From Pseudobutyrivibrio ruminis CF1b (GTDB taxonomy: Bacteria > Bacillota > Clostridia > Lachnospirales > Lachnospiraceae), in NCBI RefSeq assembly GCF_000424005.1, contig NZ_AUJB01000009.1:62001-126000 (forward strand): a stretch of DNA of 64,000 nt, written 5' to 3'. The stretch's first letter is position 1, and each line of letters starts with the position of its first letter. Under the pieces are notes generated by a model. That model worked only from the letters and a program-made list of their open reading frames with translations. It did no database searches and was not told where the DNA came from. Position numbers and translations under genes: made by a program. Positions 1 to 64,000 of the stretch are shown in pieces.

Positions 1-1
1 T

Positions 2-391
2 AATGATTATCTCAATAAGATTCATTATTACAATGACCTTATACCTGATACAGAAGAAATGTCTGATAAGCTCTATACATTAGAAGCAACAGTACTTTCA
101 ATATTTAAAAAGCTTAAGGAAGAGCCGAAAGTTGCAGGGGATTTGCGCAAGTTCATGTCATATTATCTTCCTACCACAGAAAAGCTTTTGCAGAGTTATG
201 TGGATCTTAGAAATGAAAACCTCGATGTAGAGAATATTAAGAATTCTCAGCGAGAGATAGAAGAAGCTACAGATGTGATAAATGACGCATTTGTAAAGCT
301 TTTAAATCAGCTTTTTGAAAACTCAGCATGGGATATCTCATCAGATATTTCAGTTATGAAGACAATGATGAAACAGGATTCATTACTATAA
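2..391 (+). CDS. XpaC-like protein, 3' part (5' end outside window)
   Basis: The frame is open from the first bases of the window, so the true start lies upstream and only about 129 C-terminal residues are seen. The helical, charged sequence and its position directly before telA match the XpaC family (5-bromo-4-chloroindolyl phosphate hydrolysis protein), which commonly pairs with TelA in Firmicutes. The ATG at 59 is internal, not a start, because the frame continues upstream with family-like sequence. The molecular role of XpaC is poorly known; membrane or envelope stress is usually assumed. The gene ends 20 nt before the telA start, so the two are probably co-transcribed. The family call rests on general similarity plus context. 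Confidence 0.7.
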   Translation, partial: NDYLNKIHYYNDLIPDTEEMSDKLYTLEATVLSIFKKLKEEPKVAGDLRKFMSYYLPTTEKLLQSYVDLRNENLDVENIKNSQREIEEATDVINDAFVKLLNQLFENSAWDISSDISVMKTMMKQDSLL

Positions 392-411
392 AGAAAGAGC
401 AGGGAGAAAAG

Positions 412-1533
412 ATGGAGTTTAAAACAGAGACACCGACATTGGTATTTGATGGAGTAGCAGAGACACAGGAATTACCAGCAAATGCTGATAATGAGATGAA
501 GGAAGAAATCATCCTTTCAGAAGAAGAAAAAGCTCAGGTAGAAGCTTTTGCAAAACAGATTGATTTATCAAATTCAACCGCTATACTTAACTATGGTGCA
601 GGCACACAGAAGAAGCTTTCCGATTTTTCGGAAAAGGCTTTAGATAGCTTACGTACCAAAGATATGGGCGAAGTAGGCGATATGATTACTAAGCTTATTG
701 GTGAGCTTAAGAACTTTGATGCAGCTGAAGAGGAGAAGGGACTTAGAGCTCTTTTCAAGAAAAGCTCAAACAAAATTACAGCAATGAAATCTAAGTACGC
801 CAAGGTGGAGACTAACGTAAATGTTATTACCACTGAGCTTGAAAAGCATGAGACAACCCTGTTAAAGGATGTGGCTATGCTTGATCAGATGTACGATGCG
901 AACTTAGCATATTTTAGAGAGCTTTCTATGTACATCGCAGCTGGAAAGAAGAAGCTTGAAGAGACTAGAAACGGTGAACTTGTAGAGCTTCAGAGAAAGG
1001 CACAGGAAACAGGCCTTGCTGAGGATGTTCAGGCTGCCAAGGATTTAGCTGCTAAATGCGACAGATTTGAAAAGAAAATCCACGATTTACAGCTTACAAG
1101 AACAATCGCTCTTCAGAGTGGCCCACAAATCAGAATGGTACAGAGTTCTGATACAATGATGGCAGAAAAGATTCAGTCTACCATCGTAAATACAATTCCT
1201 CTTTGGAAGAATCAGATGGTTATTGCTATCGGTGTTGAGCATTCTAATCAGGCAGCAAAAGCCCAGAGAGAAGTATCTGATATGACAAATGAACTTCTCA
1301 AGAAAAATGCAGACGCCCTTAAAACTGCAACAATCGAGACAGTCAAAGAATCTGAGCGTGGTATTGTTGATATGGAGACAATCAAGCACACAAACGAGCA
1401 GCTTATCAGCACAATGGACGAAGTCTTAAAGATTCAGGCTGAGGGCAAGGAAAGACGTCGAAATGCCGAGCAGGAATTATTCCAGATTGAGCAGGAATTA
1501 AAGACAAAATTATTAGAGGCATCGAAATCATAA
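412..1533 (+). CDS. telA: TelA / toxic anion resistance family protein
   Basis: A 373-residue, almost entirely alpha-helical soluble protein without membrane segments or signal peptide, as expected for TelA (PF05816), a family first linked to tellurite and other toxic-anion or cell-envelope stress resistance. Long coiled-coil stretches fill the middle, including LVELQRKAQETGLAEDVQAA, and the C-terminus is charged. The start at 412 is preferred because a GGGAG-type ribosome site lies just upstream (about 401-406); the in-frame ATG at 328 lies deep inside the preceding gene. It follows the xpaC-like gene closely, the usual partnership, and is followed 3 nt later by a D,D-carboxypeptidase, which suggests an envelope-related transcription unit. 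The biochemical function of the family is not established. Confidence 0.85.
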   Translation: MEFKTETPTLVFDGVAETQELPANADNEMKEEIILSEEEKAQVEAFAKQIDLSNSTAILNYGAGTQKKLSDFSEKALDSLRTKDMGEVGDMITKLIGELKNFDAAEEEKGLRALFKKSSNKITAMKSKYAKVETNVNVITTELEKHETTLLKDVAMLDQMYDANLAYFRELSMYIAAGKKKLEETRNGELVELQRKAQETGLAEDVQAAKDLAAKCDRFEKKIHDLQLTRTIALQSGPQIRMVQSSDTMMAEKIQSTIVNTIPLWKNQMVIAIGVEHSNQAAKAQREVSDMTNELLKKNADALKTATIETVKESERGIVDMETIKHTNEQLISTMDEVLKIQAEGKERRRNAEQELFQIEQELKTKLLEASKS

Positions 1534-1536
1534 GTT

Positions 1537-2928
1537 ATGAGTTGTAAAAGAGTATTAAGTAAATTTCTAGCATTTATATTTTTAGTTAACGCATTAGTAA
1601 TATGCAATTATCAAACAGTAAAGGCCGAAGATTACTGGCCTACCAGTGTAGATGTTGTGGCTGAATCGGCCATAATAATGGAGCAGGAAACGGGAACCAT
1701 CCTTTATTCCAAGAATATCGATGAGGTTCATTTCCCAGCCAGTATCACAAAAATCATGACAGCATTGATTGTCCTTGAAAATTGTGAGCTGGATGAGACA
1801 GTTAAGTTTTCAGCTGAAGCAGTATATGGAACAGAGCTTGGTTCTTCAAGTATCGCAAGAGATGTAAATGAGGAAATGACCGTAGAGCAGACCCTGTATG
1901 GAATGATGCTTGAGTCTGCAAATGAATGTGCATATGCTTTAGGCGAGCATGTGGCAGGAGACGTTCCATCATTTGTAAAGATGATGAATGAAAAGGCCAA
2001 GGAACTGGGATGTACCAACACCCACTTCAATAACACAAACGGTCTTCCAGATGATGAGCACTACACAACAGCACATGATATGGCGCTGATTGCCAGGGCT
2101 GCATATGCTATTCCAAAGTTTGCAGAGATTGTAGGAACAAAGAATTACACTATTCCACCAACAAATAAGCATCCAGATCCAACACCACTTAATAACCATC
2201 ATCAGATGCTTCACTACTACAAGTCAAACAAGTACATTTACGAGTATTGTCTTGGTGGAAAGACTGGATATACAGCAGTTGCAGGAGCTACGCTTGTTAC
2301 TTACGCAAAGAAAGACGGAATGACATTGATTTGCGTTGTAATGAAGGACACTACCGCAGACGAATACACTGATTCAACAAGTCTTTTTGAATACTGTTTC
2401 GATAATTTCAGCACCTACAATGTGGCTGATTTTGCATCAATATCAGAGGATAATGTAAACATAACAGGTGTTCTTAGCGAGAACAGCGAGTTGATTAAGA
2501 TTGATAAAAAGGGACTCGTAGTTATTCCTAAGACAGCCAGTGTTTTAGATGTTACTTCAGAGGTTATACCTTACAGTGACAGTGAGAATAAGTCAGTAGT
2601 TGGCCAGCTTCAGTATTCATATGCTGGAAGAAAGGTAGGACAGGCTAATCTGGTATTTACCAATGCAGAAGTAGAAAGTTATCCATTTGATAACATCCCT
2701 GTAGAGCAGGGAGGAAGCGGAAAGGAATATATTCAGGTAGATTATCCAAAGATTGGATTAATTGTACTGGCTATCATAGCTATCATAGCTTTGATTCTCT
2801 TCATTAGAAGCAGATCCAGCGAGATATTATTGTTCAGACACAGATATAAAAGCAGACACTCAAGAACAAAGAAGTCTAATATGACAATAATAAGGGATAA
2901 CGGCAAAAAGAGAAGAAAAAGAAGATAA
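1537..2928 (+). CDS. dacF: D-alanyl-D-alanine carboxypeptidase (penicillin-binding protein, DacF type)
   Basis: A secreted, membrane-anchored serine D,D-carboxypeptidase (peptidase S11) that trims the terminal D-Ala of peptidoglycan stem peptides. An N-terminal signal segment (about residues 5-30) is followed by the three active-site motifs: SITK (69-72, nucleophile Ser69), SAN (127-129) and KTG (242-244). A PBP5-type C-terminal domain (about 285-385), one hydrophobic anchor (about 407-425) and a very basic tail follow. The length of 463 is normal for the family, and all catalytic motifs are intact. It starts 3 nt after telA, probably in one operon with it, and ends before a clear hairpin terminator. 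The exact paralogue name (dacA, dacB or dacF) cannot be decided from sequence alone. Confidence 0.92.
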   Translation: MSCKRVLSKFLAFIFLVNALVICNYQTVKAEDYWPTSVDVVAESAIIMEQETGTILYSKNIDEVHFPASITKIMTALIVLENCELDETVKFSAEAVYGTELGSSSIARDVNEEMTVEQTLYGMMLESANECAYALGEHVAGDVPSFVKMMNEKAKELGCTNTHFNNTNGLPDDEHYTTAHDMALIARAAYAIPKFAEIVGTKNYTIPPTNKHPDPTPLNNHHQMLHYYKSNKYIYEYCLGGKTGYTAVAGATLVTYAKKDGMTLICVVMKDTTADEYTDSTSLFEYCFDNFSTYNVADFASISEDNVNITGVLSENSELIKIDKKGLVVIPKTASVLDVTSEVIPYSDSENKSVVGQLQYSYAGRKVGQANLVFTNAEVESYPFDNIPVEQGGSGKEYIQVDYPKIGLIVLAIIAIIALILFIRSRSSEILLFRHRYKSRHSRTKKSNMTIIRDNGKKRRKRR

Positions 2929-2977
2929 AAGACATGGTTTGTCTTGAATAGAATAAAATACGACAGATTTAAATAAT

Positions 2978-3020
2978 AAACGACAGTCAAAATTTCCAAT
3001 GACTGTCGTTTTGCTTTTTT
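2978..3020 (+). terminator. Rho-independent terminator after the carboxypeptidase gene
   Basis: The inverted repeat AACGACAGTCA / TGACTGTCGTT with a loop of about 10 nt is followed by TTGCTTTTTT. It ends the xpaC-telA-dacF unit and separates it from the convergent gene that ends at 3059. Confidence 0.85.
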
Positions 3021-3058
3021 ATAGACTTGAAATAAATTTATTCATTTAAAGAAACATA

Positions 3059-3571
3059 TTATCTATTTATCAGACTATTTACTAGAATTTCCAGCTGATG
3101 TGCGTTGGTAGTATACAATAATATGCCGTTGGAAGAATTAATCATAGTTATTACTTTATCTTCAAAAGTAGCGGACTCAGAAAGCAATTGATAGAGATAA
3201 TCCTTATACTGGCCGTCTGCTTTAAGGAATAAAGTTTCATATTCTGGAAGAGGAACAAGCTCAGCACGGGTCTTCTTTAAAAGAAATGCTATTTCTTTGT
3301 CCTGATTAAGCTGATCTTCAGTTTTATTGATAATGAAATATCCACGTTCATCCTTTGGCATGCCAAGAGCTTTTACAGCACGCTGAACCTGCTTGGTAAG
3401 ACTGTCACTGGCAGGATAGAGTGACTGGAAGTAGCTCATAAAGTCGGCAGCAGTTTTAAAGTGTTCGTTGGTACCACGCTCTAAAACCTCGGTCATAAGA
3501 ATCTTTTTTATTACCTTCTCACACTCTTTGCGGGAAGGGTTTTTCCTTAAAGTAATAGTTTCCTCAGACAT
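3059..3571 (-). CDS. ArgR-like transcriptional regulator (distant)
   Basis: A 170-residue protein with an N-terminal helical part (about 8-75) that resembles the winged-helix domain of arginine repressors, including a helix pair around SLTKQVQRAVKALGMPKDE that fits the ArgR recognition-helix region. The C-terminal 60 residues have the alternating pattern of the ArgR oligomerisation domain (ITMINSSNGILLYTTNAHQL, compare the family's G-T-A-pocket loop). The canonical GT-A-hAIA arginine-binding motif is not clearly preserved. The gene is monocistronic, divergent from the AbiE-like pair, with a perfect 12-bp palindrome in its own leader, which suggests autoregulation. The family call is tentative; a plain HTH protein of unknown function is the alternative. 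Confidence 0.4.
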   Translation of the reverse strand: MSEETITLRKNPSRKECEKVIKKILMTEVLERGTNEHFKTAADFMSYFQSLYPASDSLTKQVQRAVKALGMPKDERGYFIINKTEDQLNQDKEIAFLLKKTRAELVPLPEYETLFLKADGQYKDYLYQLLSESATFEDKVITMINSSNGILLYTTNAHQLEILVNSLINR

Positions 3572-3595
3572 AAAAACCCCCTAAAAGACATAATT

Positions 3596-3616
3596 ATTAG
3601 TACTAATGCTATTATA
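3596..3616 (-). promoter_or_regulatory. Promoter -10 with adjacent palindromic operator candidate
   Basis: Read on the minus strand, TATAAT (3611-3616 on the plus numbering) precedes a perfect 12-bp palindrome ATTAGTACTAAT (3596-3607) in the short leader of the ArgR-like gene. A palindrome just downstream of a -10 box is a typical repressor position. No convincing -35 box was found. Confidence 0.5.
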
Positions 3617-3679
3617 CGACTAGAAAGAATGAAATAAACGACAATAATTGACCTATGTAATTGTTGAATACGCTGAAAA

Positions 3680-3725
3680 CCTTGAAAACAAGGGATTTGA
3701 CAGGGATTTTCAAGAATGGGATAAT
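3680..3725 (+). promoter_or_regulatory. Promoter of the AbiE-like pair, with upstream inverted repeat
   Basis: TTGACA (3697-3702), a 17-nt spacer and GATAAT (3720-3725) form a near-consensus vegetative promoter. Just upstream is a small inverted repeat CCTTG-AAAA-CAAGG (3680-3693). AbiEi antitoxins are known to bind inverted repeats in their own promoters, so this is a candidate operator. The promoter position also argues against any start upstream of 3766. Confidence 0.65.
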
Positions 3726-3765
3726 TAAAAATAATTACCTCGCTAAGGAGAGAGGAGTGGAGAAA

Positions 3766-4398
3766 ATGGAAATGCTATTATCACGTGATGAAAAAAGACA
3801 ATACCAGCTTGAGCAGATCAATGATTTGGTAGAAGAAAACGGTGGCCTTGTTAAAACAAGCGAGATAGAAGCACTTGGGGTGGATTACCGCAGAGTCCTT
3901 GCTTTCGTGGAAGAAGGATATCTCATTAGAGTAAAAAGTGGATACTACACTACCAAGTATTTTGAATGCACTGAAGATCAGTGGATTTACAAGCTCTTCG
4001 GCGAGGATGGAATACTTACAATGGAGTCGGCCCTTTATGTATATGGTTATCTGAAGGACAGACCATATAAGTGGAGCATTGCCATAAATAAAAATACCAG
4101 CAAATCCCGCTTCAATATTGATTATCCAATAGTGGAGCCATATTACACAGAGCCAGAGGTTATGGAGCTAGGTGTTACTGAAGCAGATTTTGCCGGGGCG
4201 AAAATGAAAATCTACACCAAGGAACGTCTAATTTGTGATGTTTTAAAATACCAGGAAAAGGTAGACAGGGAAGATTTCAAAAAAGGCGTGTGGGCTTACA
4301 TTATGGATGAAGACAAAGATGTGGCCAAGCTTATGGAATACGCAAAGGAACGTAAAGTGTTAAAGAAAGTGCAGTCCATGATAGGTGTGTGGCTTTAA
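3766..4398 (+). CDS. AbiEi-like antitoxin / transcriptional regulator (type IV toxin-antitoxin family)
   Basis: A 210-residue protein with an N-terminal winged-helix-like region (about 10-60; GGLVKTSEIEALGVDYRRVL) followed by a domain typical of AbiEi antitoxins, including the conserved stretch GAKMKIYTKERLICDVLKY (about 141-159). In characterised AbiE systems the antitoxin represses the operon and counteracts a nucleotidyltransferase toxin. The start at 3766 has the ribosome site GGAG upstream, and a promoter lies within the longer open frame, excluding an earlier start. The stop codon overlaps the start of the next gene (TAATG), so the pair is translationally coupled. Family assignment is good; whether the pair is an active toxin-antitoxin module is open because the partner is degenerate. 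Confidence 0.75.
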   Translation: MEMLLSRDEKRQYQLEQINDLVEENGGLVKTSEIEALGVDYRRVLAFVEEGYLIRVKSGYYTTKYFECTEDQWIYKLFGEDGILTMESALYVYGYLKDRPYKWSIAINKNTSKSRFNIDYPIVEPYYTEPEVMELGVTEADFAGAKMKIYTKERLICDVLKYQEKVDREDFKKGVWAYIMDEDKDVAKLMEYAKERKVLKKVQSMIGVWL

Positions 4399-5252
4399 TG
4401 ATTAATCGATTACAGATAAAGGAAAAATCAGAACAACTTAATATTCCTTTTAAAAATCTTTTAAGTGCAGCCGTAGCAGAGATAATCATTGAATTGTTGG
4501 CTGAGGGTCAGTATTGTAATGAGCTTTATCTTTGCAATGGAAATGAGTTTAATCCCGAAGTTTATAAGGACTTATGCATTTCCAACATTTACTATGAGTA
4601 TGTAAAAGAGCTGGATGAAAAAATGGCTGTCCTATACATGCGAGATATTTTAAAGGAGATTATGGCCAAAGCTGCTCTTGAGGCTTTTGTAGTAAATGGC
4701 ACAGTAGACGAGACCGGAATAAAGCTGAAGATAACGGTGGATGACATGTACATTCCATTGAATATTTACTTCAGAAAGCATCGAGCTGCCCACGAACCTG
4801 AAAAGCTGCAGTTAAAACTGACAGCATACGAAAACAGAGTGGTAGATGTCCTTACCAATCCAAAGGAGGAAGAGCTGGTCAAACATCTGGCTGAGATTAT
4901 AGAAAAGCTGGAGCTGATTAACGACATGGACCAGTATTATCTCGCTTATGAGATACTCACTACATATCCTGTAAACGGACGTAAGGTGAAGGACAGTCTG
5001 GTGAAGCTTTTAGAGGAAAAGAAGATAACAATCGACCATAGCAGGATAGATATGCTTAAAAGTTATGGCGATTACACATACATGAAAAAGAAGTGGAAAG
5101 TTGAATTACGACAAAAAAAGAAGTCCGACCCACAGTGGTCGGACGTACACAATTGTCTTATTAACTTTTTAGGACCTATATGGGAAGCTATGGAAGCCAA
5201 CCTTGTATTCCTTGGAGATTGGATGCCACAGCTAAAACGTTTCCTTGATTAG
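4398..5252 (+). CDS. AbiEii-position protein, divergent, catalytic motif not visible
   Basis: A 284-residue protein in the place normally held by the AbiEii nucleotidyltransferase toxin, overlapping the AbiEi-like gene by 1 nt (TAATG). The N-terminus (INRLQIKEKSEQLNIPFKNL) and the C-terminal part, with the conserved-looking tryptophan stretch YMKKKWKVELRQKKKSDPQW and a final helix bundle, fit AbiEii-like proteins. The expected nucleotidyltransferase signature (GG-T-L followed by a D-x-D pair) was not found near the N-terminus, where the sequence instead reads LYLCNGNEFNPEVYKDLC. It may be a divergent or inactive toxin, or a different function in the same operon shape. The start at 4398 is preferred over the GTG at 4389 because of the coupled overlap. 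Confidence 0.5.
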   Translation: MINRLQIKEKSEQLNIPFKNLLSAAVAEIIIELLAEGQYCNELYLCNGNEFNPEVYKDLCISNIYYEYVKELDEKMAVLYMRDILKEIMAKAALEAFVVNGTVDETGIKLKITVDDMYIPLNIYFRKHRAAHEPEKLQLKLTAYENRVVDVLTNPKEEELVKHLAEIIEKLELINDMDQYYLAYEILTTYPVNGRKVKDSLVKLLEEKKITIDHSRIDMLKSYGDYTYMKKKWKVELRQKKKSDPQWSDVHNCLINFLGPIWEAMEANLVFLGDWMPQLKRFLD

Positions 5253-5267
5253 GCCAGGTTTTAGAAC

Positions 5268-5885
5268 TTAGCAAACGAAATTATGCTTCAGGATGGAAAA
5301 GACAGCGTAGTAATATGACTGTCGGTCATTAACCTTGTAAAATTGCTGCTCAGTAGAAACAGATGAGAGATTTTTAATCTCTTCAAGGTCAATAAGATTA
5401 GTATAGCAACGATCCTGGATATAGCTCATTGTAGCCTTTTGAAAATAAAAGCTTTTGAAAAGAGTACCAATGCAGCGTTTGTTAAACACACCACAGATGG
5501 TATCAAGATTATCATCTGAAAATTTAAATGTGGTTATATCGTAATTGTAAGATTGGTCATAGAGGTAAACTGCCACACGTGGATCCATAAAAGGGGTATC
5601 AACAGACATGAAAAATGCTCTGTCTCCAGAAAGCATGGTAAGGCATGAAAGGATAGCACCGTAAGGTCCGGCATTTCGTGAAATGTCAGGAATCTCCTGG
5701 GCATTAAGACCGAGATGAGATAGGTCACCTCTTTCATTTACAGAAAGATAAACCTTATCAAAAAAAGGGCTGAATTTATCGTAGATATATTCAACCATAG
5801 TCTTATCCTCGAATGGTAAAAGAGCTTTTTTTGTACCCATGCGGGAGCTGTCGCCTCCACAAAGAATAACCAAAGTTCTATTCAT
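5268..5885 (-). CDS. mobA: Molybdenum cofactor guanylyltransferase-like NTP transferase (MobA family)
   Basis: A 205-residue cytosolic protein with the nucleotide-binding start of MobA-like transferases: LVILCGGDSSRMGTKKALLP (residues 5-24; the family form is LAGG-S-RMG-DKALL), a middle block ISRNAGPYGAILSCL and a metal-binding SVDTPFMD (family VDMPF). MobA attaches GMP to molybdopterin. The first A of the usual AGG is Cys here, and no other molybdenum-cofactor gene is in the window, so the substrate is uncertain; other small nucleotidyltransferases share this fold. The gene is alone on the minus strand, converging with the AbiEii-like gene (15-nt gap) and divergent from the decarboxylase at 5984. 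Confidence 0.75.
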   Translation of the reverse strand: MNRTLVILCGGDSSRMGTKKALLPFEDKTMVEYIYDKFSPFFDKVYLSVNERGDLSHLGLNAQEIPDISRNAGPYGAILSCLTMLSGDRAFFMSVDTPFMDPRVAVYLYDQSYNYDITTFKFSDDNLDTICGVFNKRCIGTLFKSFYFQKATMSYIQDRCYTNLIDLEEIKNLSSVSTEQQFYKVNDRQSYYYAVFSILKHNFVC

Positions 5886-5983
5886 GTTTTCCTCCAGATG
5901 TCATTAATTTCAGTAAATGTAGGATATAACTTTAATATATATAATATCTATTTTCAAAGGAAAATAAAAGTTAACAGCTAAAT

Positions 5984-7351
5984 ATGAGTTTAAAAAAGAC
6001 TTTAGAAAAATATTCAAAATCAAATATGTACCCGTTTCATATGCCAGGGCACAAGCGCCAGCTGGATGGTGTCAGCAAAATAGACATGACAGAGGTAGAG
6101 GGTGTTGATGATTTGCATGATGCAAGTGGTGTAATAGCAGAAGATCAAAAACGAATGGCAAAGCTCTTTGGAGCAGATGAAAGTCGTATTTTGGTAGGCG
6201 GTTCCACTGTGGGAAATCTGGCTAGTGTGTACGCCAGCTGTAATGAAGGGGATTCAGTAATAATCCAGAGAAATTCCCACAAGAGTGTTTACAACGCTGT
6301 GATGTTGAGACATTTAAAATGCGATTACATTGAACCAGATGTTTCTTATAATGGGATTTTCAAAGCGGTAACTTTGGAGCAGGTAAAAAGCGCTGTAGAA
6401 AAAGGACAGGCAGTACCTAAAGCAGTAATTATCACAAGCCCGACATATGAAGGCTTTCATGCTCCAGTAAAAGAAATCGCTGAATATTGCCATGATAAGG
6501 GAATCATCCTTATTGTGGACCAGGCACATGGAGCTCATCTGGGATTCAACCAGGAGTTTAAAGGTTCAGCTGTGGGACTTGCTGATATTACAATTCAAAG
6601 TCTCCATAAGACATTACCATCTCTCACACAGACAGCAGCTATGCATATTTCTGGTGACAGAGTTGACCTTAACAGAGTGGCTGAAGCCCTCGATATTTTC
6701 GAGACCAGTTCACCATCTTATGTGTTGATGAATTCCATAAGTAACTGCCTTGATATCCTGGAAAACTGCGGTGAATTATTCAGTGAATATGTGGATAACC
6801 TTCAGGATTTTTACAGCATTAGTGGAGAACTAAAAAATCTTCAGCTGATAACTGATGAGACAGATAAGAAAGATCCAGGAAAGCTTATTATTTCAACGAA
6901 AAATACAAATATCACAGGCGTGGAGCTGGCTAAGATTCTCAGAGAAAAGTATGAGCTTGAGACAGAGCTTTCAAGCTTTGCATATGTGCTTGCAATGACA
7001 AGCATAATGGATACAAAGGAAGGCTTTGACAGATTAAAAACAGCTTTAAAAGAAATCGACGACGCGTTAACAGCGGGACACATTGATGTTACTAACCTAA
7101 AGCTAAATTATAAAAAAGTCATGGAGACTTTCCAGGCAAAGGCTGGAGGAGAAAAAGAGGTACCGCTGGCTCACGCTGAGGGAAAAGTATCGGCGGCAAT
7201 GGTTTGCCTTTATCCGCCAGGAGCACCACTTATCGTGCCGGGTGAGGAAATCAGCAAAGAGGCAATCAAAGTAATCCATGAAGCAAAGGCCAAAGGTCTT
7301 CATGTAACAGGCATGGACGTGGAAAGAGAATCCATCTCCGTTGTCAATTAG
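5984..7351 (+). CDS. Orn/Lys/Arg decarboxylase family protein (YaaO-like, PLP-dependent)
   Basis: A 455-residue fold-type I PLP enzyme of the Orn/Lys/Arg decarboxylase family. N-terminal FHMPGHKR is the family hallmark, VDQAHGAHLGF carries the PLP-ring aspartate/histidine region, and SLHKTLPSLTQ contains the Schiff-base lysine. The C-terminal domain ends with CLYPPGAPLIVPGE, again typical. The enzyme should decarboxylate a basic amino acid; its substrate cannot be read from sequence. Its place before a P-loop kinase, yaaR and holB matches yaaO in Bacillus, a homologue of uncertain substrate. A second paralogue at 30092 sits in the polyamine operon and is the better candidate for the main arginine decarboxylase. 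Confidence 0.88.
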   Translation: MSLKKTLEKYSKSNMYPFHMPGHKRQLDGVSKIDMTEVEGVDDLHDASGVIAEDQKRMAKLFGADESRILVGGSTVGNLASVYASCNEGDSVIIQRNSHKSVYNAVMLRHLKCDYIEPDVSYNGIFKAVTLEQVKSAVEKGQAVPKAVIITSPTYEGFHAPVKEIAEYCHDKGIILIVDQAHGAHLGFNQEFKGSAVGLADITIQSLHKTLPSLTQTAAMHISGDRVDLNRVAEALDIFETSSPSYVLMNSISNCLDILENCGELFSEYVDNLQDFYSISGELKNLQLITDETDKKDPGKLIISTKNTNITGVELAKILREKYELETELSSFAYVLAMTSIMDTKEGFDRLKTALKEIDDALTAGHIDVTNLKLNYKKVMETFQAKAGGEKEVPLAHAEGKVSAAMVCLYPPGAPLIVPGEEISKEAIKVIHEAKAKGLHVTGMDVERESISVVN

Positions 7352-7396
7352 ACAAGGTTAAACTATACTTTATATATAAAACATTAAGAGGACAGT

Positions 7397-7981
7397 ATGG
7401 GTAAGATATTTTGCATAATGGGCAAGAGCTCAACAGGAAAAGACACAATATTTAAAATTTTGCTCCAAAGAAAAGATATTAATGTAAATCGAATCGTTTC
7501 GTACACAACGAGACCACAGCGAAGCCATGAAAAACCAGGCGAGGAGTACAACTTCGTATCTATCGAAGAAAAGGACAGATTGGTGGCAGAGGGAAAGGTC
7601 ATAGAGATTCGAAAATACGATACTGTTCATGGACCATGGTTCTACTTTACTGTAGATGATGGAAATGTGGATTTGGATAACGAAGATTATCTTATGATTG
7701 GAACAGTAGAAAGCTTTGTTAAGATCCGTGATTACTACGGAGAAGACAAGGTTTTGCCGATATATATAGAGGTAGATGATGGCGTGAGACTCAGCCGTGC
7801 CCTTGAGCGCGAGCGCAGTCAGGAGCATCCAAAGTACGAAGAGATGTGCCGCCGTTATCTGGCGGATCAGCAGGATTTTTCAGAGGAAAATCTTGAGAAA
7901 GCCGGAATCACAAACAGATTTAACAACAACGAGGACAGCGCAATTACTAGCGATAACATAGCAGCATTCATAAACAGGTAG
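7397..7981 (+). CDS. Guanylate kinase-like P-loop kinase
   Basis: A 194-residue protein with a P-loop near the N-terminus (GKSSTGKDT, residues 9-17) and the guanylate-kinase signature [20 protein letters not shown] (36-55; family TTR-PR-E-G-Y-FV). The rest follows the GMP kinase fold with an [11 protein letters not shown]-like lid region. It occupies the position where Bacillus has thymidylate kinase (tmk) between yaaO and yaaR, but the motifs are those of guanylate kinase, not Tmk. It could be a second or specialised guanylate kinase; the P-loop GKSSTGKD differs from the usual SG-S-GKGT, so substrate specificity is uncertain. It begins 45 nt after the decarboxylase and ends 8 nt before yaaR. 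Confidence 0.8.
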
Positions 7982-7989
7982 GTGTTTTT

Positions 7990-8430
7990 ATGGATATTAG
8001 AGTAAGCGATGTAAGTCAGGTACAACAAACAGAATCAGCCAAGTCTACAGCCCCAGTGGATGACAGTTTCAAATTCACACTGGCTGCAGCAGTGGATGAT
8101 GCGGAGCTTCAGGAGAAGCTCACTAATCTCATGAATGATATTGCCACTCAGGGAAAGCTTTTGTCTGAGCACATGGATATCAGGGATATGAAGCGTTACA
8201 GGGGTCTGGTAAAGGACTTTCTTAACGAGGTTGTAAATCGCTCTCATAAATTTTCCAGAGAAAACTTCCTTGATCGCCGCGGCCGCCACAGAGTTTACGG
8301 AATGATTAAACTGGTGGATGAAAAAATGGATGAGCTGGCAACAGCCCTTGTCCAGGATGAAAGAGACCACCTGGATATTTTAAACAGAGTTGATGAAATC
8401 AGAGGATTGCTTTTAGATATCATCACCTAG
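7990..8430 (+). CDS. yaaR: YaaR family protein (DUF327)
   Basis: A 146-residue soluble protein with a low-complexity N-terminus (about 1-25) and a helical core matching YaaR/DUF327. Recognisable features are the [15 protein letters not shown] segment (about 61-75) and the long C-terminal helices with [14 protein letters not shown]. The family has no known biochemical function. Placement directly before holB, as in Bacillus, is strong supporting context. It is preceded by a ribosome site AGGTAGGTG and follows the guanylate-kinase-like gene by 8 nt, so it belongs to the same transcription unit. Confidence 0.85.
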
Positions 8431-8462
8431 AAACTAGCAATAAATTGGGAGAATAACTTTTA

Positions 8463-9500
8463 ATGAGCTTCAGTGAAATTATAGGTCAGGAGGATGCCAA
8501 AAGCCTCCTTAAAAATGCAGTTAAAACAGGAAATCATAGCCACGCCTATATTTTCAGTGGAGAGAAGGGCTCAGGCAAAATGATGTTGGCGGAAGCTTTC
8601 GCCGCAATGCTTCAGTGCGAGAACCCTGGGGATGATGCCTGCGGAGAGTGTCATTCCTGCAAGCAGGCAATCAGTCATAACAATCCCGATATTATCTATG
8701 TTCACAGAGAAGAGGGCAAAGCTAATATCAGCGTCGATACTGTAAGAGAGCAGATTGTAAACGACGTAGATATCAAGCCTTACAGTAATAAATATAAAAT
8801 CTATATTGTTGAAGAGGCAGAGAGGATGAACCCTCAGGCCCAGAATGCGATTCTTAAAACAATCGAGGAGCCACCTGAGTACGCAATCATCATCCTGCTG
8901 ACAGCAAATCACAACGCATTCCTTCAGACAATTCTGTCCAGATGTGTTCTGATTCAGATGAAATCCATTGATACAGAAAGTATAAAAAGGATACTACAGT
9001 CAAAATACGAGATTGTAGATTACCAGTCTGAGATGGTGGCAACCTTTGCCCAGGGAAATGTGGGAAAAGCCATAGCTTTGGCTACTGATTCAAGCTTTAA
9101 CGAGGTGAAAGATCAGGTGATTTCCCTCTGTAAGAGAGCTGCCAGAATGGAAGAAAACCAGATAGCAGATGAGGTAAAATCCATCAAAGAGGCCAACGAC
9201 AGCGATAAAAAAGCCAGTGATGATGAGAAAAAATTTCAGGGCTTTGTAGAACAAATGCTAGATTTAATCACCCTTTGGTATAGAGATGTGCTATTATATA
9301 AAGCGACATTGAATGATAATCTTCTTTTATTTAAGGAGAATTCATATGATATACAGGAGCAGGCACAGCGCTGCTCATACTATGGCTTAAACAATATTGT
9401 TGATGCGATAGCAGAAGCAAGAGCCAGACTAAATGCTAATGTCAATTTCGAATTGACCATTACGCTTCTTATAGAATCAATCAAGGAGAACAGTAAATGA
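8463..9500 (+). CDS. holB: DNA polymerase III subunit delta-prime
   Basis: A 345-residue clamp-loader subunit. AAA+ features: P-loop-like SGEKGSGKMM (about 33-42), the four-cysteine zinc module CENPGDDACGECHSC (about 51-65), a Walker-B-like region YIVEEAERMNPQAQNA, the sensor region LKTIEEPPEYAIIILLT and the SRC motif LSRCVLIQ. It helps load the beta clamp in replication. The AAA+ core is followed by a C-terminal helical collar. The stop codon overlaps the next start (ATGA at 9497-9500), so ricT is coupled. Length and motif order are normal. Confidence 0.94.
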   Translation: MSFSEIIGQEDAKSLLKNAVKTGNHSHAYIFSGEKGSGKMMLAEAFAAMLQCENPGDDACGECHSCKQAISHNNPDIIYVHREEGKANISVDTVREQIVNDVDIKPYSNKYKIYIVEEAERMNPQAQNAILKTIEEPPEYAIIILLTANHNAFLQTILSRCVLIQMKSIDTESIKRILQSKYEIVDYQSEMVATFAQGNVGKAIALATDSSFNEVKDQVISLCKRAARMEENQIADEVKSIKEANDSDKKASDDEKKFQGFVEQMLDLITLWYRDVLLYKATLNDNLLLFKENSYDIQEQAQRCSYYGLNNIVDAIAEARARLNANVNFELTITLLIESIKENSK

Positions 9501-10375
9501 TAAAGGTTATCGGCGTACGCTTTAGAGGCGGCGGAAAAGTATATTACTTTGATCCAGACGGAGTAGAGCTCAAGAGAGAGGATCAGGTTATTGTAGAAAC
9601 AGTTCGTGGTGTTGAAATCGGAACAGTTCTTTTAGTAGACAAGGAGATTTCAGACGACGAAGTTCCAGGCCCAATCAAGAAAATCATGAGAAAGGCCACA
9701 GAGGAAGATAAGAAAAAAGCAGTTAAGAATATCGAGAAGGAAAAGGAAGCCCTTAAGATTTGCGAAGAGAAGATTGCAAAGCGCGAGCTTGAGATGAAGC
9801 TTGTTGGTGCTGAGTATACCTTCGATAATAACAAGTTAATTTTCTATTTCACAGCTGACGGACGTATTGATTTCCGTGAGCTTGTAAAGGATCTTGCTGC
9901 AGTATTCCACACACGTATCGAGCTTAGACAGATTGGTGTTAGAGACGAGACAAAGCTTATGGGTGGAATTGGTATCTGCGGAAGAGAGCTTTGCTGCAAG
10001 AGCTATCTTGCTGATTTCGTTCCAGTATCCATCAAGATGGCTAAGGAGCAGAACCTTTCACTTAACCCTACAAAAATTTCAGGACTTTGCGGAAGACTTA
10101 TGTGCTGCCTCAAGAATGAGCAGGAGACTTACGAGTACCTTAACAGTCGTCTTCCAGGTATCAACGATACAGTTACTACACCTGATGGATTCAAGGGTAC
10201 AGTTCAGTCAGTAAACGTTCTTCGCCAGACAGTACGTGTACTTTTCGAGGATGGAGATCTTAAGGAGGTAAAGGATTACCCTACAGACCAGCTTAAGTTC
10301 AAGCCTAGAAAGCGCAAGGTACAGGTATCTAAGGAAGAGGCTAAGGAGCTTGCCGACTTGGAGGATAAGAATTAA
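9497..10375 (+). CDS. ricT: PSP1 domain protein RicT (YaaT)
   Basis: A 292-residue member of the PSP1/RicT family, which in Bacillus subtilis forms the RicAFT complex with Fe-S clusters and stimulates RNase Y-dependent mRNA processing. The family cysteines are present: ICGRELCCKSYL (about 161-172) and LCGRLMCCLKNE (about 196-207). The N-terminal PSP1 region GVRFRGGGKVYYFDPDG is intact. A charged coiled coil (about 57-95) and a basic C-terminus flank the core. It starts inside the holB stop (ATGA) and its own stop overlaps the next start (TAATG), both typical of tight co-translation. Confidence 0.93.
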   Translation: MIKVIGVRFRGGGKVYYFDPDGVELKREDQVIVETVRGVEIGTVLLVDKEISDDEVPGPIKKIMRKATEEDKKKAVKNIEKEKEALKICEEKIAKRELEMKLVGAEYTFDNNKLIFYFTADGRIDFRELVKDLAAVFHTRIELRQIGVRDETKLMGGIGICGRELCCKSYLADFVPVSIKMAKEQNLSLNPTKISGLCGRLMCCLKNEQETYEYLNSRLPGINDTVTTPDGFKGTVQSVNVLRQTVRVLFEDGDLKEVKDYPTDQLKFKPRKRKVQVSKEEAKELADLEDKN

Positions 10376-11121
10376 TGGAAAATCTTGTTCGCGACGATGA
10401 GCGAGTAGATGATCTTCAAATAAACGGATATAAAATCATTCAGCATCCTGACAAATTCTGTTTTGGCATGGATGCTGTCTTGCTATCATCATTTGCTAAA
10501 GTTAAGGAAGGTGAGAAGGCCCTGGACTTAGGTACAGGCACCGGAATTCTTCCTATATTATTAGAGGCCAAGACTGATGGTGAGCATTTCACTGGTCTGG
10601 AAATCCAGCCGGAAAGTGCTGAAATGGCTAATCGTTCCGTTTTATTGAACGGATTAAGTGATAAAATAGATATAATTGAAGGTGATATTAAGGAGGCAGC
10701 ACAGATTTTTGGAAAGGGCACCATGAATGTTGTCACCAGCAATCCTCCTTACATGACAAATCACCACGGATTGAAAAATCCAAATGACGCTAAGGCTATT
10801 GCCAGACATGAGTTGCTTTGCTCGCTGGAGAATGTTATTAGTCAGACAGCGGCAGTGCTTAAGCCAATGGGAAGATGCTATTTCGTACATCGCCCATTCA
10901 GACTGGTGGAAATCATCACATTGATGCGCCAGTACAAGCTGGAGCCAAAGAGAATGAGGCTTGTTTACCCATTTGTGGACAAAGATCCAAACATGGTTCT
11001 CATCGAAGGCGTCAAGGGAGGCGGCCCACAGCTTACAGTGGAGTCTCCACTTATTGTGTACGACGCGCCAGGTCAGTACACGGATGAGATTTATGAAATC
11101 TACGGAATGATAATGAATTAG
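10375..11121 (+). CDS. yabB: tRNA1(Val) (adenine-N6)-methyltransferase-like, YabB
   Basis: A 248-residue SAM-dependent methyltransferase. Motif I is LDLGTGTGILPILL (about 43-56), an acidic end of strand 2 follows (GLEIQPESAEMA), and the catalytic motif IV is VTSNPPYMT (about 121-129), the NPPY form used by N6-adenine methyltransferases. These features and its place between ricT and rsmI match Bacillus YabB (TrmN6 family). It probably modifies a tRNA adenine; direct evidence for the substrate is lacking. It overlaps ricT by 1 nt and lies 10 nt before rsmI. The Bacillus neighbours yabA and yazA are absent here. Confidence 0.9.
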   Translation: MENLVRDDERVDDLQINGYKIIQHPDKFCFGMDAVLLSSFAKVKEGEKALDLGTGTGILPILLEAKTDGEHFTGLEIQPESAEMANRSVLLNGLSDKIDIIEGDIKEAAQIFGKGTMNVVTSNPPYMTNHHGLKNPNDAKAIARHELLCSLENVISQTAAVLKPMGRCYFVHRPFRLVEIITLMRQYKLEPKRMRLVYPFVDKDPNMVLIEGVKGGGPQLTVESPLIVYDAPGQYTDEIYEIYGMIMN

Positions 11122-11131
11122 AGGAAAATAT

Positions 11132-11974
11132 ATGTCAGGAACCCTTTACCTTGTTGCAACTCCAATAGGTAATCTTGAGGATATGACTTTTCGCGCAGTG
11201 CGAATTCTCAAGGAAACGGATTTAATTGCAGCAGAGGATACCAGAAACTCAATAAAGTTATTAAACCATTTTGAGATAGATACTCCTATGACCAGCTATC
11301 ATGAATTTAACAAGGTGGAGAAAGCCCACACTTTGATATCAAAGCTGAAGGAGGGTCAGAACATTGCAGTGGTGACAGATGCGGGAACACCGGGAATCTC
11401 AGACCCAGGAGAAGAGCTTGTAGCAATGTGCTACGAAGAAGGCATCGAGGTTACTTCAGTGCCAGGACCTGCAGCATGTATCACAGCGGTGACAATGTCA
11501 GGCCAGGCCTGCAGACGTTTTGCATTCGAAGCATTCCTTCCTAAAGATAAGAAGGAACGCCGTAGAATATTAGAAGAATTAAAAAACGAAACAAGAACTA
11601 TCATTATATATGAAGCACCTCATCATCTTATAGCTACTTTGAAGGAGCTGACAGAGACACTTGGTGAGGACAGGGGCATCACCCTTTGCCGCGAGCTTAC
11701 TAAAAAGCACGAGGAAAAGGAGAAGACCACTCTTGGCGGAGCCCTTAAATCATACGAGACTAAGGACCCAAGAGGTGAGTACGTATTAGTACTTGCTGGA
11801 AAATCCAAGGCCGAGGTTATCGAGGAGGCCAGAGCAGCCTTCGAGGAGATGACTATTCAGGAGCATATGGATATGTATCTTGCTCAGGGCATGGATAAAA
11901 AGGAAGCCATGAAGGCGGTTGCCAAAGACAGAGGAGTTAGTAAACGAGACATTTACAATGCTTTGCTAGATTAG
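11132..11974 (+). CDS. rsmI: 16S rRNA (cytidine-1402 2'-O)-methyltransferase RsmI
   Basis: A 280-residue tetrapyrrole-methylase-fold enzyme that 2'-O-methylates C1402 in the decoding centre of 16S rRNA. Family motifs: LVATPIGNLEDMTFRAV near the N-terminus, AAEDTRNSIKLL, the glycine-rich VTDAGTPGISDPGEELV, VPGPAACITAV and the C-terminal KDRGVSKRDIYNALLD helix. Length is normal and all SAM-binding stretches are intact. It starts 10 nt after the tRNA methyltransferase with a GAGGA ribosome site and is followed by a membrane protein gene 14 nt later. Confidence 0.95.
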   Translation: MSGTLYLVATPIGNLEDMTFRAVRILKETDLIAAEDTRNSIKLLNHFEIDTPMTSYHEFNKVEKAHTLISKLKEGQNIAVVTDAGTPGISDPGEELVAMCYEEGIEVTSVPGPAACITAVTMSGQACRRFAFEAFLPKDKKERRRILEELKNETRTIIIYEAPHHLIATLKELTETLGEDRGITLCRELTKKHEEKEKTTLGGALKSYETKDPRGEYVLVLAGKSKAEVIEEARAAFEEMTIQEHMDMYLAQGMDKKEAMKAVAKDRGVSKRDIYNALLD

Positions 11975-11988
11975 CGAGGGAGTTTAAA

Positions 11989-12447
11989 ATGTATATTTTG
12001 TATGATTTACTTTTTAACGAATATTTTATGGCACCTGCAATAGCTTGGATTGTAGCACAGGTGATTAAGAATATTATTGATAGTAAAAGATGTGGCTTTA
12101 ATAAAGAAAAGCTTGGGGAGAGTGGCGGAATGCCAAGCTCACATGCAGCAACAGTAGTCGCATTGATTGCAATCACAGGTGCAAACCTTGGTACAGGCTC
12201 ATTTGAGTTTGCTTTAGCTTTCTTCTTTGGATTTATTACATTATATGATGCCAGAAGGGTACGCTTTGAGGCTCAGAGACATGGAAGAGCCTTAAACAAT
12301 CTCAATGAAGAGCGAGAGGAAGAGGGCAAGCAGCCACTTGATATAAAACGTTTTAAAGAAAAAATGGGTCATACAATGCCGGAGCTGATAGCTGGTGGGG
12401 TTGTCGGCATAATCTGTGCAGCAGTTGTATATTATCTGCCAATCTAA
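11989..12447 (+). CDS. Divergent PAP2 family membrane protein (DUF212)
   Basis: A 152-residue integral membrane protein. It matches the DUF212 family by the N-terminal hydrophobic segment (about 12-28), the conserved block SGGMPSSHAATVVALI (about 44-59; the SSHA core resembles the PAP2 phosphatase motif), and the HTMPELIAGGVVGIICAA region near the end. Four hydrophobic segments are visible. The PAP2 resemblance suggests a lipid-phosphate phosphatase ancestry, but the enzymatic activity of DUF212 proteins is unproven. Located between rsmI and the sirtuin, probably at the end of the same long operon. Confidence 0.85.
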   Translation: MYILYDLLFNEYFMAPAIAWIVAQVIKNIIDSKRCGFNKEKLGESGGMPSSHAATVVALIAITGANLGTGSFEFALAFFFGFITLYDARRVRFEAQRHGRALNNLNEEREEEGKQPLDIKRFKEKMGHTMPELIAGGVVGIICAAVVYYLPI

Positions 12448-12484
12448 CGGCAGTGGAATAATAATATGGAGAGGGGGACTTGTA

Positions 12485-13252
12485 TTGGTAAACATGGATA
12501 ATATCCAAAGACTCAAGGAAATGATTGATGAAAGCTCAAGAATCGTTTTCTTCGGTGGGGCAGGAGTCAGCACGGAAAGCGGAATTCCAGATTTCCGTAG
12601 CAAGGATGGTCTTTACAATCAGCACGATGTAAGATTTGATAAATATCAGCCAGAATATCTTCTGAGTCACAGTTGCCTTATTCATGAGCCAAAGGTGTAT
12701 TTTGAGTTCCATCGTCAGAAGATGGATACTAGAAATATCGAGCCTAACAATGCTCATAAATATCTGGCCAAGCTGGAGCAGATGGGTAAGCTCAACGGAA
12801 TAGTTACTCAGAATATCGATGGTCTTCATCAAAAGGCTGGAAGTAAAGCTGTGTATGAGATTCACGGCAGTGTATTGAGAAATTACTGCATGAAATGCGG
12901 AACTACATATCCGGTAGATTACATTTTTGATTCTGATGAACCAATACCAACATGTGATTACTGCGGCGGTGTAGTTCGAGCTGATATTACATTATATGAA
13001 GAGGGTCTTCCAGAAGATCAGGTAAGTGGCGCTATTAGAGCCATCGGTTCAGCAGATATGATGATAATCGGCGGAACATCATTGACTGTTTATCCGGCAG
13101 CTTCCTTTGTAAACTATTTCAATGGAAAGTACATTGTCATTATTAATCAAAGCGAGCTGGCCTTCAGAGAGTCAGAAAACACCCTGATAATAAAGGACAG
13201 AATTGGCGAGGTGTTTACAGAACTCGCCAAGTTACAAGGCATTAGCCTATAA
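12485..13252 (+). CDS. cobB: NAD-dependent protein deacylase (sirtuin, CobB/Sir2 type)
   Basis: A sirtuin that removes acyl groups from lysine using NAD. Motifs: FFGGAGVSTESGIPDFRS (Rossmann/NAD-binding), TQNIDGLHQKAGS (NAD and substrate), catalytic-histidine motif YEIHGSVLRNYC, and a zinc module with cysteine pairs CMKCG and CDYCG. All signature residues are present. Start choice: a GAGAGGGGG ribosome site sits 7-8 nt before TTG at 12485 and about 16 nt before ATG at 12494, so the TTG start (256 residues) is preferred, with the ATG as alternative. The far upstream start at 12416 would overlap the preceding gene without a ribosome site. Confidence 0.92.
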   Translation: MVNMDNIQRLKEMIDESSRIVFFGGAGVSTESGIPDFRSKDGLYNQHDVRFDKYQPEYLLSHSCLIHEPKVYFEFHRQKMDTRNIEPNNAHKYLAKLEQMGKLNGIVTQNIDGLHQKAGSKAVYEIHGSVLRNYCMKCGTTYPVDYIFDSDEPIPTCDYCGGVVRADITLYEEGLPEDQVSGAIRAIGSADMMIIGGTSLTVYPAASFVNYFNGKYIVIINQSELAFRESENTLIIKDRIGEVFTELAKLQGISL

Positions 13253-13286
13253 ATACGCAAAAATACAAAAGAAAATGTGAAAAGCC

Positions 13287-13315
13287 TTGAAAAATACCTT
13301 CTTACATGATAATAT
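13287..13315 (+). promoter_or_regulatory. Vegetative promoter for rpsF-ssb-rpsR
   Basis: TTGAAA (13287-13292), a 17-nt spacer and an extended -10 TGATAATAT (TAATAT at 13310-13315). It leaves a leader of about 80 nt before rpsF, which holds a short hairpin (CTAGGCTA / TAGCTTGG, about 13352-13374). An S6:S18-binding leader is known for rpsF operons, but I could not identify its conserved elements with confidence. Confidence 0.75.
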
Positions 13316-13399
13316 CTTAATTCGTGGTATAAAACATTTATATCCTTGCTAGGCTATATATCGTAGCTTGGCCAATAGACCAAAAGGAGGTAGAAAAGC

Positions 13400-13690
13400 A
13401 TGAACAAGTATGAATTAGCACTCGTTGTTAATGCGAAGATCGAAGACGATGCAAGAACTGCCACAGTTGAAAAGGCAAAGGAGTACATCACTCGCTTTGG
13501 TGGACAGATCTCAGACGTCGATGATTGGGGCAAGAAGAGACTTGCTTACGAAATTCAGAAGATGAATGAAGGTTACTATTACTTCATCCACTTCGATGCT
13601 GAGGCAGGCGTACCTGCACAGATCGAAGAGAATATTCGCATCATGGACAACGTACTTCGATTCTTATGCGTTAGAGCTGACGAGGCTTAA
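13400..13690 (+). CDS. rpsF: 30S ribosomal protein S6
   Basis: A 96-residue ribosomal protein S6. The N-terminus YELALVVNAKIEDD and the segments WGKKRLAYEIQKMNEGYYYF and NVLRFLCVRADE are typical of S6, which binds 16S rRNA with S18 on the platform of the small subunit. A strong AAAGGAGG ribosome site precedes the ATG. It is the first gene of the conserved rpsF-ssb-rpsR operon, so S6, the single-strand DNA-binding protein and S18 are made together. Length is normal. Confidence 0.97.
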   Translation: MNKYELALVVNAKIEDDARTATVEKAKEYITRFGGQISDVDDWGKKRLAYEIQKMNEGYYYFIHFDAEAGVPAQIEENIRIMDNVLRFLCVRADEA

Positions 13691-13714
13691 TAGTATAAGA
13701 CAAGGAGATTAATT

Positions 13715-14152
13715 ATGAATAAAGTTATTCTTATGGGACGTCTCACAAGAGACCCAGAAGTTCGTTACGGTGGAGCAAACAACAGCGCTGTTGCAAGATT
13801 CTCTCTTGCAGTTGATCGTAGATTTAAGAGAGACGGTGATGAGCAGACAGCAGATTTTATTAACTGCGTTGCTTTCGGAAAGACAGCAGAGTTCCTTGAG
13901 AAGTATGCTCGTAAGGGCACAAAGTTCGTTGTAGAGGGTCGTATTCAGACTGGCTCTTACACAAACAAGGACGGACAGAAAGTTTACACTACCGATGTAG
14001 TTTGCGAGAATGTTGAGTTCGCAGAGAGCAAAAACTCTCAGGGCGGCGGAAGCAGCTTCGACGGTGGCAGCAATTTCGCACCAAGCTCAGACGCAGGCGA
14101 CGGCTTCATGAATATCCCTGATGGAATTGACGAGGAATTACCGTTCAACTAA
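13715..14152 (+). CDS. ssb: Single-stranded DNA-binding protein
   Basis: A 145-residue SSB. The OB-fold occupies about 1-108, beginning NKVILMGRLTRDPEVRY, with the conserved VARFSLAVDRR and DFINCVAFGKTAEFLEKY segments. A Gly/Ser/Asp-rich linker follows (about 112-135) and the acidic C-terminal tip ends IDEELPFN, the conserved protein-interaction tail (D-D-x-P-F form). It coats single-stranded DNA during replication, recombination and repair. Between rpsF and rpsR with AAGGAG upstream, exactly the common Firmicute order. Confidence 0.97.
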   Translation: MNKVILMGRLTRDPEVRYGGANNSAVARFSLAVDRRFKRDGDEQTADFINCVAFGKTAEFLEKYARKGTKFVVEGRIQTGSYTNKDGQKVYTTDVVCENVEFAESKNSQGGGSSFDGGSNFAPSSDAGDGFMNIPDGIDEELPFN

Positions 14153-14197
14153 GTCAAGGTACGAAAGCCTTGGCTAACATCAATAGGAGGTTAAATC

Positions 14198-14452
14198 ATG
14201 GCTTTTAATAAGACAGGCGATGGTCAGCAGAGAAGAAGACCAATGCATAGAAGAAAGAAAGTCTGTGTTTTCTGTGGTAAGGATAACGTTATCGACTACA
14301 AGGATACAGCAAAGCTTAAGAAGTATATTTCTGAGCGTGGAAAGATTCTTCCACGTCGTATCACAGGCACATGTGCTAAGCACCAGAGAGCTCTTACAGT
14401 AGCTATCAAGCGTGCTCGTCACGTTGCACTTATGCCATACGTAGCTGAGTAA
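14198..14452 (+). CDS. rpsR: 30S ribosomal protein S18
   Basis: An 84-residue S18 with the basic N-terminus [12 protein letters not shown], the [20 protein letters not shown] core and the final [20 protein letters not shown] segment. It carries the CxxC pair CVFCG of zinc-type (C+) S18 and the later single Cys in GTCAKH. S18 pairs with S6 on the ribosome platform. An AGGAGG ribosome site precedes the start, and a strong terminator lies shortly after the stop. Confidence 0.97.
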
Positions 14453-14471
14453 TCAGTAGATATGACTTTAC

Positions 14472-14505
14472 AGAGTCAGGTTCGAAAGAGCCTGGCTCTT
14501 TTTTG
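14472..14505 (+). terminator. Rho-independent terminator of the rpsF-ssb-rpsR operon
   Basis: The 12-bp stem AGAGTCAGGTTC / GAGCCTGGCTCT (with G-U pairs) with a GAAA tetraloop is followed by TTTTTTG. Confidence 0.9.
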
Positions 14506-14520
14506 TTAGAAAAAATAAAG

Positions 14521-14549
14521 TAGTCAAAAAACTTCCGTTATTGTATAAT
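14521..14549 (+). promoter_or_regulatory. Likely promoter of the SPFH/zinc-ribbon cluster
   Basis: TAGTCA (14521-14526, a weak -35), 17-nt spacer and a consensus TATAAT (14544-14549), about 30 nt before the start codon at 14580 and directly after the S18 terminator. Confidence 0.55.
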
Positions 14550-14579
14550 AAACAAAGTTGATTTCGGGAGGATTTTGTT

Positions 14580-15866
14580 ATGCCAATAATGTCAGTAATT
14601 AAAAATACTTCGATAGGCAACTCGCTGTGCTCAAAAGTATCCTATGAGGATTTTAATATAGGATCACAGCTGATTGTAGCGGAGTATGAAGAAGCGCTGT
14701 TTATGAAAGACGGCGTCATCGAGGAGGTTTTCGGACCAGGTAAGTACACACTTACAACTGAGAACTATCCATTCTTAACCAAGTTTGTTTCAAAACTGGT
14801 TTCTGGAGGCGTTAGTGCCTACAACTGTAAAGTCTATTACATCAACAAAGCACATCATCTTGAGCTCAAGTGGGGTACAGGTACTCCAATCAGAGTTATT
14901 GATCCAGTATGGGGAATTGAAGTTCATGTTCAGGCACGTGGTTCATATTCTGTTGTTGTAAAAGATTCTAAGAAGTTTTTCCTTAAGTTTGTTGGAGCAA
15001 GTGCAAGTGCCGTAGAGCAGGATATCATCAAGAATTTCAAGACTGCTTTCATTCAGCACATCACAGATGGTCTTGCAGATTACTTAGTTTCAAAGGAAGA
15101 TGAAGTTCTTGTTACATGCAATAAGAAGAAAGCATTAGCTGATGACATGCTTCCAGTACTCAATGATATTCTTGATGAGTACGGCATGGAGCTTGAGAAC
15201 TTCTACATCGAGAGCATCGAGGTTCCTGAGAATGATCCATGTATGGCAAGAATCAGAGAGCTTAGAATTAAGCGTCAGGAGAAAATGTTTGATCGTGAAC
15301 AGCTTGCAGCTGATGAGAGACTTAACTTCAACCTTAGACGTGAATCATCAGAAGCTGACCGTTATGTTTCAGGACAGATGGCACAGGCTGATTATGAGCG
15401 TATGACTATCCGTGACCAGGATGGTAACAATGGATGGGCAAGACAGGAGTATGCTGATGCAATCAAAGCTGCAGCTAACAACAACGGCACAGGCGGAGCA
15501 TTTGTTGGCGCAGGTATGGGTCTTGCAATGGGAAATGCCATGGGAACAATGGTTGGAGCATTGATGAACGGTGGTGAAGGTGCAGGTCCACTTAATGGTG
15601 GAGCAGCTACTGGAACTTCAAAGTTAATCTGCCCAAATTGTAATTCTGCAGTACCAGCTGGAAGCAAATTCTGCATTAACTGCGGAAATCCAATGGAGCC
15701 AAAGAAGAAAGTTTGCAAGAACTGTGGCGCTGAACTTGCTCCAGGAATGAAGTTCTGCGGTCAGTGCGGTACACCAGTTTCAGAAATAAAGACATGTAAG
15801 TCTTGCGGTGCTGAGCTTGCAGCAGGTCAGGTATTCTGCGGCGAGTGCGGAACTAAAAACGACTAG
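14580..15866 (+). CDS. SPFH/band-7 domain protein with C-terminal zinc ribbons
   Basis: A 428-residue protein. Residues about 15-270 match the SPFH-type domain seen in proteins annotated as virion core protein-like, with no obvious membrane helix. A Gly/Ala/Met-rich linker (about 290-340) leads to three zinc ribbons built from C-x2-C pairs: CPNCNS with CINCG, CKNCGA with CGQCG, and CKSCGA with CGECG. SPFH proteins oligomerise and often scaffold membranes; zinc ribbons usually mediate protein or nucleic-acid contacts. The precise job is unknown. It heads a three-gene cluster with two membrane proteins, one of which also carries a zinc ribbon, so the three may form a membrane-associated complex. 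The ribosome site GGGAGG precedes the ATG. Confidence 0.85.
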   Translation: MPIMSVIKNTSIGNSLCSKVSYEDFNIGSQLIVAEYEEALFMKDGVIEEVFGPGKYTLTTENYPFLTKFVSKLVSGGVSAYNCKVYYINKAHHLELKWGTGTPIRVIDPVWGIEVHVQARGSYSVVVKDSKKFFLKFVGASASAVEQDIIKNFKTAFIQHITDGLADYLVSKEDEVLVTCNKKKALADDMLPVLNDILDEYGMELENFYIESIEVPENDPCMARIRELRIKRQEKMFDREQLAADERLNFNLRRESSEADRYVSGQMAQADYERMTIRDQDGNNGWARQEYADAIKAAANNNGTGGAFVGAGMGLAMGNAMGTMVGALMNGGEGAGPLNGGAATGTSKLICPNCNSAVPAGSKFCINCGNPMEPKKKVCKNCGAELAPGMKFCGQCGTPVSEIKTCKSCGAELAAGQVFCGECGTKND

Positions 15867-15890
15867 TATTGGGAATAAGGAGAATTAGTT

Positions 15891-16571
15891 ATGAGTAGAA
15901 CCTTTATGAAGGGTATTGTAGCGGCAATAATCATTGTAGTGGCTAATGTAGGTCTGTTCTTATTTAACAACACCTTCACACACACATTCTGGATTAGCTA
16001 TACATTTATGATGATGGCAGCTCTTATCACAGCTTATGTTGAGGTCATTCACGTTAATAAAAAACAGATTCTTCATGCATATGAAATTTCTGCAGTAACA
16101 GGTTTTTATTTTGTAGTAGCATTTATTGCAGGATTAATTTCAATCAAAGTTTTATGGTTAATTCCTGCAAGAGCATTTTTCCTTCAGTTTGTTATCTTTG
16201 CATTGTACTTAGTGGCATATTTAGTTTTATCTATGCACGAATCTCATGTAAATGAGCAGCAGGCTACAAGAACAACAGACCTTATGAACTTCAAGTACAT
16301 TCTTGATAACATGAAGAGTGCAGCTTCAAAGATGGAGTATTCACATCCACAGAGAAAGATGGTAATGCATGCCTATGATTCACTTGCAAGCGGACAGGTG
16401 GCAAGCAGTGAGCAGGTATTTGATATTGAAAACAGCATCACTGAAGCAGTTGAAGAATTAAAGGCAGCCATCACAGGCAAGGATGATGAAAAGGTAGAAA
16501 AGCTTTGCAAGAGAATAGAAGAGCTTTCTGATGAAAGAAAGAGCAAGTTAACAGCAAGAAGACCTTTCTAA
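15891..16571 (+). CDS. Four-helix membrane protein with cytoplasmic helical tail, unknown function
   Basis: A 226-residue protein not recognised as a named family. Four hydrophobic segments are visible: about 7-24, 29-49, 64-86 and 92-112. The remaining 110 residues are polar and helical, with an acidic/basic pattern rich in Glu and Lys (for example VEELKAAITGKDDEKVEK). It lies 24 nt after the SPFH/zinc-ribbon gene and 25 nt before a second membrane protein, with GGAG-type ribosome sites, so the three are one transcription unit. A role as the membrane anchor for the SPFH protein is inference only. Confidence 0.8.
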   Translation: MSRTFMKGIVAAIIIVVANVGLFLFNNTFTHTFWISYTFMMMAALITAYVEVIHVNKKQILHAYEISAVTGFYFVVAFIAGLISIKVLWLIPARAFFLQFVIFALYLVAYLVLSMHESHVNEQQATRTTDLMNFKYILDNMKSAASKMEYSHPQRKMVMHAYDSLASGQVASSEQVFDIENSITEAVEELKAAITGKDDEKVEKLCKRIEELSDERKSKLTARRPF

Positions 16572-16596
16572 AGTTATATGAAAAGAGGATAAAGTT

Positions 16597-17250
16597 ATGG
16601 ATGAAGTAATGAATGTAATTGAAAAATACGGTGCTGATAAAAATAAATGGTATTTATCAATTTGGTTTATCGTAATAATGTTTTTCGTTTTCTGTCCAGC
16701 AGGAATCGCACTTTTGATTTTACGTAACTCAGGTAACAAGAAATCAATGTTCATCGGAACTACTGACAAGAGAAAGTATATCCTTGCAGGTGCAGCTCTT
16801 ATTATTCTTGGTATTTCACAGATTAAGAGCTCTACAGTATGGGGCCTTTTAATGATCGCGGGTGGTGGAGCACTTCTCTATTACTCAAAGACACTTGTAG
16901 ACAAGGCTGAGAGAAATAAGAAGTATATCGACCTTATTGTAAACCAGCGTGAGGGAAGCATTGATAACATCGCAGGTGTTTGCAGCATCCCTTATGACAA
17001 GGCTATTAAAGAGCTTAAGTATCTTCAGACAGTTGGTGTTTTAAATAATATCTCTATCGATGAAGCAAATCGTGTTGTTACTCTTATCGAGGCACAGCAG
17101 GTTGCAGATAGAAGCGGCGGTCTTTTAGGTTCTTTAGTACAGGCTGAGGAAGTAACTTGCACATGCCCAGGATGTGGTGCTACAAAGCTTGTAATTAAGG
17201 GAACTTCAACATGTTGTGAGTACTGCGACACACCTATGTCAGCAAGCTAA
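16597..17250 (+). CDS. Membrane protein with C-terminal zinc ribbon, unknown function
   Basis: A 217-residue protein with three hydrophobic segments in the first half (about 22-42, 62-78 and 82-100). A cytoplasmic region (about 110-180) contains helical repeats resembling a small PCI/winged-helix-like fold (IDNIAGVCSIPYDKAIKELK). A C-terminal zinc ribbon uses CTCPGCG and CCEYCD (about 187-213). No catalytic motif is seen. The zinc ribbon echoes the three in the SPFH protein two genes upstream, which supports a joint function. A strong terminator follows 44 nt after the stop. Confidence 0.8.
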   Translation: MDEVMNVIEKYGADKNKWYLSIWFIVIMFFVFCPAGIALLILRNSGNKKSMFIGTTDKRKYILAGAALIILGISQIKSSTVWGLLMIAGGGALLYYSKTLVDKAERNKKYIDLIVNQREGSIDNIAGVCSIPYDKAIKELKYLQTVGVLNNISIDEANRVVTLIEAQQVADRSGGLLGSLVQAEEVTCTCPGCGATKLVIKGTSTCCEYCDTPMSAS

Positions 17251-17293
17251 AATCAATTTTATAAACACATAAACAAATTAATGCAATAAAAAA

Positions 17294-17332
17294 CCCTTTC
17301 TAAGGAATGATCTTAGAAAGGGCCTTTTTTTA
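17294..17332. terminator. Bidirectional terminator between convergent genes
   Basis: Stem CCCTTTCTAAG / CTTAGAAAGGG with a short loop, flanked by T-rich tails (CCTTTTTTTAT on the plus strand, ATTAAAA-type context on the other). It serves the SPFH cluster and may also serve the convergent lipoprotein gene, whose stop codon (17330-17332) overlaps the tail. Confidence 0.85.
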
Positions 17333-17803
17333 TTTGCTTATAGAATCGCTTGCGCTATAGTTAGAATCGTATTCGTTTTTATCCCATGTTGAGTAGTAAT
17401 CCATAATTGAATGGTCATCTTCATTAGTCTGGTATGTGTAAGGGCGGCCGTCATCAGTCTTTGCCTGGACACAGAATACACCAGGAGAAACTTCTATAAT
17501 TGCAGAAATTTTATTAGAAAAATCAACCTCAAACTTGCCACTATTTGTCATATGACCATAGTCAATTGTTGAATCAGTGAACTGTACATAGTATGTAGCA
17601 GGGAAGTTATCATTTTCTCCTGAAATAGAATTTGAACCCCAAATTCCTTCAATGGAAGAAGGTTCAGAAGTAGGTTCAGTAGAAGGTTCCTGTGTTGAAG
17701 AAATAGCTGTTTCCGAAGCAGTATTATCCGAGCTTGCTCCACATCCTATAATTGAAGCACCGATAGCCAATGTCAGCATAAATATCATTATTCTTTTTTT
17801 CAT
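17330..17803 (-). CDS. Small lipoprotein, unknown function
   Basis: A 157-residue putative lipoprotein. The N-terminus MKKRIMIFMLTLAIGASIIG is a typical signal peptide with lipobox IIGC (Cys21), followed by a Ser/Thr/Glu/Pro-rich linker (about 24-52) and a small beta-rich domain (about 53-150) that begins IEGIWGSNSISG. That beginning resembles small extracytoplasmic beta-barrel modules of Firmicute lipoproteins, but I do not recognise a family. The mature protein should sit on the outer face of the membrane. It is monocistronic on the minus strand, with AGGAGG-type ribosome site (on the plus strand TTCCTCC at 17811-17817). Confidence 0.75.
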   Translation of the reverse strand: MKKRIMIFMLTLAIGASIIGCGASSDNTASETAISSTQEPSTEPTSEPSSIEGIWGSNSISGENDNFPATYYVQFTDSTIDYGHMTNSGKFEVDFSNKISAIIEVSPGVFCVQAKTDDGRPYTYQTNEDDHSIMDYYSTWDKNEYDSNYSASDSISK

Positions 17804-17912
17804 GTAATTATTCCTCCTAACTGTAATACATGATGTGATACAGTTATAGCATATTTACTATTTTATTGTCAAAATGGCTTTAGATTATTTTAGATTTTAC
17901 TGTGGTTGGTAA

Positions 17913-17969
17913 GTGGTGTGCAAAACTTATTAATAGCTATAGATAAGTATAGTGCAAGAGTAATTGAGA
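17913..17969 (+). repeat. Possible degenerate copy of the 57-nt junction element
   Basis: Aligned without gaps to the five clear copies, this stretch keeps 16 of the 24 columns that are invariant in those five, including GTGCAAA-like left-block bases and TAAGTATAG at exactly the same offset as in the copy at 24784. The right end (TTACAA) is lost. It lies in the intergenic region before the DUF1294 gene. Chance similarity in AT-rich DNA is possible. Confidence 0.25.
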
Positions 17970-18036
17970 AGGTATGAAATATAAGTGAGAAATGGTATAT
18001 TAAATATAGCAATATATTTACGGGAGAATGCGGTAT

Positions 18037-18306
18037 ATGATTATAAATTATCTAGTGATTGTGAATGCCCTTGGCCTGGCAGCAATGGGGCTTGATAAAC
18101 AGAAGGCCATTAGAAATCAGTGGAGAATTCCAGAGAAAACACTTTTCCTAATAAGTGCCATTGGAGGAAGCATTGGAACATTCGTAGGGATGTATCTATT
18201 TCGCCACAAGACAAAGCATTGGTATTTTGTAGTTGGAATGCCAGCCATATTGGTGGCACATGTGGTGATTGGATTTTTTTTATATAGCAGGATGTATATT
18301 GGATAA
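18037..18306 (+). CDS. DUF1294 family membrane protein
   Basis: An 89-residue protein of the DUF1294 family, with the family hallmark MGLDKQKAIRNQWRIPEKTL (residues about 17-36), a glycine-rich hydrophobic segment GGSIGTFVGMYLFRHKTKH and a last hydrophobic stretch (about 64-84). Two to three membrane segments are visible. Function is unknown; a cold-shock/OB-like extension found in some members is absent. Start choice: GGGAG (18022-18026) lies 10 nt before ATG 18037, while the in-frame ATG at 18028 is only 1 nt from it, so 18037 is preferred. It is followed 15 nt later by the GlsB-type gene. Confidence 0.82.
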   Translation: MIINYLVIVNALGLAAMGLDKQKAIRNQWRIPEKTLFLISAIGGSIGTFVGMYLFRHKTKHWYFVVGMPAILVAHVVIGFFLYSRMYIG

Positions 18307-18321
18307 GGAGAATACATAGTT

Positions 18322-18558
18322 ATGATGACAACAATTACAGGATTATTATTCGGAGCACTGGCAGGATTCATTGCCACAACTCTTATGAACGAGAAGTCAG
18401 GATGGATAAAGAATATTGTTTTAGGTGTAGCCGGCGGATTTGTTGGCGGATACGCTTTTAAATTGATTGGAATTTCAGCAAACGGACAGTTTGGAAGCCT
18501 TATAACATCCGTTGCTGGCGCTTGCATTTGTATTTGGGTAGGAAGAAAATTGTTCTAA
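18322..18558 (+). CDS. GlsB/YeaQ/YmgE family stress-response membrane protein
   Basis: A 78-residue hydrophobic protein with three membrane segments and the glycine-rich pattern of the GlsB/YeaQ/YmgE (transglycosylase-associated) family: LLFGALAGFIATTLM, IVLGVAGGFVGGYAF and a final SVAGACICIWVGRKLF. The family is linked to envelope or general stress, without a known biochemical activity. It shares an operon with the DUF1294 gene. Six nucleotides after its stop begins the first clear copy of the 57-nt element. Confidence 0.9.
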   Translation: MMTTITGLLFGALAGFIATTLMNEKSGWIKNIVLGVAGGFVGGYAFKLIGISANGQFGSLITSVAGACICIWVGRKLF

Positions 18559-18564
18559 AGACAA

Positions 18565-18621
18565 GTGTTGTACAACATTAGAATATAAGGCGGAAATACT
18601 GTCGAACAATACTTACAAAAG
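18565..18621 (+). repeat. 57-nt junction element, copy A
   Basis: First of five ungapped 57-nt copies. Left block TGTTGTACAACA (18566-18577), a perfect palindrome; right block TGTCGAAC (18600-18607) and TTACAAAA (18613-18620). It starts 6 nt after the GlsB-type stop codon and ends 12 nt before the RHH start codon. In the frame of copy B it contains a stop codon (TAA), so conservation is not due to coding. Confidence 0.8.
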
Positions 18622-18633
18622 GGGGAGTTTACA

Positions 18634-19131
18634 ATGCCAAGAGTTAATCTATCTATTAATCAGGAGATGTATGACAAGATCAAACATCAGGCAGAGATTC
18701 AGGGGATTTCAGTCAACAACATGATCTACAGTCAGCTGCAGAAGCAGTATGGGGATGACGAGTTTGATTATATTGTTGCACTTGATTGTTTAAAGCAGGA
18801 GGCTTCAGAGAAGAGTGGTTATTTTAGTTTATGGGAGCTTCCAACATTTAAAGAGATTAGCAATATTGATTCAGAACAGGGGAAGAAGGAATCTCCTGAG
18901 CAGATAAGAGCCCGCCTGGGCAAAATGTTCCATGACTCAGTGAAGAATGGTCAGGTATGGGACGTAATGATTCATACTGGAAAGATTGAGGTGCCTCAGC
19001 ACAAGTCTAAAAGACCAGGAAGGGCTGTGATTTACGCTAAAAAGAGTGAGCAGAGGAAACTGTTGTACAACACTCCGGATGACATATTTAATATTGTTGA
19101 ACAACACTTACAAGAGGCTATAAATCAATAA
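18634..19131 (+). CDS. Ribbon-helix-helix-like DNA-binding protein, unknown function
   Basis: A 165-residue protein whose first 45 residues look like a ribbon-helix-helix domain: beta strand RVNLSINQEMYDKIKHQAEI and a second helix GISVNNMIYSQLQKQ. The middle (about 50-110) is polar and not recognised, and the C-terminal part has KRPGRAVIYAKKSEQRKL. RHH proteins bind operators as dimers and are usually autoregulators or antitoxins, but no toxin gene is adjacent. The gene lies between copies A and B of the 57-nt element; copy B is inside its 3' end and supplies residues 143-161. It is the only clear DNA-binding protein in the array, which makes it a candidate to act on these elements (inference). 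The ribosome site GGGGGAG precedes the ATG. Confidence 0.7.
   Translation: MPRVNLSINQEMYDKIKHQAEIQGISVNNMIYSQLQKQYGDDEFDYIVALDCLKQEASEKSGYFSLWELPTFKEISNIDSEQGKKESPEQIRARLGKMFHDSVKNGQVWDVMIHTGKIEVPQHKSKRPGRAVIYAKKSEQRKLLYNTPDDIFNIVEQHLQEAINQ
19060..19116 (+). repeat. 57-nt junction element, copy B (inside the RHH gene)
   Basis: Left block TGTTGTACAACA (19061-19072), right block TGTTGAACAACA (19095-19106) and TTACAA (19108-19113). Unlike the other copies it lies inside a coding sequence, in frame, as exactly 19 codons near the C-terminus of the RHH protein; it ends 15 nt before the end of the stop codon and 19 nt before sfsA. Here the right block is also nearly palindromic, which shows the two halves as direct repeats 34 nt apart. 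Confidence 0.8.
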
Positions 19132-19135
19132 ACTG

Positions 19136-19783
19136 ATGAAGTATTCAAATATAGTAAATGCAAAATTTATATCCCGTCCAAACAGGTTCATAGCACATGT
19201 AGAACTGGATGGAAAAGACGTTACTGTACATGTTAAGAACACAGGTCGATGCAAGGAGCTGTTGCTTCCAGGGCGAACTGTGTATCTGGAAAAGGCTAGT
19301 AATCCAGAACGCAAGACACCGTATGATTTGGTGGCTGTAGATACGCCAATAGGGATAATTAATATCGATTCCCAGGCACCAAATGCAGTAGTGAAGGAAT
19401 GGCTCTTAAAACAGGATTATACGGTGGTACAGCCGGAGTATAAGTACGGTGATTCCAGAATAGATTTCTACATGGAAAAAGGAGAGGATAAATACCTTTT
19501 AGAAGTAAAGGGATGTACTCTCATAAAAGACGGGATAGGCTATTTCCCAGACGCTCCTACAGAAAGAGGAGTGAAGCACCTTAGAGAGCTGGCCAAAGCG
19601 GTAGATAAGGGTTTTAAAACCATGGTAGCTTTTGTAATCCAGGTAGAGGGAGTGACAGAAGTGCGACCTAACGTGGAGACCCATCCGGAATTTGGAATGG
19701 CTTTGCAGGGAGCAAAGGATGCAGGCGTAGAAGTATTGTGCCTGGCTTGCAATGTTTGGGAAGATGGATTGGAGATAATTTGA
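19136..19783 (+). CDS. sfsA: SfsA family protein (sugar fermentation stimulation protein homologue)
   Basis: A 215-residue SfsA-family protein. Characteristic stretches are the N-terminal OB-like part (RFIAHVELDGKDVTVHVKNT, GRCKELLLPG) and the nuclease-like core with SRIDFYMEKGEDKYLLEVKG, where the D...E-x-K pattern resembles PD-(D/E)xK nucleases, then FPDAPTERGVKHLRELAKA. E. coli SfsA was named for effects on maltose metabolism and binds DNA; the molecular function is unsettled. It begins 4 nt after the RHH stop and its stop overlaps the TTG start of the next gene (TTGA), so translation is coupled. Length is normal. Confidence 0.92.
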   Translation: MKYSNIVNAKFISRPNRFIAHVELDGKDVTVHVKNTGRCKELLLPGRTVYLEKASNPERKTPYDLVAVDTPIGIINIDSQAPNAVVKEWLLKQDYTVVQPEYKYGDSRIDFYMEKGEDKYLLEVKGCTLIKDGIGYFPDAPTERGVKHLRELAKAVDKGFKTMVAFVIQVEGVTEVRPNVETHPEFGMALQGAKDAGVEVLCLACNVWEDGLEII

Positions 19784-20886
19784 AAAAAAGAATGGTTTTG
19801 ATTGCCGCATGCATAAGTATTATTGCAGCAGGATGTGGCGTGCAAAATGAACCGGCAGAAAATAAAGAGGTGTATGAAGAAGTAATCGAGACTGCGGCGG
19901 GGCCTGTCGAAGAGGTTACTGGAGAATATGATTTCACTCTTTGTTTTGCCGGAGATATAAACTTTGATGAAAACTGGGTGACAACCCAGTTTTTGAATAC
20001 CTGTGAAAATGGAATCTATGATTGCATCGATTCAAAGATGGTAGAAACCATGCAACAGGCGGACATAATGTGGATAAATAACGAGTTCACATATAGCAAT
20101 GGTGGACAACCTTTAGACGGAAAAGCTTATACTTTCAGAGCTAATCCTGAGAGGGTAGAGAACCTGGAATTGTTAGGTGTGGATATTGTAGGTCTGGCAA
20201 ATAATCACGTTTATGATTACGGAAAAGATGCGTTGCTGGATACCTTTGATACATTGCAGCAGGCAAATATCCCATACGTGGGAGCAGGCCGTGATTTGGC
20301 GGAAGCCAGCGCTCCAGTCTACATGGAAGTAGATGGAAAGACGGTAGCATTTGTAGCAGCAAGCAGAGCCGAGAAATATAAGATGACACCACAGGCCACC
20401 GAAGAAGAGCCTGGAATATTACGTTGCTACGATACAGAGATTTTTGATCAGGAGATAGCAGAGGCAGATGCCAATGCGGATATAGTGGTAGCATTACCAC
20501 ACTGGGGCACAGAATATTCCACTGAGCTTGAACCTGTTCAGTCAGAGACAGCAAGAGAATACATAGATGCTGGAGCAGATGTTGTCATCGGAGCACATAC
20601 ACATTGCCTGCAGGGATTTGAGTTTTATAAAGATGTACCGATTGTATACAGTTTGGGAAATTATTGGTTCAACGAGAAGACCTTAGATACCATGTTGGTA
20701 AACATCCATTGTTTTGGAAACGATGAAGAGGACCACATGGAAGTGATTATCACTCCAGGATTACAGTCTAACCTTAAGACTACATACGTCAGCAATCCAG
20801 AAGACCAGAGGAAATTATATGAGCGATTAGAGGATATTTCCTTTGGAGTAGAGATTAATGATGATGGAAAGGTGATTCAGAAGTAA
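19780..20886 (+). CDS. CapA family lipoprotein (poly-gamma-glutamate synthesis-like metallophosphatase fold)
   Basis: A 368-residue secreted lipoprotein. The TTG start at 19780 overlaps the sfsA stop, has GGAG upstream and directly gives a lipoprotein signal (KKRMVLIAACISIIAAGCG, lipobox AAGC). The remainder is a PGA_cap/CapA domain with metal-ligand-like motifs: FAGDINFDENW, WINNEFTYSN, GLANNHVYDYGKDALLDT, ALPHWGTEY, GAHTHCLQGFEFY and YSLGNYWF. CapA proteins participate in poly-gamma-glutamate capsule export or act as extracytoplasmic phosphatase-like enzymes; no capB/capC genes are nearby, so a capsule role is uncertain. A start at 19738 would lack a signal peptide and overlap sfsA more. 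The stop codon abuts copy C of the 57-nt element. Confidence 0.88.
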   Translation: MKKRMVLIAACISIIAAGCGVQNEPAENKEVYEEVIETAAGPVEEVTGEYDFTLCFAGDINFDENWVTTQFLNTCENGIYDCIDSKMVETMQQADIMWINNEFTYSNGGQPLDGKAYTFRANPERVENLELLGVDIVGLANNHVYDYGKDALLDTFDTLQQANIPYVGAGRDLAEASAPVYMEVDGKTVAFVAASRAEKYKMTPQATEEEPGILRCYDTEIFDQEIAEADANADIVVALPHWGTEYSTELEPVQSETAREYIDAGADVVIGAHTHCLQGFEFYKDVPIVYSLGNYWFNEKTLDTMLVNIHCFGNDEEDHMEVIITPGLQSNLKTTYVSNPEDQRKLYERLEDISFGVEINDDGKVIQK

Positions 20887-20943
20887 CTGTAGTACAACAG
20901 TATAATTACAGGGATAAAAAGTGTAGAACGATATTTACAAAGC
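20887..20943 (+). repeat. 57-nt junction element, copy C
   Basis: Begins immediately after the CapA stop codon (20884-20886). Left block TGTAGTACAACA (20888-20899), right block TGTAGAAC (20922-20929) and TTTACAA (20934-20940). The stop codon TAG occurs in the frame used by copy B. It ends 30 nt before the ATG of the cysteine hydrolase. The T-to-A change in the left block (TGTAG) is mirrored in the right block (TGTAG). Confidence 0.8.
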
Positions 20944-20973
20944 TTGAAAATAAAGGATTTAGGAGAAGATGTA

Positions 20974-21495
20974 ATGAGAAAATTACTTGTAGTTGTAGAT
21001 ATGCAAAAGGATTTCGTAGATGGAGCACTCGGTACTAAGGAAGCAGTAGCTATAGTACCTGCAGTAATCGAAAAGATAAAGTCCTACGATAAGAAGGATA
21101 TCTTTGTGACAAGGGATACACACCAGCCAGACTACATGGAGACACAGGAGGGCCACAACCTTCCGGTGGAACATTGCGTGGAGGGAACAGCAGGCTGGGA
21201 ACTTGATAAAGAGGTTGCAGCAGTTGTAGATGGAGCTACATTTGTTAACAAGCCAACATTTGGATCTGTGAAACTGGCAGAGATGATTAGTGACATCGCA
21301 AGCAAAGAAGATATCGAGATTGAGCTCATAGGTCTTTGCACAGATATCTGTGTTGTATCAAACGCACTTATGTTGAAAGCACACATGCCAGAGGTACACA
21401 TCAGCGTGGATTCAAAATGCTGCGCAGGAGTAACACCAGAGAAGCACGAAGCAGCCCTTGAAACCATGAGATCTTGCCAGATAGACGTGAGATAA
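20974..21495 (+). CDS. Cysteine hydrolase, isochorismatase/nicotinamidase family
   Basis: A 173-residue alpha/beta hydrolase of the isochorismatase-like family. The catalytic Asp is in LLVVVDMQKDFVDG, the metal-ligand-like motif is TRDTHQPDYMET, and the catalytic cysteine is in LIGLCTDICVVSNAL, preceded by the usual cis-peptide region. The length and the THQPDY / CTDICV combination favour a nicotinamidase-type enzyme (nicotinamide to nicotinate) but a different amide substrate cannot be excluded. Start at 20974 chosen for the GGAGAAGA ribosome site; the longer frame from 20944 has none. It is the only gene between elements C and D. Confidence 0.88.
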   Translation: MRKLLVVVDMQKDFVDGALGTKEAVAIVPAVIEKIKSYDKKDIFVTRDTHQPDYMETQEGHNLPVEHCVEGTAGWELDKEVAAVVDGATFVNKPTFGSVKLAEMISDIASKEDIEIELIGLCTDICVVSNALMLKAHMPEVHISVDSKCCAGVTPEKHEAALETMRSCQIDVR

Positions 21496-21510
21496 GTACA
21501 AGAATGCTAA

Positions 21511-21567
21511 GTGTAGTACAACAGTTAGATTAGGTGCGGGGGAAGTGTAGAACGAGAGTTACAAACA
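21511..21567 (+). repeat. 57-nt junction element, copy D
   Basis: Starts 15 nt after the cysteine hydrolase stop. Left block TGTAGTACAACA (21512-21523), right block TGTAGAAC (21546-21553) and GTTACAAA (21559-21566). The centre is unrelated to that of the other copies. It ends 16 nt before the TTG start of the helicase gene. In the copy B frame it has two stop codons. Confidence 0.8.
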
Positions 21568-21583
21568 GTGGGGGATTGCAAAG

Positions 21584-24358
21584 TTGGATAATAAATTTAT
21601 TACCAATTATACAGAAGAAACTTTTTTAGATAGAGTTCGAGATAACTTAAGAAAATGTAGTAAATTTTGTTTTTCTGTTAGTTTTATAAAAAAAGCGGGT
21701 TTAGCATTACTTTCAAAAGATATAGAACTAGCCTTACAAAGAGGTGTTGAGGGTAAAATAATAACATCTACTTATCAAAATTTTACTGACATAGAGTCAC
21801 TTAAAAGTTTCTTACTTTATATGGAAAAATATCCTTCCTTTGAATGTCACTTAGATTTTGAAAGTTTCTATGACAATTCTTATACAACTATTGGATATCA
21901 TACAAAAGGGTATTATTTTGAATTTGATGATAAAGCAGAATTAATTGTTGGAAGTTCAAATATTACAAGATATGCTTTGCTAAAGAATATTGAATGGGAT
22001 TTAATTGTTAAAGATGAAAAAAGCAACTCTGTATTTAAGGAGATGTTGTATGAGTATGAGGATAAATGGAACGGAACATATAAATTAGATAACGAGCTTG
22101 TAAAAAAGTATTTAACAAAAATAAACTATGCCATTGAAAGATGGGATATGGATTATGATTTGGAGGAATCGAAAGTTAATCCAAATTATATGCAAAGAAA
22201 TGCCTTAAAAGAATTAAATAGATACAGAGTGATGGGGCTACATAAAGCACTTATAATAGCTGCTGCTGGTAGTGGAAAAACATTTTTAGCAGCGTTTGAT
22301 GTAAGAAATTTTCAACCTAAAAAGATGCTATATATCGTTCACGAGGGTTCTATCATGGAAAAAGCTCTCGAAACATTTCAAATGGTATTTGGAAATAGTG
22401 TATCTTATGGTATCTATAATGCAGATAATAAGGAGCTGAATGCTGATTTTTTGTTTACAGGAAATCAAATCATGAGCAAAAATCTTAATCTGTTTTCGCG
22501 AAATGAGTTTGACTATATCATTTTAGACGAGTGTCACAGAGCAACAGCTCCAACTTATAGAAAAATAATAGAATATTTTGAACCAGAATTTCTATTAGGT
22601 CTTACAGCAACACCAGAAAGAATGGACAACGAAGATGTTTTTGATCTGTTTGATGCAAATGTACCTTTTGAGTTAAGACTTAAAGATGCCATAATTAACG
22701 AATTAGTTGTTCCATTTCATTACTATGGAATAAGAGACAAATTGATAGATTACGGGTTGCCAAAAGCTAAGGAAAGAAAGCTGATAGCACAACTTTCTTC
22801 AGTTGAGCATTGTGCATTTATACATGAAAAAATAGAGGAACATAGACCAAACGGAAAATTAAAGGCTTTAGTTTTTTGTAAAGATATTAATCATGCACGT
22901 ATGATAGGCGAAGAATTAGAAGAATACTATCATACAGCCTATTTAACTGGAAGAAATAAAGTAGGAGAAAGAATACGAGCTTTTAATGATTTACAAGATG
23001 ACAGTAAAGAACTAGAGGTGCTTTGTACAGTAGATATTCTAAATGAAGGTGTAGATATACCAGGTTGTAATATGGTTTTATTTTTACGCCCAACAGAAAG
23101 TTCTACTGTTTTTATTCAACAACTGGGACGTGGTCTAAGAAAATATGAAAATAAAGAATATGTTACTGTTTTAGATTTCATAGGTAATAGTTATAAAAGA
23201 AGTGTACAAATAGCTTTTGCCTTGGGAAGTATAGGAGAGACATTTGTTTTAGAAAAAAGGTTAATGCACAAACTTGTGGAGGATAATTTTGCAGCTTTAG
23301 GGTTAGAAAAATATGGTGTACAGATTAATATTGATAAAGAGAGCCAAAAAGAAATAATCGAATATATTGATCAAGAAAATTTCAATAGATGGTCATATTT
23401 AGAGCAAGATTATAAGAATTTCAAAAAATATATTAACAGTGAATACCCTCCAAAACATACAGATTATTTATACAATGATTGTGCTCCGAATATACTAAGA
23501 TTTATTAAGACAAAAAAAGAAGGAAAAGTAGTAGGGTGTTATTATAATTTCTTAAAAGAGATAGAAGATGGGTTACCATACTTCACTGAAGAACAGATTG
23601 AATTGTTAAAATATGTATCAAACCTTTTGCCGCTTGTAAGAAAATGTGAATTTTTGATTTTAAAGGAGCTAATAGAAAAAGAGTGTAATAAGGAAGAGAT
23701 ACAAAAAGTATTAATTGAAGAATCCTGTAGAGTTGAAGAAATAGAACATGCTATAAAGTTTATGAAGAATAGAAAAGCAATTTATGAAGCAAATAGTATT
23801 TATTCTATTTCAGTAAAAATGGATGACGAATTTAAAAAGCATTTAAAAGATCTTCTTGAATATGGTCTAAATCAGTATGAAACAGATTATAAAAATAATG
23901 AAAAATTCTTGTTGTGGCATAATTACAGAATGGATCAAGTCCAATTAAAATGTTTAAAGGATCCAGGACATACACAAAAAGGTACATACTTTTATGGTGA
24001 TGAAGCAATTTTATTTGCCTCACTTAAGAAAGATGCAACTGTTGAAGAACGTCTAAATTATAAAGATAAATTTATAGATAGTAATTTATTTCAGTGGGAA
24101 TGTGAGAATAATATTAGTGCAAATGAATTAAAGGCATTGAGGTTGTGTAAATATGTCCACATTTTCGTAAGAAAAGTTTCATCAGAACATGGTTTGACAT
24201 TACCTTTTACTTATGTAGGAGAAGGTAGTTTTTCTAACGAAAGACGACAAGAAAATATAGATAATGATGGTAAAATTAATATAACATATTTATATGACAT
24301 ACCAATGAAAGACTCATTACCAGATTACCTACAGTATGATTTTGGAATAGCAAAATAG
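21584..24358 (+). CDS. PLD-like domain plus DEAD/DEAH (superfamily 2) helicase with DUF3427-type C-terminus
   Basis: A 924-residue protein. The N-terminus (about 1-165) is phospholipase D-like with a single H-x-K motif (YHTKGY, His106/Lys108) and GSSNITRYAL. Superfamily 2 helicase motifs follow: Walker A AAAGSGKT (about 226-233), DECH (about 315-318), TATP (341-344), FCKDINHARM, DILNEGVDIPG and QQLGRGLRK. The C-terminal 350 residues fit DUF3427, ending with the family-like GLTLPFTYVGEGSF. The PLD and helicase combination suggests a nucleic acid-directed enzyme, often seen in accessory or defence regions; a defence role is inference. The gene is visibly more AT-rich than its neighbours and uses CAA for Gln and TTA for Leu where neighbours prefer CAG and CTT, a sign of transfer. 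The TTG start at 21584 has GTGGGGGA 8 nt upstream. A NUDIX gene follows after 12 nt. Confidence 0.9.
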   Translation: MDNKFITNYTEETFLDRVRDNLRKCSKFCFSVSFIKKAGLALLSKDIELALQRGVEGKIITSTYQNFTDIESLKSFLLYMEKYPSFECHLDFESFYDNSYTTIGYHTKGYYFEFDDKAELIVGSSNITRYALLKNIEWDLIVKDEKSNSVFKEMLYEYEDKWNGTYKLDNELVKKYLTKINYAIERWDMDYDLEESKVNPNYMQRNALKELNRYRVMGLHKALIIAAAGSGKTFLAAFDVRNFQPKKMLYIVHEGSIMEKALETFQMVFGNSVSYGIYNADNKELNADFLFTGNQIMSKNLNLFSRNEFDYIILDECHRATAPTYRKIIEYFEPEFLLGLTATPERMDNEDVFDLFDANVPFELRLKDAIINELVVPFHYYGIRDKLIDYGLPKAKERKLIAQLSSVEHCAFIHEKIEEHRPNGKLKALVFCKDINHARMIGEELEEYYHTAYLTGRNKVGERIRAFNDLQDDSKELEVLCTVDILNEGVDIPGCNMVLFLRPTESSTVFIQQLGRGLRKYENKEYVTVLDFIGNSYKRSVQIAFALGSIGETFVLEKRLMHKLVEDNFAALGLEKYGVQINIDKESQKEIIEYIDQENFNRWSYLEQDYKNFKKYINSEYPPKHTDYLYNDCAPNILRFIKTKKEGKVVGCYYNFLKEIEDGLPYFTEEQIELLKYVSNLLPLVRKCEFLILKELIEKECNKEEIQKVLIEESCRVEEIEHAIKFMKNRKAIYEANSIYSISVKMDDEFKKHLKDLLEYGLNQYETDYKNNEKFLLWHNYRMDQVQLKCLKDPGHTQKGTYFYGDEAILFASLKKDATVEERLNYKDKFIDSNLFQWECENNISANELKALRLCKYVHIFVRKVSSEHGLTLPFTYVGEGSFSNERRQENIDNDGKINITYLYDIPMKDSLPDYLQYDFGIAK

Positions 24359-24370
24359 AAAGAAAAATTT

Positions 24371-24775
24371 ATGAAAACAATCCGCGTAGTTGCAGCAGTA
24401 ATTAAAGCAGAGAACAATGAAGGTCAGCCTATGATTTTTGCTACCCAGAGAGGTTACGGAGATTATAAGGATGGCTGGGAATTTCCAGGTGGAAAGATTG
24501 AAGAGGGGGAGACACCTCAGCAGGCTCTTGTTAGAGAAATTCAGGAAGAGCTTGATACAATAATCCAGGTAGGCGATTTAATTGATACCATCGAGTATGA
24601 TTATCCTACATTCCATCTTTCTATGGATTGTTTCTGGAGTCAGATTGTGGAAGGTGATTTGGTTCTTAAGGAGCATGAAGCAGCAAGATGGCTCACTAAG
24701 GAAACCATTGATGAAGTGGATTGGTTACCAGCGGATATCACACTTATAGAGAAGGTTAAAGAAGCAATAGAATAA
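24371..24775 (+). CDS. mutT: NUDIX hydrolase, MutT type ((deoxy)nucleoside triphosphate pyrophosphohydrolase)
   Basis: A 134-residue NUDIX enzyme. The Nudix box is complete: GGKIEEGETPQQAL followed by VREIQEEL (about 41-62), with the upstream FATQRGYGDYKDGWEFPGGK typical of MutT/8-oxo-dGTP diphosphatases. The C-terminal AARWLTKETIDEVDWLPAD is also MutT-like. It should hydrolyse damaged or surplus nucleoside triphosphates. It begins 12 nt after the PLD-helicase; helicases with DUF3427 frequently neighbour or are fused to MutT-like NUDIX domains, so the pair may work together (known association, role here inferred). Its codon use (CAG for Gln) is host-like, unlike the helicase. Confidence 0.93.
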   Translation: MKTIRVVAAVIKAENNEGQPMIFATQRGYGDYKDGWEFPGGKIEEGETPQQALVREIQEELDTIIQVGDLIDTIEYDYPTFHLSMDCFWSQIVEGDLVLKEHEAARWLTKETIDEVDWLPADITLIEKVKEAIE

Positions 24776-24783
24776 ATGTATAA

Positions 24784-24840
24784 CTGTTGTGCAACACTGT
24801 CGCCATGAGTGATGTAAGTATAGAACGTCATTTACAAAAG
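24784..24840 (+). repeat. 57-nt junction element, copy E
   Basis: Starts 8 nt after the NUDIX stop. Left block TGTTGTGCAACA (24785-24796), right block TATAGAAC (24819-24826) and TTTACAAAAG (24831-24840). It ends 44 nt before the flavodoxin-type gene start. No later copy was found, so the flavodoxin and Dabb genes that follow are not closed by an element. Confidence 0.8.
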
Positions 24841-24884
24841 GCGGAAATTAAGTAAAGAGACATAATAAAGCAGGGGGAAGAATA

Positions 24885-25991
24885 ATGAAACTATTAATTC
24901 ATGACTACAGTAGGGATGAATGGGAGAAAGTTGCCTCGGATTACGAAGGCTGGAAGGTTATTGCAGATGATGGTAGCATAAAACCATGCACTGGTTGCTT
25001 TGGATGTTGGCTCAAAACTCCAGGTCAGTGCGTCATAAAAGATGGCTATGATCAGATGGGGAAGCTTATCCATGAGGCAGAGGAAATTCTTGTTATCAGC
25101 AAGTACACCTACGGAGGCTTCAGTGGTTTTGTAAAGAATGTGTTCGATAGAAGTATCGGATATTTGTTACCTTTTTTCCGTTTCTACAAAGGGGAAATGC
25201 ATCACAAACCAAGATACAGAGAGCATAAGAAGATGACCTTCGTTTTCAGAGGAGTTGGACTTACTGAGGATGATAAGATTAAAGCAAGGAAATACGTAAA
25301 GGCTGTGGCTACAAATCTACATGCAAAGATTATAGATGTCAGATTTGAGGAATGTCAGATAGATGTCGTGGCAGAGCAAACAAAAAAGATAGTGACTGTG
25401 GGAAAAACGATTCTACTCAACTGTAGTCCGCACGGAGAAAATGCCAATTCTAAGAAGTTTCTGGATGTAATCGCAGGAGAGTTGGAAGGCGATGTGACAA
25501 ACATTAACTTATCGTCTTATGTGAATAAGTTAGATGAGCTTGCGGATACTGTAATGTCTGCAGAAAAGTTAGTTCTCGGCATGCCTTTGTATGTAGATGG
25601 TATTCCATCTTTGGTAGTAAGAATGATGGAACATTTGGAAAAACAAGGTATTTCCAATAAAAAAGTTTATGTTGTGGCTAATATGGGATTCTATGAGAGT
25701 AAACAGCTTGAGAATCTTATGAGTATGGTTAGAGATTGGTGCGATGTGTGCGGTATAGATTATTGTGGTGGTACTGCCGTCGGTGCCGGCGGAATGATGG
25801 GCGCAGTAATAAAGTATGGAAGTAATGGCCCAGGCAAAAATGTGTATGAAAGCCTTGTAACACTTAGCGAGAAGATTTCTAAATCTGAACCTATATCAGA
25901 TGTTTATACCAATGCTAATAAATTCCCACGTTTCCTCTATTTTCTTGAATGTAATTCCAGAATGAGGAAGGGAATGAAGAAAGCCATATAG
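24885..25991 (+). CDS. Tandem flavodoxin-like / NADPH-dependent FMN reductase family protein
   Basis: A 368-residue protein with two flavodoxin-like domains. The first (about 1-165) has the cysteine cluster CTGCFGCWLKTPGQCV (about 36-51), typical of iron-sulfur flavoproteins, and the FMN-binding SKYTYGGFSGFVKNVFDR. The second (about 173-330) repeats the fold with ILLNCSPHGENANSKKF (the P-loop-like phosphate-binding start), LVLGMPLYVDGIP and VGAGGMMGAV. It may be an FMN-dependent reductase or electron-transfer protein; the cysteine cluster suggests an Fe-S site. Tandem duplication of the fold is unusual, but the substrate is unknown. The C-terminal 35 residues are basic and extra. The ribosome site GGGGGAAG precedes the ATG. 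Confidence 0.8.
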   Translation: MKLLIHDYSRDEWEKVASDYEGWKVIADDGSIKPCTGCFGCWLKTPGQCVIKDGYDQMGKLIHEAEEILVISKYTYGGFSGFVKNVFDRSIGYLLPFFRFYKGEMHHKPRYREHKKMTFVFRGVGLTEDDKIKARKYVKAVATNLHAKIIDVRFEECQIDVVAEQTKKIVTVGKTILLNCSPHGENANSKKFLDVIAGELEGDVTNINLSSYVNKLDELADTVMSAEKLVLGMPLYVDGIPSLVVRMMEHLEKQGISNKKVYVVANMGFYESKQLENLMSMVRDWCDVCGIDYCGGTAVGAGGMMGAVIKYGSNGPGKNVYESLVTLSEKISKSEPISDVYTNANKFPRFLYFLECNSRMRKGMKKAI

Positions 25992-26042
25992 GAGTTGAAT
26001 TATAAAACGATGCAATAACAAGCAATATATAAGGAGGATGTT

Positions 26043-26345
26043 ATGGTTAAACATGTAATTCTATGGGTATTGAAGGAAGAGTATTCTGCTGAAGAGAAGG
26101 CTAAGATTAAAGCTGAAATCAAGGCAGGGCTTGAAGGACTTAAGGGCCAGATTCCAGGTCTTATTGAAATTAAAGTTAACACAGAAGGACTTGCAAGCTC
26201 AAATGCAGACCTTATGTTGGATTCAACTTTTGAGGATGAGGCAGCTCTTAAAGTATATGCTACACATCCAGCTCATGTAGCAGTAGCTGACGGAAAGGTT
26301 CGTCCATTTACAGCATCAAGAGTATGCTTGGATTATGAAGTGTAA
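26043..26345 (+). CDS. Dabb family protein (stress-responsive alpha/beta-barrel)
   Basis: A 100-residue small protein with the Dabb signature: KHVILWVLKEEYSAEEKAKI near the N-terminus, IPGLIEIKVNTEGLA in the middle and EAALKVYATHPAHVAVADGK (about 71-90), the conserved histidine loop. The family forms dimeric ferredoxin-like alpha/beta barrels and is often stress-induced, with no single known reaction. It follows the flavodoxin-type gene by 51 nt with a strong AAGGAGG ribosome site, and a bidirectional terminator follows its stop. Confidence 0.9.
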   Translation: MVKHVILWVLKEEYSAEEKAKIKAEIKAGLEGLKGQIPGLIEIKVNTEGLASSNADLMLDSTFEDEAALKVYATHPAHVAVADGKVRPFTASRVCLDYEV

Positions 26346-26350
26346 GGATT

Positions 26351-26382
26351 AAAAAGGGAGCCAACCGGCTCCCTAAAATTTT
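26351..26382. terminator. Bidirectional terminator between Dabb and XRE-like genes
   Basis: Stem GGGAGCC-AACC-GGCTCCC (26356-26373), with AAAATTTT to the right and a TTTTTAAT tail on the minus strand. It can serve both convergent genes; the regulator's stop lies at 26381. Confidence 0.8.
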
Positions 26383-26890
26383 ACTTATCGGAATATTCTT
26401 TGAGTTTGTCTGCATTGATGTTTCCGGAATTAATAGTATTTGCAACCCACAGCTTGAGCGCTTCGACTGTATGGTCAATCTGGTCGAGCTGTTTTTGTAT
26501 ATGTACGAAATCAGGAATCTCGTCATCTGAAACAATGCCGTCGGCTGTAATTTCAATGAGACGATCCTTTTGTTTATCTAAAGAGTTTAAAGCTGAAAGC
26601 ATACCAAGTACGATTTCTGAAAGAGAAGAAACTTTTACTTCAGGAACGGACTCCTTACCAATGCGACACTCGTGTGTGCAGTAGTAGTTGCAAAGCTCTG
26701 GTTTCTTATATGCAGCAGCCATATCTACAACATCCTCTGGATATATAGAAGCTTTACCTGTCTCAAGTTTCTCGAGGCGGCTTTCGCTGATTGTGCCAAT
26801 GAGTTCACTAGCCTGTGCACGTGTAAGGCCAGCAGCCTCTCTACTTTCAAAAAAGATATTCTTGTCGTCCTTAATTGACTTTCTGCCCAT
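26381..26890 (-). CDS. XRE-like helix-turn-helix regulator with helical C-terminal domain
   Basis: A 169-residue protein. Residues about 12-65 form a Cro/C1-type HTH: ESREAAGLTRAQASELIGTI with recognition helix SESRLEKLETGKASIYPED. The central segment holds cysteines in ELCNYYCTHECRIG (about 70-83), a possible metal or redox site. The C-terminal 80 residues are helical (LSALNSLDKQKDRLIEITAD) and may dimerise. This arrangement fits XRE-type regulators with a C-terminal helical domain. The gene is monocistronic on the minus strand, with AGGTTT-like ribosome context just upstream (GGAGGTTTACATG on the minus strand). Target genes are unknown. Confidence 0.75.
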   Translation of the reverse strand: MGRKSIKDDKNIFFESREAAGLTRAQASELIGTISESRLEKLETGKASIYPEDVVDMAAAYKKPELCNYYCTHECRIGKESVPEVKVSSLSEIVLGMLSALNSLDKQKDRLIEITADGIVSDDEIPDFVHIQKQLDQIDHTVEALKLWVANTINSGNINADKLKEYSDK

Positions 26891-27077
26891 GTAAACCTCC
26901 GTTATTACAAAAAATTTAGGTATATTATATCTATTTTTTCTATTCAGCGAAATAGATTATGTGTATTTACTATAATAAAGATATATTATTTTATAAAAGG
27001 AAGATAGAATGTAATCAATAAAACAAACCTGAACAGGTCGAAACTATTAACGGTTTTTCAAATAAGGAGTGAAAGTT

Positions 27078-27290
27078 ATGTTTACATTATTATTTTTTGT
27101 ATTATTCTTTATGGTTTTTGGAAAGATGATTGGATTCGCTTTTAGAGCTACATGGGGACTTACAAAAATCTTATTTTCAGTAGTATTTCTTCCACTTATT
27201 TTAATCGGTTTAGTATTTGGTGGTTTACTTTACATCGCATTTCCGGTATTACTTGTAGTAGGACTAGTAAGTTTAATCGCAAACGCATAA
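27078..27290 (+). CDS. Small hydrophobic membrane protein, unknown function
   Basis: A 70-residue protein, almost entirely hydrophobic: MFTLLFFVLFFMVFGKMIGF, then LTKILFSVVFLPLILIGLVF and YIAFPVLLVVGLVSLIANA, giving two or three membrane segments. No family recognised. The ATG at 27078 is preferred because AAGGAG (27063-27068) lies 9 nt upstream; the GTG at 27069 would overlap that site. It is followed 23 nt later by the aldehyde dehydrogenase. An open frame this short is supported by its good ribosome site and membrane-protein character. Confidence 0.65.
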   Translation: MFTLLFFVLFFMVFGKMIGFAFRATWGLTKILFSVVFLPLILIGLVFGGLLYIAFPVLLVVGLVSLIANA

Positions 27291-27313
27291 ATTAAACAGA
27301 GGGGTTTGAACGG

Positions 27314-28693
27314 ATGAAGGAGCGAAGCATAAAAGAAATAGTCCAGTTACAGACTAAGTTCTTTAGAAGCGGCAGCACCAGAGACATTGAATACCGAAAG
27401 CAGATGCTGACCAAGCTGGAAGAAGGTATTCGTGCTCATGAGAATGATTTGTACGAAGCATTTCAGGAAGACTTGGGGAAGTCGAAGGCTGAAAGCTATA
27501 TGGCAGAGATTGCCCAGGTTTTAGGTGAGCTTGGATACATAAGAAAGCATTTGAGGAAATGGGCGAAGCCAAAGAAAGCACCGGCAACATCTGGTACATT
27601 TCCAGGAAAGAGCAGGATATACATGGAGCCATACGGAGTAGTTCTTGTATTGGCGCCTTGGAATTATCCTGTCTTTCTTGCGTTTTCTCCAGTTATCGGA
27701 GCGATTGCAGCAGGCAATACTGTAGTTTTGAAATGTTCCAAGAGCAGCCCTAACTGCGCCAGGGTAATCCGACAGATAATTAGTGAGTCACTTCCAACAG
27801 AACTTTGCTACCCAACTGAGGCGGAAATCGGTTATGACGAGGTATTGGATCAGGATTACCAGTACATCTTCTTCACAGGAAGTCCAAGGGTAGGAAAGCA
27901 GATTATGGAAACAGCTTCCAAGAGGCTGATTCCTGTGTCCCTGGAGCTTGGCGGAAAGAGTCCATGTATAGTGACGGACTCGGCCAATATAAAACTTGCA
28001 GCTAAACGAATTATTTGGGGCAAGCTGTTGAACGCTGGACAGACCTGCATTTCTATTGACTATATTTTGGTAGATAGAAAGGTGAAAGATACATTAGTAT
28101 TGGAGCTTAAAGCTGAAATTGACAGAACCTACGGAGCTCCTCTGATGAATAATGATTATCCGAAGATTGTTTCAGACCATCATTTCAACAGGCTGATGAA
28201 CCTTATTGAGGAAGAGCGAAAGCTTGGTAAGGTAATAGGAGGCGATGGCCTGGCAAGCAAACGAAAGATAGAGCCGGCCATTGTCACAGAGGCTGATTTC
28301 ACACATCCATCTATGGAAGAGGAAATCTTTGGACCTATTTTACCTGTGATAGCCTACGATAATCTGGATGAGGCTGTGGAAGAGGTAAATGACAGACCAC
28401 ATCCTCTTGCTACATATATATTTACCGAGGATGCAAGCCTAGCAAAAAGTTTAATTAAGAGACTTCCATTTGGAGGAGGATGCGTAAACGATACTATTCT
28501 ACATATTGCAAATCACCATATGCCATTTGGAGGAGTGGGAAATAGTGGAATGGGCAATTATCATGGGTATTATAGCTTCAGAACATTTACTCATGAAAAG
28601 AGCGTTTTCTGGGGTTCAACCAAAATCGATGTACCTATCCGATATGGTCCATTAGATGATAAAAAATGGCAGTTTTTGAAGAAGTTCATATAG
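27314..28693 (+). CDS. Aldehyde dehydrogenase family protein (ALDH3-like)
   Basis: A 459-residue NAD(P)-dependent aldehyde dehydrogenase without a transmembrane C-terminus. Motifs: VLVLAPWNYPVFLAF (cofactor domain), FFTGSPRVGKQI (NAD-binding), LELGGKSPCIV (general-base Glu) and NAGQTCISIDYILV (catalytic Cys in GQTC). The absence of an N-terminal extension and the later PFGGVGNSGMGNYHGYYSF place it in the class 3-type group. It should oxidise aliphatic or aromatic aldehydes to acids. It lies behind the small membrane protein and before a good terminator, probably one transcription unit. Confidence 0.93.
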   Translation: MKERSIKEIVQLQTKFFRSGSTRDIEYRKQMLTKLEEGIRAHENDLYEAFQEDLGKSKAESYMAEIAQVLGELGYIRKHLRKWAKPKKAPATSGTFPGKSRIYMEPYGVVLVLAPWNYPVFLAFSPVIGAIAAGNTVVLKCSKSSPNCARVIRQIISESLPTELCYPTEAEIGYDEVLDQDYQYIFFTGSPRVGKQIMETASKRLIPVSLELGGKSPCIVTDSANIKLAAKRIIWGKLLNAGQTCISIDYILVDRKVKDTLVLELKAEIDRTYGAPLMNNDYPKIVSDHHFNRLMNLIEEERKLGKVIGGDGLASKRKIEPAIVTEADFTHPSMEEEIFGPILPVIAYDNLDEAVEEVNDRPHPLATYIFTEDASLAKSLIKRLPFGGGCVNDTILHIANHHMPFGGVGNSGMGNYHGYYSFRTFTHEKSVFWGSTKIDVPIRYGPLDDKKWQFLKKFI

Positions 28694-28710
28694 TTTCAGA
28701 TCCGGCCAGA

Positions 28711-28745
28711 GAGGGTGTCCATTTTTATGGGCACCCTTTTGATTT
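28711..28745 (+). terminator. Rho-independent terminator after the aldehyde dehydrogenase
   Basis: Stem GGGTGTCC / GGGCACCC with an ATTTTTAT loop, followed by TTTTGATTT. Confidence 0.8.
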
Positions 28746-28789
28746 AGAATTCTAAGCATAGAAAACAGAGGAATTGAAAGGAGGCTTTT

Positions 28790-29293
28790 ATGGATAAAAA
28801 CATTAAGCTTTATATAGATATGGATGGGTGTATTGCCAAGTGGAATTCAGAGGCGTCTATCGAGGAGACTTTTGAGCCGGGATATTTTGCAGGGCTTGAG
28901 CCTGAGGAGAATTTGATTACAGCGGTGAAGCTCCTTTCTGAGGAGTATGATGTTTCTATCCTTTCTGCAGTTTATCAGGATAATCATTCTATTGGTGATA
29001 AGCTGGCATGGCTAAAGAACAATGGCCTGGGATATTTAGAAATTATCTTTGTGCCTTACGGTGAGTCTAAGCAGAAGTATATAGATCATGAATACACATC
29101 CATCCTTATAGATGACTACTCGAAAAATCTGGAGGAGTGGGTTATGTCTAAAAACTGCTTTGGCATAAAATTTCTTAATGGAATAAATGCTACAAAGGGC
29201 CAGTGGACAGGCTTTATGGTATCGGGAAAGATGAATTCACAGGCGTTATTTACGACGATAAATGGAATTGTTAAGGAGATTGCAGCAGCATAA
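28790..29293 (+). CDS. 5'(3')-deoxyribonucleotidase-like HAD family protein
   Basis: A 167-residue HAD-superfamily protein. The nucleophile motif is near the N-terminus: LYIDMDGCIAKWN (D-x-D-G). The sequence continues like bacterial and phage 5'(3')-nucleotidases, with VSILSAVYQDN (motif II region), EIIFVPYGESKQKYI and the acidic motif IV LIDDYSKNLEEW. The substrate is probably a nucleoside monophosphate, by family. It has a GGAGG ribosome site and stands between two terminated units. Motif II in most nucleotidases includes the pattern [hhhhTS]; here it is ILSA, which is acceptable but not certain. Confidence 0.72.
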   Translation: MDKNIKLYIDMDGCIAKWNSEASIEETFEPGYFAGLEPEENLITAVKLLSEEYDVSILSAVYQDNHSIGDKLAWLKNNGLGYLEIIFVPYGESKQKYIDHEYTSILIDDYSKNLEEWVMSKNCFGIKFLNGINATKGQWTGFMVSGKMNSQALFTTINGIVKEIAAA

Positions 29294-29299
29294 TATTCA

Positions 29300-29329
29300 T
29301 TGACATTACGCAATTAAATTAAGTAAAAT
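29300..29329 (+). promoter_or_regulatory. Promoter of the rubrerythrin gene
   Basis: A perfect TTGACA (29300-29305), 18-nt spacer and TAAAAT (29324-29329). A leader of about 45 nt then reaches the AAAGGAGG site before the ATG at 29378. No convincing PerR box was seen. Confidence 0.75.
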
Positions 29330-29377
29330 AAAACATAGGAAGTCATATTATTTTGACAGTAAAAGGAGGATTTTAAA

Positions 29378-29920
29378 ATGGCAGTAAATAAGTACGCAGG
29401 CACAAAAACAGAAAAGAATCTTTGGGAGGCTTTTGCTGGAGAGTCAATGGCTAGAAATAAGTATACATACTTCGCTTCAGTAGCTAAGAAGGCAGGCTAT
29501 GAGCAGATTGCAGCTTTATTCTTAAAGACAGCTGACAATGAGAAGGAGCATGCTAAGCTTTGGTTCAAGGCCCTTGGTGAGGTTGGTACTACAGAGGAGA
29601 ACCTTCTTCATGCAGCAGAGGGCGAGAACGCTGAGTGGACAGATATGTATGACAGAATGGCTAAGGAAGCAGAGGAAGAAGGCTTCCCAGAGCTTGCAGC
29701 TCAGTTCAGAGGTGTTGCAGCTATCGAGAAGGAGCATGAGGAGAGATATCGTAAGCTTCTTCACAATGTAGAGGCTATGGAAGTATTCAAGAAGAGCGGT
29801 GTTACAATGTGGGAGTGCCGCAACTGTGGTCACATCGTAGTTGGAACAGAGGCTCCACAGGTATGTCCAGTATGTAAGCATCCACAGGCTTACTTCGAGG
29901 TAAGAGAGCAGAATTATTAA
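29378..29920 (+). CDS. rbr: Rubrerythrin
   Basis: A 180-residue rubrerythrin. The ferritin-like diiron domain (about 1-140) has the family's glutamate-rich helices, with [33 protein letters not shown] and [14 protein letters not shown] carrying the ligands. The rubredoxin domain at the C-terminus uses CRNCGH and [11 protein letters not shown] (about 147-172) to bind one iron. Rubrerythrin reduces hydrogen peroxide in anaerobes. It is monocistronic, with its own near-perfect promoter and a hairpin terminator, which fits a stress-induced gene. Length is normal. Confidence 0.97.
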
Positions 29921-29997
29921 GATAGATTTTTAAAGTCAAAATTGCTTTAAAAAACTGTCGAAAACAGTAACACTTAGAGGCAAAGTAATATATAATG

Positions 29998-30038
29998 GGC
30001 GAGTGATGGGTTTTACTGTCGCTCGCCTTATTTTTTAT
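29998..30038 (+). terminator. Hairpin terminator after rubrerythrin
   Basis: GGCGAG...CTCGCC paired across a long loop, then TTATTTTTTATT. A TATAAT at 29991-29996 sits just upstream and could be the -10 of a polyamine-operon promoter, although a good -35 was not found. Confidence 0.6.
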
Positions 30039-30091
30039 TAATGAGGCAGGTGAAAACAGGGCTCATTAGTAAAAGGGAAAAGGTAATATAA

Positions 30092-31546
30092 ATGAAAAAA
30101 TACGAACAGAAATCCGCTCCTATTTGCGAAGCGTTGGAGCGATTCAGACGAAGGAGAGTAGTACCCTTCGATGTTCCTGGCCACAAGCGTGGAAGAGGTA
30201 ACCCTGAGCTTGTAGATTTGCTGGGAAAACAGTGTGTTGGATTGGATGTAAACTCTATGAAGCCACTGGATAATTTGGGACATCCCGTTTCTGTTATTAA
30301 AGAGGCAGAGGAGCTTACTGCTGATGCGTTTGGGGCGGCTCATGCCTTTCTTATGGTCAATGGTACCACCAGTTCAGTGCAGACTATGATTTTGTCAGTT
30401 TGCAAAGCTGGAGATAAAATTCTCATTCCGAGAAACGTCCATAAGAGTGTAATCAATGCCATGGTGCTTTGTGGCGCTGTGCCGGTATATGTAGAGGTAA
30501 AGGTTAATCCAGAGATTGGAATCGCCCTCGGTGTTGAGGTAGAAGAGGTGCGAAAGGCCATGGATGCAAATCCAGATGCAAAGGCCATCCTTATCAATAA
30601 CCCTACCTACTATGGCATTTGTTCAAATTTGAAAGAAATAGTAAAGATTGCCCATGAGCACGGGATGAAAGTTCTTGCTGATGAGGCTCACGGAACACAT
30701 CTTTATTTTAATGATAATTTACCAATATCGGGAATGGCTGCGGGAGCGGATATGGCAGCTGTTTCCATGCATAAATCTGGCGGAAGTCTTACTCAGAGTT
30801 CCATCCTTCTTTGCGGAGAAAATATGGATGCGGAATACGTTCGTCAGATTATAAATCTTACTCAGACTACCAGCGCTTCTTATCTGTTGCTGTCTAGTCT
30901 TGATTTGTCGCGAAGAAATCTGGCTCTCAGAGGTGAGGAGTCCTTTGAGAAGGTTGCTCGCATGGCCGAGTATGCCCGTAGCGAGATTAATGAAATCGGT
31001 GGCTTCTATGCTTACGGCAAAGAGCTTATAGATGGCGACAGTGTTTACGATTTCGATGTTACCAAGCTTTCTATTTATACTCAGGGAATTGGTCTTACAG
31101 GAATCGAAGTTTATGACCTTCTAAGAGACGAGTATGACATTCAGATAGAGTTTGGAGATATCGGAAATATCTTAGCTTACATTTCTATTGGAGACAGAAT
31201 CCAGGATATCGAGCGACTTGTTGGAGCCCTGGAGGACATTAAGCGTCTTTATGAAAAGGATTCAAGCGATTTGTACTGCGGTGAGTTTATCCAGCCGGAG
31301 AATGTCATGACTCCACAGCAAGCCTTTTACGCTGATAAGGTGCAGCTACCTCTTCACGAGACAGACGGTAAAATCTGCGCCGAGCTTGTAATGTGCTATC
31401 CACCAGGTATCCCTATTTTGACACCTGGCGAGAGGATTACGAAGGAAATCATCGAGTATATTGATTTCGCCAAGGAAAAGGGTTGTAGCCTTCAGGGTAC
31501 TAAGGACCCAGATGTTGAGCTGATTAGCGTAATTAAGGAGAAGTGA
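30092..31546 (+). CDS. speA: Arginine decarboxylase (SpeA, Orn/Lys/Arg decarboxylase family)
   Basis: A 484-residue PLP enzyme of the Orn/Lys/Arg decarboxylase family: FDVPGHKRGRGNPE near the N-terminus, the ring-stacking ADEAHGTHLYF, and SMHKSGGSLTQSS with the PLP lysine. The C-terminal half ends with CYPPGIPILTPGERI. The substrate is inferred as arginine because the operon also encodes agmatine deiminase and N-carbamoylputrescine amidase, which process the product agmatine. It is the first gene of the polyamine operon, with AAAAGG-type ribosome site. The last codon overlaps the start of speE (TGATG). It is a paralogue of the gene at 5984. Confidence 0.9.
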   Translation: MKKYEQKSAPICEALERFRRRRVVPFDVPGHKRGRGNPELVDLLGKQCVGLDVNSMKPLDNLGHPVSVIKEAEELTADAFGAAHAFLMVNGTTSSVQTMILSVCKAGDKILIPRNVHKSVINAMVLCGAVPVYVEVKVNPEIGIALGVEVEEVRKAMDANPDAKAILINNPTYYGICSNLKEIVKIAHEHGMKVLADEAHGTHLYFNDNLPISGMAAGADMAAVSMHKSGGSLTQSSILLCGENMDAEYVRQIINLTQTTSASYLLLSSLDLSRRNLALRGEESFEKVARMAEYARSEINEIGGFYAYGKELIDGDSVYDFDVTKLSIYTQGIGLTGIEVYDLLRDEYDIQIEFGDIGNILAYISIGDRIQDIERLVGALEDIKRLYEKDSSDLYCGEFIQPENVMTPQQAFYADKVQLPLHETDGKICAELVMCYPPGIPILTPGERITKEIIEYIDFAKEKGCSLQGTKDPDVELISVIKEK

Positions 31547-32433
31547 TGGATTTTTGGTTTTCACAGATGGAAACGGAGCACGTTAAGACGAGCATCCGTG
31601 TAAATAAACAGTTGTACAGCGGTCAGAGCGAGTACCAGCGCATCGATGTTTTCGAGACACAGGAGCTGGGAAAGATGATTGTGCTGGATGGTGAGATTAT
31701 CTTCTCAGAGGCAGATGAGTTCATCTACAACGAGATGGTAGTTCACGTGCCAATGGCAGTGCATCCTTGCGTAAAGCAGGTACTTATCATTGGTGGAGGT
31801 GATGGCGGTGTTGCCCGCGTACTCACACAGTATCCTGAAATCGAGCACATTGATGTGGTTGAGCAGGATGAGAAGTTCGTTGAAATCAGCAAGGAGTTTT
31901 TCCCTGAGACAGCAAAGGGATTTGATGATGAGCGAGTTACAGTCACAAACATGGACGGTCTCAGATTCCTTCGCCGATGCAGAGATAAATACGATTTGAT
32001 TATCAACGATACAACAGACCCATTCGGATATGCAGAAGGTCTTTTCACAAGAGAGTTCTACGGAAGCTGCTTCAGAGCCCTCAAGGAAGACGGTATCATG
32101 GTATATCAGCACGGAAGTCCTTTCTATGATGAGGACGAGGAAGCATTCAGAGCTATGCATCGCAAGGCTTACAAGAGCTTCCCTATTAACAGGGTTTACC
32201 AGGCCAACATTCCTACCTGCCCATCAGGTTACTGGATGTTTGGATTCGCTTCAAAGAAGTATCATCCGCTAAAGGATTTGGATACAAAGCGTTGGAAGGC
32301 CAGAGATTTACAGACCTGGTATTACACAACAAATCTTCACAAGGGAGCCTTCATGCTTCCTAGATACGTGGAAGACTTATTGGTAGAAGAAGAGAAAGCA
32401 GCAAAAAAAGAATCAAAGGAAAATATTGAATAA
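31546..32433 (+). CDS. speE: Spermidine synthase-like aminopropyltransferase
   Basis: A 295-residue spermidine synthase: VLIIGGGDGGVARVLTQYP (decarboxylated-SAM-binding glycine loop), the acidic VEQDEKFVEI, and the active-site DTTDPFGYAEGLFTREFYG. It transfers an aminopropyl group from decarboxylated S-adenosylmethionine to a diamine, classically putrescine. No S-adenosylmethionine decarboxylase (speD) lies in this operon or window, so its donor must be made elsewhere or its role differs. The start at 31546 overlaps the speA stop by one base and has AAGGAGAAG upstream; the GTG at 31543 is less likely. Confidence 0.9.
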   Translation: MDFWFSQMETEHVKTSIRVNKQLYSGQSEYQRIDVFETQELGKMIVLDGEIIFSEADEFIYNEMVVHVPMAVHPCVKQVLIIGGGDGGVARVLTQYPEIEHIDVVEQDEKFVEISKEFFPETAKGFDDERVTVTNMDGLRFLRRCRDKYDLIINDTTDPFGYAEGLFTREFYGSCFRALKEDGIMVYQHGSPFYDEDEEAFRAMHRKAYKSFPINRVYQANIPTCPSGYWMFGFASKKYHPLKDLDTKRWKARDLQTWYYTTNLHKGAFMLPRYVEDLLVEEEKAAKKESKENIE

Positions 32434-32449
32434 TTAGGAGAGTATTAAA

Positions 32450-33709
32450 ATGGCAAGATTATTAATTATTGGTTGTGGCGGAGTAGCACAGGTTGCAATT
32501 TCAAAGTGCTGCCAGAACAGCGATGTTTTTGAGGAGATTATGATTGCGAGCCGCACAGTTTCTAAGTGCGAGGCAATGAAGGAAAAGCTCCAGGACAAGA
32601 CTAAGACAGTTATCAAGACAGCTCAGATTGACGCTGATGATGTAGAGGCACTTACAAAGCTTATTAAGGATTATGCTCCAGATGCAGTTCTTAACGTAGC
32701 ACTTCCATATCAGGATCTTACAATCATGGATGCTTGTCTTGCAGCAGGTGTTGATTATATCGATACAGCAAACTACGAGCCTGAGGATACAGATGATCCA
32801 GAATGGAGAGCAATCTATGAGAAGAGATGCAAGGACCTCGGTTTCTCAGCATACTTCGATTACAGCTGGCAGTGGGCATACGAGGATAAGTTCAAGGATG
32901 CAGGCCTTACAGCCCTTCTTGGAACAGGCTTCGACCCAGGTGTAACATCAGTATTTGCAGCATATGCTAAGAAGCACTATTTCGATGAGATTCATACAAT
33001 CGATATCCTTGACTGCAACGGCGGTGACCACGGATATCCATTTGCCACAAACTTCAACCCAGAGATTAACCTTCGTGAGGTTTCTGCTCCTGGTTCATAC
33101 ATGGAAAATGGTAAATGGATTGAGATTCCAGCAATGAGCATCAAGAGAGAGTATGATTTTGACGGTGTTGGAATGAAGGATATGTACCTTCTTCACCACG
33201 AGGAGATTGAGGCACTTGGCCGCAACATGCCAGAAGTTAAGAGAATTCGTTTCTTTATGACATTTGGTCAGAGCTACCTTACACACATGAACTGCCTTGA
33301 GAATGTAGGAATGCTTAGCACTACACCTATTAACTTCAACGGTCAGGAAATCGTGCCTATCCAGTTCCTTAAGGCTCTTCTTCCAGACCCAGCATCACTT
33401 GGTCCAAGAACAGTTGGTAAGACAAACATTGGATGTATCTTTACAGGTATCAAGGATGGTAAAGAGCGTTCTATCTATATTTATAATGTATGTGATCATC
33501 AGGAGTGCTACAAGGAGGTTGGTTCACAGGCTATCTCATACACAACTGGTGTACCAGCAATGATTGGTGCTATGATGGTAGTAACAGGTCAGTGGAAGAA
33601 CCCAGGTGTATTCACAACTGATGAGTTCGATCCAGATCCATACATGGAAGCACTTAACAAGTGGGGCTTACCATGGAAGGTAGTAGAGAACCCAGTTCTT
33701 GTAGATTAA
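32450..33709 (+). CDS. Carboxynorspermidine / carboxyspermidine dehydrogenase (saccharopine dehydrogenase family)
   Basis: A 419-residue saccharopine dehydrogenase-like enzyme with an N-terminal Rossmann motif LLIIGCGGVAQVAISKC. The body includes LPYQDLTIMDACLAAGVDYI, LGTGFDPGVTSVFAAYA (domain junction) and NCNGG-like substrate loops (DILDCNGGDHGYPFATNF). It is followed directly by the nspC-type decarboxylase; together they convert putrescine plus aspartate semialdehyde to spermidine (CASDH/CASDC route). Placement between speE and nspC makes the assignment strong. 16 nt separate it from speE, with GGAGAG upstream. Confidence 0.92.
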   Translation: MARLLIIGCGGVAQVAISKCCQNSDVFEEIMIASRTVSKCEAMKEKLQDKTKTVIKTAQIDADDVEALTKLIKDYAPDAVLNVALPYQDLTIMDACLAAGVDYIDTANYEPEDTDDPEWRAIYEKRCKDLGFSAYFDYSWQWAYEDKFKDAGLTALLGTGFDPGVTSVFAAYAKKHYFDEIHTIDILDCNGGDHGYPFATNFNPEINLREVSAPGSYMENGKWIEIPAMSIKREYDFDGVGMKDMYLLHHEEIEALGRNMPEVKRIRFFMTFGQSYLTHMNCLENVGMLSTTPINFNGQEIVPIQFLKALLPDPASLGPRTVGKTNIGCIFTGIKDGKERSIYIYNVCDHQECYKEVGSQAISYTTGVPAMIGAMMVVTGQWKNPGVFTTDEFDPDPYMEALNKWGLPWKVVENPVLVD

Positions 33710-33726
33710 TTAAAGCGAGGAAATAG

Positions 33727-34872
33727 ATGTTATTATCTCAGGTGGAAACACCCTCATACATCATCGATGAGGGAAAGTTAATAAAGAATCTAAAGGTTTT
33801 AGAAAGGGTGCAGCAGGAGGCAGGTTGCAAAATTCTGCTGGCCCAGAAGGCCTTTTCCAACTTCTGCGTTTATCCTTTGATAGGCCAGTATCTTGCTGGA
33901 ACTACAGCCAGTGGCCTATATGAAGCTCGCCTTGGTAAGGAGGAGATGGGCAAGGAGAATCACGTTTTTGCCCCAGCATACAAGGAAGCTGATATGGATG
34001 AGCTGGTAAAGCTTTGCGACCATATTATTTTCAATTCAGTGGCACAGCTGATGAAGTACAAGGATAAATGTCTTAAAGCAGGTGTTTCTATCGGACTAAG
34101 AGTTAATCCTGAGTGCTCTACTCAGGGTGACCATGCCATTTATGACCCTTGCTCAAAGGGGTCAAGACTTGGTGTTACTCTTTCAAATTTGCAGCAGGCT
34201 ATCGAAAATAATCCTGATGTTTTGAAGGGAGTAGATGGTCTTCATTTCCATACTCTCTGCGAGCAGAACAGCGATGATTTAGAGACCACGATTGAGGTCG
34301 TAAAAGAGAAGTTCGGACAGTATCTGAACAAAATGAGCTGGATTAATATGGGTGGAGGACATCATATTAGTCGCGAAGATTATGATGTAAATCGCCTGAT
34401 TCGCATCATAAAAGACGTAAAAGAGACCTATGATGTTGATGTATATCTGGAGCCGGGAGAGGCTATTGCCTTGAATGCAGGTTATTTGATGACGGAGGTT
34501 TTGGATATCGTTGACAATGAAATAAAGACATTGATTTTAGATACATCTGCAGCTTGTCATATGCCAGATGTTTTGGAAATGCCATATCGCCCACCTCTTA
34601 TGAATTCATATGAGTGGGACAAAAAGCCTTATAAATACAGGCTTAGTTCTTATACCTGTCTGGCAGGAGATATCATCGGCGACTATTCGTTTAATCGGGA
34701 GATTAAGGTAGGAGACCGACTTGTATTTGAAGATATGGCTATATATTCAATGGTTAAGAATAATACCTTTAATGGCATTCCTCTTCCTAGCATCTATTTG
34801 CAGAAACAGGACGGAGACTGCCAGTTAATAAAGAAATTTGGATATGAGGATTTCAAGAATCGTCTGTCCTAG
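33727..34872 (+). CDS. nspC: Carboxynorspermidine / carboxyspermidine decarboxylase
   Basis: A 381-residue PLP enzyme of the alanine racemase-fold decarboxylase group. The PLP lysine is in ILLAQKAFSNFCVYPL, with GLRVNPECSTQGDHAIYDPC and the C-terminal GDRLVFEDMAIYSMVKNNTF typical of the NspC family. The residues of the second half (LEPGEAIALNAGYL, TLILDTSAACHMPDVLEMPY) also match. It decarboxylates carboxy(nor)spermidine made by the preceding dehydrogenase, giving (nor)spermidine. The start at 33727 has GCGAGGAAAT upstream. Length is normal. Confidence 0.94.
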   Translation: MLLSQVETPSYIIDEGKLIKNLKVLERVQQEAGCKILLAQKAFSNFCVYPLIGQYLAGTTASGLYEARLGKEEMGKENHVFAPAYKEADMDELVKLCDHIIFNSVAQLMKYKDKCLKAGVSIGLRVNPECSTQGDHAIYDPCSKGSRLGVTLSNLQQAIENNPDVLKGVDGLHFHTLCEQNSDDLETTIEVVKEKFGQYLNKMSWINMGGGHHISREDYDVNRLIRIIKDVKETYDVDVYLEPGEAIALNAGYLMTEVLDIVDNEIKTLILDTSAACHMPDVLEMPYRPPLMNSYEWDKKPYKYRLSSYTCLAGDIIGDYSFNREIKVGDRLVFEDMAIYSMVKNNTFNGIPLPSIYLQKQDGDCQLIKKFGYEDFKNRLS

Positions 34873-34881
34873 TGGGGGCTT

Positions 34882-35976
34882 ATGATTAGTACACCAAAAG
34901 CAGATAAATTTTATATGCCTGCTGAGTATGCAAAGCACCGTGGATGCGTGATGATTTGGCCGGTAAGGCCAGGTTCGTGGCCATATGGCGGTTTGCAGGC
35001 GAAGGCAGTATTTTCTCAGATAGCAATAGCTATCGCTGAGAGCGAAGAAGTATGGATGCTGGCTGATGAGGCTCACATTCACGAAGTGGAGGAGACCTTT
35101 GAAAAATGGCCTAATATCCACCCTCTCCAGATAGAGACAAACGATGCGTGGGCTAGAGATGTAGGGCCAACATGCGTGGTAAATGGCAGTGAGGTCAGAG
35201 GAATAGACTGGGAGTTCAATGCATGGGGCGGAGAATTCGATGGTCTGTATGCTCATTGGGAAAAGGATGATGCAGCAGCAGCTCAGATATGTGAAGCCCT
35301 AGGAATGGAGTGCTATAATGCTCATCCATTCGTATTAGAGGGAGGCAGCATCCATGCCGATGGAGAGGGCACAGTGATTGTCACAGAAGCTTGTCTTTTA
35401 AGCAAAGGGCGCAACCCACAGATGTCAAAGGAGCAGATTGAAAATCAGCTGAAGGAATATCTTGGAGCTGAAAAAGTAATATGGCTTCCATCAGGCATCT
35501 ACAATGACGAGACCAACGAGCACGTGGACAATGTGTGCGCATTTACAGGGCCAGCTACAGTAGTACTGGCATGGACGGATGATGAAAGTGATCCTCAGTA
35601 TGAGATGAGCAAAGCGTGCATTGAAGTGCTTGAAAAAGAAACAGATGCCAAGGGAAGAAATTTCACTGTTCACAAGCTTCCTATTCCTAAAAATCCTGTT
35701 TGTATCACTGAGGAGGAGCTTCAGGGATACGAATTCGAAGAAGGGGAAGATGTTCGCGAAGCCGGCGAAAGATTAGCAGCCAGCTATGTGAATTTTTACA
35801 TATCAAACGGGGGAATTATCCTGCCTCAGTTTAACGATGAAAATGATAAGGTGGCGGTGGAAATTCTTGGAAAGCTTTTTCCAGAGAGAAAGATTTACCC
35901 AGTGTATGCCAGAGCCATAATAGTAGGCGGTGGAAACATTCACTGCATAACTCAGCAAATTCCAGCAGGAGAATAA
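34882..35976 (+). CDS. aguA: Agmatine deiminase
   Basis: A 364-residue agmatine deiminase of the guanidino-modifying enzyme fold: [68 protein letters not shown], and the catalytic cysteine in the C-terminal [13 protein letters not shown]. It converts agmatine to N-carbamoylputrescine plus ammonia. It sits between nspC and the amidase, overlapping neither (9 and 2 nt gaps), so the path arginine to agmatine to N-carbamoylputrescine to putrescine is complete in this operon. All catalytic motifs are intact. Confidence 0.96.
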
Positions 35977-35978
35977 CT

Positions 35979-36854
35979 ATGAGAAAAGTTACAGTAGCAG
36001 CTATCCAAATGCGCTGCACAACCGTTGTTTCAGAAAATTTAGCAAAGGCAGATAAAATGGTACGTGAAGCAGCAGCTTCAGGGGCACAGATTATCCTGAT
36101 TCCAGAGCTTTTCGAGCGCCAGTATTTCTGTCAGGAGCGTCAGTACGAATACTATGCTTTTGCAAAATCAGTAGAAGAAAACGACGCAGTAAACCACTTC
36201 AAAAAAGTAGCAAAAGAGCTTTCAGTAGTTATTCCTGTAAGCTTTTATGAGAAGGATGGAAATGTGCTTTATAACTCTGTAGCTATTATTGATGCAGACG
36301 GAGAAGTGCTTGGAGTATATAGAAAGAATCACATCCCAGACGACCATTTCTATCAGGAGAAATTTTACTTCACACCTGGTAACACAGGCTTCAAAGTTTG
36401 GGATACAAAATATGCAAAGATTGGTGTGGGAATCTGTTGGGATCAGTGGTTCCCAGAGACAGCAAGAGCTATGGCTGTACAGGGCGCAGAGCTTTTATTC
36501 TATCCAACAGCCATCGGCAGTGAGCCTATTCTTGAAAGTGACAGCATGCCGCATTGGAGACGCTGTATGCAGGGACATGCAGGAAGCAATCTCATGCCAG
36601 TAATAGCTGCAAACAGAATCGGCCTTGAGGAGGTAAAGCCTAGCAAGGAAAACGGTGGACAGGAGTCCAGCCTGAATTTCTACGGCAGCTCATTTATGAC
36701 AGACGAGACAGGAGCAATCCTCGAGGATGCTTCCAGAGATAAAGAGCAGGTGCTTGTTCACACCTATGATTTAGATGAAATAGCGGTAAACCGTCTGAGC
36801 TGGGGTATTTTCAGAGACAGAAGACCAGACTGCTACGGAGATATTTGTAAATAA
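35979..36854 (+). CDS. aguB: N-carbamoylputrescine amidase
   Basis: A 291-residue nitrilase-superfamily amidase. The Glu-Lys-Cys triad is visible: LIPELFERQYFCQ (Glu), VYRKNHIPDD (Lys) and VGICWDQWFPETAR (Cys). Downstream, the sequence carries GSEPILESDSMPHWRRCMQG, typical for N-carbamoylputrescine amidases. It hydrolyses N-carbamoylputrescine to putrescine, carbon dioxide and ammonia. It lies 2 nt after aguA and 11 nt before the 2-hydroxyacid dehydrogenase. Length is normal. Confidence 0.96.
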   Translation: MRKVTVAAIQMRCTTVVSENLAKADKMVREAAASGAQIILIPELFERQYFCQERQYEYYAFAKSVEENDAVNHFKKVAKELSVVIPVSFYEKDGNVLYNSVAIIDADGEVLGVYRKNHIPDDHFYQEKFYFTPGNTGFKVWDTKYAKIGVGICWDQWFPETARAMAVQGAELLFYPTAIGSEPILESDSMPHWRRCMQGHAGSNLMPVIAANRIGLEEVKPSKENGGQESSLNFYGSSFMTDETGAILEDASRDKEQVLVHTYDLDEIAVNRLSWGIFRDRRPDCYGDICK

Positions 36855-36865
36855 GGAGGCATACC

Positions 36866-37798
36866 ATGAAGATTGTATTTTTGGACAGAAAGACAATTGG
36901 TGAAGATATAGATTTATCAGGATTTGAACGCTTTGGAGAGGTAGTAATCTACGATTATTCAGCTCCAGAAGAGGTGCCTGCAAGAGTAGAGGATGCAGAT
37001 GTAATCATCCTTAACAAAGTACTTATAAACGAGGCTACAATCGGCACAGCAAAGCAGCTTAAGCTTGTTTGTGTTACAGCTACAGGAACAAACAACCTTG
37101 ATAAGGATTACCTTGCAAGCAGAGGAATTGAGTGGAGAAATGTAGCAGGCTATTCTACAGAGGCAGTTGCTCAGCATACATTTTCACTTGCATTTTATCT
37201 TCTTGAGCATCTTAGCTACTATGATGAGTACGTTAAGAGCGAGAAGTATGTTAACGACAGAATGTTTACCCACTTTGAAAAGCATTTCCATGAGATCTCA
37301 GGAAAGACCTGGGGTATCATCGGACTTGGTGCAATTGGAAGCCGTGTCGCAGAGATAGCAAAGCTTTTTGGAGCAAATGTAATTTACTATTCAACAAGCG
37401 GACGCAATCATTCAGATATCTACAAAGAGGTGGATTTTGACACATTGTTATCCACATCTGATGTGGTATCTATCCACGCTCCACTTGATGAAAACACAAT
37501 GCATATCATCGACAAGGTAGCTCTTTCAAAGATGAAGAAGAATGCTATCCTCATCAATGTGGGAAGAGGTCCAATCATTGTGGAAAAAGATCTTGCAGAA
37601 GCGCTTGAATGTGGACAAATTGCAGCAGCTGGATTGGACGTTCTTGATGTGGAGCCAATGTCACCAGAGAATCCACTTGTTAGAATTAAGGACAGCACAA
37701 AGCTTCTTATCACACCACATATCGCATGGGCAGCAGTAGAAGCAAGACAGCGTCTTATGAAGATTATTGAGGGACAGGTAGAAGAGTTCCTTAAATAA
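36866..37798 (+). CDS. D-2-hydroxyacid dehydrogenase family protein
   Basis: A 310-residue NAD-dependent dehydrogenase: catalytic domain start [19 protein letters not shown]-binding [20 protein letters not shown], the [18 protein letters not shown] segment with the catalytic Arg/Glu region, and the histidine motif [16 protein letters not shown]. It probably interconverts a 2-keto acid and a D-2-hydroxyacid such as hydroxypyruvate or pyruvate; the substrate is not readable from sequence. It follows aguB closely (11 nt), so it is co-transcribed with the polyamine genes, although no polyamine function is obvious. Confidence 0.93.
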
Positions 37799-37836
37799 GG
37801 AGTCTATTGTTTAGCACTAAAAAGGAGACTGGCACT

Positions 37837-38970
37837 ATGGGAAATGTTTTTAGAGACGAAACTAAGAAACTCGGTTTTGGTTTGATGCGTCTGCCTATGA
37901 TAGAGGGCAAGGATGAAATCGACATCGAGACAATGAAGCAGATGGTAGATTATTTCATGGAGCAGGGCTTCACTTATTTTGATACGGCATGGATGTACTG
38001 CGGTTTCAAGAGTGAGGATGCTATAAAGGTAGCTCTTGTGGACAGACATCCACGTGAGAGCTTTACCCTTGCTACAAAGCTTCACGGAGGTTTCTTCAAT
38101 AAGCCTGAGGAGATGGATGAAATCTTCAATACGCAGCTTAAGAAGACTGGCGCAGGATATTTTGATTATTATCTCATCCACGATGTAGGAGAGGATCACT
38201 ACAAGAAATACACCAAGATGGGTTCTTTCGAATGGCTTGCAAAGAAGAAAGAAGCAGGCCTTGTAAAGCACATGGGCTTTTCTTATCACGACGGAGCAGA
38301 TCTTTTAGACAGAATTCTTACTGAGCATCCTGAGGTGGAGTTTGTTCAGCTTCAGCTTAATTATCTTGATTGGGATAGCGAGGCTATTCAGTCACGTAAG
38401 TGCTACGAAGTGTGCGTGAAGCATGGCAAACCGGTTATTGTTATGGAGCCTGTAAAGGGTGGTACCCTTGCAAACGTTCCACCAGCAGTGGAAAAGCTTT
38501 TCAAGGATTACAACAGTGAGGCATCTATACCTTCATGGGCTATCCGTTTTGCAGCTACACAGCCTAACGTAAAGATGGTTCTTTCAGGCATGGGTAACAT
38601 GGACATGATGAAGGATAACACATCTTACATGAAGGACTTTAAGCCTCTTTCAGATGAAGAACTTTCTCTTGTAAAGAAGGCTGTTAATATTATTAACGAG
38701 AGCATCGCCATCCCATGTACTGCATGTGCGTACTGCGTGGATGGCTGTCCAAAGAACATTCCTATCCCTAAGTACTTCTCACTTTATAATGCAGAAAAGC
38801 AGGAGTACGCAGGCAAAGGATTTACACCACAGGGTGGTTATTATCATCGTCTTGCACAGACTCACGGTAAGGCAAGCGACTGTATCAAGTGCGGAAAGTG
38901 CGAGAAGATTTGCCCTCAGCATCTTCCAATCAGAGAGCATTTGGAAGCAGTAGCAAAACAGTTCGAGTAA
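37837..38970 (+). CDS. Aldo/keto reductase with C-terminal 4Fe-4S domain
   Basis: A 377-residue reductase. The N-terminal AKR barrel has [18 protein letters not shown], the catalytic Tyr region [30 protein letters not shown] and [16 protein letters not shown]. The C-terminal region carries two cysteine clusters, [18 protein letters not shown] and [17 protein letters not shown], which bind Fe-S clusters. It is a member of the ferredoxin-like AKR family common in anaerobic Firmicutes. The substrate is unknown. The ATG at 37837 has AAAGGAG (37820-37826) 10 nt upstream; the upstream TTG at 37807 has none. It is the last gene of the polyamine-region operon. Confidence 0.9.
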
Positions 38971-39050
38971 AAAGTCATAACTGCTTCATCATTTCTTCAA
39001 ACTAATTTGTTAGACTAGTTCACTAGGGAGAGCTTATAAGGATTCAAAAT

Positions 39051-39233
39051 ATGAATTGGAAGTTTGAAGATGAAAACAAACCATATAGCTCTGATGATGC
39101 TTATGATGATTTAGAAGCGGTTAAGGAAATGCTTAGAGAAGCACAGCGCAAGATTACCCGCAATAAATTAGAAGATAGTGGCATCGACTTTAGTGTAAAT
39201 ATAGAAGTCGAAAAAGAGAATAACGATACCTAA
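39051..39233 (+). CDS. Small acidic protein, unknown function
   Basis: A 60-residue, strongly charged protein (MNWKFEDENKPYSSDDAYDD... with a helical middle LEAVKEMLREAQRKI). No family recognised. It is supported by its GGGAG-type ribosome site and by a terminator directly behind the stop. It stands alone between the aldo/keto reductase and the chemoreceptor. Being short, it is the least secure coding call in this region. Confidence 0.5.
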   Translation: MNWKFEDENKPYSSDDAYDDLEAVKEMLREAQRKITRNKLEDSGIDFSVNIEVEKENNDT

Positions 39234-39272
39234 AAGGCAACTGTTCACAATGTTACAACAGTTGCCTTTTTT
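39234..39272 (+). terminator. Rho-independent terminator after the small acidic protein
   Basis: Stem AAGGCAACTGTT / AACAGTTGCCTT with an 11-nt loop, followed by TTTTTTT. Confidence 0.85.
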
Positions 39273-39388
39273 TACACTTTTTTCACAGTCTGTACTTAAT
39301 TATAGGCTATAATCCAAATAGTCGGTTTTCTAACTTTGTGGAGTAATACTGTTCAATCGGCCAGGGAGATAATAAACGGAGGTCGAAT

Positions 39389-41089
39389 ATGGAGAACAAG
39401 GAAAATGTTGGCACAATGGATAAGCTAGCCAGAATGGTAAAGATTTCTTCACTGAGAACAGCTATTTTGGGATTGCTAATTATTTCACTGGTGTGTGTAG
39501 GTGTGGCTGCAACAATTGTAGGAACCACAAATATGCGCCGAGGAATGGAATATGAGGTTGAAACCGGTGTAATGGCAACATGTGCATCATATGCTCAGGT
39601 TTTGGATTATATCGAGAAAAGTATGAGTGCGGAAGAAATTGCAAATGTTACACTGGAGCAGGAAATGCATGAGGAAACAGGTTATGACTATACCTTCTTT
39701 AGAGGCGATACTCGTGAGCGTTCAAGTATTGAAGGGGCAGTTGGAACCAAAGCTGGAGATGCTGTTATTGCGGAAGTATTAAATGGAGGAAACAGATATT
39801 CAGCCGAAAACGTAATGATTAATGGCCAGCCATTTTACGTTGCGTATATCCCGTTAAAGGATGACACTGGTGCAATTTATGGTATGGCATTTGTTGGTTT
39901 GGAAAAGATAGCAGTAACAGAGTACATAAGTAAAAAGGTAGCTTGGACTGTTACTCTTTCATTCGCAATTATTATCATTTTCGCTGTAATTGCAGTTCTT
40001 TATATCGTCCAGATTATAAAGTCAATCGATGAAAACGTCAAAGCTGTCCGCCAAATGGCAACAGGTGATTTGGAAATCCATCTTAGCGACAAGGTTAAAA
40101 ATAGAAAAGATGAGCTCGGAGAAATGTCAAATGCATTGTTTGACATGGCTGAGAAAATCAGGGATGTTATTGGTAACGCCAGAGTTTCGTCTAACGAAGT
40201 GGATGATTCAGCGGCGTATCTGTATGAAACAATAGAGACAATTACGGAAACAGCAGATAATGTAACTACAGCAGTTTCTCAGGTAGCAACAGGTGCATCC
40301 TCACAGGCTGAATCATTACAGGAAGCTGTTGAAAGTGTAAATGATATTAACGAAGCAATTTCTCTTATTATTGAAAACACAGATGAGATGCATAATATTG
40401 CAGATCTTATGCAGGATAATTCGAAGGCTAGTCAGGATAAACTGACAGAGCTTAGAATGTCTACAAGAGAAAGTATTTCCGCTATCGATGGAATCGTAGA
40501 GCTTATTGGAAATACAAACACAGCCGTAACAACAATTAGTGAGGCTGTACAGATAATTGATGCTATTGCTGCACAGACAAATCTGTTATCATTAAATGCA
40601 AGTATAGAAGCTGCTAGAGCAGGTGAAGCAGGTAAGGGATTTGCTGTTGTTGCTGATGAGATTCGTCAGTTGGCAGACCAGTCTGCAGCAGCTGCTCAGA
40701 ATATACAGGAAGCAATGAAGGGACTTGCAGCTGATTCTAATAAGACAATGGAAGAAGCCGGCAGCGTGCAAGAAGCCATCAGTAAGCAGCGTAGTACTAT
40801 CCACAGAACCATTGAGCAGGTTGATCTCCTTATTGAGGATATCAACAAGTCTGTTACTCTTACAAAAGAAATTGTTGAAAACGTTGATAAATCAGAGAAG
40901 GCTAGTACAGTTATTTCAGAGACCATCAATAATCTTTCAGCCATTTCACAACAGAACGCAGCTAGCTCAGAAGAAACAAGAGCTTCTATGCAGGATCTTT
41001 CTGATACAATGGAAATTCTTTCAGAAAAGGCAAATGGTCTTACCAAAATTGCCAAGGTACTTGATGAGGAAATGGCTTTCTTCCGTTAG
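39389..41089 (+). CDS. Methyl-accepting chemotaxis protein
   Basis: A 566-residue chemoreceptor. A first membrane segment (about 29-50, [20 protein letters not shown]) and a second (about 188-214) flank an extracytoplasmic Cache-type sensor domain (about 55-185). A HAMP domain (about 215-270) and a C-terminal signalling domain follow, with the conserved tip [20 protein letters not shown] and [20 protein letters not shown]. It relays ligand binding to CheA. The ligand is unknown. No chemotaxis genes are adjacent. A TATAAT at 39308-39313 may be its -10 box, but its -35 box is poor. The ribosome site CGGAGG precedes the ATG. Confidence 0.94.
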
Positions 41090-41097
41090 AGGATTTG

Positions 41098-41934
41098 ATG
41101 GGCAGAACATTATATTTGGATTGTAATTCTGGAATAAGTGGGGACATGACAGTCGGCGCTCTTTTGGATATGGGCGCTGATAGCCATGTCCTTTTAGATG
41201 TTTTAAAGAGTATCAAAGCAGATGGTTTTGATATCGTAATTACGAAGAAAATGAAAGGTGATATTGATTGCACTGATTTTGATGTCGTGCTGGATAAAGA
41301 GCACGATGGTCATGACCATGACATGGAGTATCTGTATGGCCATCTTCATCACCATGAACATGAGGATCATGAACATGACCACCAGCATCATCACCACGAG
41401 CATGAACATCACTCACATCATTATCACCGTGGAATAAAAGAGATATATGAGATTATCGATAATACGATAATGACAGACAGAGCTAGAAAGATAGCAAAGG
41501 ACATTTTTGAAGTCCTTGCAAAGGCGGAATCAAAGGCCCATGAAGTGCCGGTGGAAGAGGTGCATTTTCATGAGGTGGGAGCAATAGATTCTATTGTGGA
41601 TATTATTTCAATAGCGGTATGTCTTGATAATCTGGATGTTACCGAGGTGATAGTACCAAAGCTTTACGATGGAAAAGGAACTGTCAGATGCCAGCATGGA
41701 ATCCTTCCAGTGCCTGTACCGGCAGTAAAAAATATTGTCAGTGATAGCAATATTGACCTTGAAATAATTGATGTGCAGGGAGAGCTGGTAACACCGACAG
41801 GAGCTGCAACTGTGGCAGCAATCAGAACAAAAACAGTTCTTCCAGAAAAGTACGAGACTATACAAACAGGCTATGGAAATGGAAAAAGAGATTACGGTTT
41901 AGATGGAGTGTTGAAGGCAGCTATAATTCGTTAG
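41098..41934 (+). CDS. larC: LarC1-type nickel-pincer cofactor protein with histidine-rich loop
   Basis: A 278-residue protein matching the N-terminal (LarC1) half of LarC/DUF111, which inserts nickel into the pyridinium pincer cofactor of lactate racemase. The N-terminal GRTLYLDCNSGISGDMTVGA (about 2-21) and the EVPVEEVHFHEVGAIDSIVD block are family hallmarks. Between them, residues about 65-106 form a His/Asp/Glu-rich, likely nickel-binding loop (HHHEHEHHSHH and similar). A complete LarC has a further ferredoxin-like C-terminal half of about 130 residues, which is absent here; the frame ends after AAIRTKTVLPEKYETIQTGY. In Lactobacillus plantarum LarC is made from two frames by ribosomal frameshifting; no LarC2 frame follows here, because the next gene starts 22 nt later. 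LarA, LarB and LarE are not in the window. Start by ATG at 41098 after AGAGGA. Confidence 0.85.
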   Translation: MGRTLYLDCNSGISGDMTVGALLDMGADSHVLLDVLKSIKADGFDIVITKKMKGDIDCTDFDVVLDKEHDGHDHDMEYLYGHLHHHEHEDHEHDHQHHHHEHEHHSHHYHRGIKEIYEIIDNTIMTDRARKIAKDIFEVLAKAESKAHEVPVEEVHFHEVGAIDSIVDIISIAVCLDNLDVTEVIVPKLYDGKGTVRCQHGILPVPVPAVKNIVSDSNIDLEIIDVQGELVTPTGAATVAAIRTKTVLPEKYETIQTGYGNGKRDYGLDGVLKAAIIR

Positions 41935-41955
41935 TTTATATGCGGGGGTTTTACC

Positions 41956-43341
41956 ATGGGAAACAACGAAGGAGATTTTGTATCTAATATTGATTACTCA
42001 GCGCAGGATATTCTTTACATGTTAAGAGACCTGCCGGATGCGTGCTGTATTTTTCAGGTCATAACGGATCCATTTGGAACAGTAAAGGATATGCTGTTCC
42101 TGTTTGTAAATGAAAAATACGCAAAGCTTGTTGGAAAATCTACCAGTGAATTGATTGGGACTACATATTTTACCTCGGTCAATAACAGAGACGAAGATTG
42201 GATTAGACTTAGCTATCAGGCAGCCTTTATGCGTCAGTCAGTAATCAACAGCACCTACAACACAACCTTTGGAAAGTGGTTCGAATTTTGGGCTGTTCCA
42301 GTTTATAAAAAGGGATTCTGTGCTTTTATTATTCACGATGTAACTGCGCAGAAACGAAAGGAAGTAAATCGAGTTATCACCACAAAATCCAACAACTTTA
42401 TTTTGGATTGTGCTAAATATCTTTCGGCCAATGATTTCAAAAAGGGTATAAAGTATACGCTGAAAGAGTTGGGAAAGATATTAAAAGCTGATAGAGCGGC
42501 TATACTAGAGACGTCACAGGGTGAATGTGGTGAAGTATTAGCCTGGTTAGATAAAATCGGGGGCACCGGTCTTCCAGGCAAGGAAATCCTTGAACAATAT
42601 GATTTTTACACCCTATGGCAGAAACAGATGGGTGAAGATAATGTTTACATTTGCGACAATATTGACACTGTAAATGCACAAAATAGCGAGGTATATAAGG
42701 CTGTTTTGCATGGAACAATATCAAGATATATTGTTGCAGCCTTAAAGGATAAGGGAAATATCATAGGATATCTGCTGATAGACAATTATTCATTGGATTT
42801 GGATATCGATGTCAAAGAGGTAGTAGAATCAATAAGTATATTCATTTCTGAAGAGCTTCGAAATTACGTTATTACAAACGAGTTAATGTACAGAAACACA
42901 CATGACGAGCTTACAGATTTAGGTAATCGCAGGTCTTACAACGAAACCATGAACATGCTTGAAGGCATGGATGTATCGGTAGGTGTATGCTTCATTGACA
43001 TTAATGGATTGAAAAATATTAATGATAATCAGGGCCATGATGAAGGAGATGCCTATATTAAAGAGACTGCAGATGTAATAGCCAGTGCATTTAAGAAAAA
43101 ATATTGTTACCGAGTGGGAGGAGATGAATTTATTGTCATCATTCCACAAATAACAAAAGACCATTTTGAAGAAGTGGTTGAGAAGTTTAGAAAGAAAGCA
43201 AAAACTATTTCAATTGCAGCAGGTGCAATTTGGAGTGATAACGCAAAGGGAATGGAAAATCTCGTTAATCAGGCAGATAAGCTGATGTACGTTGACAAAG
43301 AAGCTTATTTCGGTGAGCATGAGAGAAGACATAAAATATAA
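41956..43341 (+). CDS. PAS-GAF-GGDEF protein (diguanylate cyclase)
   Basis: A 461-residue cytoplasmic signalling protein. An N-terminal PAS-like domain (about 20-130), a middle GAF-like domain (about 140-300) and a C-terminal GGDEF domain (about 310-455) are visible; the active-site sequence is YRVGGDEFIVII. The NRRSYNETMNM and VCFIDINGLKNINDNQGHDE blocks are typical of diguanylate cyclases. The product-inhibition site (R-x-x-D five residues before the active site) is absent. It has no membrane segment, so the input would be cytoplasmic. It begins 22 nt after larC and ends before a strong terminator. Confidence 0.9.
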   Translation: MGNNEGDFVSNIDYSAQDILYMLRDLPDACCIFQVITDPFGTVKDMLFLFVNEKYAKLVGKSTSELIGTTYFTSVNNRDEDWIRLSYQAAFMRQSVINSTYNTTFGKWFEFWAVPVYKKGFCAFIIHDVTAQKRKEVNRVITTKSNNFILDCAKYLSANDFKKGIKYTLKELGKILKADRAAILETSQGECGEVLAWLDKIGGTGLPGKEILEQYDFYTLWQKQMGEDNVYICDNIDTVNAQNSEVYKAVLHGTISRYIVAALKDKGNIIGYLLIDNYSLDLDIDVKEVVESISIFISEELRNYVITNELMYRNTHDELTDLGNRRSYNETMNMLEGMDVSVGVCFIDINGLKNINDNQGHDEGDAYIKETADVIASAFKKKYCYRVGGDEFIVIIPQITKDHFEEVVEKFRKKAKTISIAAGAIWSDNAKGMENLVNQADKLMYVDKEAYFGEHERRHKI

Positions 43342-43346
43342 TGCTA

Positions 43347-43382
43347 AAAAGGCTGTTGTGCGTATTGTACAACAGCTTTTTT
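43347..43382 (+). terminator. Rho-independent terminator after the GGDEF gene
   Basis: Stem GCTGTTGT / ACAACAGC with an eight- to nine-nt loop, followed by TTTTTTG. The arm TGTACAACAG resembles the left block of the 57-nt element, but here it is only half of a simple hairpin. Confidence 0.85.
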
Positions 43383-43439
43383 GTGGTAAAATTTAGACTA
43401 ATAACTTGTAAACCAGCTTAGTGAAACGGGAGAAATGTG

Positions 43440-44630
43440 ATGATTAACAAGTCTTACAAGAAAATGCTAGAAGGAAAATCTATTATCAGGGAGCTGAGCG
43501 AGTATGCCACAGCGAGAGGAAAGGAAATAGGATACGAGAATGTATTTGATTACAGCCTTGGAAACCCAAGTGTTCCTTGTCCAGCAGGCTATACTGATGC
43601 AGTTGTAAACATGTATAAGACAAAGGACCCTATGGCGGTTCATGGCTACAGTCCATCCCTTGGTATCGAGGACGTGAGAAAAGCTGTTGCAGAGTCTATC
43701 AGCAGGCGATTCGGCATTAACTATGAGTCTAAGCATATCTTTATGGCTATTGGTGCAGCAGGAGCTTTGGCTCATGCATTCCGTCTTGTTACGGAGCCAG
43801 GAGATGAAATCATCGTGTTTGCTCCATTTTTCCCAGAATATACAGAATACATAGGTAGAACCGGCGCCATCATGAAGGTAGTTCCACCTAGAACAGAGGA
43901 TTTCCAGATAAATTTCGAGGAATTCCAGCACATCATCAATGAGAAGACAATGGCGGTGCTTATCAATACCCCAAACAATCCATCAGGTATTGTTTACAGC
44001 GAGGAGACTATTAAGCAGCTTGCTGACGTTTTATATGCTAAGCAGGAGGAATATGGTCACGACATTTTCCTTATCAGCGACGAGCCATATAGAGAGATTG
44101 TCTTTGACGGAAAAGAGTGTCCTTACCCAGCAAAATACTATGATAATACTTTGACATGCTACTCATTTTCAAAAAGTCTTTCGCTTCCAGGAGAGCGTAT
44201 TGGTTATGTTGCAGTCAATCCAAAGGCTACAGACGCTGATATTTTAGCTGTAATAATGGGTCAGATAAGTCGTGGAATAGGCCACAACTGTCCAGCATCT
44301 ACATCACAACTTGCGGTAAGTCAGGTTCTTAATGAGACCAGCGATTTAAGTGTTTACGAGACAAACATGAATATCCTTTACGATGCATTGGTTGAAATGG
44401 GTTTTGAGGTAGTGCGCCCAGGCGGAACATTCTACATTTTCCCAAAGGCTCTGGAGGAGGATGCTAATGCATTCTGTATGAAGGCAAAGAAATATGATTT
44501 GATTCTGGTACCAGCAGACAACTTTGGCTGCCCAGGATATTTTAGAATGGCATATTGCATCGACACAGAAAAGGTGCAGCGCTCAATAGAAGTATTTAAG
44601 AAATTTGTGGCAGAGGAATACCACAAGTAA
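43440..44630 (+). CDS. Pyridoxal phosphate-dependent aminotransferase (class I/II)
   Basis: A 396-residue class I/II aminotransferase. Motifs: FDYSLGNPSVPCPAGYTDAV, INTPNNPSGIVYSEETI (PLP-contacting Asn), DEPYREIVFDGKE and the Schiff-base lysine in CYSFSKSLSLPGERIGYV. It probably transfers an amino group between an amino acid (aspartate, alanine or aromatic) and 2-oxoglutarate; the substrate is not readable. The ATG at 43440 has GGGAG 7 nt upstream; the GTG at 43437 is less well placed. It is followed by an AraC regulator 28 nt later and may share its transcript. No metabolic neighbours clarify its pathway. Confidence 0.94.
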   Translation: MINKSYKKMLEGKSIIRELSEYATARGKEIGYENVFDYSLGNPSVPCPAGYTDAVVNMYKTKDPMAVHGYSPSLGIEDVRKAVAESISRRFGINYESKHIFMAIGAAGALAHAFRLVTEPGDEIIVFAPFFPEYTEYIGRTGAIMKVVPPRTEDFQINFEEFQHIINEKTMAVLINTPNNPSGIVYSEETIKQLADVLYAKQEEYGHDIFLISDEPYREIVFDGKECPYPAKYYDNTLTCYSFSKSLSLPGERIGYVAVNPKATDADILAVIMGQISRGIGHNCPASTSQLAVSQVLNETSDLSVYETNMNILYDALVEMGFEVVRPGGTFYIFPKALEEDANAFCMKAKKYDLILVPADNFGCPGYFRMAYCIDTEKVQRSIEVFKKFVAEEYHK

Positions 44631-44658
44631 TTAAGATATTAGTTAGGATTTAGGATTT

Positions 44659-45594
44659 ATGGCAAAGCAGAAGAAACAAATCGAATATAGATATTATGAG
44701 ATTCCTGACGGCCATTACGTAATGGCTTTGCTTGGCGAATCATGGGTTCGAAGTTATGGTGCTGAGAAGGTGAATCTTTTGCATTTCCATAATTACATGG
44801 AAATTGGCTATTGCTACTGGGGCAATGGAATGCTCACCATTGAGGAATCCAATGTAGCCTACAAGGGCGGTATTATTACAATCATCCCTGAGAATATCCC
44901 ACATGAGACAAAGAGTTTCAACGAGGGTATCTGTAAATGGGAATACATCTACATTGATTTGGACAGCTTTATCAGAAATGAGATGCAGTTCAAGCGCATG
45001 CTTCCAGAGGAAGTTATTAAGCGCATTAATAACCAGGGGTATGTTATTCAGTGGAATCAGAATAAGGCCCTGACAAACATTGTTAGAAATATTATTGAGG
45101 AATACAGAGAGAAAAAGCCTTACTACAAGGACGCTGTAAAAGGCTATTTGAGAGCTTTTGTAGTAGAGTTGCTTCGTATCAAAGAGGACATGAGTTCCAG
45201 CCTTACACTGGAGGAAAAAAGGCTCAATTCCTACATCGAAAAGAGTGTAAGCTATATTGCTGAGCACTACGCCGAGGATTTGAAAATGTCCGATGTGGCC
45301 CATGAATGTGGGCTGTCAGAAAGCCATTTCAGAAGAATCTTCGAGGAAAGCATGAGCATGAAGCCTCTTGATTATCTGAATATGGTGAGAATCGACAAGG
45401 CCTGCGAGATTATCCAGAATAAGGATTATGACATGGAAGAAGTGGGATTCAGAGTAGGATATCAGACTCCATCCACATTTAACCGCAATTTCAAAAAGCT
45501 TACAGGAAAGACACCATATCAGTGGAAGAAGGATGAGAATCATTTAGGCTTAACAAAGAAAAATTACAAAATTAGTGCTAAAAAAGGATGGTAG
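44659..45594 (+). CDS. AraC family transcriptional regulator
   Basis: A 311-residue AraC-type regulator: an N-terminal cupin-like sensor (about 35-105, LLHFHNYMEIGYCYWGNGML with metal-like His residues) and a C-terminal AraC domain (about 195-295). Two helix-turn-helix units are seen: MSDVAHECGLSESHFRRIFE and MEEVGFRVGYQTPSTFNRNF. It is immediately upstream of a sugar ABC transporter and LacZ, so it is the probable activator of that operon (inference). The gene ends in its own terminator, with the transporter promoter beyond it. Confidence 0.92.
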   Translation: MAKQKKQIEYRYYEIPDGHYVMALLGESWVRSYGAEKVNLLHFHNYMEIGYCYWGNGMLTIEESNVAYKGGIITIIPENIPHETKSFNEGICKWEYIYIDLDSFIRNEMQFKRMLPEEVIKRINNQGYVIQWNQNKALTNIVRNIIEEYREKKPYYKDAVKGYLRAFVVELLRIKEDMSSSLTLEEKRLNSYIEKSVSYIAEHYAEDLKMSDVAHECGLSESHFRRIFEESMSMKPLDYLNMVRIDKACEIIQNKDYDMEEVGFRVGYQTPSTFNRNFKKLTGKTPYQWKKDENHLGLTKKNYKISAKKGW

Positions 45595-45610
45595 ATGCCA
45601 TCCTTTTTTA
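45581..45610 (+). terminator. Rho-independent terminator after the AraC gene
   Basis: Stem AAAAAAGGATGG / CCATCCTTTTTT; the stop codon TAG (45592-45594) lies in the loop side. Confidence 0.85.
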
Positions 45611-45673
45611 ATACACAATTAAACCATAATTTAAGCTAAAAACACTCATACACAGGTGGGCAAATAGTCGGAT

Positions 45674-45701
45674 TTGCAATTTTTTAGAGCAATTATATAA
45701 G
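45674..45701 (+). promoter_or_regulatory. Promoter of the sugar ABC transporter-lacZ-galK operon
   Basis: TTGCAA (45674-45679), 16-nt spacer and TATAAG (45696-45701). It leaves a leader of about 110 nt that contains the inverted repeat at 45760-45780. Confidence 0.6.
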
Positions 45702-45759
45702 TCACAAAAAGGAGTTAGACTAGTATTATGACCATATGAGGAGCGGGTATTGGGAAAGA

Positions 45760-45780
45760 ATTTGTGCATAGTGCACAAAT
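45760..45780 (+). promoter_or_regulatory. Perfect inverted repeat in the transporter leader (operator candidate)
   Basis: ATTTGTGC-ATAGT-GCACAAAT: 8-bp arms and a 5-nt centre. It lies about 60 nt after the predicted -10 and 40 nt before the start codon. It could bind a regulator (AraC/LacI type) or form a leader hairpin. No typical cre site was recognised. Confidence 0.6.
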
Positions 45781-45819
45781 AGCCCCTCGAATTTTTAAAC
45801 AATAAGGAGAATGGAAAGA

Positions 45820-47178
45820 ATGAAGAAGAAATTACTTTCACTCATGCTTGTTGGTGCTATGGCAGCTTCTATGGTAGCTTGCGGTGGTTCTGACACAGCA
45901 GCAGACACATCATCAGATGCAACTACAGAAGATGGTGCTGCAGCAGCAGACGTTCAGTCAGCAGATGAGAACACATTAACAGTTTACGCTTGGGACGAGA
46001 ACTTCAACATCCCAGCACTTAAGGCAGCTGAGAAGGATTATCAGGAAGTTAATCCAGATTTCAAGCTCGAAGTAATTACACAGTCACAGTCATCAGATGT
46101 TGAGCAGGCTATCACACTTGCAGCAGAAGCTGGCGACTACAGCACATTACCAGATATAGTACTTTTCCAGGATCATTACATCCAGCAGTACGTTACAAAC
46201 TATCCAGATGCTTGGCAGGATGCAGACGATGCTGATTGCGATTGGGCAGGACTTGGAGCAGAGAAGCTTTCATACTCTACAATCGACGGAAAACACTATG
46301 GTTTCCCTGTAGATGCAGGAACAGCAATCTTCGCATATAGAACAGACCTCCTTGAGCAGGCTGGTTACACAATTGATGACGTAAAGGGCATCACATGGGA
46401 TCAGTTCGATGAGATCGGTAAGAAGGTATACGATGCTACAGGCAAGTATCTCCTTTGCATGGATGGCGATGGAAACGATTTATTCTACATGATGCTTCAG
46501 GAAGAAGGCGTTTCACAGTTCAAGGATGGAAAGCCATACATCACAGAGAACGAAACACTTGTTAAGGTATTCGACGTACTTGTAAAGCTTGCTCAGGACA
46601 ACGTACTTTACCTTGCAAATGACTGGTCTGACTACACAGATCAGGCTATCCAGGGCGACATGGTAGCAGGTGTATTCAATGGTAACTGGATCATCCCAAC
46701 AATGAAGCAGGTTGCTGACAACTCTGGTAAGTGGGAAATCGTTCCAGCTCCAACACTTACAGGTAAGCCAGGTTACGCTTCAAACGGTGGTTCTTCACTT
46801 TACATCACAGGTAACTGCACAAAGACAGACCTTGCTAAGGATTTCTTAGCTTACACATTTGGTGGACGTTCAGCTGAAGACGGACAGTCAATCACATATG
46901 ATGAGGCACTTCTTAACGGTGGTGTTATCGGAACATGTGCAGCAGCTGCAGAGTCAGATGTTTACCAGCAGGGTGTTGATTTCTTCAACGGCCAGGCAAT
47001 TTACGCTGACATCGTAGATTACACACAGAACGTTCCTACAGTAGAGCAGTCAGATTATCACTATGCATGCCGTACACAGCTTGCAACAGCTCTTCAGAAT
47101 GTTCTTCAGAACGGTTATGATTCAAAGCAGGCTCTTGAGGAAGCTGAGTCAAACCTCAAGTTCGAAATGGGACTTTAA
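45820..47178 (+). CDS. Carbohydrate ABC transporter substrate-binding lipoprotein
   Basis: A 452-residue extracellular solute-binding protein (family 1). The signal peptide MKKKLLSLMLVGAMAASMVA ends in the lipobox MVAC (Cys21), followed by an Asp/Ala/Thr-rich linker. The mature part has the typical two-lobe cluster of conserved residues (DENFNIPALKAAEKDYQEVN, WSDYTDQAIQGDMVAG). It binds an oligosaccharide or lactose-like sugar; context with LacZ and GalK suggests a galactoside. The ATG at 45820 is preferred: AAGGAG (45804-45809) is 10 nt upstream, whereas the in-frame ATG at 45811 is only 1 nt away. Confidence 0.93.
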   Translation: MKKKLLSLMLVGAMAASMVACGGSDTAADTSSDATTEDGAAAADVQSADENTLTVYAWDENFNIPALKAAEKDYQEVNPDFKLEVITQSQSSDVEQAITLAAEAGDYSTLPDIVLFQDHYIQQYVTNYPDAWQDADDADCDWAGLGAEKLSYSTIDGKHYGFPVDAGTAIFAYRTDLLEQAGYTIDDVKGITWDQFDEIGKKVYDATGKYLLCMDGDGNDLFYMMLQEEGVSQFKDGKPYITENETLVKVFDVLVKLAQDNVLYLANDWSDYTDQAIQGDMVAGVFNGNWIIPTMKQVADNSGKWEIVPAPTLTGKPGYASNGGSSLYITGNCTKTDLAKDFLAYTFGGRSAEDGQSITYDEALLNGGVIGTCAAAAESDVYQQGVDFFNGQAIYADIVDYTQNVPTVEQSDYHYACRTQLATALQNVLQNGYDSKQALEEAESNLKFEMGL

Positions 47179-47201
47179 TTTTAATGTATTGATTTGATTT
47201 T

Positions 47202-47231
47202 GGGGAAGTGGGAAACCCACTTCCCTTTTTT
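47202..47231 (+). terminator. Attenuator-like hairpin between binding protein and permease
   Basis: Stem GGGAAGTGGG / CCCACTTCCC with an AAA loop, followed by TTTTTT. A strong hairpin inside the operon, before the first permease, likely lowers permease and lacZ transcription relative to the binding protein, a common arrangement in ABC sugar operons. Confidence 0.85.
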
Positions 47232-47250
47232 AAAGAAAGGGGATGCCAAA

Positions 47251-48145
47251 GTGGAGAAGAAAAGACGTGGAATGACACTTGCTAATAAGCAATTGGCAGC
47301 CGGCTGGTTATTTCTTACACCAGCAACAATTCTCATTTTTATAATGAGCTTTTATCCAATCGTAATGGCTTTTATTACATCATTAAAAACTGGAAAGGGC
47401 GTAAACATCAAGTTTGCTGACCCACTTACATACAATTACTCTCGAATGCTACAGGATGTAATTTTCAAAACATCAATGAAAAATACATTCCTTTATTTAA
47501 TAGTAGAGGTACCTATCATGTTAATATTCGCTATTCTTTTAGCGCAGTTACTTAACAACAAGGACCTCAAGTTCAAGGGATTATTTAGAACATGTATCTT
47601 TTTGCCATGTGCTACATCTCTTGTATCATACTCATTGATTTTTAAGTCAATGTTTGCAACACAGGGACTTATCAATTCCATCCTTATGAAGCTTGGATTT
47701 ATTTCAGAGAATATCAATTTCCTTGGAACAGCTTCAACTGCAAGATTCGTAATTATCATCGCCCTTATTTGGAGATGGACAGGTTACAACATGGTATTCT
47801 ATCTTGCTGGTCTTCAAAACATTGAGTACTCAGTATATGAGGCAGCAAAGATTGACGGTGCTAACGGATGGAAGACATTCTGGAATATCACAGTTCCTCT
47901 TCTTAAGCCAACAATCGTTATGACAGCAATCATGTCAATCAACGGTACATTACAGCTCTTTGACGAGTCAATGAACTTAACTAGTGGTGGTCCTGCAAAC
48001 CAGACAATCACAATGTCACACTACATTTACAATCAGGCATTTGGACAGGGTGTTGGTAACTTCGGTTACACATCTGCAATGTCATTCGTAGTATTCATTT
48101 TGGTTGCTATACTTGCATTCATCAATTTGAAAGTAGGTGATACAC

Positions 48146-48153
<8 letters not shown>
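47251..48153 (+). CDS. Sugar ABC transporter permease (MalF-type)
   Basis: A 300-residue permease with six hydrophobic segments. The EAA loop is in YEAAKIDGANGWKTFWNITV (about 206-225), which contacts the ATPase. It forms the inner-membrane channel together with the next gene. The start is taken as GTG at 47251 because AAAGGGG (47236-47242) lies 8 nt upstream; the longer frame from 47194 runs through the hairpin and lacks a ribosome site. The transporter has no ATPase gene in the operon; the MsmK-type ATPase at 54799 is the probable partner. It overlaps the next gene by 8 nt. Confidence 0.92.
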
Positions 48154-52008
<3,855 letters not shown>

Positions 52009-52013
52009 GCTAT

Positions 52014-52050
52014 AATAATTGTCGACTGATTTACAGTCGGCAATTATTTT
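52014..52050 (+). terminator. Hairpin terminator after lacZ
   Basis: Stem AATTG-CGACTG / CAGTCG-CAATT (imperfect) with an ATTTA loop, followed by ATTTTAT. Partial read-through to the following two genes is likely because no promoter is visible before them. Confidence 0.6.
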
Positions 52051-52065
52051 ATGGAGGGTAGAATT

Positions 52066-52596
52066 ATGTTTGAATCTAACGATACTTTTGTAGAAGAAGC
52101 GGTAAAGGTTATTGAATCACCACAGGACAGAGCAAAGAAAACAGGAGCATTAATAGCTACTATGATGCTTTTATTTGCTACTGTTAGCTTTTCAAGAGGG
52201 TTTTTAACAGTTATTATGGCGATTTCGCTCATTGTACTGGCTATTCTTACGATAATCTTATTCATGAATAAGAACATTGAGTATGAGTACGACTATACAA
52301 ATGGCAGCCTTGAAATCGCAAAGATTATAGATAACTCAAAGAGAAAAAAGGTAGTAACAATAGAGCCATCAGAAGTGAAGATGGTTGCAGCAATTGGAAC
52401 CAACGAATCACTTAAGTTTGACCATGTAAATCTTAAGACTTATGACTGCTCAGCTCATGATGAGGAGCAAAAAGATTACATCTTAGTGGCTCATAGCGAG
52501 GCAAAAGGCAACGATTTCAAAGTATTATTCACACCTTCTGATAAGTTGCTTACAGCAATGGAGAAATATAACAAGAGAGATATTTATAGGGGATAA
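52066..52596 (+). CDS. DUF6106-like membrane protein, unknown function
   Basis: A 176-residue protein with two adjacent hydrophobic segments (about 24-41 and 44-64) and a soluble C-terminal domain of about 105 residues (IEYEYDYTNGSLEIAKIIDN). This architecture is common in Lachnospiraceae proteins annotated as DUF6106; I rely on memory of the family, not a search. It carries no catalytic motif that I can see. The ATG at 52066 has the ribosome site GGAGG (52052-52056) 9 nt upstream. It is located between lacZ and galK, and galK starts 2 nt after it, so translation is coupled. Confidence 0.6.
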   Translation: MFESNDTFVEEAVKVIESPQDRAKKTGALIATMMLLFATVSFSRGFLTVIMAISLIVLAILTIILFMNKNIEYEYDYTNGSLEIAKIIDNSKRKKVVTIEPSEVKMVAAIGTNESLKFDHVNLKTYDCSAHDEEQKDYILVAHSEAKGNDFKVLFTPSDKLLTAMEKYNKRDIYRG

Positions 52597-52598
52597 TT

Positions 52599-53768
52599 AT
52601 GAACGAGAAAGAATTAAAAGTTATCTTTGAAGAGAAGTTCGGAGAGGGCGGCGACATCCGCACATACTTTGCACCAGGCCGTGTTAACCTTATCGGAGAA
52701 CACACTGATTACAATGGCGGACACGTATTTCCATGCGCTCTTACAATCGGTACTTACGCTGTAGTTAGAAAGCGTGAGGACAGAGTAATTAAGCTTTACT
52801 CTGCAAATATCGAGCACGTTGGAGTTATCGAGAGCAGCCTTGATGATCTTACTAATAAGGATGAATACCACTGGGCAAACTATCCACTTGGTGTTGTTTG
52901 GGCTCTTAAAGAGAAGGGCTCTGAAATTAAATCAGGATTTGAGATGTGCGTTTGGGGCAACATTCCTAACGGTTCAGGCCTTTCATCATCAGCTTCTCTT
53001 GAGGTGCTTACAGGCACAGCGCTTACAGATATCTTTGGTTTAGATAAGACTATGACAGAGCTTGCCCTTATCGGACAGTACTCTGAGAACAACTTTAATG
53101 GATGTAATTGCGGTATAATGGACCAGTTTGCGGTTGCAATGGGACAAAAAGACCACGCCATTTTCCTTGACTGTGCAGATTTATCCTATAAATATGCATC
53201 AGTTAAGCTTCCAAATGCTAAGATTGTTATCACAAATTCAAAGGTTAAGCACTCACTTGTAGACAGTGCATACAATGATAGAAGAAATGAGTGCTCACAG
53301 GCTCTTAAGGACCTTCAGACAGTATGCGGTATCAATGAGCTTGGAGAGCTTACAAACGAGGAATTCGAGAAGTATGGCTCAGCTATTAAGGATGAAGTAA
53401 ATTATCGCAGAGCTAAGCATGCTGTAGCTGAGAATCAGCGTACAATCACTGCTGTAGAAGCTCTTAACAATAACGATATTAAGAAGTTCGGCGAGCTTAT
53501 GAATGCCAGCCATGTATCACTTCGCGATGACTACGAAGTATCATGCGAGGAGGTAGATTTCCTTGTAGAGACAGAGTGGAGCGTTCCAGGAGTTATCGGA
53601 GCCCGCATCACAGGCGGCGGCTTTGGAGGATGTACAGTAGCTATCGTAGAAAACGATGCTGTAGAGAACTTCAAGGAAGTTGTTGGAAAGGCATACAAGG
53701 AGAAATATGACCTTGATGCAGAGTTCTATGTAGTAGATATAGGCGATGGAGCTAGAAGAATAGCATAA
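52599..53768 (+). CDS. galK: Galactokinase
   Basis: A 389-residue GHMP kinase. The galactokinase signature APGRVNLIGEHTDYNGG is near the N-terminus; the ATP-binding motif is PNGSGLSSSASLEVLTG and the C-terminal motif GARITGGGFGGCTVAIV. It phosphorylates alpha-D-galactose released from lactose by LacZ, the first step of the Leloir pathway. The other Leloir genes (galT, galE) are not in the window. It starts 2 nt after the preceding membrane protein gene, and a palindromic repeat with terminator potential follows. Confidence 0.96.
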   Translation: MNEKELKVIFEEKFGEGGDIRTYFAPGRVNLIGEHTDYNGGHVFPCALTIGTYAVVRKREDRVIKLYSANIEHVGVIESSLDDLTNKDEYHWANYPLGVVWALKEKGSEIKSGFEMCVWGNIPNGSGLSSSASLEVLTGTALTDIFGLDKTMTELALIGQYSENNFNGCNCGIMDQFAVAMGQKDHAIFLDCADLSYKYASVKLPNAKIVITNSKVKHSLVDSAYNDRRNECSQALKDLQTVCGINELGELTNEEFEKYGSAIKDEVNYRRAKHAVAENQRTITAVEALNNNDIKKFGELMNASHVSLRDDYEVSCEEVDFLVETEWSVPGVIGARITGGGFGGCTVAIVENDAVENFKEVVGKAYKEKYDLDAEFYVVDIGDGARRIA

Positions 53769-53770
53769 AA

Positions 53771-53834
53771 AAGGCTTCCCCTTGAGGGGAAGCTGTCATC
53801 GAAGATGACTGATGAGGTGTACTCGTCAGTCATT
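53771..53834. repeat. Double-hairpin intergenic repeat with terminator potential
   Basis: Two hairpins: GGCTTCCCC-TTGA-GGGGAAGC, then ATGACTGA-TGAG...CTC-TCAGTCAT. On the minus strand the first hairpin is followed by CTTTTTTATG and so can end the PucR-type gene; on the plus strand the second is followed by TTTTTATT and can end galK. I recall very similar sequences as abundant dispersed intergenic repeats in gut Clostridia; this was not checked. Confidence 0.7.
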
Positions 53835-53835
53835 T

Positions 53836-54729
53836 TTATTGTGCTTTTATGTAGTTGAAAAGCATAAGAGATATCTTAACAGTAATAGCTTCATTGAATT
53901 TTCTTACATCATATCCCGTTAAATCTGCAAACTTATCAAGCCTGTAAATCAGTGTATTTCTATGAATAAAGGTCTGTCTTGCTGTCTCAGCAAGCGATAA
54001 ATCATTCTCGAAAAACGCATTGATAAGCGAAAGGGTTTCCTCGTCAATCTGTGATAAAATATCAACATTTATATGCTTATTAAGATAAGCCTTAATCTCT
54101 GCTGGTGGAACATTATAAAGTAACCGACCTAAGCCTAAATCTTCATAGCAATAAATACGTCCGTTACTATTGAAGGTATTTCCAATCTCCATAGCAGTAA
54201 TAGCATCGTTATAAGCATTAGGAAGTTCTTTAAATGACATTACAGATTTACTATAGCTAAGTTTAAAGGAAGTAAACGCTTCAGTTTCCAGCATATCAAG
54301 ATAAGAACTTGCTGTTTGAAGAATATCTTCAGAAGAAGGCGCTACGTCAAAGTTAATAATTAGTACTAAGTGTTTAGAATCAAGCTCTAAGACAACATCC
54401 TTCGAATCGGGAAGTAAGCTTTTTAGTAAAGAAACCGCCTCTTTGCTGTATTCACCAGGACTCTCTAAATAGAATATCTGGCGAAGGTGCTCCTCATCAA
54501 TATGAAATCTACTAAGTGATGAAAGTGCATCAGAATAAGCCAATTCTTTTGAAAGAAAGAGCCTGTACAAACCTGTCTTAGAATCAATAACATTAAAATG
54601 TACAACTAATTCTTTAAGCTTATTTAATGTCTCATCATCAGATAAATCTGAGTCTGTAATATCAAAATTAATTCCAGTAGCTTTATTAAGTTGATCTAGT
54701 AATTTCTTTTTCTTCTCTTCAAAATCCAT
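53836..54729 (-). CDS. PucR/CdaR-type transcriptional regulator
   Basis: A 297-residue regulator. The C-terminal 60 residues carry the PucR-family helix-turn-helix, with LSLAETARQTFIHRNTLIYR (about 245-264), DKFADLTGYDVRKFNEAIT and a last helix. The N-terminal two-thirds form a helical, GGDEF-like sensor region (CdaR-type), without a recognised ligand motif. Such regulators often control sugar-acid or nitrogen-compound uptake. It is the second gene after msmK on the minus strand (69-nt gap), so they may be co-transcribed. Target genes are unknown. Confidence 0.8.
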   Translation of the reverse strand: MDFEEKKKKLLDQLNKATGINFDITDSDLSDDETLNKLKELVVHFNVIDSKTGLYRLFLSKELAYSDALSSLSRFHIDEEHLRQIFYLESPGEYSKEAVSLLKSLLPDSKDVVLELDSKHLVLIINFDVAPSSEDILQTASSYLDMLETEAFTSFKLSYSKSVMSFKELPNAYNDAITAMEIGNTFNSNGRIYCYEDLGLGRLLYNVPPAEIKAYLNKHINVDILSQIDEETLSLINAFFENDLSLAETARQTFIHRNTLIYRLDKFADLTGYDVRKFNEAITVKISLMLFNYIKAQ

Positions 54730-54798
54730 AAAAAAATAGAGGTACCTTTCAAAAAGATACCTCTAATTATAGTCTATTAAGCTTTTATTCGCTATAGA

Positions 54799-55905
54799 TT
54801 AGTTTGCAATTGTAAGCTCTGTATCCTTATCGAAGAAGTGAGCCTTCTCCATATCAAGAGCAAACTTAACTGTGTCGCCACCTCTAGCTGTTGTACGTGG
54901 GTCAACTCTTGCTGTAACCTGAGTTCCAGCATAATCGAAGTATAAGTAAACCTCAGCACCAAGAAGCTCGTATACAGAGATCTTAGCTTCGATAACTGAT
55001 GATGACTGTGTATCAACGAAGATCTGTGAATCGTGGATATCCTCTGGACGAATACCAAGGATAACTGTCTTTCCACCGTAGTTCTTCTCTGTAAGAGCCT
55101 TTGTCTTTGCTGGTGGAATCTGAAGGCTTGCACCATTAACCTGGATAGCTGAGCAATCAGCATTAAGTGTACCCTCAAGGAAGTTCATCTGAGGTGATCC
55201 GATGAATCCTGCAACGAAGAGGTTGCATGGCTTCTGGTAAAGGTTAGCTGGTGTATCGATCTGCTGAACAACACCGTCCTTCATAACTACGATTCTTGTA
55301 CCAAGTGTCATAGCCTCTGTCTGATCATGTGTAACGTAGATCATTGTTGCTCCAAGTGAATCATGAAGCTTAGAAATCTCTGTTCTCATCTGAACACGAA
55401 GCTTAGCATCAAGGTTTGAAAGAGGCTCATCCATAAGGAATACCTTAGGATTACGAACGATTGCACGACCCATAGCAACACGCTGTCTCTGACCACCTGA
55501 AAGAGCCTTTGGCTTTCTGTCAAGAAGCTTCTCAAGGTCAAGGATTCTAGCTGCCTCACGAACCTTCTTATCGATTTCGTCCTTTGGTACCTTGCGGAGC
55601 TTAAGGCCGAATGCCATGTTATCATAAACTGTCATATGTGGATAAAGAGCGTAGTTCTGGAATACCATTGCGATATCTCTGTCCTTTGGCTCTACGTCGT
55701 TCATAAGCTTTCCATCGATGAGAAGTTCACCTGAAGAAATCTCCTCAAGACCAGCGATCATACGAAGTGTTGTAGACTTACCACAACCTGAAGGACCTAC
55801 GAAGATGATGAACTCCTGATCCTTAATGTCAAGATTGAAATCCTTTACAGCGTGGAAGCCGTTTGGGTATTTCTTATTAATGTTTTTTAACTGAATGTCT
55901 GCCAT
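54799..55905 (-). CDS. msmK: Sugar ABC transporter ATP-binding protein (MsmK/UgpC type)
   Basis: A 368-residue ATPase: Walker A GPSGCGKSTT (about 38-47), the signature LSGGQRQRVAMGRAI, Walker B VFLMDEPLSNLD and the switch YVTHDQTEAM. A C-terminal TOBE/OB-fold domain (about 250-368) is typical of MsmK/UgpC/MalK, which serve several sugar permeases. The nearby sugar permease pair (47251-48979) lacks its own ATPase, so this is a likely partner (inference). The promoter lies in the 308-nt region upstream. All ATPase motifs are intact. Confidence 0.95.
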   Translation of the reverse strand: MADIQLKNINKKYPNGFHAVKDFNLDIKDQEFIIFVGPSGCGKSTTLRMIAGLEEISSGELLIDGKLMNDVEPKDRDIAMVFQNYALYPHMTVYDNMAFGLKLRKVPKDEIDKKVREAARILDLEKLLDRKPKALSGGQRQRVAMGRAIVRNPKVFLMDEPLSNLDAKLRVQMRTEISKLHDSLGATMIYVTHDQTEAMTLGTRIVVMKDGVVQQIDTPANLYQKPCNLFVAGFIGSPQMNFLEGTLNADCSAIQVNGASLQIPPAKTKALTEKNYGGKTVILGIRPEDIHDSQIFVDTQSSSVIEAKISVYELLGAEVYLYFDYAGTQVTARVDPRTTARGGDTVKFALDMEKAHFFDKDTELTIAN

Positions 55906-55966
55906 AATAAAAATCCTCTCTTTTTGAATTACTTTTAAATTTGGGTTTCCCCATCAACTAATAACG

Positions 55967-55995
55967 ATTATAGAAAATGAAGAAATTGTGAACAA
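55967..55995 (-). promoter_or_regulatory. Promoter of msmK (minus strand)
   Basis: Read on the minus strand: TTGTTC (-35, plus coordinates 55990-55995), 17-nt spacer and a consensus TATAAT (55967-55972). Confidence 0.65.
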
Positions 55996-56131
55996 TGTTA
56001 GAATAACCAAAAAATACAAAAACCTTTCGGTATTTTAACAAGCCTATGTAAAAGGTGCACAATTAGGGGTAGATGAATTTGGATAATTATTCTATACTTC
56101 CATTAATAATTGATTAAAATAAGAAATTATA

Positions 56132-56140
56132 TGTTATAAT
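56132..56140 (+). promoter_or_regulatory. Extended -10 promoter of gdpP-rplI-dnaB
   Basis: TGTTATAAT, a TGn-extended -10 box (TATAAT at 56135-56140), with a weak TTGATT (56110-56115) 19 nt upstream. It leaves a leader of about 70 nt before the gdpP start. Confidence 0.55.
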
Positions 56141-56213
56141 ACTAGATAATTATGGAGAATAGTCGCGTTTGAATTACGATTATATCAAACGTTTATTTTG
56201 GGAGAATTAGCAA

Positions 56214-58271
56214 ATGGAAGCGTTAAAGTATAGAAATCGATTAAAGCGTTATCTAAGATTTCCTCTGTATATGCTTATTATTTTCATAATAGGCTGTATC
56301 ATTTTGAGCTTTGTAAACACTAGACTGGCAGCATGGATGACTATGTTTGTGTTTATTTATGCAGTAGTTGTTTTTGCGTATTACAAAGCGAATCTTAAGG
56401 CATTCAAAAACACGATAATTGAATATGCCGTACATTATGGTACTGTTCAAAAGGAACTTCTTAAGAACTTTAGAGTGCCATATGTGCTTTTGGATTCTTC
56501 TGGAAAGATTATGTGGATGAACGAGGAGTTTTGTACACTTGCTGATAAGAACAAAACTTACAACAAATCAATCACCACTATTTTCCCAGAGATTACACGT
56601 GAAGGTATCGAGCATGCCAAGGATGATTCCTTTGATATGCATATCGAGTACAACGAGAGAAAGTATCTCGCCAGCCTTCAGCGTCTGGATATGACAGAGC
56701 CACTATCTGGCAGCGGTATGTTGTCGAATTTAGACGGAAGCGAAGATGGCCTTGTTGCAATTATACTTTTTGATGAGACAGACGTTCAGGAAACAAAGGC
56801 TAAGATTAATGACCAGGCTATGGTCATGGCACTTCTATATATTGATAATTACGACGAAGTATTTGACCAGGTTGAAAACGCAAAGCGTTCGATGCTTCTT
56901 GCACTTTTAGATAGGAAGATTAATAAGTATTTCGGTGAAGGCGATGCAATCGTACGCCGTCTCGAAAAGGATAAGTATTTAATTACTTTCCAGCGCAAGT
57001 ATTTAGCAGGATTCGAAGAAGATAAGTTCTCACTTGTTGAAGATATTACTTCAATAAAGATGGGAAATGACAGAGACATCACAGTCAGCATCGGTGTTGG
57101 TCTTGGTAGTGACAGCTACACACAGAATGCCCAGTATGCTCACATGGCTATCGACTTAGCGTTAGGTCGTGGTGGATGTCAGGTTGTTGTTAAGAATGGT
57201 CAGAACGTTTCATATTACGGAACACATGGTAAGGAAGTAGAGCGTACCACACGTGTTAAAGCCCGTGTTAAGGCTCAGGCACTTCGCGAAATTATGGAGA
57301 CCCGCGATAGAATCATCGTTATGGGTCACAATCTTTCCGATGCAGACTGCCTTGGAGCATCAGTTGGTGTTTACTGCGCAGGACGTGAGATTGGAAAGCC
57401 TGTAAATATTGTTATCGATACAATTACAAGCTCAATGAGACCAGTAGTTGAGAGTTTCACTGAGAAGGAAGAATATCCAAATGATATGTTCATTACCAGT
57501 GAGCAGGCTATCAACCTTTGTAACGATAACACACTTATTATGGTAGTTGATACCAACAGACCAAGCATTGTAGAGTGCCCGGCACTTCTATATAAGAACA
57601 AAAATATCGTAGTAATTGATCATCACCGACAGGTGGAAGAAACTATTGAAAATCCAATTCTTTCTTACATCGAGCCATACGCTTCATCAGCCAGTGAGAT
57701 GATAGCTGAGGTGCTTCAGTACTTCGCCGAGAAGATTACACTGAACCCTACAGAGGCTGATTGTATTTACGCAGGTATCCTTATTGATACCAACAACTTT
57801 ATGACAAAGACTGGTGTTAGAACCTTTGAAGCAGCAGCTTTCCTTAGAAGAAACGGTGCAGAGGTTACACGAGTTCGTAAGATGCTTAGAGAAGATATGG
57901 AGACATACAAGGCACGAGCTGAGGTTGTACGTCATGCTCAAACATTCAGAGGCGCATTTGCTATTTCAGAATGTGAGCCAGATGGCCAGATTGAATCTCC
58001 AACAGTCATCGCAGCCCAGGCGGCTAACGAGCTTCTCAATATCGTAGGAATTAAGGCTTCCTTTGTTCTTACAAAATTTATGGATAAGATTTATATCAGT
58101 TCCCGTTCAATCGATGAGATTGACGTACAGAGCATTATGGCTCGCCTTGGTGGCGGTGGCCATGTAAACGTTGCGGGAGCACAGATTCAGAACCGCACAC
58201 TTGAAGAGGTTCGCAAGGATTTGGAAGAGACTATTGATAAAATGCTAGAAGAAGGAGAAATCAAACTATGA
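56214..58271 (+). CDS. gdpP: Cyclic-di-AMP phosphodiesterase GdpP
   Basis: A 685-residue membrane phosphodiesterase that hydrolyses c-di-AMP. Two hydrophobic segments (about 17-33 and 37-57), a PAS-like domain (about 80-170), a degenerate GGDEF domain (about 205-330) and a DHH/DHHA1 catalytic module (about 365-685) are visible. DHH motifs are [28 protein letters not shown] and [11 protein letters not shown]; the DHHA1 glycine motif is [15 protein letters not shown]. The degenerate GGDEF lacks its usual active-site motif, as normal for GdpP. The stop overlaps the rplI start (ATGA at 58268). The gdpP-rplI-dnaB order is that of Bacillus yybT. Confidence 0.95.
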
Positions 58272-58717
58272 AGGTAATATTACTTCAGGACGTTAAGGCA
58301 CTTGGAAAGAAGGGCGAAGTAGTAGAGGTTAGCGAAGGATACGCTCGTAACATGCTTTTCAAGAAAAAGCTTGGTATCGAGGCAACAAACGCAGCTCTTA
58401 ACGACTTAAAGCTTCAGAATAAACACGATGAAAAGGTTGCTCAGGAGAATCTTGAAGCAGCACAGGCTTTCGCAAAGGAAATGGAAGACTGGAAGGTAGA
58501 GACAACAATCAAGACTGGCGAAGGCGGAAGAACATTCGGTTCAGTATCTACAAAGGAAATTGCAGAAGCTACAAAGAAGCAGTTCGGCAAGGAAATCGAC
58601 AAGAAGAAAATCGTTCTTGAGGATCCAATTAGAGGACTTGGTACCTATGAGGTAAAGGTAAAGCTTCACCCACAGGTTACAGCCACACTTAGAGTGCATG
58701 TTTCAGAGGGTAAATAA
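58268..58717 (+). CDS. rplI: 50S ribosomal protein L9
   Basis: A 149-residue L9: N-terminal rRNA-binding domain with [20 protein letters not shown] and [16 protein letters not shown], a long connecting helix (about 45-75) and a C-terminal domain with [19 protein letters not shown]. It binds the base of the L1 stalk of the large ribosomal subunit. The start overlaps the gdpP stop by four bases, so translation is coupled; dnaB follows after 19 nt. Length is normal. Confidence 0.97.
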
Positions 58718-58736
58718 TTAGGGGAAAATAATTGTT

Positions 58737-60086
58737 ATGGATGATGTGATTCGCAGACAAATGCCGAACTCACTGGAGGCTGAACAGTCTGTTATCGGTT
58801 CAATGATTGTAGACCGAGATGTGATTGTGGAGTGTTCAGAAATCCTCTTAAAAGATGATTTCTATCACCAACAGTATGGCATTTTATTTGAGGCAATTGT
58901 TGAGCTTTACAATGCGGGAGAGCCTGTTGACGAGGTTACTTTGCAGAATAAGCTCAAGGAAAAGGGAGTTTCACCTGAGATAGCATCTCTTGAATATATT
59001 CAGGAGCTGGTACTTGGTGTTCCTACCACTGTTAATGCAAAAAGCTATGCCAATATCGTAAAAGACAAGGCATTACTTAGAAATATTATTAAGGTAAATC
59101 AGAATATTGAAAACATGTGCTTTGAGGGTACAGAAGAAGTTGATACCATCCTGAATCAGACAGAAAAGGATATCTTTTCATTGGTTCAGAACCGTGGTGA
59201 GACTGATTACGTTCCAATCAAGCAGGTCGTTATGAACGCTATCGCAAAGATTGATCAGGCGTCAAAGCAGAAGGGTGCCGTTACAGGTATTCCTACAGGA
59301 TTCATTGATTTGGATCGTCAGACTGCTGGTTTACAGCCTTCAGATCTTATTCTTATTGCGGCCCGTCCTTCAATGGGTAAGACAGCTTTCGTACTTAACC
59401 TTGCACAGCACATCACACTTAGAGAGAATCTCTGTGCAGCTATATTCTCTCTGGAAATGTCAAAGGAGCAGCTGGTAAACCGTATGTTTGCTCTTGAATC
59501 AAGAGTAGACGCCCAAAAGCTCCGTACCGGTAATCTCCAGGAAGCAGACTGGGAGAACCTTATCGAGGGTGCCGGAAAAATCGGTAATTCAAAACTTATC
59601 ATTGATGATACACCAGGTATTTCTATCAGCCAGATGCGTAGTAAATGCCGAAAATATAAGATGGAATTTGGTCTTTCCATTATCATCATCGACTACTTAC
59701 AGTTGATGTCAGGTTCTGGAAAATCAGAAAGTAGACAGCAGGAGATTTCAGATATCTCACGTTCTCTAAAGGCTTTGGCCCGTGAGTTAAACGTACCTGT
59801 TATCGCACTTTCACAGCTTTCCCGTGCCGTTGAGCAGCGACCTGATCACCGTCCAATGCTTTCGGATCTTCGTGAATCCGGAGCCATCGAGCAGGATGCG
59901 GACGTGGTTATGTTCATTTACCGTGATGACTACTATAATCACGATTCAGAGATGAAGGGTGTTTCGGAAATCATTGTTGCTAAACAGCGTAACGGTCCTA
60001 TTGGAACAATTGAGCTTACATGGCTTCCTGAATACACTCGTTTCGCAAATCGAGATAGAAGTCAGTATCATAATCATGATGAGTAA
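58737..60086 (+). CDS. dnaB: Replicative DNA helicase DnaB
   Basis: A 449-residue replicative helicase (DnaC in Bacillus naming). The N-terminal helical domain starts MPNSLEAEQSVIGSMIVD; the RecA-like core carries Walker A LIAARPSMGKTAFVLNLAQ (about 201-219), EMSKEQLVNRMFA, the Walker B IIIIDYLQLMSGSGKS, QLSRAVEQRPDHRPMLSDLR and the arginine-finger region SGAIEQDADVVMFIYRDD. It unwinds DNA ahead of the replisome as a hexamer. It follows rplI with GGGGAAAA-type ribosome site. A copy of a palindromic repeat lies 14 nt after the stop. Confidence 0.97.
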   Translation: MDDVIRRQMPNSLEAEQSVIGSMIVDRDVIVECSEILLKDDFYHQQYGILFEAIVELYNAGEPVDEVTLQNKLKEKGVSPEIASLEYIQELVLGVPTTVNAKSYANIVKDKALLRNIIKVNQNIENMCFEGTEEVDTILNQTEKDIFSLVQNRGETDYVPIKQVVMNAIAKIDQASKQKGAVTGIPTGFIDLDRQTAGLQPSDLILIAARPSMGKTAFVLNLAQHITLRENLCAAIFSLEMSKEQLVNRMFALESRVDAQKLRTGNLQEADWENLIEGAGKIGNSKLIIDDTPGISISQMRSKCRKYKMEFGLSIIIIDYLQLMSGSGKSESRQQEISDISRSLKALARELNVPVIALSQLSRAVEQRPDHRPMLSDLRESGAIEQDADVVMFIYRDDYYNHDSEMKGVSEIIVAKQRNGPIGTIELTWLPEYTRFANRDRSQYHNHDE

Positions 60087-60100
60087 TAAACATAATATAA

Positions 60101-60160
60101 GGCCACGGGAAGACGCACCATTAAAGATTGCCTTCGGCAATGGGGTGCGTCGTGGCAGAC
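60101..60160 (+). repeat. Palindromic intergenic repeat, copy 1
   Basis: Contains an inner hairpin TTGCC-TTC-GGCAA nested within GCACC...GGTGC and an outer CCACG...CGTGG. The same sequence occurs inverted at 60907-60966 with about 80 percent identity by eye. It sits directly after dnaB and before the terminator of that gene. Confidence 0.75.
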
Positions 60161-60167
60161 AAAAAAA

Positions 60168-60197
60168 GAGGATTGCTAAAAGCAATCCTCTTTTTTA
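60168..60197. terminator. Bidirectional terminator between dnaB and ferredoxin
   Basis: Stem GAGGATTGC / GCAATCCTC with a TAAAA loop, flanked by AAAAAA on the left and TTTTTT on the right, so it can end both the gdpP-rplI-dnaB unit and the convergent ferredoxin gene. Confidence 0.9.
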
Positions 60198-60208
60198 ATC
60201 TGCATTAA

Positions 60209-60415
<207 letters not shown>

Positions 60416-60595
60416 TTATCAATTAGTCAACTGATGAATACATCATACAACTAAATTGTGTCTAAATCAAGAACAGAATTGTATTTTTAGAAATACCAAT
60501 AAAATCAAGGCTTACCGTTGTTCAGTTCAACTAACTAGCGTTGATTGTGGCGAACAACTTGTTAAATTGTGTACACAAATATACAGGAATTGATA

Positions 60596-60624
60596 TTGCA
60601 CAATTGATTGAAGCATGTTATTAT
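60596..60624 (+). promoter_or_regulatory. Promoter of the DUF1858 gene
   Basis: TTGCAC (60596-60601), 17-nt spacer and TATTAT (60619-60624), with TG at 60616-60617 giving an extended -10. Just upstream lies a spaced inverted repeat GTTGTTC (60517-60523) / GAACAAC (60552-60558), a possible regulator site. Confidence 0.6.
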
Positions 60625-60657
60625 TTGTTAGAATTTTACGAAAGGAAGGATTTGAAA

Positions 60658-60864
60658 ATGGCAAGAGTTTCTAAGGCTACTATGATTGGTGAGCTTCTTC
60701 AGATTGATGCTGATGTAGCTCCTATTTTACTTAATATCGGCATGCACTGTCTCGGATGCCCATCATCTCAGATGGAGACAATCGAGGAGGCAGCTATGGT
60801 ACACGGTATCGATGCTGATGACCTTGTAGAGGAAATCAACACATTCCTTGATTCAAAGGCCTAA
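60658..60864 (+). CDS. DUF1858 domain protein (hybrid-cluster-associated small protein)
   Basis: A 68-residue protein consisting almost only of a DUF1858 domain: MARVSKATMIGELLQIDADV, then LLNIGMHCLGCPSSQMETIE with the conserved C-x2-C, and a C-terminal helix. DUF1858 proteins often accompany Fe-S or hybrid-cluster proteins and nitrogen/sulfur metabolism in anaerobes; their biochemical role is unclear. The ATG at 60658 has AAAGGAAGG upstream; the longer open frame from 60541 passes through the promoter, so it is not used. Confidence 0.88.
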   Translation: MARVSKATMIGELLQIDADVAPILLNIGMHCLGCPSSQMETIEEAAMVHGIDADDLVEEINTFLDSKA

Positions 60865-60877
60865 TATGCAAATTAAA

Positions 60878-60908
60878 AGTGGCTAGCATAATTGCTAGTC
60901 ACTTTTTG
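60878..60908 (+). terminator. Rho-independent terminator after the DUF1858 gene
   Basis: Stem AGTG-CTAGCA / TGCTAG-CACT (one mismatch) with a TAAT loop, then TTTTTG. Confidence 0.8.
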
Positions 60909-60966
60909 TTTGCCACGGCGCACCCCTTGCCGAAGGCAATTATAATGGGTGCTGCCTTCCCGTAAT
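60907..60966 (-). repeat. Palindromic intergenic repeat, copy 2 (inverted)
   Basis: Reverse complement of copy 1 (60101-60160) with scattered differences: shared blocks are CACGGGAAG-like left end, ATTGCCTTCGGCAA and GGGGTGCG-CGTGGCA. The two copies flank the ferredoxin and DUF1858 genes in opposite orientation, about 750 nt apart. Confidence 0.75.
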
Positions 60967-60970
60967 ATAA

Positions 60971-60998
60971 AACCCTCGCTGAAAAGCGAGGGTTTTTT
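60971..60998. terminator. Terminator of mecA (bidirectional potential)
   Basis: Stem AACCCTCGCT / AGCGAGGGTT with a GAAA loop; T-rich tails on both sides (TTTTTTCC on the plus strand, TTTTATATTA on the minus strand). It ends mecA (stop at 61005). Confidence 0.85.
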
Positions 60999-61004
60999 CC
61001 TTTA

Positions 61005-61754
61005 TTATACAAGTGCAAGCTGCTGAATAGCATTGCCTTTGACCATCGTCTCGTAATGCTCTGACATATATGCATCAGTGCCAACTACGAAGTTCTGCTG
61101 GTCGCTGTACTCAGATAAAATATTGCATACTTTGTTGTAGTTCTCTGCAGTGTCATCTGATTTGCTGACTACAAGATAGTATCTATTATCAAATGGACTC
61201 TTATAAAGAGAATTCTTTCCTTTGTAGAAAGTAGCAAGTACACCAGAAAGCTTAAGCACATCTTCAAGATTATCGAAAACGAACATCTTGGTAATGTCTA
61301 CTGGCAAGCCATTTGCTGCTGCCTTCTCTGGTGAAGCCTTGATTGCTTCCTGTGCTTTTTCAATAAGGCTGTTGAAGATATTTAAGATATCATCTGCAGC
61401 GGCCTCATTAAATGGCTTAACAGGTGCAACTGGTGAATCCACATCATCGTCATCGAATTCGTCGTCACATTCTGAGAATCGAGAGAAACGAGTATCAAGC
61501 TCATCCGGACTCTCAACCTTTGTAACTAAAAGAACAATGGATTCTGATGAAAGCGGTATTGCTTCTATCATAAGTGGAATGTCTTCCGCTTCGAAACCGT
61601 ACTGATATGAAGCCTGCTCCATAAGCTCTCTGAAAAGCTCACGTGCCTTGGCAGAGCCATAGGCAAGCTCTGATAGCTTAATGTGACGGCTAATTAAATC
61701 TTCTCTAGAAAGAGTGCATCTGATTTGGTTCTCGTTGATTTTTTCAATCTTCAT
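61005..61754 (-). CDS. mecA: Adaptor protein MecA
   Basis: A 249-residue MecA: N-terminal domain MKIEKINENQIRCTLSREDL (about 1-85), an acidic linker (about 100-125; DDEFDDDDVDSP) and a C-terminal ClpC-binding domain (about 140-249) with NLEDVLKLSGVLATFYKGKN and YYLVVSKSDD. MecA delivers substrates to the ClpCP protease. The strong GGAGGTGA ribosome site lies just before the ATG on the minus strand. All recognised domain blocks are intact; length is normal. Confidence 0.94.
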   Translation of the reverse strand: MKIEKINENQIRCTLSREDLISRHIKLSELAYGSAKARELFRELMEQASYQYGFEAEDIPLMIEAIPLSSESIVLLVTKVESPDELDTRFSRFSECDDEFDDDDVDSPVAPVKPFNEAAADDILNIFNSLIEKAQEAIKASPEKAAANGLPVDITKMFVFDNLEDVLKLSGVLATFYKGKNSLYKSPFDNRYYLVVSKSDDTAENYNKVCNILSEYSDQQNFVVGTDAYMSEHYETMVKGNAIQQLALV

Positions 61755-61804
61755 AAAATCACCTCCCGAATCGAAAAAGATGCTGGAACATTTCTTGTTC
61801 GACT

Positions 61805-61833
61805 ATTATATATATATTATATCGGAAAGTAAA
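61805..61833 (-). promoter_or_regulatory. Promoter of mecA (minus strand)
   Basis: Read on the minus strand: TTTACT (-35, plus coordinates 61828-61833), 17-nt spacer and TATAAT (61805-61810). Confidence 0.6.
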
Positions 61834-61919
61834 GGAAACTATCCATAAAAATAGTGAGAAAAATATAAAATTTTTATAAAATGAACGTTACCAAAAAATA
61901 ATAAATTTCAAATTAGGGG

Positions 61920-61948
61920 TTGCAATATAATTTTATCTGTGATATAAA
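61920..61948 (+). promoter_or_regulatory. Promoter of the Ser/Thr kinase operon
   Basis: TTGCAA (61920-61925), 17-nt spacer and extended TGATATAAA (-10 TATAAA at 61943-61948). Confidence 0.7.
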
Positions 61949-61994
61949 ATTAACCGCGAGATGCTTTTTCCGAAATAGGAAGGAGCGCAAGGTT

Positions 61995-63296
61995 ATGATA
62001 CCAAAAGGTATTGAAGACAGGTACGAAGTTATTCGAACACTGCAGGAGACAGCAGCTACCGCAGTTTTACTTGTCCGTTACAAACCGATAGGAGCATTGA
62101 GGATTCTCAAGGCTATTCACAAGGCCCATCCCGATGTATACAGCATCCTATCCGAATCAAATCTTTTACAAGGGATAAAATCATCCCAAATACCCACAAT
62201 TTTTGAAGTAGAAGATACAGAAGAAATTACATATTTGGTTGAAGAATATGTAGAGGGAATATCTCTACGGGAGTATTTGTCCGAAACCAAATTACCAACT
62301 GAAAAGCTTTTATACATAGCAATTGAGCTTTGTAAGATTGTAGAAACCTTACATACGGCAGGGAGTGAGCCTGTGCTATACAGGGATATGAAGCCTGAAC
62401 ACGTTTTTATGGAAGGTGATACAGTTAGATTGATAGATTTTGGCATTTCTATAAGAAAGTCTGAATCCGGTAACGCAAAGCCGCTAGGTACAAAAGGCTG
62501 GGCAGCGCCAGAACAATTAAAAGGCGACTACCTTGATGAACGTTGTGATGTTTATGGCGTTGGCAAGGTTATTGGTTTCATGCAAATGAATAGTTATGCT
62601 AATGATGATTTTAGGATTAAACAGATTGTAGATCTTGCAACAGAGCCGGATGTCAGTAAGAGGATTAGTTCTATTACTGAGTTGAAAGGGTTGTTGGAAA
62701 ATATACAAGTAAATCGAGTTAATGATAAAGTCGGAAAAAGGCATCTCGATAAGAGAATCGCAGTAATAGGCGGAAGTCATGCTGTCGGCACGACCCGCAT
62801 AGCTATATCCTTATGCCGGTTTTTCAATAAAAGGAAAATCGATTGCTATTACAAGGATAATGAAAAAAACACAGTCCGAAAAATTTGGATGAATCTAAAG
62901 AATACCAAGCTACAAAAGGGTGTTTTATACCACGAAAATTTCAGGGGCCTGTTTGAATACGGAGAGGCTGTTGAAAAACAAAACCCTCCTGAAGGTATTA
63001 GAGTGATTGACTGCGGAACTAACAAATCTATACCGATGGGGACAGATATTATTATTTATGTCACCGCAGGTGCACCATGGCAGCAGGATGAAGAATTACC
63101 AGAGTGGATTAAGGATGACAGAGTATATGTCATTTCAAATTTCTCTGACAAACTACAAAGTATCCTGTTGGCAAAGAGCTTAAAAAAGAAAGTATACAGG
63201 TATCCGATAGTTAACAGATTAGATATTTCAAAGGATGAGGAAAATGTTTTTTCGGCGATTTTTAAGAATGAAAAAGATTTTATTATTGGTCAATAA
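61995..63296 (+). CDS. Serine/threonine protein kinase fused to a degenerate P-loop (MinD-like) domain
   Basis: A 433-residue protein. Residues about 1-255 are an eukaryotic-type kinase: the glycine loop is weak, the invariant Lys lies near ILKAIHKAHPDVYS, the catalytic loop is YRDMKPEHVFM (Asp present) and the metal motif is LIDFGIS, followed by the substrate-binding WAAPEQLKGDY. No extracellular PASTA region or membrane segment is seen. Residues about 262-433 form a MinD/ParA-like domain with VIGGSHAVGTTRIAIS, lacking the P-loop lysine. Such fused kinases occur in front of Tad-like pilus or secretion loci in Lachnospiraceae (recalled, not verified). The ATG at 61995 follows AGGAAGGAG; the frame from 61920 overlaps the promoter. 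Confidence 0.75.
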   Translation: MIPKGIEDRYEVIRTLQETAATAVLLVRYKPIGALRILKAIHKAHPDVYSILSESNLLQGIKSSQIPTIFEVEDTEEITYLVEEYVEGISLREYLSETKLPTEKLLYIAIELCKIVETLHTAGSEPVLYRDMKPEHVFMEGDTVRLIDFGISIRKSESGNAKPLGTKGWAAPEQLKGDYLDERCDVYGVGKVIGFMQMNSYANDDFRIKQIVDLATEPDVSKRISSITELKGLLENIQVNRVNDKVGKRHLDKRIAVIGGSHAVGTTRIAISLCRFFNKRKIDCYYKDNEKNTVRKIWMNLKNTKLQKGVLYHENFRGLFEYGEAVEKQNPPEGIRVIDCGTNKSIPMGTDIIIYVTAGAPWQQDEELPEWIKDDRVYVISNFSDKLQSILLAKSLKKKVYRYPIVNRLDISKDEENVFSAIFKNEKDFIIGQ

Positions 63297-63903
63297 TAAA
63301 AAATATAAAAATAACAAAAACAAAACAAAAAAGAAAATATGCGTGGTCGGGGTTTCTCCTAATGTTGGAGTCACTCATCTAAGCCTGGCATTGGCTAATT
63401 TTTTACATTCAGTTCTGGGTAAAAAAGTTATTTACGTGGAGCTTGCAGAGAATAGCCAGCTACTAAGTATAGTAGGAATGAAGCAGGTTAGAGTAGGAGA
63501 TTTTTTAGCATACGAGTATAAGGGAGTTAAGTATATTCTTAGCGATGATATCAATGCTATTAGGAATCTAATGCTTACTGAAAATGCCTGGTTTGTTGTA
63601 GACATAGCCAATCTGAATGAAGAAACACAGACCATATTTACCAATTGCAATAATAGAATCGTAATAGGGTCTTTGAGCCCATGGTGTCAAAGAGAGTACT
63701 ATGAGTTTATAGATAATTTAGGATTATTAGAATACGACACAAGTCAAATGACATATATAAAAATAAATAAGAATAAAACGAATCAAATCGTGTCTGATTT
63801 CAATAGCCATGCAAATAGTACAATCAAGGAAATGCCAATAATCAACGACCCTTTTTCATTAGAAGAAGAAAATTTCAAGGATTTAATGAATCTAGTCAGG
63901 TAG
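63244..63903 (+). CDS. ParA/MinD-like ATPase-fold protein (CpaE/TadZ-like?)
   Basis: A 219-residue protein with a very basic N-terminus (residues 1-31, rich in Lys/Asn) and a MinD-like fold: VVGVSPNVGVTHLSLALANF (about 34-53), VIYVELAENSQLLSIVGM and a typical switch-II strand AWFVVDIANLNEETQ. The P-loop lysines of true MinD/ParA are missing (GVSPNVGVTH), as in the C-terminal domain of the kinase before it, so ATP hydrolysis is doubtful. CpaE/TadZ proteins of pilus systems show such deviations. The ATG at 63244 has AAGGA 8 nt upstream; it overlaps the kinase gene by 53 nt. Alternatives are ATG 63235 and ATG 63268. Confidence 0.65.
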   Translation: MFFRRFLRMKKILLLVNNKKYKNNKNKTKKKICVVGVSPNVGVTHLSLALANFLHSVLGKKVIYVELAENSQLLSIVGMKQVRVGDFLAYEYKGVKYILSDDINAIRNLMLTENAWFVVDIANLNEETQTIFTNCNNRIVIGSLSPWCQREYYEFIDNLGLLEYDTSQMTYIKINKNKTNQIVSDFNSHANSTIKEMPIINDPFSLEEENFKDLMNLVR

Positions 63904-63916
63904 CTGCAGAAAGGAG

Positions 63917-64000
63917 CTGTGGAGTAAAAAAGTAAATAGAAACCACATAGGAAGTGTCAGTATCACGGATACTTCGGGCATTACGAAAAAAGTACAAATA
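63917..64000 (+). CDS. 5' end of a following gene, cut by the window edge
   Basis: After an AAAGGAG site (63910-63916) the frame that starts at CTG 63917 reads open to the end, LWSKKVNRNHIGSVSITDTS and further. No ATG, GTG or TTG start is present in this frame, so either a rare CTG start is used or the gene begins after the window. The residues look protein-like but no family can be assigned. Low confidence. Confidence 0.25.
   Translation, partial: MWSKKVNRNHIGSVSITDTSGITKKVQI

What the first reader, a model, noticed from the sequence alone, without database searches (positions are those of the whole stretch)
18565..24840. Five copies of a 57-nt element mark the gene junctions of an accessory array
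Copies at 18565, 19060, 20887, 21511 and 24784 align without gaps at exactly 57 nt. By my reading 24 of 57 columns are identical in all five: left block TGT-W-GT-R-CAACA, right block T-x-T-x-GAAC and A-x-TTACAA. The centre of about 20 nt is variable but of fixed length. All are in the same orientation. Four begin 0-15 nt after a stop codon (copy C abuts the stop), and the next start codons lie 12-44 nt beyond. Together they divide the segment into units: RHH gene; sfsA-capA; cysteine hydrolase; PLD-helicase-mutT; then flavodoxin-type and Dabb genes. This looks like a gene-cassette array. However, the integron attC consensus (RYYYAAC / GTTRRRY) is absent and no recombinase is in the window. Alternatives: operator of a regulon, or an unknown recombination site.
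Basis: seen in the sequence. Interest (0 to 1): 0.88.

Follow-up and report, generated by a model that had tools for sequence, protein, structure and literature searches.

The report
Repressor operators between shuffled accessory genes
A 57-letter DNA sign repeated between neighbouring genes of a rumen bacterium is most likely the paired landing site of a small DNA-binding protein encoded in the same array, inherited from a mobile element, rather than a new kind of gene-cassette recombination site.

Summary
In detail: five 57-nt copies, one orientation, 25 (not 24) invariant columns, none in 100 shuffles, no other copy found in the genome. Copy B, however, lies inside the RHH reading frame. 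The element was found in five Pseudobutyrivibrio-group species (5 of 29 genus genomes; 4 records in a scan of 84,980 species' genomes), always in one array with the RHH gene. Each copy is two palindromic sites 34 nt apart. A model trained only on array copies also picks out the promoters of RHH homologues in the four genomes that carry RHH without the array; these have TTGACA-17-TATAAT and two TTGCACRACACTCAT sites, again 34 nt apart. A 38% homologue in viral contigs has a like design. So the element is very probably the paired operator of the RHH protein, copied to gene boundaries. Turnover of units between species is real, but the integron reading fails: no attC box pair (0 of 18), no integrase over cut-off (0 of 5), no hairpin covariation. 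Unexplained: in four species the last copy has no same-strand gene before the convergent gene.

The parts
18565..18621 (+). Element A: paired sites just upstream of the RHH gene (18566-18577 and 18600-18611); TATAAG at 18584-18589 read by eye as -10-like, no matching -35 seen
   Evidence: the hexamer scoring preferred TAGAAT nearby
19060..19116 (+). Element B: paired sites inside the 3' end of the RHH ORF, read as coding sequence; sfsA starts 19 nt further on
20887..20943 (+). Element C: abuts the capA stop codon; hydrolase gene starts 30 nt further on
21511..21567 (+). Element D: between cysteine hydrolase and PLD-helicase genes
24784..24840 (+). Element E: between mutT-type and flavodoxin-type genes
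18634..19131 (+). RHH (Arc-like) DNA-binding protein, 165 aa; the last ~27 residues are encoded by element B and its flanks
   Evidence: weak Arc / RHH_5 / Arc-like-repressor matches; homologues
17908..17960 (+). Possible decayed element upstream of DUF1294 (model R1, E about 0.1 per genome: uncertain)
18028..18306 (+). DUF1294 gene: the gene before the first element in G008, G009 and G022 (in G000 a Transgly_assoc gene follows it)
18322..18558 (+). Transgly_assoc (GlsB-type) gene before element A
19136..19783 (+). sfsA: one copy in each of 28 of 29 genus genomes (E <= 1e-20), inside the array only in G000, G008, G022
19780..20886 (+). capA-type (PGA_cap) gene; start uncertain (ORF caller 19738, TTG at 19780 in frame; 19786-20883 was scanned)
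20974..21495 (+). isochorismatase-type cysteine hydrolase
21584..24358 (+). PLD + ResIII helicase + DUF3427 protein (best PADLOC model: type IV restriction), TTG start
24371..24775 (+). NUDIX (mutT-type) gene
24885..25991 (+). flavodoxin / FMN-reductase-type gene
26043..26345 (+). Dabb gene, last of the array
26381..26890 (-). convergent 169-aa gene ('HTH' is my own label, not from a call) that closes the array in all five species

Best explanation
Each 57-nt element is a paired operator for the Arc-like RHH protein encoded in the array: two palindromic sites of the type TGTTGnrCAACA with starts 34 nt apart, bound by RHH dimers, probably cooperatively. The protein and its upstream operator derive from a mobile element lodged next to rpsR, where the operator overlaps the RHH promoter and gives autorepression. 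In the Pseudobutyrivibrio xylanivorans group the operator was copied to the boundaries of neighbouring genes, so that the bound protein controls or insulates each unit of a changing accessory array (repression at copies with a promoter, block of read-through at copies without one). Shown by sequence: site pairs, fixed spacing, link to RHH promoters, conserved arms, changing gene content. Inferred: binding itself, repression, road-block, origin from the mobile element, and how copies arose.
For: (1) Model R1, built from 16 array copies only, without structure, over 29 genomes: outside the arrays the best hit is the promoter of the RHH homologue in G013 (E 5e-4 per genome); then one partial hit inside a G002 gene (0.0054), then the RHH promoters of G024, G021 and G002 (0.006-0.008). 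The RHH promoter is the best hit of its genome in three of four, second in G002. I had already noticed these promoters by eye, but they did not enter the model. (2) Those four (RHH 43-50% identical) have TTGACA-17-TATAAT with one TTGCACRACACTCAT site in the spacer and a second 34 nt on; array copies also have 34 (two decayed ones 33). (3) Two IMG/VR contigs (perhaps one virus) with a 38% homologue: same promoter type, two GTTGCACAA sites, offset 36 counted by eye. (4) RHH-upstream copies G026_A (TTGAAA-17-TATAAT) and G009_2 (TTGTAA-17-TATAAT) keep hexamers around the sites (by eye). (5) All 5 genomes with elements have RHH in the array. (6) Terminal copies without a following gene keep their arms: G008_x v G022_x 3/34 arm and 9/22 centre positions differ, fourfold sites of the adjacent sfsA 42/79. 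(7) No hairpin covariation, as expected for protein sites.
Against: 4 of 18 copies (the last in G008, G022, G009, G026) have no same-strand gene before the convergent gene, odd for a plain operator. B, C, D, E and the terminal copies show no -10 at the position used by G009_2, G026_A and the ICE promoters (C has TATAAT three bases early), and promoter-like matches over the region are at chance level (31 v 32.0). In the window's genome A has only a -10-like TATAAG. Profile hits for RHH are weak: best 1.8e-5 among nine members, below Pfam's cut-off for the window protein, none at E 0.001; no fold could be computed. 14 of 16 right arms read GAAC where ICE and viral sites read GCAC. Arm conservation is partly built in, since most copies were found by their arms; 10 of 14 compared pairs give p<0.05, the closest A and B pairs do not. 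R1 scored only 150 first-look candidates per genome. Three distant RHH-like proteins show no such site in the stretch printed. Another protein could bind the sites.
Confidence: 0.68

Rival explanations
1. Gene-cassette site: an unknown recombinase inserts and removes gene-plus-element units at the 57-nt sites; RHH binding is an accessory role or a coincidence of origin.
For: Unit content differs between species at one locus; elements hug or overlap preceding stops (17 of 18 within 61 nt; three overlap the stop by two bases); the last copy has no same-strand gene before the convergent gene in 4 of 5 species; sfsA, single copy in 28 of 29 genomes, sits in the array in only three.
Against: No integron integrase over cut-off (0 of 5); no attC box pair (0 of 18); no covariation; no copy outside this locus with the patterns used and no strong model hit outside the arrays and RHH promoters, so no visible cassette pool; no tyrosine recombinase in the window.
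Confidence: 0.1
2. Insulator or silencer: RHH bound at both ends of each unit bridges the elements and keeps a mobile-element-derived array quiet or separates its transcription units; promoter control is not the main role.
For: Copies occur before and after genes and mostly lack promoters while arms stay similar; all 5 terminator-like matches in 17800-26500 are on the - strand, none on the strand of the array (4.2 expected by chance).
Against: No direct evidence of bridging; the RHH relatives show one operator pair in the stretches examined.
Confidence: 0.15
3. Centromere-like or ParB-type site of the ancestral integrative element (which carries ParA and ParB), surviving as a relic.
For: ParA and ParB genes precede RHH in G024 and, by reading and a ParA match, in G013; RHH-type ParB proteins such as pSM19035 omega bind sites overlapping promoters (passages of PMC9499535).
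Against: The sites go with RHH, not ParA/ParB: G021 and G002 keep RHH and sites without a ParA match over 35% of the query in the fetched stretch, and no ParA match was found in the window or the fetched array stretches.
Confidence: 0.05
4. Miniature inverted-repeat transposon or RNA hairpin element scattered between genes.
For: Arms are inverted repeats; most copies are intergenic.
Against: Only five copies found, one locus; centre unconserved at fixed length; folding not clearly better than shuffles except copy B; no covariation; no Rfam match beyond one chance-level hit elsewhere.
Confidence: 0.02

Closest known systems
Omega (RHH ParB) regulon of plasmid pSM19035
   Same: A small RHH protein of a mobile element binds repeated sites overlapping promoters of its own and other genes (passages of PMC9499535).
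   Different: Omega sites are 7-10 contiguous 7-bp repeats; here two palindromic sites 34 nt apart, with copies also at gene ends and inside an ORF on a chromosome.
Arc-type repressors (P22 Arc, Arc-like phage repressors)
   Same: N-terminal match of the RHH alignment to Arc structures and Arc-like PHROGs.
   Different: Weak matches; this protein has a further conserved region beyond the RHH part and, by inference, serves several sites in an array.
Integron cassette arrays / CALIN
   Same: Short element after most genes, one orientation, turnover of units.
   Different: No integrase over cut-off, no attC box pair, no conserved folded structure, fixed centre length, a regulator gene instead of a recombinase gene. 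Complete integrons are very rare in Firmicutes (passages of PMC9024848).

Membership tests
Integron / CALIN | integron integrase (IntI) in the genome | tested here: not met
   TIGR02249: 0 of 5 genomes over the curated cut-off, all 5 with weaker matches as in the controls; a CALIN would lack it anyway
Integron / CALIN | attC boxes RYYYAAC and GTTRRRY in each site | tested here: not met
   0 of 18 copies carry both; 6 of 18 carry a single GTTRRRY
Integron / CALIN | conserved folded single-strand structure | tested here: not met
   16 copies: covariation score 0.072 v shuffled mean 0.079, 367 of 500 shuffles as high; folding ordinary except copy B
Integron / CALIN | units differ between genomes while sites stay | tested here: met
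   five species, four different contents
RHH autoregulated operator | RHH-fold regulator encoded beside the sites | tested here: inconclusive
   weak Arc / RHH_5 profile hits; structure prediction never ran
RHH autoregulated operator | same site in the promoter of homologous regulators | tested here: met
   4 of 4 array-free homologues in the genus and 2 of 2 viral contigs; not seen for 3 distant RHH-like hits in the family
RHH autoregulated operator | protein binds the sites and represses | not testable with these tools
   needs gel shift and reporter assays
RHH regulon (as pSM19035 omega) | sites overlap promoters of several controlled genes | tested here: inconclusive
   promoter hexamers seen at the RHH-upstream copies of G009 and G026, not clearly at B, C, D, E or terminal copies
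MITE | dispersed copies with conserved interior | tested here: not met
   one locus, variable interior
MITE | target-site duplications | not tested
   not examined

The most novel reading that the evidence does not exclude
Operator-bounded gene array: a mobile-element RHH protein and its paired operator have become a platform in which each captured gene, even a single-copy core gene such as sfsA, is placed between copies of the operator, so that the bound protein marks unit boundaries for both expression control and unit exchange, an integrase-free analogue of a cassette array.
Probability: 0.12. Interest if true: 0.85.

Novelty: new variant of a known kind. Interest (0 to 1): 0.52.

Why it matters
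It shows how a regulator brought by a mobile element may seed copies of its own binding site through an accessory gene cluster. If the boundary copies matter for gene capture, it would be a cassette-like system built on a repressor, testable by comparing neighbouring species with three and with five copies. It also warns that short repeats at gene ends are not enough to call an integron.

Tried and rejected
Integron/CALIN, hairpin/RNA element, MITE: see membership test. Promoters at every element: rejected, only some copies have hexamers. Plasmid search with the window RHH and phage-record search with the G013 RHH gave nothing; a single-sequence scan of viral contigs gave none, an alignment scan two. 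Family-wide searches: with the window protein 2 of 299 genomes, with a profile 5 of 397, of which three are weak, distant RHH-like hits without the site in the upstream stretch printed (for G438 and G174 the gene start is uncertain). The G002 C8 hit lies inside a coding region and is taken as chance. sfsA neighbours differ between species, so no single ancestral sfsA site could be named. Five literature searches (titles and abstract starts seen) listed nothing on this element; they cover only the held open-access library. Of two papers I saw passages only.

Row handling: R1 was built from 16 of the 18 copies; the two decayed G026 copies, found by eye, were left out. One search scored 150 of about 1,500-3,500 first-look candidates per genome and its list was cut. 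One search dropped matches covering under 35% of a query. One search's operator pattern was written after seeing the ICE and viral promoters, and its 2 hits are the two contigs already known: a specificity check, not a discovery. Hexamers of G026_A and G009_2, the 36-nt viral offset, the UvrD end in G026 and the RepA/ParB reading in G013 were read by eye.

Full report
Observation. The five 57-nt copies are real. With up to 3 mismatches the pattern gives five hits in the window and none in any of 100 shuffles; the exact pattern finds only these five in the whole genome and the reversed control none. 25 columns within the 57 are invariant. Copy B lies inside the RHH ORF.

Distribution. Of 61 genomes (own included) three matched the strict pattern; of 29 genus genomes (own included) five matched with up to 3 mismatches, and the reversed control hit once, in G001. 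A scan of one genome for each of 84,980 species, with a centre free to vary from 16 to 28, gave four records: Butyrivibrio fibrisolvens 16/4, Pseudobutyrivibrio sp. 49, P. xylanivorans DSM 14809 and a buffalo MAG (the window's own genome may be left out there). No hit in viral contigs. These exact patterns would miss decayed copies.

Locus. In all five species the array ends at the same convergent 169-aa gene, 92-100% identical. Content differs. G000: DUF1294-glsB-A-RHH-B-sfsA-capA-C-hydrolase-D-PLD helicase-mutT-E-flavodoxin-Dabb. G008 and G022: DUF1294-A-RHH-B-sfsA-x. G009: DUF1294-1-UvrD-2-(run of N)-RHH with B in its end. G026: UvrD end-1-two DUF2798 genes-2-small ORF-A-RHH-x; its copies 1 and 2 are decayed and were found by eye. 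sfsA has one match in each of 28 of 29 genomes and lies in the array in three. The hydrolase has a match (E <= 1e-20) in 7 of 29 genomes: 78-80% identical in G010 and G024, 46-53% in four, and none in the other four array genomes.

What the element is. Each copy has two palindromic sites whose starts are 34 nt apart (33 in the two decayed copies). R1, a sequence-only model of 16 copies, was run over 29 genomes. At the lax limit E 1 all 29 genomes had some match. Outside the arrays the strongest was the promoter of the RHH homologue in G013 (E 5e-4), then an unrelated partial hit in G002 (0.0054), then the RHH promoters of G024, G021 and G002 (0.006-0.008). I had seen these promoters by eye before; they were not in the model. 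The genes (43-50% identity) carry TTGACA-17-TATAAT with one site in the spacer and another 34 nt on. A homologue at 38% in two IMG/VR contigs has the same design with 36 nt. RHH was found in 9 of 29 genomes: the five with arrays and these four. rpsR lies upstream, within about 8 kb, in 7 of 9; in G022 it was not in the 12 kb fetched and the G026 contig is short. In G024 RHH follows ParA, ParB and RepA_N genes and a conjugative coupling protein lies about 5 kb on; G013 reads alike. So the module probably belongs to an integrative element beside rpsR.

The protein. Profile hits to Arc, RHH_5 and Arc-like repressors are weak but agree on the N-terminus; at E 0.001 Pfam gave none for the window protein. 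In four of five array species the frame runs on through element B into a shared C-terminus; in G026 it stops before the element.

Constraint. Between G008 and G022 the terminal element differs at 3 of 34 arm and 9 of 22 centre positions; fourfold sites of the neighbouring sfsA differ at 42 of 79. Both differ less in the arms from the G026 terminal copy too (5/34 and 2/34 v 16/22 each). Of 14 pairs compared 10 give p<0.05; the closest A and B pairs have too few changes. Since most copies were found by their arms, some of this is built in. The arms do not covary as a hairpin.

Position. Of 18 copies 17 overlap or lie within 61 nt of the preceding gene's end (the exception: 134 nt); 14 have a same-strand gene downstream and 4, the last of each array in G008, G009, G022 and G026, have none before the convergent gene; the G009 one lies inside the RHH ORF. 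G009 copy 2 counts as upstream of RHH across the run of N.

Mechanism. Most likely the RHH protein binds each pair of sites. At its own promoter this is autorepression; at other boundaries it represses or blocks read-through. Binding and effect are inferred. Against: most copies show no promoter, and terminal copies have no target gene.

Cassette question. Unit turnover is cassette-like, but an integron integrase, attC box pairs and a conserved folded structure were not found, and no element was found outside this locus. How copies multiply remains open.

Novelty. An RHH protein with several operator sites is known, as in pSM19035 (passages of PMC9499535). Copies at gene ends and inside the regulator's own ORF, in a changing chromosomal array, are the new part; five literature searches of the held library listed nothing on it.

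Noticed in passing
L039: about 146-205 and 908-962 (G026): Two decayed elements with 33-nt site offset around a DUF2798 gene pair, suggesting loss of elements in progress.
   Followed up: partly
L020:3755-7230 (G008): Between rpsR and DUF1294 lies an insert with genes that read like RepA and a relaxase; the end of rpsR appears repeated after it, as for integration into the rpsR 3' end. Read by eye.
   Followed up: no
window 21584-24775: The PLD-helicase matches PADLOC type IV restriction models and the NUDIX gene a PADLOC candidate model; in G011 a 28%-identical helicase sits beside an 86%-identical NUDIX gene (L128).
   Followed up: partly
window 19060-19131: Element B serves as coding sequence for the RHH C-terminus in four species; 57 is a multiple of three, so the frame survives.
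   Followed up: partly
window 17908-17960: Weak model hit (E about 0.1) upstream of DUF1294, possibly a sixth, decayed element.
   Followed up: no
L021 (G009), between element 2 and RHH: A run of N lies there; both of its edges read like the start of an RHH gene. Left as it is.
   Followed up: no
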